A stretch of DNA of 33,879 nt from the NCBI GenBank assembly GCA_017992765.1, contig JAGOOA010000023.1, positions 1 through 33,879 on the forward strand, given 5' to 3'. Of the stretch, positions 1-33,879 are shown piece by piece; position 1 is the first letter of the stretch; each line of letters opens with the position of its first letter. The notes under the pieces were generated by a model. That model worked only from the letters and a program-made list of their open reading frames with translations, was not told the DNA's origin and ran no database searches. The position numbers and the translations under genes were made by a program. Source of the DNA: Syntrophorhabdaceae bacterium. Its GTDB lineage: Bacteria > Desulfobacterota > Syntrophorhabdia > Syntrophorhabdales > Syntrophorhabdaceae.

Positions 1-53
1 GCATTGTAGGATTTTGACAGGTCCCGGGCAAAGAGCTTTGCTGTTGCAGACAT
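1..53 (-). CDS. lptB: LptB, LPS export ABC transporter ATPase (N-terminal fragment)
   Basis: An ATG at 53-51 overlaps the stop of the upstream LptC/LptA gene in a TAATG junction and opens a frame running off the left edge. The 17 visible residues, MSATAKLFARDLSKSYN, have the look of an ABC ATPase start (short lead-in, then a beta strand ending in the aromatic A-loop region, xLxKSYx). In Geobacter-type genomes lptB follows lptC/lptA, so LptB, the cytoplasmic ATPase that drives LPS extraction by LptFGC, is the natural call. Identity rests on context plus this short stretch; another ABC ATPase cannot be excluded. No Walker motifs are inside the window. Confidence 0.7.
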   Translation of the reverse strand, partial: MSATAKLFARDLSKSYN

Positions 54-964
54 TATCTTTCCATCCTCATCTTCGGTTTTTGGATCGAGAACCTTCCGCT
101 CGATACAGAGTATACGACCGATTCACCTACCATCTCCACATTATCCTTGAATATTCTCGGCGATTCGGTAAACACAACTTTATCCTCGTTAAAATAGTAT
201 ACCGCCTTTTCGCTTTTCGCAATAGTCCCTTTTGAGATCAAACGCACCTTGCCCTTCGCGTCTATCCTCTCCGGGTCCTGGCCTTTGCTGAAAATATAGA
301 GCTTATCGCAGAGCATGTTCATATCCTGGCCTTTTAATACCACTTTTCCGTCAAGGACGTAGGTATTGTCTTTCAGGTTATAATAGAACGAGTCTGATTG
401 AAAATGAAACTTTGCCTTTTCGCTATCTATATAACCCCTTACGTCCCTTTCAATTCTCACGGTTTCATCTTTCATGTTCGCTACCAACCCGATGCCTGTC
501 AGTGTCAGCTTTTTTCCTTTCACATCCACGGGGGACGCAGTCGATGTAATGTTGTTTTTGAAATCGAAGCTCATGGAAGGGCTTTTCAAGGTGTACTCGC
601 CTTTGTAGAGAATGTCTACGTCCTCAACAACCCCTTTTTCCTTGTCGGTATCCATTGTCCCTTTTGTGCCTTTAAATGCAACAGTGACCCCTGCCTTCGG
701 TTTGTATTGCCCTGCCAGATGCTCCAGCTGGACCTCGGGCTTATCGATAAGTTTTTTTGCTGTTTTTGCCGTGATCTCCCAATCGATGATGCCCTCCCTC
801 TCGCCAAAGTATCTCACGTCCTTAAAGAGAATGGCGCGCTTTTCTTCATTGAGGATGGGAGAAGCTATTCTTTCAGGCTTTTTGAGGAAAAAATAGAAAG
901 CCAGCAAAAGGCTTAAAACAATAAATCCTGCGGCTATATAAATAATGATCTGCCTGTTTTTCAT
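53..964 (-). CDS. lptC: LptC with LptA-like C-terminal half (LPS transport bridge protein)
   Basis: The 303-residue protein starts with one hydrophobic anchor (about residues 6-27, rich in I, L, F) and no cleavage site. Residues about 30-165 fit the LptC periplasmic fold. Residues about 175-300 read as a second OstA/LptA-type domain, with features such as LDGKVVLKG, IDAKGKVRLISKG and a repeated Y-x-F-N-E-D pattern. LptC proteins are usually about 190 residues, so this one is a third longer, and no separate lptA lies between it and lptB. The likely role is an inner-membrane-anchored bridge that receives LPS from LptBFG and passes it across the periplasm. The start chosen is ATG 964, preceded by GAGGA; the in-frame TTG one codon upstream is less likely. 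It follows kdsD by 128 bp and overlaps lptB by one base. Confidence 0.85.
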   Translation of the reverse strand: MKNRQIIIYIAAGFIVLSLLLAFYFFLKKPERIASPILNEEKRAILFKDVRYFGEREGIIDWEITAKTAKKLIDKPEVQLEHLAGQYKPKAGVTVAFKGTKGTMDTDKEKGVVEDVDILYKGEYTLKSPSMSFDFKNNITSTASPVDVKGKKLTLTGIGLVANMKDETVRIERDVRGYIDSEKAKFHFQSDSFYYNLKDNTYVLDGKVVLKGQDMNMLCDKLYIFSKGQDPERIDAKGKVRLISKGTIAKSEKAVYYFNEDKVVFTESPRIFKDNVEMVGESVVYSVSSGRFSIQKPKMRMER

Positions 965-1092
965 CAATCCTCATAACTGAAATAATCAGGTTAAGGTTGA
1001 GGTTAAGGTTGAGGAAAACCAGGGCTTGCTTAACCTTAGCCTTAGCCTGCTTTTTACTGGCAGCTGCCTTCTGATGGCTGACAGCTTGGTTT
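965..1092. repeat. Intergenic patch of short tandem and inverted repeats
   Basis: This gap between kdsD and lptC has no gene. It holds two perfect copies of the 12-mer GGTTAAGGTTGA (989-1000, 1001-1012), a degenerate copy of the same word on the other strand (1029-1047), the palindrome GGCAGCTGCC (1059-1068) and the word GGCTGACAGC (about 1076-1085). GGTTAAG at 1001-1007 can pair with CTTAACC at 1029-1035. The same kinds of word recur in other gaps of this window. In related clusters the gene kdsC usually occupies this slot. Confidence 0.8.
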
Positions 1093-2060
1093 TCACACTA
1101 TCTTTGCCTTTAAAAGATCATGGATATGGATAATGCCTACCGGCTGGGCATCTCCCTCCCCCGCCGTTACAAAGAGCGATGTGATGGAAAACTCCTCCAT
1201 CACCTTCAGCGCATAAGCGGCAAGGGCGTCTTTCCTTATCATCTTTGGTTTCCCGGTCATCACATCGGCAGCCTCTTTTGTCAATAAAAGCCTGTCGTGC
1301 CTTTCGATCGCCCTCCGGAGGTCGCCGTCTGTGATGACCCCGATCAGGTTTTCCTCCCCGTCATAGACGCCTGTCACGCCCAGTCTTTTTGATGTGATCT
1401 CAAGGATAACGTGCTTCATGCCGGCCGTTGCGTATACTTTCGGCATCGCCTCGCCCGTGTGCATAAGGTCTTCAACCTTCAAGAGCAGTTTCCTCCCCAG
1501 CGTACCGCCCGGGTGGAGCGAAGCAAAATCCTCTATCTTGAATATATTCTTCTCCATCAATGCGATGGCAAGGGCATCGCCGAGTGCGAGCGTTGCCGTA
1601 GTGCTCGACGTAGGTACCATATTGTATGGGCAGGCTTCATCGACCCTGAAGTTAATCACCACATCTCCATGGGCAGCTACCGTAGAGTCTTCTTTGCTTG
1701 TAATGACGATCGTAGGTATGCCCATCCTTTTTACCCAGGGAAGAATCTTTATGATCTCTTCCGTTTCGCCGCTGTTGCTTACCGCGATGAGCACGTCCCC
1801 CTTCTGAAGCATTCCGAGGTCGCCGTGAAGAGAATCGGCAGGATGCAGAAACATCGCGGGGGTTCCCGTACTGGAAAGCGTGGAGGCGATCTTTTTGCAG
1901 ATAAGCCCTGATTTACCCATTCCCGAGAGAACAACCCGCCCGGTACATCCGTGGATTATATCGATTGCCCTGTCAAAGCTGTCGCCCAGCCCGTTCATCA
2001 CCTGGATTATGGCTTCCGCCTCTTTTCTCAGAACCTCTTTGCCGATTTCCATGAAAGAGC

Positions 2061-2064
<4 letters not shown>
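1093..2064 (-). CDS. kdsD: D-arabinose 5-phosphate isomerase (KdsD/KpsF)
   Basis: It interconverts ribulose 5-phosphate and arabinose 5-phosphate, the first step of KDO synthesis, in the cytoplasm. A SIS sugar-isomerase domain fills about residues 40-170 (SGMGKSG at 48-53, SNSGETEE near 96-103) and is followed by the conserved LHPGGTLGRKL segment. Two CBS domains follow at about 205-320, including GVITDGDLRRA. Length 323 matches the family (about 325). The start is GTG 2064, which overlaps the kdsA stop as GTGA and has GAGGA six bases upstream; ATG 2052 is the alternative. It sits directly after kdsA, the enzyme that uses its product, so the two are translationally coupled. Confidence 0.95.
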
Positions 2065-5696
<3,632 letters not shown>

Positions 5697-5765
5697 TCGC
5701 AAGACCTTACGCGCATAATCGCTTCTGTTTGTCGTTTGCTGTATGCTGACAGCTGTCCGCTGCTT

Positions 5766-7055
5766 TCACAGTTCCCCTTCCTCGATACGTATATATACGC
5801 TGCCTCTACGTATAAAGGACAACCTGTCGATCGCTGCCGCTGCCTTCTTGAGATCGCGCTCGACTGCCTCATGGGTAAGCATTACTATGGGGACGTACCC
5901 GGTCTCTTTTCTGCCTTTTTGGGTGACCGCGGAAATGCTGATTTTGTGCTGAGCCAGGATGCCGGAGATCTTCGACAGCACACCCGGCCTGTCCTGCGCG
6001 GTAAATCTCATGTAGTAAGGCACCGATGACTTTTCGCCTCTTTTCATCTTCTTGCCGCTTGCGTACACCGGTAATTTTACAAAATTATTTTTATTTCTGA
6101 TCCTATGCGCCATATCTATGATATCGCTCACCACAGCGCTTCCTGTCGGCTCGCTCCCGGCGCCCCGCCCATAGAACAGGTTGGGGCCTACCTTGTCGCC
6201 GACAACATAAACGGCATTGTAGACACCGTGGACATTGCTCATCGGGTGCGTTAAAGGCAGCATCGCGGGTTCAACCCTGGCCTCAATAAGCCCTCCCTCG
6301 TCCTTTGCGACTGCAAGGAGCTTGATCCGGTAGCCGAATTCCTTCGCGGAATCTATATCTATCGGCTCGATACCGGAGATTCCCCCTTTAGCGATATCGG
6401 CCATCCTGATAGGGTAGGAAAAGGCCAGACGCACAAGGATGGAAAGCTTATGGGCCGCGTCGACGCCCTCGATATCGAAGGTAGGGTCCTTTTCGGCAAA
6501 ACCCAGCTGCTGGGCGTTGTGAAGGGCATCCTGGAAGGAGACCCCGTCATCGGTCATTTTCGTAAGTATATAGTTGCTCGTTCCATTCAAAATACCGAGC
6601 ATATAAGTTATCCGGTTCCCGATAAGGCCGTCCCGTATGGCCCTGATAACGGGGATCCCGCCGCACACGGATGCCTCAAAACCAATCTCGCACTGATTTT
6701 GCCCCGCGATCTGAAAGAGCTTGTCGCCCCGCTCTGCAAGGAGAGCCTTGTTGGCGGTAACGACCCATTTTTTGTTCCTCAACGCCTGGACGATATAGTC
6801 ATAGGCCGGCCTGATGCCGCCTATCAGTTCCACGACGATGTCTATGCGTGTATCGTTCAGGATCTCAAGGGCGTTGCCCGTGATGAGGCTTCCGGCAATT
6901 TGTTTGCCCTTTACGTTTCTAGGGTCTGTTTCGGCTACCCTGACAACCTTGATGTCTAATCCTGTCTTCTCTTTTATCAGGGATTTATGTTCAGTGAGGA
7001 TCCTGTATGTTCCGGTACCTACCGTACCGAGACCTATAATGCCGACGCCAATCAT
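5766..7055 (-). CDS. hom: Homoserine dehydrogenase
   Basis: It reduces aspartate semialdehyde to homoserine, the branch point to threonine and methionine. The NAD(P)-binding loop is at residues 3-15 ([13 protein letters not shown]). The conserved TANKALL block has Lys103, and catalytic Asp199 and Lys203 lie in [14 protein letters not shown]-terminal ACT domain (about 347-425, beginning [17 protein letters not shown]) suggests feedback control by threonine, as known for the family. Length 429 is typical. Its ATG overlaps the aminotransferase stop as ATGA. The 69-bp gap behind it holds a GCTGACAGCTG repeat word and no gene. Confidence 0.97.
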
Positions 7056-8236
7056 TTACTTTTCGACGCGTATAAAAGATTTTTGATCCCTTTGACTGCC
7101 TGTTTGATCCTGTGTTCGTTTTCTATAAGGGCAAACCGCACATAACCCTCCCCGTACTCGCCGAAGCCGATTCCCGGAGAGGTTACTACCTTTGCTTTCT
7201 CCAGAAGGAGCTTTGCAAACTCCATGGAGCCCATAGGGGCAAATTGTTCAGGGATCTTTGCCCAGACAAACATCGTTGCCTTTGGTTTTTCTACCTCCCA
7301 GCCGTATCTGTAGAGCCCTTCACAGAGGGCATCCCTCCTTGCCTTGTATTTCTCGACGATCTCCGTTACATCGGCATCTCCCTCGTTGAGGGCTATGATA
7401 GAGGCTATCTGGATAGGTTGGAATACGCCGTAGTCAAAATAACTCTTTATCCTGCCAAGGGCGTTGATCATCCTCGCGTTGCCGACGGCAAAGCCTACCC
7501 TCCACCCCGGCATGCTGTAGCTCTTGGAGAGGGAGAAGAATTCAACCCCGACATCTTTGGCGCCCTTGACCTGCAAAAAGCTCGGCGCCGTATATTCGTC
7601 AAAGACCAGATCGGCATATGCAAGATCGTGCACCACCATGAGGTTGTGCTCCTCGGCGAAGGCGACGACCTTTTCAAAAAAGTCTGTTTCCACGACCTCT
7701 GTTGTGGGGTTGTTGGGAAAGCTGATGATGAGCATGCGCGGCTGGGGCCAGGTTGTTTTCACGGCGATGTTCAGCCTTTCGAAAAATTCCTCTTTCGGCA
7801 GAATCGGTATGGTCCTCAGGTCGCCCCCGGCAATGACTACCGAATAGGAGTGGATCGGATAGGCAGGATTGGGGACAATGACTACCTCCCCCTGGCTGAC
7901 CGTCGCGAGAACAAGGTGTCCCAGCCCTTCCTTGGCTCCCATGGTCACCACGATCTCCGTCTCGGGGTCTACGTCGACATCGTATTTTCTCTTGTACCAG
8001 TTGGCGATGGCCACCCTTAGCTTTGTGATGCCCTTGGTAACCGAATAGCGGTGGTTTCGGGGGTTTCTCGCGGCCTCCACGAGCTTTGAGACGATGTGCT
8101 TCGGGGTAGGGATGTCGGGGTTTCCCATGCCTAGATCGATAATGTCCTCGCCTTTTTTCCTCGCCTCGATCATCAGATCCCGAACGATCCCGAAGGCGTA
8201 AGGCGGCAACCTTGATATTCTATAAAAATCGTCCAT
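7052..8236 (-). CDS. alaC: Class I aminotransferase, AlaC type
   Basis: This is a PLP-dependent fold-type I aminotransferase of 394 residues. The PLP lysine is Lys238 in [15 protein letters not shown]. Other family marks are [12 protein letters not shown] (35-46), FPNNPTTE (173-180) and HDLAYADL (203-210). It most resembles the AlaC/YfdZ group of glutamate-pyruvate aminotransferases, which is also close to LL-diaminopimelate aminotransferases, so an aspartate-family role is possible. The neighbour hom overlaps it by 4 bp and points to amino acid synthesis. No strong Shine-Dalgarno precedes the ATG. A weak TTGATT / TAATGT pair lies immediately upstream and would give an almost leaderless mRNA. 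Confidence 0.9.
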
Positions 8237-8413
8237 TTAGATGAACATTACCACATACGGCCCCTACAATCAATACTCTTGCTGGAAAATTATCGACACG
8301 GAATAACGGAATAGTAGATAGCTGTCAGCAGTCAGCACACAGCCGTCAGCTAAAACAAAAAAGGCTTTAGGCTAAAAGCTGTCAGTATCGAGTATCCAGT
8401 ATCCGGGGAAGTA
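8237..8413. repeat. Intergenic patch with AGCTGTCAGC-type words
   Basis: This 177-bp gap between two minus-strand genes contains AGCTGTCAGC (8320-8329), several variants of it up to about 8351, a GGCTTTAGGCTAAAAGCTG stretch (about 8363-8381), and the near-tandem TATCGAGTATCCAGTATCC (8387-8405). The first words are mutually complementary and can fold. No coding capacity is visible. Confidence 0.7.
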
Positions 8414-8899
8414 TCAGGATAATTTGTACCCGAACTTACGCAGAAGCTCCTTCCGCGCCTTTTTGTCCTCTTCCTGCTCTACGCCCTTGGGCTTTGAACC
8501 ATCGATGACGCCAAGGATACCCCTTCCCTGGTCAGTCTCTGCGACGATCACCTGAAGGGAATTGGCTGTGGCGCAGATGATGTGGCATACCTCCTGGCAG
8601 GCCTTCAGGGCGTTTAACACGTTGATGGGAAATCCATCCTTTAAGAATATGACGAACGTATGGCCGCAGGAGAGCGAAAAGGAGGCTTCGTACGCAAGCT
8701 TCATGAGCGGCTCGTCATTTCCTTCATACCGCACAAGGCATGGCCCGCTTGCCTCGGAAAAGGCAACGCCGAACTTGAGCGATGGGGAGGAGCCGACCAG
8801 TATCTCATAGACGTCCTCAACGGTCTTGACGAAGTGGGACTGACCGATAATGACATTGAGCCCTTCGGGGATATCAACCTTTACTGTCTTTAATTCCAT
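8414..8899 (-). CDS. Adenosine-specific kinase family protein (PF04008 type)
   Basis: The 161-residue protein matches the small adenosine-specific kinase family first described in hyperthermophilic archaea. Its marks are VDIPEGLNVIIGQSHF at the N-terminus, LKFGVAFSEASGPCLVRYEGND in the middle (broken here across two motif blocks) and GHTFVIFL with FPINVLNALKACQEVCHIICAT. The family binds adenosine or AMP; the physiological reaction in bacteria is not settled. The ATG has a near-perfect AAAGGAGGT five bases upstream, the strongest ribosome site in this region. It stands alone, flanked by repeat-rich gaps. TATACT in the reverse strand of the upstream repeat could act as a -10 element. Confidence 0.85.
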   Translation of the reverse strand: MELKTVKVDIPEGLNVIIGQSHFVKTVEDVYEILVGSSPSLKFGVAFSEASGPCLVRYEGNDEPLMKLAYEASFSLSCGHTFVIFLKDGFPINVLNALKACQEVCHIICATANSLQVIVAETDQGRGILGVIDGSKPKGVEQEEDKKARKELLRKFGYKLS

Positions 8900-9019
8900 A
8901 TTACCTCCTTTACGTCAGTTCATAGTCGATAGTATATCGTATATCGTATCAGAAGCACCAAGTAAATCCGAATAAGAGCCGTAAGGCGTCAGGCGGGAGG
9001 CGATTTAACCCCTTACCCC
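8900..9019. repeat. Intergenic repeat patch with a half copy of the 32-nt dispersed repeat
   Basis: AGTATATCGTATATCG at 8931-8946 is the first half of a 32-nt element found in five other places in the window. Next to it lie GTAAGGCGTCAGGCGGGAGG (8981-9000), a degenerate GGCGT-type tandem, and CCCCTTACCCCTTACGACTC with ACGACTTACGGG (about 9009-9041), a TTACG-type tandem that runs into the end of the radical SAM gene. Confidence 0.75.
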
Positions 9020-9970
9020 TTACGACTCACGACTTACGGGTTTGCCGCTCTCAGCTATAAAGGGTTCGGGTTTCTGAAAGTCCGGTACGAAGAGCGGGGC
9101 GCTGTCAAGCTCTTGTATAAAAACATTTTCAAAGCCGTTATCCGATAAAAGCGCGATGAGCCTGTCGTACTCGCTCTGCCTGACCCTTCTCTGGAGGAGC
9201 GGGTAGGCATGAACCTCATGGAGCGGCCAGTACTGCGACATAAGGCTTATATGGGTGTCGGCGCCGAGGGTGTCTTTGGCCCATCTGATAATATTCTCTG
9301 AACCCGCGAGGCCTCCGGGAAGAACGAGATGGCGCATGAGAAGGCCTTTTGCTGCGAGCCCTCCCTGGATCACCAGGTTCCCGACCTGTCTTTTCATCTC
9401 CATAATGGCAAGCCGGGCGAAATGCGGATAACCTTGGCTGGCCGGTGCGTCGGAGAGCCTTGCCGCGATCTTTGGGCTCCAGTATTTAAAGTCCGGGAGA
9501 TAGATATCCACAAGCCCATCGAGCAGCTCGAGCGTTTCAACATTTTCGTAGGCGTTTGTGTTATAGACGAAAGGTATGCCGATCCCTTGTCGTTTTGCCT
9601 CGCTGACGGCAAGGGCGATAAGGGGGGCATAAGGCGTAGGGCTTACGAGATTAATATTGTGGCAGCCTGCCTGTTGAAGCTGAAAGAATATCTCCGTGAG
9701 CTTTTTCGCCGGGAGCGCATTCCCTTTTCTCTCGCGACTGATCTGGTAGTTCTGGCAAAAAAGGCATCGCAGGTTGCAGGAGGAAAAGAATATGTTCCCT
9801 GAGCCATTTATCCCTGAGATCGGCGGCTCTTCCCCGTTGTGAGGCCCGTAGTATGCAATGAGGGCCTCATCCCCCACGCCGCAATACCCGCGTTCCCCCT
9901 TAAGCCTGTTCACGCGGCACCTGCGCGGGCACAGCTCGCATCTCTCCAGAAAGCTCAACGGATCGATCAT
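9020..9970 (-). CDS. Radical SAM protein, PflX type (pyruvate formate-lyase activase homologue)
   Basis: The 316-residue protein has the radical SAM cluster motif CNLRCLFC (Cys65, Cys69, Cys72) and an N-terminal cysteine set (Cys11, Cys14, Cys18, Cys30 in CELCPRRC and GYCG) characteristic of the COG1313/PflX group. LVSPTPYAPLI and YLPDFKYW (a radical SAM barrel strand) follow. The substrate of this family is unknown; no pyruvate formate-lyase or other glycyl radical enzyme is nearby, so it should not be called a PFL activase. It is also not an obvious sulfatase-maturing enzyme, which would carry extra C-terminal cluster motifs. A TATAAT box ends eight bases before the ATG, so the mRNA may be leaderless. 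Confidence 0.85.
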   Translation of the reverse strand: MIDPLSFLERCELCPRRCRVNRLKGERGYCGVGDEALIAYYGPHNGEEPPISGINGSGNIFFSSCNLRCLFCQNYQISRERKGNALPAKKLTEIFFQLQQAGCHNINLVSPTPYAPLIALAVSEAKRQGIGIPFVYNTNAYENVETLELLDGLVDIYLPDFKYWSPKIAARLSDAPASQGYPHFARLAIMEMKRQVGNLVIQGGLAAKGLLMRHLVLPGGLAGSENIIRWAKDTLGADTHISLMSQYWPLHEVHAYPLLQRRVRQSEYDRLIALLSDNGFENVFIQELDSAPLFVPDFQKPEPFIAESGKPVSRES

Positions 9971-9978
9971 GGGGATAT

Positions 9979-10007
9979 ATTATAATCGGTTTGCGAGGTG
10001 ATGGAAA
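9979..10007 (-). promoter_or_regulatory. Sigma-70-like promoter of the PflX-type gene
   Basis: Read on the minus strand, TTTCCA (10007-10002) and a perfect TATAAT (9984-9979) are 17 bp apart. The -10 box ends eight bases before the ATG at 9970, so transcription would start at or next to the start codon. The -35 box lies just past the recJ stop. There is no Shine-Dalgarno, in keeping with a leaderless message. Confidence 0.45.
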
Positions 10008-10011
10008 GGGT

Positions 10012-11673
10012 TTATAGCACCTGCTTTACGTTCAAATTGATAAATGTCCCCCCGCTTTCCTGCTTCAGGACAGGGGACGCAACGATCTGTATATCGCCGG
10101 ACAGGGGGGTGGAAACCTTTTCCTGCATGTACCCATACCAGGCCCTCTTGTTGCCGTCGATGATCTTAACGCGCCCGTTGTTAAGCGGTATGATCGAGGA
10201 AGGGGTCAGCAGAAGGTTCGGCCTTGGATTGCCGATCCCGAAAGGAGAAAGGTGCTCGACGCTTTCCATCAGCTCCTTCGTCAGCTCGTCGAATCCCGCG
10301 CGCGCGTCGACGTGCATTGTTTTTTTGCTGCCTTTTAAATAACCGTCAAGGGCATTGTCAAAGGCATTCCTGAAAGGGATAAGGTTATCTTCTGAGATCG
10401 TTATACCGCACGCATACCTGTGTCCCCCAAACTTGATAAGGAGGTCAGAAAGCGATGATAGCGTACCGTACAGATCAACGCCGTCACTGCCCCTGCCGGA
10501 GCCCTTCCAGGTGCTTCCAACATCAGTCATGATAATCGAAGGTTTTCCATAGGACTCCATTATTTTCTGTGCGACTATCCCGAGAACGCCGACATGCCAT
10601 CCCTTTTTAAAAAGGACAATGGAGTTCCTGCCGGCGACGCCGCCCTTCTTCAGGATGCCCGCGATCTCATCGACCATACCCTTTTCAATCCCCTGCCGTC
10701 TTTTGTTTGCCTCCTGAAGTTTCTTAAGGTGCAGGGCCGCCCCTTCATCGTCTTCGCAGGTAAGAAAATCGAGGGATGCGTGCGGGCTTGATACCCTGCC
10801 CGATGCGTTTATTCTTGGAACAATAATAAAGTTCAATGCGTATTCATCGATCTTTCTGTCGGGCGCCACCTTACTGCCGATGAAAGACCGGTACCAGGTC
10901 CGCGGTCTTCTGTTCATAATATCCATCCCGTGCTTTACCATTATCCTGTTGTCTTTTATCAGGGGCGCCATATCGCCTACCGTCCCTACCGCGACGATAT
11001 CCAGCTCCTGCTTCAGGTTTATGGTGCGGCCGAGCAGGCCTTCGGTGTGCATGACCCTGCGCAGCGCCAGGAGGAAGAAGAACGCAACCCCGCATGCAGC
11101 AAGCTCTCTTGTGGGAAATTGGGCGTCCTCCCTTTTGGGGTTGATGACGGCAAGGGCAGGAGGGGCTTCCGCCCCCATCTCGTGGTGGTCTATAACGATC
11201 GTCTCGATGCCGAGGTCTTTTGCCAGCCTGACCTCTTCAACATTTGTGGAGCCGCAATCGAGGCAGATAAGCAGGTTTGTGCCTTTTTCCTTTACTATTT
11301 TTACAGCCTCGGCGTGGAGCCCATACCCTTCTTTGCGCTCGGGTATATAGATGAGGGGGGTTACCCCCAGATGTTTAAAAAAATTCTTCATAAGAGTGAG
11401 GGAGGTCACGCCGTCCGCATCATAGTCGCCGTAAAGACATATTGTTTCGCCTTGCCTTATGGCGTCGATGACCCTCTCAACCCCCTTTCTCATGTCAGGC
11501 ATAAGAAAGGGGTCGGAAAGGTCTTCGAGTTTCGGGTAAAGGAAAGTTCCTGCCTCTTCCGGTCCCCTGATACCCCTCGCAACAAGGATCCTGGCCATGA
11601 GATTGGGAATCCCAAGCCCCTTCGCGATAGATTTTACAATATCTGAATCGTTATCGTTTTGTTTGTTATACAT
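10012..11673 (-). CDS. recJ: Single-stranded-DNA exonuclease RecJ
   Basis: It is a DHH-family 5'-3' exonuclease for recombination and mismatch repair. The core motifs are LYGDYDADGVTS, ICLDCGSTN and VIDHHEMG, which carry the metal-binding aspartates and histidines. FIIVPRINASGR and the DHHA1 motif GGHRYACGITI come later, with a C-terminal OB domain after about residue 440. At 553 residues it is close to the family's 560-580. ATG 11673 is chosen: the frame can be extended to a GTG at 11700, but those extra nine codons are made of the CTTCG/TTTGGTGCTT repeat that fills the gap. Neither start has a good ribosome site. Confidence 0.95.
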   Translation of the reverse strand: MYNKQNDNDSDIVKSIAKGLGIPNLMARILVARGIRGPEEAGTFLYPKLEDLSDPFLMPDMRKGVERVIDAIRQGETICLYGDYDADGVTSLTLMKNFFKHLGVTPLIYIPERKEGYGLHAEAVKIVKEKGTNLLICLDCGSTNVEEVRLAKDLGIETIVIDHHEMGAEAPPALAVINPKREDAQFPTRELAACGVAFFFLLALRRVMHTEGLLGRTINLKQELDIVAVGTVGDMAPLIKDNRIMVKHGMDIMNRRPRTWYRSFIGSKVAPDRKIDEYALNFIIVPRINASGRVSSPHASLDFLTCEDDEGAALHLKKLQEANKRRQGIEKGMVDEIAGILKKGGVAGRNSIVLFKKGWHVGVLGIVAQKIMESYGKPSIIMTDVGSTWKGSGRGSDGVDLYGTLSSLSDLLIKFGGHRYACGITISEDNLIPFRNAFDNALDGYLKGSKKTMHVDARAGFDELTKELMESVEHLSPFGIGNPRPNLLLTPSSIIPLNNGRVKIIDGNKRAWYGYMQEKVSTPLSGDIQIVASPVLKQESGGTFINLNVKQVL

Positions 11674-11832
11674 ATTGAGTAAGCACCAAATTCGAAGCAC
11701 GAAGCACTAAACAATATCAACATTCAAATATCAAATGCTCCAAGTAAATACAAGCTCTTTACGTTTTGAATTTTGGACATTTGGATTTGTTTAGGATTTA
11801 GAGATTCGATATGAGAATTTCGAATTTTAGGT
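11674..11832. repeat. Intergenic AT-rich dispersed element (family E, copy 1)
   Basis: The gap between recJ and pyrD contains GAAGCACTAAACAATATCAA at 11701-11720. The same 20 bases occur inverted at 19706-19725, and with a small insertion at about 13547-13570. It continues with ATTCAAATATCAAATGC and, after a centre near 11757, with degenerate complementary words (TTTTGAATTTTGGACATTTG, 11764-11783; GGATTTGTTTAGGATTTAG). No gene or clear promoter is visible. Confidence 0.8.
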
Positions 11833-12738
11833 TTATTTTTCATGGGCGATCCCGATAATATCATCGATTCTCTTATAGCCGTTCGCATCCAGATAGTCTG
11901 ATACCCCCTGTATTATCTTCGGTATCGCGTACGGGTCGATGAATGTTGCTGTGCCGATCTGGATCGCCCTTGCACCGGCCATAAAGAAAGAGACGGCATC
12001 AGTGGCGTCCATGATCCCGCCGACGCCGACAACCGGCACCGATACCGCCTTTGAGCATTCGTGGACGGCCCGAAGGGCAATTGGTTTCAGGACAGGGCCA
12101 GAGAGCCCGCCCTTTAAAGGGATATTCCTTTTCTTCGCGTCAAATCCGGCAGCGGGCATGGTGTTGATGAGGGTAAGGCCGTCGGCGCCTGCCTCGCAGG
12201 CCGCTGTCGCTATGTCAACGATATTCTTTACCTCAGGGGTAAGCTTCGCGAAAAGGGGTATCTTTGTCACGGCCTTTACCTTCTTCACAATGTCAAATAC
12301 CATGCGGGGCTCTTTTCCGAAGCTTATCCCGCCGGCCTTGATATTGGGGCAGGAAAGGTTCATCTCAAGGGCAACGATCAACCTGTCGGGCTTTATCTTC
12401 CCGGCGCAGGTGATGTACTCATCTTCAGTGAAGCCGAAAAAGTTTACGATAATGGGGGTCCTCTTTTTTTTAAAAAAAGGGAAATACACGTCGAAAAAGC
12501 GGTCCACGCCTACGTTCTGGAGACCTATGCTGTTGATCATGCCGTAGCGCTCTTCCCATACCCGGGGCGTAGGGTTCCCGTGGTGAGGCTTTATTGACAG
12601 CCCCTTTGTGACATACGCGCCCAGGGTTTCAACGCCCCAGAGGGGCTCTATCTCAACGCCGTACCCGAGGGTCCCCGAGGCATTGAACACGGGGTTGCGC
12701 AGGGTTTTTCCGAATAGCTTTATAGAGATATTTCCCAT
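11833..12738 (-). CDS. pyrD: Dihydroorotate dehydrogenase B, catalytic subunit
   Basis: This FMN protein oxidises dihydroorotate to orotate in pyrimidine synthesis. NASGTLGYG (19-27), INSIGLQNVG and MNLSCPN with catalytic-base Cys130 identify the class 1 enzyme. GGLSGPVLKPIA and VGVGGI form the FMN phosphate site. Length 301 is standard. Its start overlaps the end of pyrK by 19 bp, the usual arrangement for the NAD-linked class 1B complex. It is the last gene of its pair; downstream is the repeat-filled gap to recJ. Confidence 0.97.
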   Translation of the reverse strand: MGNISIKLFGKTLRNPVFNASGTLGYGVEIEPLWGVETLGAYVTKGLSIKPHHGNPTPRVWEERYGMINSIGLQNVGVDRFFDVYFPFFKKKRTPIIVNFFGFTEDEYITCAGKIKPDRLIVALEMNLSCPNIKAGGISFGKEPRMVFDIVKKVKAVTKIPLFAKLTPEVKNIVDIATAACEAGADGLTLINTMPAAGFDAKKRNIPLKGGLSGPVLKPIALRAVHECSKAVSVPVVGVGGIMDATDAVSFFMAGARAIQIGTATFIDPYAIPKIIQGVSDYLDANGYKRIDDIIGIAHEK

Positions 12739-13478
12739 AGGTCGAATACAGGCCCTTCTTTGCAGGCCCTTTTATAGGGTTCCTGCGCGTCCGTTGTTTT
12801 TATTGCGCACCCAAAACACAAGCCTAGGCCGCATGCCATCCTTTCTTCCAGCAGCACCTGGCAGGAGATTTTGTACGGCTCGATCAGCTTTTTAAGGTTC
12901 TTCACCATGTTTTCGGGGCCGCATGTGAAGATCTCCACGTCTTTACCATTCAACCCCTTCAGATGTTCTTTGAGTAGCTGGACCACGTTTCCCTTGAAAC
13001 CATATGAGCCGTCGAGTGTGGCGATAAAAGGATGGAAGCGCATCGCGTCCTTGAGGAGGGCGATCTCGTCTTTTGAAGAGCAACCAAAGAAGATCGGCGC
13101 CTTACCCTGTAATTTTTTGATCAGGGCGTACACACCCGCAAGGCCGATCCCTCCGGCAACAACAACAGGAGTAGCGCTCCCGTTCACCGTAAACCATCTG
13201 CCAAGCGGCCCAAGCGTTAAAACCGATGTGCCTTTTGGCGCATTGCTCAGTTGTTCCGTTCCCTTGCCGACCACTTTGTACATGATGGTAAGGATGCGCT
13301 GCCGATATTCATAAATGCTAAAAGGTCTCCTGAGGAACACCTCTCCGCCAGGAATTTTCATCATTACAAACTGCCCCGGCCTCACCACGCCCATGGACCT
13401 GGACAACCTTATTCTGAGCAGGCAGTGCCCCGGCGCTATCTTTTTGTTTGAAAGTATCTTGCCTTCTATATCGTCCAT
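12720..13478 (-). CDS. pyrK: Dihydroorotate dehydrogenase B, electron transfer subunit
   Basis: It carries FAD and a 2Fe-2S cluster and passes electrons from PyrD to NAD. The ferredoxin-reductase-like FAD site is around FLRRPFSIYEY (48-58), the NAD site includes VVVAGGIGLAG (105-115) and FTCGPENMV (184-192). The C-terminal cluster ligands are Cys216, Cys221 and Cys224 in CGLGLCFGC plus Cys239. Length 252 is typical. Its 3' end overlaps pyrD, so the two are co-translated. Upstream lies a 336-bp gap with repeats. Confidence 0.96.
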   Translation of the reverse strand: MDDIEGKILSNKKIAPGHCLLRIRLSRSMGVVRPGQFVMMKIPGGEVFLRRPFSIYEYRQRILTIMYKVVGKGTEQLSNAPKGTSVLTLGPLGRWFTVNGSATPVVVAGGIGLAGVYALIKKLQGKAPIFFGCSSKDEIALLKDAMRFHPFIATLDGSYGFKGNVVQLLKEHLKGLNGKDVEIFTCGPENMVKNLKKLIEPYKISCQVLLEERMACGLGLCFGCAIKTTDAQEPYKRACKEGPVFDLWEISL

Positions 13479-13814
13479 AAATAACCTACGAATTGCGGCT
13501 CAACGTTCACAACGCCATATTGAAGTGAAGCAAACACAAAATCCTAAGCACTAAATACTAAACAATATCAAAATTCAAATGTTCTAAACAAATACATTTT
13601 TTATGTTTTGATATTTGAACATTGGAGCATTTGAATTTACGGAGGAAATGGCCCAAACCTAATGCAAGCATGGCGTCGGGATATCCCGGAGCAAACCGTC
13701 GTGAGGCAAGGAAGCTCGGTCTTTTGCGAAGCAAAAGTTCCGAAGCCGAACGGGAGCGAATGGAGCCGCAGGAGCGAAATGAGCGTGTTTGCGGGGGATG
13801 TCCCGACGCCATGC
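13479..13814. repeat. 336-bp gene-free gap holding two repeat elements
   Basis: The gap between pyrK and rimI contains no credible gene. From the pyrK side it holds the AT-rich family E element (about 13547-13640), then a GC-rich palindromic element (13667-13815). Open frames on both strands through the palindrome reflect its high GC and purine bias and resemble no protein known to me. Confidence 0.8.
13547..13640. repeat. Dispersed AT-rich element (family E, copy 2), itself an inverted repeat
   Basis: It begins AAGCACTAAATACTAAACAA and continues with TATCAAAATTC, which parallels copy 1 at 11702-11730 apart from an insertion of TACTA or similar. AAATTCAAATG (13571-13581) is perfectly complementary to CATTTGAATTT (13628-13638), so the element can fold into a long hairpin. 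A second degenerate pairing lies inside (GATATTTGAACATT). Confidence 0.75.
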
Positions 13815-13815
13815 T
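13667..13815. repeat. Large imperfect palindrome abutting the rimI stop codon
   Basis: AGCATGGCGTCGGG at 13667-13680 is perfectly complementary to CCCGACGCCATGCT at 13802-13815. The arms continue imperfectly to about 13696 and 13787 (ATATCCCGGAGCAAAC against GTTTGCGGGGGATGT). Inside is a second hairpin, CTTTTGC-GAA-GCAAAAG (centre near 13732), and purine-rich GGAGCGAATGGAGC / GGAGCGAAATGAGC near-repeats. The right arm touches the TGA of rimI, so a leftward rimI transcript would end in this structure. Confidence 0.8.
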
Positions 13816-14294
13816 CATCCTCGCTTCCTCAGCGACATGTGCATCACGTACGCGTCCTCGCCCGACTCACGATAGTACCCCTTTCTTTTGCCTATGACCG
13901 AGAAGCCAAGCGTCCTGTAAAGGCCCTGCGCGCCCCTGTTGCCTTCTCTTACCTCAAGAAAAAAATCCGTAATGCCTTCCCCCGAGCACTCTTCGATAAT
14001 ATAATTTACGAGATAAACGCCAAACCCCTTTCTTCTATGGGCGGGGTGTATGGCGATGTTCATAATGTGCGCCTCATCCTCAACAGAGTATAGCATAATA
14101 TAGCCAATAACCCTGTTATCTTTTTCAAGTACGAGATTTTTTGCTATCGGCGAACAGATGGTGTCTTCGAACATCCCCCTTGTCCAGGGAGAGACAAAAG
14201 AGAGCCTTTCGATCTCGAGGACGCCCTCGAGGTCTGTCCTGACCATTGTCCTTACGGTAACGAACCCAAGACGTGCCTCCGCGTTTTTTTCCAA
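13815..14294 (-). CDS. rimI: Ribosomal protein S18 alanine N-acetyltransferase (RimI-type GNAT)
   Basis: The 159-residue protein is a GNAT acetyltransferase. The acetyl-CoA loop is RRKGFG within IHPAHRRKGFGVYLVNYII. The RimI group is recognised by the start VRTMVRTDLEGVLEIERLSF, by SPW near residue 37 and by LEVREGNRGAQGLYRTLGF. It probably acetylates the N-terminus of S18, although RimI-like enzymes have wider targets. The start is uncertain: TTG 14294, three bases after the mobA stop, keeps the strand that families usually have before the RxMxxxDL segment; ATG 14246 would cut into it. The stop codon touches the palindrome at 13667-13815. Confidence 0.85.
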   Translation of the reverse strand: MEKNAEARLGFVTVRTMVRTDLEGVLEIERLSFVSPWTRGMFEDTICSPIAKNLVLEKDNRVIGYIMLYSVEDEAHIMNIAIHPAHRRKGFGVYLVNYIIEECSGEGITDFFLEVREGNRGAQGLYRTLGFSVIGKRKGYYRESGEDAYVMHMSLRKRG

Positions 14295-14297
14295 CCC

Positions 14298-14885
14298 TCA
14301 ACCCCTGCTGATAGCCAGCGCCCTTTCAAACTCCTCTTGTGTATTAATATTCGTGAATACGGAAACCCCGTTACAAAAAAACAGGGGAGACCCTTCGACA
14401 GCTTTGACCGAAAGGTAGGGGAATATATCCCTTACCTTGTACATCCCCCTCTCGATTAAGGTAAGCATATAGGAAATGCAGGACCTGTTGTAGATCGCGT
14501 GGAGGGGCTCGTATCCCTTTTCTGTTTTCGGTATGATGATATCCTCGCCGGCGATATTGTTCAGCATATATCTTATCGCCCCTCCTGACAGAAAAGGCAT
14601 ATCGCAGGCGAGGGCAAAGACATAATCTGCGCCGGTATGAATGAGGGCGGAGACAATACCGGCCAAGGGGCTCTGCACAGAGACAACATCTTTTATGATC
14701 GGTATGCTCATGCCAGGCAAGATCGCGTGATCGCTGGAGACAACAACAATATGGTCAAAAGCCCCCTGCGCCACATCATATACCCTTCGTATCAACGGTT
14801 CACTATCGAGAACAAGGGTAGCCTTGTCTCTTCCTATCCGTGTGCTTTTACCGCCTGCGAGGATGGCGCTTACAACATTTGCCAT
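14298..14885 (-). CDS. mobA: Molybdenum cofactor guanylyltransferase (MobA type)
   Basis: It transfers GMP from GTP to molybdopterin to form the dinucleotide cofactor used by formate dehydrogenases and similar enzymes. The nucleotide-binding signature LAGGKSTRIGRDKA starts near residue 9. LACDMPFL holds the metal-binding aspartate, and SPLAGIVSAL is typical of the family. Length 195 from ATG 14885 matches MobA; upstream in-frame TTG 14912 and GTG 14903 would add residues not usual in the family, and AAGGTG precedes the ATG by 12 bases. It is co-oriented with rimI three bases away. The related MobA/CTP transferases are less likely given the exact LAGG-RIG-KA motif. Confidence 0.9.
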   Translation of the reverse strand: MANVVSAILAGGKSTRIGRDKATLVLDSEPLIRRVYDVAQGAFDHIVVVSSDHAILPGMSIPIIKDVVSVQSPLAGIVSALIHTGADYVFALACDMPFLSGGAIRYMLNNIAGEDIIIPKTEKGYEPLHAIYNRSCISYMLTLIERGMYKVRDIFPYLSVKAVEGSPLFFCNGVSVFTNINTQEEFERALAISRG

Positions 14886-14952
14886 AGAGACTTTTATCAC
14901 CTTTTCCAACAAGAGTAAAGAGCGCTTTGCGCGACGTTGTACATTTTTTCAC

Positions 14953-14981
14953 TTGACAAAACGTCCTTATCATGAAAATAT
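14953..14981 (+). promoter_or_regulatory. Promoter of the TRAP permease genes
   Basis: A perfect TTGACA (14953-14958) is followed after 17 bp by AAATAT (14976-14981). The transcript would have a leader of about 60 bases before dctQ. It lies in the 165-bp divergent gap between mobA and dctQ. The -35 is convincing, the -10 weak. Confidence 0.5.
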
Positions 14982-15050
14982 GTATGCCACACTGCTTTTT
15001 GTCATGTCATGCACACACAGAAATAAATAGCCGTTTTTTTAGGAGGTATT

Positions 15051-15533
15051 ATGGGAGGACTGCTTTGGATCATAGAAAAATTAAGCAGGATAATGAATGG
15101 GATTGCGGCTTGTTCGTTGACGTTCATCATGCTCCTCACTGTGGCTGATGTTGCCCTCAGATATTTCGGACATCCTATCATCGGCACCTTTGAGATCGTT
15201 GGTTTTGGCGGGGCTGTTGCGATCGGCTTCGGCATGCCGCTGACATCGTGGCTTCGGGGACATATCTTTGTGGATTTCTTTATCCAGAAATTCCCACGGG
15301 TCCCGCAGGCCGTGGTCAATATTGTAACAAGGCTTGTCTGCATAGTGCTTTTCGTGCTCATAGGCTGGAATCTTTTTGTTTACGCCGGTGACCTTTACAG
15401 GTCAGGAGAGGTGTCCCTTACGCGGCAGATCCCGTTCTATCCTATTGCCTATGGAATAGGCGTGTGCTGCTTCCTGCAGTGCCTTGTCTTGATCGCCGAT
15501 ATCGTCAAGATCTTTGGAGGACAATATGAATGA
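15051..15533 (+). CDS. dctQ: TRAP transporter small permease subunit (DctQ)
   Basis: The 160-residue membrane protein has four hydrophobic segments (about 14-36, 47-68, 88-110 and 125-148), matching the DctQ family. It pairs with DctM to form a sodium-coupled carrier for organic acids or related anions, loaded by a periplasmic binding protein. A strong AGGAGG lies at 15041-15046, four bases before the ATG. Its end overlaps dctM by 8 bp. No binding-protein gene (DctP or TAXI type) is next to it or elsewhere in the window, which is unusual, so the substrate cannot be guessed from context. Confidence 0.93.
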   Translation: MGGLLWIIEKLSRIMNGIAACSLTFIMLLTVADVALRYFGHPIIGTFEIVGFGGAVAIGFGMPLTSWLRGHIFVDFFIQKFPRVPQAVVNIVTRLVCIVLFVLIGWNLFVYAGDLYRSGEVSLTRQIPFYPIAYGIGVCCFLQCLVLIADIVKIFGGQYE

Positions 15534-16830
15534 AGTTACTATAGGCATCATAGGATTATTGGTTGTCCTGGTACTTTTTTTAACCGGCATCGAACTTGCC
15601 TTTGCGATGATCCTGATAGGGTTTCTTGGCTTCGGCTACCTCATATCCTGGGGCGCTGCATTCAATCTCCTGGCAAAAGACTTCTACGATGTCCTGAACT
15701 CATATGGGTTCACCGTCATCCCCCTCTTCGTCTTAATGGGCCAGGTGGCGTTCAACTCCGGCATAGCGAAGCGGCTCTTCGATACCTCCTATAAATTTAT
15801 CGGCCATATCCCGGGCGGGCTTGCCATGGCAACCGTTGCCGGCGCAACGGCCTTCAAATCCATCTGCGGTTCTTCGCCCGCTACGGCAGCGACCTTTGCA
15901 AGCGTCGCAGTGCCCGAGATGGACCGTTACGGGTATGACAAGAGGCTTTCAACGGGCATCGTCGCAACCGTCGGGACCCTCGGTATTTTGCTCCCGCCGA
16001 GTGTTACCCTGATCATCTACGGCATCATCACCGACCAGTCCATCGGGAGGCTGTTTTTGGCAGGGATTTTCCCCGGCCTTCTTATCGCCCTCTTTTTTGT
16101 CGGCATTATATACGGCTGGTGCAAAATAAATCCCGCAGTCGGACCAAAAGGCGAACGATCAACTTGGGGGCAACGAATCAGGTCGATCCCCGAGGTCATG
16201 TGGGTTATCCTTATCTTCTTCCTCGTCATCGGCGGCATCCTGCAAGGGATATTCACGCCCACTGAGGCGGGCAGCGTAGGGACGTTCCTTGTCCTCCTCC
16301 TTACCTTCATAAGGAGAGACCTTAACATAAAGGGTTATATTAAATCCGTCGTTGAATCCATAAGGACCGCCTGCATGGTTCTCCTGCTCATAGCGGGCTC
16401 GACGGTGCTCGGCCACTTCATCGCCGTAACAAAGATCCCCATGATAACTGCCGACTGGATCGTCGGCCTGCAGATGCCTTCATGGATAATCCTTTTCTTT
16501 ATCGCAATGATCTATCTTATTGGCGGTTCCTTTATTGACGACCTTGCGTTCATGATCCTCGCCACCCCGATCTTCTACCCAGCCATCATAAAGCTCGGGT
16601 ATAATCCAATGTGGTTCGGTATCCTGATAGGCATTACCGTAATGATCGGTGTCGTCGTGCCGCCGATGGCCATATGCGTCTTTGTCGTTAAACAGATAAC
16701 TAAGACGCCCTTTGGGGTGGTTTACGCAGGAGTATACCCATTCCTGATAAGCCTCATTGTCGGCGGTATTCTTGTCTTTATATTTCCCGGACTTGCGACA
16801 TGGCTGCCGGGATGGCTGATGCCTGGGTAA
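15526..16830 (+). CDS. dctM: TRAP transporter large permease subunit (DctM)
   Basis: The 434-residue protein has about twelve membrane segments and DctM marks such as YGFTVIPLFVLMGQ, AATVAGATAFKSICGSSPAT (a glycine/serine-rich helical hairpin) and LGILLPPSV. The second repeat has VIGGILQGIFTPTEAGSVG. It is the transport channel of the TRAP carrier in the inner membrane. ATG 15526 is chosen because GGAGG (15516-15520) sits five bases before it; the in-frame TTG 15514 would start inside that ribosome site. It overlaps dctQ by 8 bp and is followed by a clear terminator. Confidence 0.96.
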   Translation: MNEVTIGIIGLLVVLVLFLTGIELAFAMILIGFLGFGYLISWGAAFNLLAKDFYDVLNSYGFTVIPLFVLMGQVAFNSGIAKRLFDTSYKFIGHIPGGLAMATVAGATAFKSICGSSPATAATFASVAVPEMDRYGYDKRLSTGIVATVGTLGILLPPSVTLIIYGIITDQSIGRLFLAGIFPGLLIALFFVGIIYGWCKINPAVGPKGERSTWGQRIRSIPEVMWVILIFFLVIGGILQGIFTPTEAGSVGTFLVLLLTFIRRDLNIKGYIKSVVESIRTACMVLLLIAGSTVLGHFIAVTKIPMITADWIVGLQMPSWIILFFIAMIYLIGGSFIDDLAFMILATPIFYPAIIKLGYNPMWFGILIGITVMIGVVVPPMAICVFVVKQITKTPFGVVYAGVYPFLISLIVGGILVFIFPGLATWLPGWLMPG

Positions 16831-16840
16831 ACAAGACCTT

Positions 16841-16861
16841 AAGGCGTGAGGCGTTAGGCGT
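16841..16861. repeat. GGCGT-type degenerate tandem
   Basis: Three back-to-back units, AAGGCGT, GAGGCGT and TAGGCGT, stand between the dctM stop and its terminator. The same word, in other degenerate versions, is at about 8982-9002 and 25167-25197. Confidence 0.7.
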
Positions 16862-16889
16862 AAACGACCTCAATCCATTGTGAATATTT

Positions 16890-16920
16890 AAAGGGCCACC
16901 TGAAAAGGAGGCCCTTTTTT
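16890..16920 (+). terminator. Rho-independent terminator after dctM
   Basis: AAAGGGCC (16890-16897) pairs with GGCCCTTT (16910-16917), with two further C-G pairs inside, and ends in a T run (16915-16920). It lies 60 bases after the dctM stop and separates the TRAP genes from the sulfatase promoter. Confidence 0.85.
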
Positions 16921-16940
16921 ATTGATCAATATTTCCGGGC

Positions 16941-16969
16941 TTGTATTTATTGTATATGAAGCGTACAAT
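16941..16969 (+). promoter_or_regulatory. Promoter of the arylsulfatase gene
   Basis: TTGTAT (16941-16946) and TACAAT (16964-16969, one mismatch to consensus) are 17 bp apart. Transcription would begin near 16976, giving a 50-base leader with AAGGAGG at 17014-17020. With the terminator just upstream, the sulfatase looks independently transcribed. Confidence 0.55.
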
Positions 16970-17025
16970 TGTTGTCACAGATAATCGATAAACAAGTGGA
17001 GCGATGGACAGATAAGGAGGGTGTT

Positions 17026-19464
17026 ATGTCTACAAAGGGGAGATATAGAAATAGCCGTATTGCCGGGTTGATGCTTTGCTGCTTCCTGGTTGTTTTTGCT
17101 GCGACTTCCGTTGATGCACAGCAGGTCCTGCCGCGGCCTGAACTGCCTTTTGGCGGGGTGATCAACCGCAACGCGAGCGAGTCGCAGGAGTGGTGGCCTC
17201 CCCGGGTGGAACCTCCGAAGGGCGCGCCCAATGTCCTTCTCATCATGACCGATGATGTGGGGTTCGGCGCCAGCAGCACTTTTGGGGGCCCCGTTCCAAC
17301 GCCTACCCTTGACCGCCTTGCGCATAACGGTCTGCGGTACAACATGTTCCATACTACTGCGTTGTGCTCACCAACGCGGGCGGCCCTCATCACGGGACGC
17401 AACCACCATACGGCACATACCGGCGTCATTATGGAGTTTGCCACGGGCTATCCCGGCTATGACTCGCTGATGGAAAAAGATACGGCAACCATCGGGGAGA
17501 TCCTGCGACAGAACGGGTATAATACGGCATGGTTCGGAAAGAACCACAACGTCCCATCCTGGCAGCATAGTCTCGCGGGACCATTCGATCTATGGCCGAC
17601 CAATCTTGGCTTTGAATACTTCTACGGCTTTATCGGCGGCGATACGAACCAGTGGGAGCCCGCGCTCTATGAAGGCACGAAGCCTATCGAGCCTTACATG
17701 GGTAATCCAAACTACATCCTGAATGAGGACCTCGCTGATAAGGCGATATCGTGGATCAGGCAGCAGAAGGCCATAGCCCCGGGCAAGCCCTTCTTCGTCT
17801 ATTTCACACCGGGGGCCACCCATGCGCCCCACCACGTTCCCAGGGAGTGGATCGCGAAACATAAAGGACGCTTCGATCGCGGCTGGGATAAGCAGCGGGA
17901 GATGACCTGGCAGAAACAGAAGGAGATAGGGGTTATCCCTGCCAACGCAAAACTGACCCCTCGACCCGATGTCATCCCCGGCTGGGATTCGCTGTCAGCC
18001 GACGAGAAAAGACTTTCCGCCCGCATGATGGAGGTGTACGCCGCATTCCTTGAACACACAGATTATAACATAGGCCGCGTCGTAAGCGCCATCGAGGAGA
18101 TCGGCGAGCTTGACAATACCCTCATCATATACATCCAGGGCGACAACGGGGCAAGCGCAGAGGGGACGCATCACGGCACGATCAACGAGCTCCGCTCCCT
18201 TACCATGCCCCCCCAGCTGCAGGATGGCGTGAAGGAGATGATCGCCCAAATCGACACCATCGGCAGCGATAAACATTACAACCACTACCCCGTTGGCTGG
18301 GCGCATGCCATGGATACCCCTTTCCAGTGGACCAAACAGGTCGCCTCCCACTTCGGGGGGACCAGGAACAATCTTGTGATCTCATGGCCCAAACATATCA
18401 AGGACAAGGGCGGCTTGAGAGAACAGTTCCATCATGTTATTGATGTTGTTCCTACAATCCTTGAAGTAGCAGGGCTCCCTGCGCCCGTCATGGTCAACGG
18501 CGTGTCCCAGAAACCCATCGAAGGCGTGAGCATGGCATACACCTTTGACAAGAAGAACACGAATGCGCCGTCTCAACGGAAGACGCAATATTTTGAGATG
18601 TTTGCGAACCGTGCCCTCTATCACGATGGCTGGATTGCATCGACAACGCCCAAGCGTCTTCCCTGGGATATGCTGAAACCTACCTCTAAAGATCCTGCCG
18701 ATGACTACACATGGGAGCTTTATAACCTGAAAGAAGATTTCAGTCAGGCAAATGACCTCTCAAAACAGCACCCGCAGAAGCTGAAGGCGCTTCAGGATCT
18801 TTTCTGGATCGAGGCAGCGAAATATAATGTGCTGCCCCTTGACGACAGTTTTATCCGCGGGCCCGGTAAGCTTTTGGCAAGCCTCGCGGGAGGGCGCACC
18901 AGGTTTGTCTTTCCTGATGGCTTGACGCGTCTGCCGGAACCGAATGCCCCTGATATACGGAACAAATCATTCAGCATTAACGCTGATGTGGAGATACCAA
19001 GAGGCGGCGCAGAAGGTGTTCTCGTAACGACAGGCGGGCGTTTCGGCGGCTACGCGCTCTATGTGAAGGCCGGCAGGCCCGTCTTTTTCTACAACTCGCT
19101 TACTGTCGAAAAGGTACGCTGGGCTGGCAGCAAGAGGCTTGCGCCAGGCAGGCACTCAATAGTCTTTGATTTTACCTACGACGGCGGCGGCAAAGGCAGA
19201 GGAGGTGTGGGCAGGCTTATCGTCGACGGCAAAGCTGTAGATGAAAAGAGGATCAGGATAACCGTGCCGTCGCTCTTTTCGATCGATGAGAGCTTTGACG
19301 TAGGCTCTGATACCGGAACGCCTGTCTCCGATGAGTACGCGGTGCCCTTCAGGTTTACGGGAAGGCTGCACCAGGTGACGATCGACATAAAGCCAACTGC
19401 AGGCACGCAGCCGCCCCGCGCTGCTGCCGACCCGGTGCAGATGAAGCTAAAGCTGAGGGAATAA
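17026..19464 (+). CDS. Secreted arylsulfatase (Cys-type, formylglycine-dependent)
   Basis: It hydrolyses sulfate esters; the natural substrate is unknown. The 812-residue protein starts with a signal peptide (basic [11 protein letters not shown], a hydrophobic stretch about 12-28, probable cleavage after VDA at 31). The sulfatase domain begins at [14 protein letters not shown] (68-81, metal-binding Asp76 and Asp77). The CxPxR site is [12 protein letters not shown] with Cys114, the residue converted to formylglycine. Later marks are [22 protein letters not shown] and [10 protein letters not shown]. Beyond about residue 620 is a beta-rich extension ending in [12 protein letters not shown]. Size and N-terminus resemble the long AtsA/AtsD-like group. 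ATG 17026 is supported by AAGGAGG five bases upstream; the frame extends 19 codons further without a ribosome site. No maturing enzyme is in the window. Confidence 0.93.
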
Positions 19465-19474
19465 TACGGCACGC

Positions 19475-19506
19475 AGTATATCGTATATCGTGATTCGTAT
19501 ATCGAA
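19475..19506 (+). repeat. 32-nt dispersed repeat (family A), full copy
   Basis: It reads AGTATATCGTATATCG followed by TGATTCGTATATCGAA. The consensus second half in other copies is TAGTTCGTATATCGAA. Other copies are at 25120-25151 and 33523-33554 on this strand, a half copy at 8931, and inverted copies near 20211-20243 and 33608-33648. Confidence 0.85.
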
Positions 19507-19577
19507 GCGAAGGCGAATTCGATAAAAACGTAAGCCGTGAGGGGAGAAAACCAGCTGAGAGCGAAGAGCTAAGAGCG

Positions 19578-19621
19578 AAAAACAACAAGGCAGGATCGGT
19601 TGATCCTGCCTTGTTGTTTTT
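19578..19621. terminator. Strong hairpin terminator with a 20-bp perfect stem
   Basis: Bases 19578-19597 (AAAAACAACAAGGCAGGATC) pair without mismatch with 19602-19621 across a GGTT loop. The right arm ends in a T-rich tail and the left begins with an A run, so it could act on both strands. It follows the sulfatase gene by 113 bases. Confidence 0.8.
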
Positions 19622-19649
19622 CAGGTATCCATATTTCTTATGCTTTGTA

Positions 19650-19745
19650 TTTTGAACATTTCAATACGGATGATTCTCCGCAGCTTGCTGCGGGGCAGTT
19701 CATTTTTGATATTGTTTAGTGCTTCGATATTTGGATTTAGGATTT
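19650..19745. repeat. Dispersed AT-rich element (family E, inverted copy)
   Basis: TTGATATTGTTTAGTGCTTC at 19706-19725 is the exact reverse complement of 11701-11720. It is flanked by TATTTTGAACATTTCAA on the left and GATATTTGGATTTAGGATTT on the right, the same words as in the other copies. A CCGCAGC-TT-GCTGCGG hairpin (19678-19693) sits in the middle. Confidence 0.75.
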
Positions 19746-19767
19746 GCCGCGAGCCGTGCGTTGACGT

Positions 19768-19796
19768 GAGACAATCGCCCCTGTTCGTGTTATAAT
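19768..19796 (+). promoter_or_regulatory. Promoter of the HNH gene
   Basis: GAGACA (19768-19773, four of six to consensus) and a perfect TATAAT (19791-19796) are 17 bp apart. The leader would be about 18 bases with AAGGAAAAGGGA before the ATG at 19821. Confidence 0.55.
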
Positions 19797-19820
19797 ATTA
19801 CGCAAGGAAAAGGGAAAGCA

Positions 19821-20153
19821 ATGAGAAGGAGACGGTACTCGCATAGGGGCGCAGGCCCGAATAAGAAAGAGATCGATAAGCCAGTCGAAGAGATCGTGCG
19901 GGAGCTGAAAGAGATCGGGGCATCGAAGAGCGATTACAGGGAACAGTCCCTGCGGATCCACGGCCTTATCTGTGCAAAATGCGCCAGGGAATTCGATCAT
20001 AAGGACAGGCACCTCCTTACCGTTCACCACAAGGACGGGAATCATAATAACAACCCCCCGGACGGCTCCAACTGGGAGAACCTTTGTGTCTACTGTCACG
20101 ACGACGAACACAGCAGGGGGCTGCTTGGAGATTATTTCAGCCAGGATAGGTAA
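19821..20153 (+). CDS. yajD: HNH endonuclease family protein, YajD type
   Basis: The 110-residue protein has the zinc and catalytic pattern of small HNH nucleases: Cys51 and Cys54 (CAKC), His69-His70 in TVHHKDGNHNNNP, then Cys89 and Cys92 with His93 and His97 (CVYCHDDEH). The wording DGSNWENLCVYCHDDEHS is very close to E. coli YajD, a protein of unknown role. The basic N-terminus (MRRRRYSHRG) may bind nucleic acid. It is a single gene with its own promoter, convergent with the purF-like gene. It is not linked to phage or restriction genes, so a general DNA-processing role is only a guess. Confidence 0.9.
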   Translation: MRRRRYSHRGAGPNKKEIDKPVEEIVRELKEIGASKSDYREQSLRIHGLICAKCAREFDHKDRHLLTVHHKDGNHNNNPPDGSNWENLCVYCHDDEHSRGLLGDYFSQDR

Positions 20154-20262
20154 GCTATGTTTTGAATTTGTTTAGGATTTCGATATTAGGATGTAGGATT
20201 TGATTTTATATTTCGATATACGATATACGAACTACGATATACCATGGGCTGTCAGCCATGGA
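20154..20262. repeat. Convergent gap with families E and A plus a hairpin
   Basis: After the HNH stop come family E words (TTTGAATTTGTTTAGGATTT, 20161-20180, and variants), then an inverted family A copy (20211-20243: TTTCGATATACGATATACGA and ACTACGATATACC). Next to the purF-like stop is a hairpin CCATGGGCTG / CAGCCATGG (20242-20261) that could end leftward transcription; it lacks a strong T tail. Confidence 0.75.
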
Positions 20263-21663
20263 CTATGAGTTGCCTTTGTCCCCGATCCAGCAGTGGAGGC
20301 AGAGCCTCTCACGGGGAAGCCCTATCGCTTCGACCATGTCGTCGATCCGCTGATACCGGAGCGTTGTAACATCAAGCTCTTTCGCGATCCAATCCACCAT
20401 CTTCCGGTACTTCTCTGACCGGTCATCAAGATAGTCCCCGATATCGTCCGTATCACTCCCTTCCAGTGCCCGTATGGCGCGCCGGGCGGCCAGCTCGTCG
20501 ATGGAGCGCGTGGAGAGGGCAAATTTACAGGGAAACATCAGCGGCGGGCAGGCCGGGCGAACATGGACCTCCCTGGCCCCCGATTCCCATAGTTTCTTCA
20601 GGGTATAATTCTTAAGCTGCGTTCCGCGCACGATGGAGTCCTCGCAGAGGACTATCCGGTTCCCGGCAATGATATCCTTGACCGCAATGAGCTTCATCTT
20701 TGCCACAAGGTCGCGAATCTCCTGTGAAGGCGGCGTATAGCTCCTTCCGTAGCCTGGGGTATATTTGACGAGTGGCCGCCGGAAGGGGATCCCCGACTGC
20801 ATAGCATACCCGACGGCATGGCCGACCCCCGAATCAGGCACCCCGGCTACAAGATCGGCCTCCACTTCATCGCTCTTCGCAAGAAACCTCCCGGATCGCT
20901 CACGGACAAGCTCAACATTGATCCCCTCGTAGCTTGAAGCGGGATATCCTGTGTAGATCCAGAGGAAGGAGCAGATCTGGTTGCTTGCCTTTCCTGCAAG
21001 CTGTCCTTCCAATCCACGTTTTCCTATGCGAACGATCTCGCCGGGTTCGAGATACTTTATGATCCGGTAGCCAAGGTTAAGAAAGGAGCATGTTTCCGTG
21101 GCGACCACGTAATCCCCATCCCTTTCCCCGACGACGAGGGGCATCCGGCCAAGGCGGTCCCTGACCGCATAGATCCCGTCCTCTTTCATGAGGAGCGTGG
21201 AAGCTGAACCGGTTATCCGGTCATAGAGACCTTCGATACCGCCAATGAGCGTTTTTCCCTTATTGATCAATTTGGCTATGAGCTCAACGGAATTGACCCC
21301 ACCGCTTGACATCTCGCCGAAGGTCTCGCCCTGTTCAAGGAGCTCTTCGGCCAGTTCGTTCGTATTATCCACGAGCCCCGCCGATACGACGGCAAAGGTC
21401 CCGAACTTTGAGCCGATGATGAGCGGTTGGGCATCCCGGTCGCTTATGACGCCTATGCCCAGATTTCCTTCCATCTCTTTATAATCTTCGTAGAATTTCG
21501 ATTTGAACTGGGACTTGCTGATGTCATGGATAGACCTGTGGAAACGCTCTCCAAGGACAGCCATTCCGCCGTACTCTGTTCCCATGTGTGAATGGTAGTC
21601 TGTGCCGTAAAGGAGCTCGCTTGCACAGTTCTTTTTCGATACAATGCCAAAAATGCCGCTCAT
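20263..21663 (-). CDS. PurF-like amidophosphoribosyltransferase homologue lacking the glutaminase active site
   Basis: The 466-residue protein aligns along the whole length with PurF, which makes phosphoribosylamine from PRPP and glutamine. The phosphoribosyltransferase half is intact: PRPP loop LCEDSIVRGTQ (339-349), flexible loop YGRSYTPPSQEIRD (305-318), and Cys231, Cys379, Cys455 and Cys458 at the places of the four iron-sulfur ligands. The N-terminal half has lost the Ntn-glutaminase residues: it starts MSGIFGIVS, so Ser replaces the nucleophile Cys after Met removal; the GHxRYST segment is replaced by GVISDRDAQP; and the HNG oxyanion motif reads SAG (94-96). AAAGGAGG six bases upstream fixes the start. 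It may be ammonia-dependent or have another donor. I recall similar proteins in other anaerobes, so this looks like a family rather than a decayed gene. Confidence 0.85.
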   Translation of the reverse strand: MSGIFGIVSKKNCASELLYGTDYHSHMGTEYGGMAVLGERFHRSIHDISKSQFKSKFYEDYKEMEGNLGIGVISDRDAQPLIIGSKFGTFAVVSAGLVDNTNELAEELLEQGETFGEMSSGGVNSVELIAKLINKGKTLIGGIEGLYDRITGSASTLLMKEDGIYAVRDRLGRMPLVVGERDGDYVVATETCSFLNLGYRIIKYLEPGEIVRIGKRGLEGQLAGKASNQICSFLWIYTGYPASSYEGINVELVRERSGRFLAKSDEVEADLVAGVPDSGVGHAVGYAMQSGIPFRRPLVKYTPGYGRSYTPPSQEIRDLVAKMKLIAVKDIIAGNRIVLCEDSIVRGTQLKNYTLKKLWESGAREVHVRPACPPLMFPCKFALSTRSIDELAARRAIRALEGSDTDDIGDYLDDRSEKYRKMVDWIAKELDVTTLRYQRIDDMVEAIGLPRERLCLHCWIGDKGNS

Positions 21664-21766
21664 GGATCCTCCTTTATATTGAAGATGACCGATCTACTTA
21701 AAGGCGAAACAAGGGATCGACCAGACGCTGATATGATACAATCTCCCCGCAATTTTCTCCAGCATT

Positions 21767-21794
21767 ATTATAAAACAAAATCATTTATTGAAAA
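21767..21794 (-). promoter_or_regulatory. Promoter of the purF-like gene
   Basis: On the minus strand TTTTCA (21794-21789) and a perfect TATAAT (21772-21767) are 16 bp apart. The leader would be about 95 bases. I see no purine or PRPP riboswitch core in it. The rest of the 234-bp divergent gap (21664-21897) holds the opposite promoter and no gene. Confidence 0.5.
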
Positions 21795-21842
21795 GTTTTA
21801 GCCGACCCTTTACCACGATAAAAAATGTACGGGAATTTTTTC

Positions 21843-21872
21843 TTGACTTTATACGCAAAATACTGTTATAAA
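21843..21872 (+). promoter_or_regulatory. Promoter of the 124-residue unknown gene
   Basis: TTGACT (21843-21848) and TATAAA (21867-21872) are 18 bp apart, both with a single mismatch to consensus. Transcription would start near 21879, about 19 bases before the ATG at 21898. It is one of the best sigma-70-like promoters in the window. Confidence 0.6.
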
Positions 21873-21897
21873 CTGTAAGACAATATCAGCAATAACT

Positions 21898-22272
21898 ATG
21901 GACATCAGCACTGCAATAGAAGAAAGGGCCCCGGGCAGACTCTGCGTACTCAGAGACACCATCCCGCAGCAGAAGAGCGGTAAGGCGCTTCAGGGAAAGG
22001 CTATCGGTTTTGACCTTAAGCATACAGAATGCAAGGTGATGGCATTCGACATCCGGAGTTCGGCAGGGCTCAGCGTGACAGGAGACGGCAATGAATGCCC
22101 TGCTGCGACAGAGGCTCAGGCAGGGCCTGTTTATGTAAGCTCCCGCCATGTAGCCGGCCAGTATGAGATCGACAAGGCATCCCTCCAAATACCGCAGATC
22201 ATCATCGATAAATACAGACGGGCAAAAGGATACACGGGGTTGGCTTCAAGCACCCTCCAGATATACGCTTAA
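21898..22272 (+). CDS. Hypothetical protein, 124 residues
   Basis: I do not recognise this protein. It has no signal peptide or membrane segment, three cysteines (in RLCVL, TECKV and NECPA) and a C-terminal stretch GQYEIDKASLQIPQIIIDKY that looks helical. Codon use is like that of neighbouring genes (GC-rich third positions, for example GAC ATC, AAG, CTC), which supports coding. A good promoter lies immediately upstream, but there is no Shine-Dalgarno before the ATG (TATCAGCAATAACT). It is followed after 89 bases by hrcA, which has its own promoter. A link with heat shock or purine metabolism would be speculation. Confidence 0.6.
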   Translation: MDISTAIEERAPGRLCVLRDTIPQQKSGKALQGKAIGFDLKHTECKVMAFDIRSSAGLSVTGDGNECPAATEAQAGPVYVSSRHVAGQYEIDKASLQIPQIIIDKYRRAKGYTGLASSTLQIYA

Positions 22273-22307
22273 CAAATCCTTGTCTGACAAATTGAGCATC
22301 TCATTTC

Positions 22308-22336
22308 TTGACAAAAGTGTCATATATCATTAATTT
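22308..22336 (+). promoter_or_regulatory. Promoter of hrcA-grpE-dnaJ with an overlapping short palindrome
   Basis: A perfect TTGACA (22308-22313) is followed after 17 bp by TAATTT (22331-22336). The -35 box is part of the palindrome TGACA-AAAG-TGTCA (22309-22322). A classical CIRCE operator (TTAGCACTC, nine bases, GAGTGCTAA) is not present. The palindrome might bind a regulator, but which one is not known. Confidence 0.45.
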
Positions 22337-22361
22337 ATTTTATGAAGGCCGGTATTGAGCC

Positions 22362-23393
22362 ATGGACATTCTGACAGAACGACAAAACAGGATCCTTGAG
22401 CTTATTATGGATAACTATATAAACGCTGCCGAACCGATAGGTTCGAGGACGATATCAAAGAGAATGAAGAACAAGGTAAGCTCTGCGACGATAAGGAATA
22501 TAATGAGCGATCTTGAGGAGCTCGGTTTTCTTTATAAGCCCCATGCAGTGGCGGGGCGCGTACCGACGCACAAGGCCTTCAGATATTACGTAAATAACCT
22601 GTCGTCGCTGATGGTTCCCGGCAAAAAGGAGCTGAAGGTCCTGGAATCGCTTGCCCGGCCCCGCTACTCCTACGTTGAGGAGATCATGGAGGATGCGTCG
22701 AAGACGCTTGCGTCCATATCGCAATATACAAGCATAGTGATTGAGCCAAAAGTGAACACGATGCTCTTTAAAGAGGTTGAATTCGTCAAATTATCAAAGT
22801 ATACGATCCTTGTTGTTTTTATAACTTCTTCCGGCATGGTCCATAAGAGGATCGTGCATACCGATGAGGAGCTGGGCATTAATGTTCTGAACGAGATGAA
22901 ATGGTATATGAACGAAAAGTTCAGCGGAGTTCCTTTCTATGTCCTGCGGGACGGCATACTGGGCGACGTGAGGCAGGAAAAAGAGATATTCAACAACCTC
23001 TGCGCGAAGATCCGGGATACCCTCGACGCGATCATTGATGAAAAGAGCAAGCGGGAAGTTTACATAGAAGGGACGTCTAAAATGATAGGCGTACCGGAAT
23101 TTTCTGACCTCGAAAGATTAAAAGAGCTTTTCCAGACGCTGGAGAGAAAAGAAAAACTGATCACATTGCTGGACAGCTGCCTCCGGGAGGATGGCATAAG
23201 CATTATCATGGGGCACGAGAACGATATGAAAGAAATGCGCGGGATGAGCATCATCTCCTCGCCCTACCAGGTCGGCGAAGACAGCTACGGCTTCCTCGGT
23301 GTGATAGGCCCGATCAGGATGAATTATTCAAGAATAATACCGATCGTCAATTATACCGCGAAGACGGTTACCAATATCTTAAGAATGATGTAA
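22362..23393 (+). CDS. hrcA: Heat-inducible transcription repressor HrcA
   Basis: HrcA represses chaperone operons by binding CIRCE sites and is reactivated by GroEL. The N-terminal winged helix is clear (LTERQNRILELIMDNYI, GSRTISKRM, SSATIRNIMSDLEELGFL, then AGRVPTHKAFRYYVN). The effector part contains MVHKRIVHTDEELG and ends with GVIGPIRMNYSRIIPIVNYT. Length 343 is typical. The ATG has only a weak ribosome site. grpE follows after 9 bases and dnaJ after that. No CIRCE is seen before hrcA itself, so it may act elsewhere or use a divergent operator. Confidence 0.96.
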   Translation: MDILTERQNRILELIMDNYINAAEPIGSRTISKRMKNKVSSATIRNIMSDLEELGFLYKPHAVAGRVPTHKAFRYYVNNLSSLMVPGKKELKVLESLARPRYSYVEEIMEDASKTLASISQYTSIVIEPKVNTMLFKEVEFVKLSKYTILVVFITSSGMVHKRIVHTDEELGINVLNEMKWYMNEKFSGVPFYVLRDGILGDVRQEKEIFNNLCAKIRDTLDAIIDEKSKREVYIEGTSKMIGVPEFSDLERLKELFQTLERKEKLITLLDSCLREDGISIIMGHENDMKEMRGMSIISSPYQVGEDSYGFLGVIGPIRMNYSRIIPIVNYTAKTVTNILRMM

Positions 23394-23402
23394 GGGAGCA
23401 AC

Positions 23403-23990
23403 ATGGAAGAAAAGGAAAAGAGAAACACCGGCGAAGCGACCGAAGAAAAAGAAGAAGGACAGGAGATCGCCAGGCACGAAGAACATAAGAAGAAAAAGAA
23501 GAAGGATGATGGAACGGAGGAGTTGAAGAGGGCGCTTGCGGAGAAGGACGAGCTTATAAAGTCGCTTCAGGAAAAGATCCTCTACTTGCAGGCCGAGTTT
23601 GAAAATTACAAGAAGCTCAAAATAAAAGAAAAGCAGGATACATTGAAATTTGGCAACGAGGTCCTGATAAAGGAATTGCTGCCCGTGCTGGACAACCTCG
23701 AGATGGCCCTGGACCATACGGCAAAAACCGAAGATTACAAAGGGATCTACGACGGGGTCAAGATAACCTTCAACGAATTTCTCAAGGTGATGGAGAAGGC
23801 AGGCGTTACCAGGATCGAAGCGGTCGGCAAGAAATTCGACCCCAATCTCCACGAAGCCTTTTACCAGGAAGAGAAAGAGGACGTGGAGCCTGATACTGTC
23901 TTATCAGAGTTCCAAAAAGGCTACCTGCTGAACAACAGATTGATGAGGCCCTCCAGGGTGGTTGTTTCCAAAAAGCCGGAAATCCAGTAA
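23403..23990 (+). CDS. grpE: Nucleotide exchange factor GrpE
   Basis: GrpE releases ADP from DnaK. The 195-residue protein has a very charged, lysine/glutamate-rich N-terminal tail (about 1-45, including HKKKKKKDD), then the long dimerising helix (about 46-100, LQAEFENYKKLKIKEK) and the C-terminal beta domain with GVTRIEAVGKKFDPNLHEA and LLNNRLMRPSRVVVSK. GGGAG lies five bases before the ATG. It sits between hrcA and dnaJ; its partner gene dnaK, usually next, is missing from this operon. Confidence 0.97.
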   Translation: MEEKEKRNTGEATEEKEEGQEIARHEEHKKKKKKDDGTEELKRALAEKDELIKSLQEKILYLQAEFENYKKLKIKEKQDTLKFGNEVLIKELLPVLDNLEMALDHTAKTEDYKGIYDGVKITFNEFLKVMEKAGVTRIEAVGKKFDPNLHEAFYQEEKEDVEPDTVLSEFQKGYLLNNRLMRPSRVVVSKKPEIQ

Positions 23991-24004
23991 TATACGGTTG
24001 ACCA

Positions 24005-25102
24005 ATGCGGACAGCATACCGAGACTACCATGAGATCCTGAACGTTTCCAAGAATGCCACAGACGAGGAGATAAAAAAGGCCTACCGGAAGCTTGCGCTC
24101 CAATACCACCCGGACAGAAACCCCGGCAATAAAGAAGCCGAAGAGATGTTCAAGAAGATCAGCGAGGCATATGCCGTACTCAGCGATCCTGAGAAGCGAT
24201 ACCGGTATGAAAGGTTCGGCACTGCCGACGATGCCGGCTCTATCTTCGATTTTGGCTTCAGGGGCAATTTCGACACCGTTTTTAACGACCTTTTCAGTGA
24301 TTTTTTCGGCTCCCCCAGACAGAGGGAAAGGAAGGGGCAGGACCTGCGCTACAATCTTGCCATAGAGTTCGAAGAGGCAGTGTTCGGTATCGAAAAGGAG
24401 ATAGAGATACCGAAAGAAGAAAAATGCCCGGCCTGCGGTGGATCCCGGATAGAGCCGGGACACCAGCCCGTAACCTGCAAGCACTGCGGAGGAAGAGGGC
24501 AGGTCAGGCAGAGCCACGGGTTTTTTACGATAAACAGGACCTGCGAATATTGCAACGGTGACGGCCATATCATCAAAGACCCTTGCAAGACCTGCAAAGG
24601 CAAAGGAAGCACCAGGACAAAGAAGAAGATCAAGGTAAAGATCCCGCCCGGCGTCGACACCGGCATGAGGTTAAAGCTGCGGGGAGAAGGGATGCAGCAG
24701 TTTGGCGACACGGCCCCGGGCGACCTGTACGTGGTTCTTGAGGTAAAGGAACACCAGATCTTTGAACGCGCAGGCGACGATATTACTGTTCAGGTTGATG
24801 CCAGCTTCCCGCTTTTGTGTCTCGGAGGGGAATTCACGGTGCCTACCATAGAGGGCGAAACGGCCATCACCATACCGCCCGGCACGCAGCCCGGAAAGGT
24901 CTTTCGGATCAAGGGGCTTGGCGTTACCAAGTCAAACGGGTACGGAAGGGGCGATCAGCTCGTCTACCTCAACGTGGTTATCCCTTCAAAACTGAGCGAA
25001 AGACAGCGCCTCCTCATGGAAGAGCTCGCGAAGGAGCTGAGCGATGAGAGCGGGAAAACGCGCAAAGGACTCAAAGAGAAGTTTATGGAATTTTTCGAAT
25101 AG
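24005..25102 (+). CDS. dnaJ: Chaperone DnaJ
   Basis: DnaJ delivers substrates to DnaK and stimulates its ATPase. The J domain (about 7-72) has the HPD motif at 35-37 (YHPDRN). The Gly/Phe region is short (about 73-105). Four zinc-binding repeats follow with pairs Cys141/144, Cys158/161, Cys180/183 and Cys194/197, so it is a type I DnaJ. The C-terminal substrate-binding domain runs to about 345. Length 365 is slightly short for the family. The ATG, 14 bases after grpE, has no clear ribosome site (ATACGGTTGACCA), so translation may depend on the upstream gene. The downstream gap is repeat-rich and convergent with htpG. Confidence 0.96.
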
Positions 25103-25330
25103 GCCGGCCCATAGACCACAGTATATCGTATATCGTAGTTCGCATATCGGGATTCTAAGAAATACCGTTCGGCGTGATGCGTTTAGCGTTCGGCGTAGAA
25201 ACCAAATGCTAGAGGCAGTACTAACCGGGGTATTCTGCCCCCCGCTCTTCTGATTTCAATCGTCCCTCGTCCTAGCGCAGCGGACGTCCCTCGTCCCTCG
25301 GTCCTTTTCCCTCGCCTCACGGATTTGTCG
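25103..25330. repeat. Convergent 228-bp gap with families A, C and D repeats
   Basis: It contains a full 32-nt family A copy (25120-25151), a GGCGT-type degenerate tandem (GTTCGGCGTGATGCG and TTAGCGTTCGGCG, 25167-25195), a GGGG-CCCC hairpin near 25227-25242, and three copies of GTCCCTC (25262-25268, 25286-25292, 25293-25299), the reverse complement of the GAGGGAC unit inside lolA. No gene is visible. Confidence 0.75.
25120..25151 (+). repeat. 32-nt dispersed repeat (family A), full copy
   Basis: It reads AGTATATCGTATATCG then TAGTTCGCATATCGGG, three differences from the consensus, all in the second half. It begins 18 bases after the dnaJ stop, in the convergent gap facing htpG. Confidence 0.85.
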
Positions 25331-27244
25331 TTATTCGCTGCTTTTCTCTATATTCTCCGCCATCAGCTTTGCGACCATCTTTGAAAATGCCGCTGGGTCC
25401 TTCGGCTTCGATCCTTCAAGAATAAGGGCCTGATCGTAAAGGAGCCTTATGAAATCAGGGAGCGTGTTGCTCTTCGCATCTTTTTCGAAGACCGCCTTCA
25501 TCGCGGCAAAAAGCGGGTGAGAGGGGTTGATCTCGAGGATCCGCTTTTTCAAAGGAACCTCCTGGCCCATAGCCTTGAGAAGTTTTTCCACCTGCGGGTC
25601 CAGATCCCCTTCATCGGCAACAAGGCAGCAGGCCGAATCTGTTAAGCGGCCGGAGAGCCTTACGTCCTTTACATCGTCTTTCAACGTATCTTTCATGAGA
25701 TCCATCAGCTCGGCATAGTATTTTTTTGCCGTCTCTTTTTCTGTTTTTTCTGTTTTATCGAGGTCGATATCCCCTTTTGTGATGGACTTCAGCCTTTTGC
25801 CTTTGTATTCGAAGCCGCTCAGGACGAGATCGTCGATATCATCGAGCATGACAAGGACCTCGTAGCCTTTGCCCCTGAATGTCTCGAGGTAGGGTGAATG
25901 CAAGGCCTCTGCGAGAGACGTCCCGGTGATGTAGTATATCGCCTCCTGTTCCGCCTTCATGTCATTGATATAATCGTCGAGAGACCTCAGGACGCCCTCT
26001 TCGGTTTTCGTTGAAGGAAAAAGGAAAAGGTCTGCTATGGCCTCTCTCCGTGTAAAATCGTAATGGAGCCCCTCTTTAAGGACCCTGCCGAACTCGTTGT
26101 AAACCTTTACATAGTCTCCGTATTGCTCCTTTTTCATGTCGCCGAGCGTATCGAGAACCTTTTTTGTTATGTTCGTGCGTATGATCTCGACCTGCCTGTT
26201 GTGCTGGAGGATCTCCCTGGAAACGTTGAGGGGAAGGTCTGCAGAGTCTACCACCCCTTTTACGAAGCGGAGATAGTGCGGAATGAGCTCCTCGCAGTGG
26301 TCCATGATCTGAACGCGCTTTACGTAAAGCGTGGGGCCTATCTTGTAGTCCCTGAAGAGGATATCGTATGGCGCATGCGAGGGGATATAGAGGAGCGCCG
26401 TAAACTCCGAGGTGCCCTCTGCCTTGTAATGGATGACCTTTGCAGGGTTGGCGGAATCATGCGATATATGCTGGTAGAATTGGTTATATTCCTCTTCTGA
26501 TACTTCTGACCGGTCCCTGAGCCAGATGGCCTTCATCGAGTTAAGGGTCTCTTCTTCTTTTATTGTGACCTTTTCGCCTTTCTTTAGCGCGCTGTCCTGT
26601 TCTTTTTCGACGTCCATGACTATCGGGTGCTCAATAAAATCAGAGTATTTCTTAATGATGCTCCTGATCTGCCATTCATCAAGATACTTCTTCTCTTCTT
26701 CCCTGACCTCAAGGATGACATCGGTTCCTCTCCGCTCTTTTTCCACATCCTCGACCGTGAACGATCCGTCACCGGTTGATTCCCACTTTACGCCGCCTGG
26801 GCCCTGTTGCCCCGCCCTTCTTGAAAGAACGGTGATCTTGTCGGCGACCATGAAAGATGAGTAGAAGCCAACCCCAAACTGCCCGATAAGCTCAGGATTA
26901 TCCTTTATTGCCCTGCTCTGAAGGGCTGCGAGAAATTCTTTTGTCCCTGAATGGGCGATGGTTCCAAGGGCCTCAACGATCTCTTCCTTCGTCATGCCGA
27001 TACCGTTGTCGCTTATCGTCAGCGTACCCCTGTCCCTGTCGGCGGTGATCTTTATCTTCCACCCGCTTTCATTCTCGAGGACAGCGCTGTTTGTCAGGGA
27101 TTCGTAACGTGCGCGGTCGATCGCGTCGGAGGCGTTCGAGATAAGCTCTCTGAGAAATACCTCCTTATGTGAATAAAGCGAGTGGATCATGAGATCAAGC
27201 AGTTGCTGGACTTCTGTCTTAAATTCTAATCTCTCAAGGCTCAT
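25331..27244 (-). CDS. htpG: Chaperone HtpG (bacterial Hsp90)
   Basis: HtpG is an ATP-dependent dimeric chaperone. The GHKL ATPase domain has the N-terminal LISNASDAIDRARYE box, the DNGIGM loop (near residue 80) and GQFGVGFYSSF (near 121). The middle domain includes LPLNVSREILQHNR, and the C-terminal dimerisation domain covers about the last 120 residues (from about 515). Length 637 is normal. GAGGTG precedes the ATG by 7 bases. It is transcribed on its own, divergent from the channel gene and convergent with dnaJ. Its candidate promoter resembles that of hrcA, which fits shared heat-shock use, though this is inference. Confidence 0.97.
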   Translation of the reverse strand: MSLERLEFKTEVQQLLDLMIHSLYSHKEVFLRELISNASDAIDRARYESLTNSAVLENESGWKIKITADRDRGTLTISDNGIGMTKEEIVEALGTIAHSGTKEFLAALQSRAIKDNPELIGQFGVGFYSSFMVADKITVLSRRAGQQGPGGVKWESTGDGSFTVEDVEKERRGTDVILEVREEEKKYLDEWQIRSIIKKYSDFIEHPIVMDVEKEQDSALKKGEKVTIKEEETLNSMKAIWLRDRSEVSEEEYNQFYQHISHDSANPAKVIHYKAEGTSEFTALLYIPSHAPYDILFRDYKIGPTLYVKRVQIMDHCEELIPHYLRFVKGVVDSADLPLNVSREILQHNRQVEIIRTNITKKVLDTLGDMKKEQYGDYVKVYNEFGRVLKEGLHYDFTRREAIADLFLFPSTKTEEGVLRSLDDYINDMKAEQEAIYYITGTSLAEALHSPYLETFRGKGYEVLVMLDDIDDLVLSGFEYKGKRLKSITKGDIDLDKTEKTEKETAKKYYAELMDLMKDTLKDDVKDVRLSGRLTDSACCLVADEGDLDPQVEKLLKAMGQEVPLKKRILEINPSHPLFAAMKAVFEKDAKSNTLPDFIRLLYDQALILEGSKPKDPAAFSKMVAKLMAENIEKSSE

Positions 27245-27321
27245 AGTCGTTGCACCTCAAACAATTTTTTATGAGAATACACATGGAACAGCCGCGTATC
27301 ATGTGCTGATGTTTTTCAATA

Positions 27322-27350
27322 AAATTAAGACAGCTTACCCTCTAAGTCAA
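27322..27350 (-). promoter_or_regulatory. Promoter of htpG
   Basis: On the minus strand TTGACT (27350-27345) and TAATTT (27327-27322) are 17 bp apart, the same -10 hexamer and spacing as before hrcA. The leader would be about 70 bases. Confidence 0.45.
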
Positions 27351-27381
27351 CCTCGGCCGGCCCTAAATAACATTTCAGCGT

Positions 27382-27410
27382 TTATATTGAGACCGGTTCC
27401 ATGCTATAAT
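27382..27410 (+). promoter_or_regulatory. Extended -10 promoter of the potassium channel gene
   Basis: TGCTATAAT (27402-27410) is a perfect extended -10 box. The -35 (TTATAT, 27382-27387) is weak, as is common with extended boxes. Transcription would start near 27417, only about eight bases before the ATG at 27425, and no Shine-Dalgarno is present. Confidence 0.5.
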
Positions 27411-27424
27411 GGGTAACAACACAT

Positions 27425-28450
27425 ATGAAGATCATCCCGAAGAAACTTCAGCAAATACTCATTATAATTATTATTATCATAGCCATCGGCACTGTTGGCT
27501 TTAAGGTCATCGGCGGGGAAAGCAAGAGCTTCCTCGATGCCCTTTACATGACGGCCATAACGATTACCACGGTCGGCTATGGGGATGTTATCGGCCTCGA
27601 TGATAAGCCGTACGGCAAGCTCTTTACGGTCATCTTCGTATTTATCGGCGCGGGCGCCATCGCCTACCTCTTCACGACGCTGGCCGCGTATATCATCGAG
27701 GGGGAACTGAGAAAGGTCTTCAGGAGGAGAACCATGGAGAAACGCATAGCGAAGATGAAAGACCACTATATCATATGCGGCATAGGGATGGTGGGGCTTT
27801 ATGTCACCCATGAGCTGTTCATTACGAAGCGGCCGCTTGTCGCCATAGATACCGATGAATCCAAGCAGGAGCTGCTGAAGCTGCACGACCTGAACGTCGA
27901 CCTCCTTGTAGGCGATGCCACGGAGAACGAGGTGCTCTGGCAGGCCATGGTCGAAAAGGCGCACGGCCTCTTTGCCACGACGGATTCCGACAACGACAAC
28001 ATCGTAATTGTTCTCACCGCCCGGCAGCTGAACCCCAGCCTGAGGATCGTTGCGCGGTGCAATGACACGAAGAACACCGATAAGCTGCGGAGGGCGGGGG
28101 CAGATAATGTTGTTGCGCTCAACTTTATCGGGGGGTTAAGGATGGCGTCAGAGATGATAAGGCCTCACGTGACATCTTTCCTTGACATGATGCTCCGGGA
28201 CAAGGAATCGCCGATACGCGTTGAGGAGGTCCATATCACCAAAAATTCGCCCTATCTCGGAAAGCCGGTAAAGGAGATAGACTTTAAGATGATAGGCAAC
28301 ATCATGGTGATCTCAGCGCGCAGGTCGAACGGGGAATGGATATACAATCCTTACCCCGATACGGTCATCGAAAAAGATATGAAGCTTATCGTTATCGCGA
28401 CACCGGAGGAGAAGGAGATCCTGCGGTGCCATGTTTGCGGTGAATCGTAA
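27425..28450 (+). CDS. Potassium channel with RCK (TrkA) domains
   Basis: The 341-residue protein is a two-helix potassium channel joined to a cytoplasmic RCK module. TM1 is residues about 9-28 (a run of isoleucines), the selectivity filter is TVGYGD (49-54) and TM2 about 66-91. The RCK/TrkA-N Rossmann domain starts HYIICGIGMVG (Gly119, Gly121, Gly124) with acidic AIDTDE near 140-145, typical of NAD or nucleotide binding. TrkA-C follows at about 255-335. The layout matches MthK/Kch-like channels that gate on ligand binding. It has a TATAAT promoter and almost no leader. cooC follows after 17 bases, so it probably heads the run to recO. Confidence 0.94.
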   Translation: MKIIPKKLQQILIIIIIIIAIGTVGFKVIGGESKSFLDALYMTAITITTVGYGDVIGLDDKPYGKLFTVIFVFIGAGAIAYLFTTLAAYIIEGELRKVFRRRTMEKRIAKMKDHYIICGIGMVGLYVTHELFITKRPLVAIDTDESKQELLKLHDLNVDLLVGDATENEVLWQAMVEKAHGLFATTDSDNDNIVIVLTARQLNPSLRIVARCNDTKNTDKLRRAGADNVVALNFIGGLRMASEMIRPHVTSFLDMMLRDKESPIRVEEVHITKNSPYLGKPVKEIDFKMIGNIMVISARRSNGEWIYNPYPDTVIEKDMKLIVIATPEEKEILRCHVCGES

Positions 28451-28467
28451 TAAGGAAAACTACTCGC

Positions 28468-29244
28468 ATGAAGATAGCCATTTCAGGAAAGGGGGGAGTG
28501 GGGAAGACGACGCTGGCAGGTGTGATGGCGAGGATCCTCGGGGAAAGAGGGCATAAAGTGATCGCCATTGACGCCGACCCGGATTCGAACCTCGCAAGCG
28601 CCATCGGCATCAGCGAAGAACAGATGGAGGCCCTTCAACCCCTGGCGCAGATGAAAGAGTTCATAGAGGAGAGGACAGGGGCGAAGAAAGGGACATACGG
28701 GGCGTTCTTCCAGTTGAACCCGCGGGTCGATGACATACCTGAAACGTATTCTGTGGAGAAGGACGGCGTAAGGCTGATCCTGCTGGGCAACATCCCCCAG
28801 GGGGGAGGCGGTTGTTTCTGCGCGGAGAACGCGCTCCTTCGAAGCCTCATGGCCTATGTTATGATCGAGAGGGACGAGTACGTTATCGTCGACATGGAGG
28901 CCGGGCTTGAGCATCTTGGAAGAGGGACAACGGAATATATGGATGCGCTGATCGTCGTCGTTGAGCCGGGACGCAGGAGCTTTCAAACCGCTTACCAGGT
29001 CAAAAGGCTCTCGGAGGACCTGAACATTAAACGGGTCTATATCGTCGGGAACAAGATCATGGATCAGGCCGACAGGTTGCTGATCAGGGAAAGTCTGAAG
29101 GACCTCACCTACCTTGGCGACATCGGGTACAACGAGAAGGTGGCGGAGGCCGATAAAAAAGGCCTGTCTCCCTACGATACGGACCTAAGGATAAAAGCAG
29201 AGGTGGAACAGATCCTTTCAGCCCTTGAGCAAGAGGTGAAATGA
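28468..29244 (+). CDS. cooC: CooC-type nickel ATPase (CO dehydrogenase maturation)
   Basis: CooC is a MinD-type P-loop ATPase that loads nickel into carbon monoxide dehydrogenase. The deviant Walker A is GKGGVGKTT (7-15), the switch region has IDADPDSNLA (34-43) and the nickel-binding CxC is Cys116 and Cys118 in GGGGCFCAENALLR, in the place expected for CooC1. DMEAGLEHLGRGT is also typical. Length 258 matches. No CODH or acetyl-CoA synthase gene lies in the window, so the client enzyme must be encoded elsewhere. AAGGA lies 12 bases before the ATG, and the stop overlaps plsC as ATGA. The presence of CooC suggests an anaerobe with nickel CODH. Confidence 0.92.
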   Translation: MKIAISGKGGVGKTTLAGVMARILGERGHKVIAIDADPDSNLASAIGISEEQMEALQPLAQMKEFIEERTGAKKGTYGAFFQLNPRVDDIPETYSVEKDGVRLILLGNIPQGGGGCFCAENALLRSLMAYVMIERDEYVIVDMEAGLEHLGRGTTEYMDALIVVVEPGRRSFQTAYQVKRLSEDLNIKRVYIVGNKIMDQADRLLIRESLKDLTYLGDIGYNEKVAEADKKGLSPYDTDLRIKAEVEQILSALEQEVK

Positions 29245-29957
29245 GGAAAGCCCTCTCTTCGCTGAATCTCCTGTTTACCACCGTATTCCTTTCCATTATT
29301 GCCCTTATCATATCTCCTTTTGACAGCAAGGGCAAAGTTATCCACAGGATAGCGAGGCTCTGGGCATCTACCCACATAAAGCTAGGCGGAATAAAGGTCG
29401 TAACGAGCGGCCTGGACAGGATTACAGCTCCTCCGTATATCTTCATGTGCAACCACCAGAGCGCCCTTGATATATACGGCCTTCTTTTCTCGCTGCCGCT
29501 CTCCTTTAGATGGATAGCAAAGAGGCAGCTCTTCCTTATCCCTTTTTTCGGATGGGCGCTGAAGAGGGCGGGGCATATAAGCATTGACAGGGAAAACCCG
29601 CGGGAGGCGCTCAAGGCCATGGATGAGGCTGCCCGAAAGATAAGGGACGGGATGAACATCATTATCTTTCCGGAAGGCACAAGAAGCAGGGACGGAAGCC
29701 TGCTCCCTTTTAAAAAGGGAGGCTTTTCCCTTGCCCTGCGCGCCATGGTCCCCATTGTGCCCGTCGGCATTGTGGGCACAAGCACGCTCCAGCCAAAAGG
29801 CAGTTTCATTCCCGCAGGAAAAGGGGTAATATACATTCATATAGGAGAACCCATACCATTGGAGGGAATGGGCCGCTCGGCAAAAGGCGAGCTAATGAAC
29901 AGCGTGAGGGCGAACATAGAGAGGCTCATGCAAAAAGGCGAAAGCAGCAATGACTGA
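29241..29957 (+). CDS. plsC: 1-acyl-sn-glycerol-3-phosphate acyltransferase (PlsC)
   Basis: PlsC acylates lysophosphatidic acid to phosphatidic acid at the inner membrane. The 238-residue protein has an N-terminal hydrophobic segment (about 9-27). The catalytic HX4D motif is NHQSALD (His72, Asp77), the substrate-binding block is FPEGTRSRDG (143-152) and the last conserved block is VPIVPVGIVGT. GAGGTGAA lies just upstream of the ATG, which overlaps cooC by 4 bp. ftsK follows after 32 bases. The association with cooC is probably positional only. Confidence 0.95.
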   Translation: MRKALSSLNLLFTTVFLSIIALIISPFDSKGKVIHRIARLWASTHIKLGGIKVVTSGLDRITAPPYIFMCNHQSALDIYGLLFSLPLSFRWIAKRQLFLIPFFGWALKRAGHISIDRENPREALKAMDEAARKIRDGMNIIIFPEGTRSRDGSLLPFKKGGFSLALRAMVPIVPVGIVGTSTLQPKGSFIPAGKGVIYIHIGEPIPLEGMGRSAKGELMNSVRANIERLMQKGESSND

Positions 29958-29989
29958 CAGGCGATGATGGGAACGGGAAGGTTTGCCGC

Positions 29990-32020
29990 ATGTCAACGGA
30001 ACTGAAAAAAGAGATCATAGGGGTAGGCCTGCTGGGGGCCTTTATCTTCCTCTTTGTAAGCCTTGTCTCCTACCATCCCCTTGACCCGTCGTTTCACACG
30101 GCTGCCGGGGGGGCAACGAGGAACCTCTGCGGCAAGGCAGGCTCGTACATCGCCGACCTTCTGATCCAGGTGTTCGGGATGATGAGCTACGCCATTGCCG
30201 CCGTCGCACTGTTTTTCGGACTGCTGTACCTGAAGAAGAAAGAGCCTCCGCATATACTGGTCTTCTCGGCAGGGCTGGTGCTGCTTTTTCTGGCGCTTAC
30301 CTCTCTTTTCCAGATCGTTATCGGCAAGATTCACCTGAGAGGTGTTCCTGTCGAATTCTCCGGCTTTCTCGGCTCTCTCCTCGAGAGGGCGCTGATGTAC
30401 GCATTCAATTATTTCGGCAGCATCCTTATATCCGCTATCATTCTCCTCATCTCGATATTCCTGATCATCCAGGCACCGCTCCTGTCTATCCTTGAAGAGA
30501 GGATCGCGCGGAGGAAGGTTGTCGAGCGCAGGAGGGAGATCAAGGTAACGGAGGAGAAAAAGGAGGAGCCGAAGGCGGAGAAAAAGGCCGCAGCCGTTCA
30601 GGAGACCTTCGAGTTCTTCAAGGAGATAGGGCCATATAAGCTCCCGCCGACGTCATTGCTTGATCCTGTTGAGAGGAAAGAGGTGAAGGTTGACAAGGAG
30701 AGCATCCAGGCCAACGCGAGCATACTCGAGAAGAAATTGAAGGACTACGGGATTGACGGAAAGGTCACGGAGGTCAGGCCGGGCCCCGTGATCACCATGT
30801 ACGAATTTGAGCCTGCGCCCGGCATCAAGGTGAGCAGGATCGCCAACCTTGCAGACGACCTTGCGATGGCCTTAAGCTCCGTATCGATACGGATCATTGC
30901 CCCCATACCCGGGAAGTCGGTGGTCGGCATAGAGATCCCCAATACGGTACGGCAGACGGTCTACCTGCGGGAGATCATCGAGTCGGATATGTTCGCCTCG
31001 TCACATTCACACCTCACGCTTGCCCTCGGTAAGACGATATCGGGGGAACCTTACGTTGCGGAACTTACAAAGATGCCACACCTGCTCGTTGCCGGTGCCA
31101 CGGGCTCGGGGAAAAGCGTCTCCCTCAACAGCATGATATGCAGCATCCTCTTCAAGGCAACGCCCACGAACGTACGGTTTCTCATGATCGACCTGAAGAT
31201 GCTCGAGCTGTCGTTCTACGAAGGCATACCCCACCTCCTCCTTCCCGTGGTGACGAACCCGAAGAACGCGAAAACGGCGCTCAGGTGGATGACCGATGAG
31301 ATGGAGCGCCGGTACTCGATGATGGCCGAAAAGGGCGTGAGGAACATAGAGAAATACAACCAGAAGATGGTGAAGCAGGAGTCGGAGACGATCCCCTACA
31401 TCGTTGTCGTTATCGATGAGCTCGCAGACCTGATGATGGTCTCGCCGAAGGAGGTCGAGGAATATATCGCGCGGCTGGCGCAGATGGCAAGGGCATCGGG
31501 CATCCACCTTATCCTTGCCACCCAGAGGCCTTCCGTGGACGTCCTGACGGGCATCATCAAGGCAAACTTCCCTGCGAGGATCTCATGCAAGGTCTTTTCC
31601 AAGGTGGATTCACGGACGATCCTCGATACCAACGGCGCAGAGAGCCTCCTCGGGTTCGGGGACCTGCTCTTTTTAAGCCCGGGTATCGGGAGGCTGCAGA
31701 GGCTCCACGGGCCTTTTGTCTCCGAAGGCGAGATACGGCGCATCGTTGAGTTTCTGAAACAGCAGGGGACCCCCACATACCACCAGGAGATACTGGAGGA
31801 AAAGGAAGAAGAGGATGGGGGGGAAGAGATGGATGATGAAAAATACCAGGAGGCGGTAGAGTTCGTCATGGCCAGGGGCGAGGCCTCCATCAGCATGATA
31901 CAGAGAAGGTTCAGGATCGGCTACAACAGGGCTGCGAGGATCATAGAGCGCATGGAGGCCGAAGGGGTCGTCGGCCCATCGGATGGAGTAAAGTCGAGAG
32001 AGGTGTTGAAGAGACAGTGA
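29990..32020 (+). CDS. ftsK: DNA translocase FtsK/SpoIIIE
   Basis: FtsK is a division-septum DNA pump that clears and resolves chromosome ends. Four membrane segments lie in the first 165 residues (about 9-28, 63-81, 88-111 and 145-163), followed by a short charged linker (170-205). The motor has the alpha domain, Walker A GATGSGKS (369-376), and Walker B VVVIDELADLMM. ATQRPSVDVLTG and LHGPFVSEGEI are typical. The C-terminal gamma winged helix (about 610-670) reads RRFRIGYNRAARIIERMEAE, the DNA-sequence reader. Length 676 is at the short end because the linker is compact. Its stop overlaps lolA as GTGA. Confidence 0.97.
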   Translation: MSTELKKEIIGVGLLGAFIFLFVSLVSYHPLDPSFHTAAGGATRNLCGKAGSYIADLLIQVFGMMSYAIAAVALFFGLLYLKKKEPPHILVFSAGLVLLFLALTSLFQIVIGKIHLRGVPVEFSGFLGSLLERALMYAFNYFGSILISAIILLISIFLIIQAPLLSILEERIARRKVVERRREIKVTEEKKEEPKAEKKAAAVQETFEFFKEIGPYKLPPTSLLDPVERKEVKVDKESIQANASILEKKLKDYGIDGKVTEVRPGPVITMYEFEPAPGIKVSRIANLADDLAMALSSVSIRIIAPIPGKSVVGIEIPNTVRQTVYLREIIESDMFASSHSHLTLALGKTISGEPYVAELTKMPHLLVAGATGSGKSVSLNSMICSILFKATPTNVRFLMIDLKMLELSFYEGIPHLLLPVVTNPKNAKTALRWMTDEMERRYSMMAEKGVRNIEKYNQKMVKQESETIPYIVVVIDELADLMMVSPKEVEEYIARLAQMARASGIHLILATQRPSVDVLTGIIKANFPARISCKVFSKVDSRTILDTNGAESLLGFGDLLFLSPGIGRLQRLHGPFVSEGEIRRIVEFLKQQGTPTYHQEILEEKEEEDGGEEMDDEKYQEAVEFVMARGEASISMIQRRFRIGYNRAARIIERMEAEGVVGPSDGVKSREVLKRQ

Positions 32021-32703
32021 ACAGAAGCGAGGGACGAGGGACGAGGGACGAGGGACGAAAAAACGTTTGTTTTATAAATATTCTGGTATGCCTGCTGATG
32101 ATCATATGCGCAGGCTTCGCAAATGTTCATGCGGCGGATCCTTCTTCGCCTTTCGACGGTTTGAAGAAGACCTATTCGGGGGTAAATTCGCTGGAGGCGG
32201 AATTTCACCAGAAGATATTCATCGCGAGCCTGAAAAAGGACAGGACATTCGAGGGGGATTTTTATTATAAACGTCATAAGGGTTTTTTATGGAAGTACAG
32301 GGCGCCGAAGGTGAAGTTCTTTCTTTATGACGGGCAGTACATGTGGCAGGGAGAGGATGAGAAGCCCTTTGTCGTAAAAGAGAGGATAAGAAAGGAGAAG
32401 ACGACGGGCACGTTCCTCGACCTTATCGAAGACATAGCGAGGATGGACGAGCTCTTCACGTTAAAGCAGCAGTCGATCGCAGGCAGCCTTGAAGTGCTGG
32501 AGATCGTGCCGAAGAAGGACAGCACGGTGAACGCGGCAAAGATCTGGATTGATAAACAAAATATTGTGCGGAAGATCGAGATCCATGAATTCACCGGCAA
32601 CATCAATACGATAGAATTTTCAGCGGTGAAGATCAACCGGGGCATCGACGATGGGCGGTTCATATACAGGCCGGAAAAAGGCAAGGAGATCGTGGAAAGA
32701 TAA
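32017..32703 (+). CDS. lolA: Outer-membrane lipoprotein carrier LolA
   Basis: LolA ferries lipoproteins across the periplasm. The 228-residue protein has a hydrophobic signal segment (about 17-34, CFINILVCLLMIICAGFA) with probable cleavage after VHA (39). The mature part shows the family pattern: SLEAEFHQ, the strand pair GDFYYKRHKGFLWKYRAPK, and LYDGQYMWQGEDE. The GTG start overlaps the ftsK stop by 4 bp. The unusually long n-region is coded by four perfect GAGGGAC units (32029-32056), a word also found in an intergenic gap here. The next in-frame ATG (32098) would leave a truncated signal. The recO ATG overlaps its stop as TAATG. Confidence 0.88.
   Translation: MNRSEGRGTRDEGRKNVCFINILVCLLMIICAGFANVHAADPSSPFDGLKKTYSGVNSLEAEFHQKIFIASLKKDRTFEGDFYYKRHKGFLWKYRAPKVKFFLYDGQYMWQGEDEKPFVVKERIRKEKTTGTFLDLIEDIARMDELFTLKQQSIAGSLEVLEIVPKKDSTVNAAKIWIDKQNIVRKIEIHEFTGNINTIEFSAVKINRGIDDGRFIYRPEKGKEIVER
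32029..32056 (+). repeat. Four perfect GAGGGAC tandem units inside the lolA signal region
   Basis: The unit is seven bases, so each copy is read in a different frame, giving the residues EGRGTRDEGR. The reverse complement word GTCCCTC occurs three times at 25262-25299. Confidence 0.9.
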
Positions 32704-33488
32704 TGGCGCTGCATAAGGATGAGGCGATAGTGCTGTTCAAGCGGTCGTATGGGGAGTCGGATAAGATCATCAGGCTCTTTACGCTGTCGTCGGGGAAGGT
32801 CGCTGCGATCGCGAAAGGCGCCAATAAAAGCCAGAAGAGGTTTGCCAATACCCTTGAGCCATTCAACCGCATCAGGGTTGAATACTTTGAGAAATATGGA
32901 AGGGGAATGGTGAGGATCGAGAACGCCGACATTATCGAAACGAACAGCGGCATCGAGGCGAGCCTGAAGAGGGCCTGCACGGCGGGTTTTTTCGTGGAGT
33001 TCGTCGACAGGCTGACGAAGGAGAGGGAGCGGCATGAGGACCTCTTCAATGTATTGGCAGAGGCGCTTGAGGGCATAAGAAGGACCGAGTTTACCTATGA
33101 CGATATACTCCATTATCAGCTCAGGATGCTTGGGATCCTCGGCTTCATGCCCAACTTCCACACCTGTGTCTATTGCGGGCAGGCTATGGCGGCAGATGAG
33201 AAGATATTCTTTTCCAGGGAAAGGGGCGGCATCCTCTGCCATAAGTGCGCACCATCGCTTCCCCACCAGGTCTGCGCTGAAGGCGTGATAGCAGGCATCG
33301 TATCCGTACAGCAGGCAAACGGCAACGCGGCAGGGCCTCAGGACGCCTGGGGATGCGCAGAAAATGGACCTTCATATCTGGACAACGGCTTTGAGAGGGT
33401 TGCGCAGGATATTATGGAGGGCTTCATGACCTTCCATCTTGATGTAGAGCTCAAATCCTACAGGATACTTAAGGGACTTATCGCTTAA
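32703..33488 (+). CDS. recO: DNA repair protein RecO
   Basis: RecO helps RecR load RecA at gaps. The N-terminal OB fold begins DEAIVLFKRSYGESDKIIRL, followed by AAIAKGANKSQKRFANTLEPF. The helical part carries the zinc site Cys155/Cys158 (CVYCG) and Cys179/Cys182 (CHKC). Length 261 is typical. Its ATG shares one base with the lolA stop (TAATG), so it is translationally coupled and closes the channel-to-recO run. Downstream lies an inverted pair of family A repeats. Confidence 0.95.
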   Translation: MALHKDEAIVLFKRSYGESDKIIRLFTLSSGKVAAIAKGANKSQKRFANTLEPFNRIRVEYFEKYGRGMVRIENADIIETNSGIEASLKRACTAGFFVEFVDRLTKERERHEDLFNVLAEALEGIRRTEFTYDDILHYQLRMLGILGFMPNFHTCVYCGQAMAADEKIFFSRERGGILCHKCAPSLPHQVCAEGVIAGIVSVQQANGNAAGPQDAWGCAENGPSYLDNGFERVAQDIMEGFMTFHLDVELKSYRILKGLIA

Positions 33489-33653
33489 ATCGCTCTCCAG
33501 CTTTCAGCTATCAGCGAACAGCAGTATATCGTATTTCGTAGTTCGTATATCGAACTACTTTTTACCTTTCACGGAGTTTCCCTTCACGCTTACGTTTTCT
33601 TTAGAATTTCGATATACTATATACGACATACGAAATACGATATTATACAGGAC
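33489..33653. repeat. Convergent gap with an inverted pair of family A repeats
   Basis: The direct copy (33523-33554: AGTATATCGTATTTCG, then TAGTTCGTATATCGAA) faces an inverted, slightly longer copy (about 33608-33648). The arms are about 53 bases apart and could form a cruciform or an RNA hairpin readable from either side. The word CAGCTTTCAGCTATCAGC (33499-33516) precedes it. It stands between two converging genes. Confidence 0.8.
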
Positions 33654-33879
33654 TTATTTTTTCTTCAGCAAGATCATTCCGTCCTGCACGTCCGCTTCGT
33701 ATCGCGATGAACGTTTGAGCTCTCCGGCAAGGTTATCGTCGAAGGTGTCGAGGATGATCACCATCCTGCCCCCCGGCTTCAGGTATGGCATGCCCCTTTT
33801 CACATATGCCTTTGTTGCCTCAGCGAGGGGATAGTTTTCTTCCCAGATATACTGGAGCGCAGGCTGGACAAAGATAAAA
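33654..33879 (-). CDS. Hypothetical protein, C-terminal 74 residues (partial)
   Basis: An open minus-strand frame enters at the right edge and ends at TAA 33656-33654. It reads in part FIFVQPALQYIWEENYPLAE, then YVKRGMPYLKPGGRMVIILD and ends VQDGMILLKKK. The KPGGRMVIILDTFDD stretch looks like a beta strand of a Rossmann-like or periplasmic domain. I do not recognise the family. The start lies outside the window. Confidence 0.75.
   Translation of the reverse strand, partial: FIFVQPALQYIWEENYPLAEATKAYVKRGMPYLKPGGRMVIILDTFDDNLAGELKRSSRYEADVQDGMILLKKK

Follow-up and report, generated by a model that had tools for sequence, protein, structure and literature searches.

A natural LptC–LptA fusion conserved across the Syntrophorhabdales, with a further LptA module carried on BamD in the same order

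LptC and LptA, two parts of the bridge that carries lipopolysaccharide (LPS) across the periplasm, are reported to connect through an antiparallel beta-sheet that runs on from one to the other, in the manner of "lego" bricks (PMC5575297). The same paper describes Escherichia coli LptA as soluble, calls the number of its units in the bridge unknown, and reports that E. coli can grow, at least to some extent, on LptA that does not oligomerize (PMC5575297). A six-protein bridge that lacks LptC is reported to function when an E. coli suppressor strain makes LptA in excess (PMC9972910). In diderm Firmicutes, LptA- and LptC-like modules lie beside lptB and lptF/G in two OstA-domain proteins (PMC5007114); they resemble the locus analyzed below in that respect and differ from it in being two separate proteins of about 200 residues each. 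Among the open-access full-text matches listed in our literature search, none described, judging by its listing, a natural LptC–LptA or BamD–LptA fusion.

We analyzed a stretch of 33,879 nucleotides (the window) from a Syntrophorhabdaceae bacterium, which is G000:C31:1-33879 in our collection, G000 being the window's own assembly. The fusion gene lies on the minus strand, from 964 to 53 (Table 1), and encodes 303 residues from its ATG; the forward reading of 53-964 holds several stops. A TTG one codon upstream, at 967, is an alternative start (967 to 53), and the Pfam residue numbers given here were counted from it. Pfam placed PF06835 (LptC) on residues 17-181 (E = 7e-14, above the gathering score) and PF03968 (LptA/LptD_N) on residues 190-291 (E = 1e-10; 42.2 bits versus a gathering score of 20.4). 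The earlier note, made from the sequence alone, had described a 303-residue protein with one N-terminal anchor and two successive beta modules, the second LptA-like; Pfam found both domains and the structural model agreed, confirming that one frame encodes an LptC module and, after it, an LptA-type module behind a single predicted anchor. Rfam, searched at gathering scores, matched nothing in the window.

Table 1. Features of the fusion locus in the window
Feature	Coordinates	Strand	Basis
LptC::LptA fusion gene, 303 aa	53..964	-	Pfam, NCBIfam; same fused frame in 44/46 order genomes
Single N-terminal membrane helix, residues 2-27	884..961	-	AlphaFold model
LptC module	425..922	-	PF06835 match; LptC 9dor_C fits residues 42-164 of the model, Z 9.9
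LptA/LptD_N module, residues about 183-303 (coordinates are those of the Pfam core)	95..400	-	PF03968; LptA 2r1a_C alignment
Start of lptB, overlapping the fusion stop	1..53	-	TAATG; relative's gene L012:2415-2961 above LptB cut-off
Upstream operon gene, SIS-CBS type	1093..2064	-	Open frame; like neighbor upstream in the 12/17 loci read on the coding strand
Second upstream operon gene	2061..2873	-	Open frame; most of those 12 loci also have it upstream

The fusion is like LptC (TIGR04409, PF06835) in its single N-terminal anchor, its jellyroll, and its position upstream of lptB in the lpt operon, and it scored 60.0 bits over residues 8-179 with NCBIfam model TIGR04409 (LptC_YrbK), above the equivalog cut-off of 38. 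It exceeds LptC in length by about 120 residues and has an additional jellyroll in line; separate LptC frames have 184-251 aa. The second module shares with LptA (TIGR03002, PF03968) its Pfam family, its fold, and its place between lptC and lptB. Unlike LptA, it carries no signal peptide of its own and is not soluble, starting directly where the LptC module ends (strand 168-180 is followed by 185-190), and it scored below the equivalog cut-off of TIGR03002 (outer_YhbN_LptA; 47.7 versus 71.7 bits); with the same model and cut-off, the fusion's LptA module in order locus L025 scored 42.6 bits. A profile made from six free LptAs matched the second module of the window's fusion at 68 bits, and both the Pfam LptC model and the LptC profile built here ended at residue 181.

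An AlphaFold model of the fusion, based on 21 related sequences (pLDDT 87.7, pTM 0.75), begins with a helix and continues from residue 37 to residue 301 in strands with short turns, and the join between the modules (180 to 185) is no longer than the other turns. The model of the L122 protein, 36% identical, has the same layout (pLDDT 85.4), and it is not independent of the window's model because the two alignments are nearly the same. With VIA-align, residues 183–303 aligned with LptA 2r1a_C (Z 15.8, rmsd 2.3, 120 residues), as predicted for an LptA jellyroll, the LptC match of the first half had an rmsd of 2.7 over 122 residues, and the LptD N-terminus (4q35_A) aligned with residues 120–293, spanning the join (Z 14.7, rmsd 2.4, 163 residues). 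Since the LptC crystal structures 3my2 (184–303 region) and 4b54 also fit the second half (Z 14.0), the fold alone cannot tell LptA from LptC there, and it is the sequence profiles that decide for LptA as the probable identity of this half. Structure prediction was one of the checks that the earlier note had proposed, and it yielded two jellyrolls in line, with strands unbroken across the join and the LptD N-terminus aligning over it; the two are predicted to form one continuous groove. MORN-type repeats aligned with the whole model as well (Z about 13), which we took as shared strand geometry, setting kinship aside. A sequence search of the PDB with the fusion was weak (best E 0.24).

The TAA stop of the fusion (55-53) shares bases with the ATG of the next gene. 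Only the first 53 bases of that gene are present, since window base 1 is also the first base of the assembly contig. We read this gene as lptB because the copy in relative L012 scored 257 bits, above the TIGR04406 (LptB) cut-off of 240, in agreement with the earlier reading that lptB follows immediately through the TAATG overlap. All 36 ABC-ATPase matches in G000 fell short of the LptB cut-off, in line with lptB lying in the missing sequence. Among the 17 order loci, an lptB-type gene directly follows the fusion in the 12 read on the coding strand (by eye; one locus ends within lptB), and in 11 of those 12, also by eye, the gene after lptB is what we take to be an rpoN-type gene. Upstream of the fusion in the window, we take the SIS-CBS gene to be of the KpsF/KdsD type and the second gene to be kdsA, with what is presumably pyrG also upstream. 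LptF and LptG are encoded in tandem in G000, and LptD is present. Outside the order, we read separate lptC-lptA-lptB genes (e.g., L028, L030, L033, L039, and L132-L135), so the observation that related genomes have an lptA where the window has none between the fusion and lptB held up. Elsewhere in the window, a frame that reads as LolA-like (32017-32703) comes right after a large frame that reads as FtsK-type (29990-32020).

Within the order Syntrophorhabdales, PF06835 identified LptC in 44 of 46 genomes, always with a frame length of 297-332 codons, and a side-by-side comparison of the two result tables placed PF03968 in the same 44 frames; unfused LptC was found in none of the 46 genomes by this search. 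Comparing lptC length in close relatives, another check put forward earlier, thus returned the fused frame in 44 of 44 LptC-bearing genomes. The remaining PF06835 matches in the order, including one that raises the tally to 45, sit in BamD::LptA or LptD frames. The two genomes without an LptC by PF06835 were G402 (74% complete) and G418 (96%), whose weak match lies in its BamD::LptA frame. In a draw of 395 genomes from the phylum, matches over the whole protein (residues 1–304, or almost) occurred in 17 genomes including the window's own, and these were all 17 order members drawn; outside the order, the matches listed covered one half of the fusion or the other, the fusions of family f15 being represented by their LptC half. 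A scan of public contigs with a single LptA-module peptide pattern found relatives of the fusion in 22 of 105 stretches, in records titled Syntrophorhabdus, Syntrophorhabdaceae, Syntrophus, Syntrophobacterales, unclassified (delta)proteobacteria, or "uncultured bacterium". These named records place the fusion lineage in or near Syntrophorhabdus/Syntrophorhabdaceae, although some of the titles just listed give another name or a broader one. One alignment used 16 of 17 sequences (L022 left out), and a second used 20 of 22 loci (L102 and L120 left out).

A further LptA module (PF03968) was present in 44 of the 46 order genomes, in one of them as a fragment at a contig edge. In 43 of the 46, a single BamD over the TIGR03302 cut-off lay in the same frame as this second module (compared by eye); no BamD exceeded that cut-off in G000, G266, or G395, and the BamD::LptA fragment of G266 begins at base 4 of its contig. 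The first five such proteins that we read consisted of a lipoprotein-type BamD, a linker, and LptA, and Cys18 at the N-terminus was invariant in 8 of 8 aligned rows, consistent with a lipoprotein. By TIGR03002, the BamD-borne module of four order proteins scored 74.8, 76.7, 80.9, and 71.6 bits, so that three of the four passed the cut-off. Examples with a long linker before the C-terminal LptA are L042:613-1875, L069:1441-2703, and L041:424-1875, with others at further loci, and BamD::LptA was found in all 14 genomes searched behind the named loci (14 of 22 loci). BamD::LptA, seen in the order and in families f9, f10, f14, f22, and f43, is like the fusion in that an LptA module is covalently tethered; it differs in that the module sits on the BamD lipoprotein at the end of the linker and falls outside the window module's group in the tree. 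The idea that these organisms hold no other LptA is ruled out by this third PF03968 protein, read as BamD plus LptA. The claim that there is no separate lptA therefore survives for G000 as assembled, where PF03968 matched two proteins, the fusion and LptD, and fails for the order, and the fusion is probably not the only LptA of the window's organism.

G000, rated 95% complete, yielded no BamD at all. We compared it with the BamD::LptA segment of the same-genus genome G342, which carries what we take to be ATP synthase genes, parB, parA, rsmG, BamD::LptA, a thioesterase gene, and trxA. The first 10 kb of that segment had no DNA match in G000 apart from a repeat immediately beyond the end of the BamD gene (40 of 119 candidates scored). 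The window and G342 are 85–93% identical in DNA over long comparable blocks, close enough for the search to have picked up the segment had it been in the assembly. A gap in the assembly is the simple reading of this absence, with loss as the alternative; real absence from the window's species is unlikely given the unmatched 10-kb segment at such identity, and this organism probably carries BamD::LptA too. With the whole 17-kb G342 segment as the query and 40 of 297 candidates scored, dispersed repeats swamped the search, and the 57 matches, spread over the genome, all fell in three short query stretches. The window, too, has dispersed repeats in which ATATCG/TATACGA and TTTAGGATTT motifs abound (8915-8948, 11678-11806, 13529-13580, 19473-19506, 20199-20245, 25118-25151, and 33521-33554).

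Fusions of similar build occur in other families. In f15, of the same phylum, both loci read (L144:1107-2153 and L145:818-1909) encode LptC then LptA in one frame with an lptB-type gene directly after it, as in the window; unlike the window's fusion, these proteins have 348-363 aa and a linker of roughly 27-36 residues, and the best trees set them apart from the order's fusion, with a single clade not rejected (p-AU 0.32 and 0.33). Searched with the BamD::LptA alignment at E 1e-40, the f15 genomes G013, G051, and G087 gave no hit, and so not a BamD either. In f9, 12 of 13 genomes among those listed matched BamD::LptA over nearly the full model, and a free lptA still lies between lptC and lptB in 4 of 4 loci (L132-L135). 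HMM searches of single examples detected BamD::LptA in f10, f14, f22, and f43 and weakly in f12; the f22 protein (L124:366-2789) has a third, C-terminal domain, Cds6_C NTF2-like (72.8 bits). The LptAs of f35 and f75 (L079, L080, L081, and L089) read as having an N-terminal FlgO-like domain (FlgO 19.1 bits in L080, below the cut-off of 22.6), and in L089 an lptB-type frame follows.

In the domain trees, the order's fusion LptA modules formed one group on a long branch (support 100/99 to 100/100), separate from the BamD-borne modules and from every other LptA module in the comparison; neither of the order's two fusions therefore looks like a recent copy of the other. The neighbors that the trees (141-143 columns) give this group are not trustworthy. 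Synteny suggests that the fusion's second module may descend from the operon lptA. The LptA-module trees used 74 of 100 rows and then 66 rows, with L036, L037, and L130 dropped as long branches; the 47 rows of the LptC tree included 16 kept from the order after thinning and 29 separate LptC frames of the length range given above.

Our preferred explanation, to which we assign a probability of roughly 0.62, is that one LptA module is built into the inner-membrane end of the bridge and another is tethered to BAM at the outer membrane. In support of it we observe both modules, one predicted anchor, a location in the lpt operon, conservation throughout the order, a continuous fold by prediction, and BamD::LptA in relatives. 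The periplasmic jellyroll of LptC would continue without a linker into an LptA-type jellyroll, so that the inner-membrane end of the LPS bridge would be one segment longer and covalent, turning the reported sheet joint between LptC and LptA into a covalent one. LptB2FG would pass LPS to the LptC module, from which it would slide into the fused LptA module, and the free C-terminal edge of that module could dock with the LptA module on the BamD linker. The next docking partner would be the LptD N-terminus, if the modules are arranged in this order. A fixed bridge of one built-in and one tethered LptA might then replace the soluble LptA pool and tie the bridge to the machine that inserts LptD, where coupling to BAM may play a role. 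The earlier claim that the fusion supplies at least the first segment of the bridge fits the anchored LptC and LptA modules and their predicted unbroken groove; any suggestion that it does so as the sole LptA probably does not hold.

Other explanations account for part of these observations. That the frame is an artefact, a missed frameshift or a chance opening that joins two genes, gained nothing from our searches beyond the nearness of a contig end, and we rule it out, with virtually no residual doubt, because the same fused frame is kept in 44 order genomes of three families and in named records, which shows that the fusion is not due to chance. A more substantive, though still unlikely, explanation is that the fusion replaces LptA entirely and reaches LptD directly, while the LptA-type module of BamD serves only BAM, for example in folding or recruiting LptD. 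The two PF03968 proteins of G000 would suit such an arrangement, as would the E. coli suppressor without LptC, in which a bridge with fewer modules can work (PMC9972910), and BamD's module need not be a part of the bridge because in f9 BamD::LptA coexists with a free LptA and so can have a separate job. The BamD-borne module, however, is the more LptA-like of the two (71.6-80.9 bits in the four order proteins scored), it is present in 44 of 46 order genomes, and G000 has a gap exactly at the BamD::LptA segment.

It is less likely again, and in our view rather improbable, that the second module is an elongated end of LptC, a spacer rather than a working LptA, with BamD::LptA as the true LptA. 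Its score below the LptA equivalog cut-off, its long branch in the domain trees, its want of a signal peptide, and its fit to LptC crystal structures (Z 14.0) all point that way, and from the first two of these, read at the level of sequence, the module may have lost or changed LptA functions. Against a spacer stand the 68-bit match of the free-LptA profile beyond the end of the LptC models at 181, the better fold match to LptA (Z 15.8), and the place of the module where lptA lies elsewhere. In mechanics, a spacer would differ little from the preferred explanation with its two LptA modules.

By itself, a natural LptC–LptA fusion in one lineage is a variant on known parts of the Lpt bridge and a moderate finding. 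Its interest grows with the module on BamD, since the number of LptA units in the bridge and the way in which the bridge finds LptD are open questions in E. coli, and a lineage with one LptA on LptC and another on BamD offers a natural, countable bridge. We put forward, as a tentative proposal that falls somewhat short of even odds, that the Syntrophorhabdales have no soluble LptA and instead build a two-ended covalent bridge, in which LptC::LptA from the inner membrane would meet BamD::LptA from the outer membrane and gene fusion would set the number of segments. Because the two fusions would meet in mid-bridge, BAM and Lpt would physically be one assembly. The fusion and the BamD-borne LptA across the order thus present a testable bridge tethered at both membranes and a testable link between BAM and Lpt.
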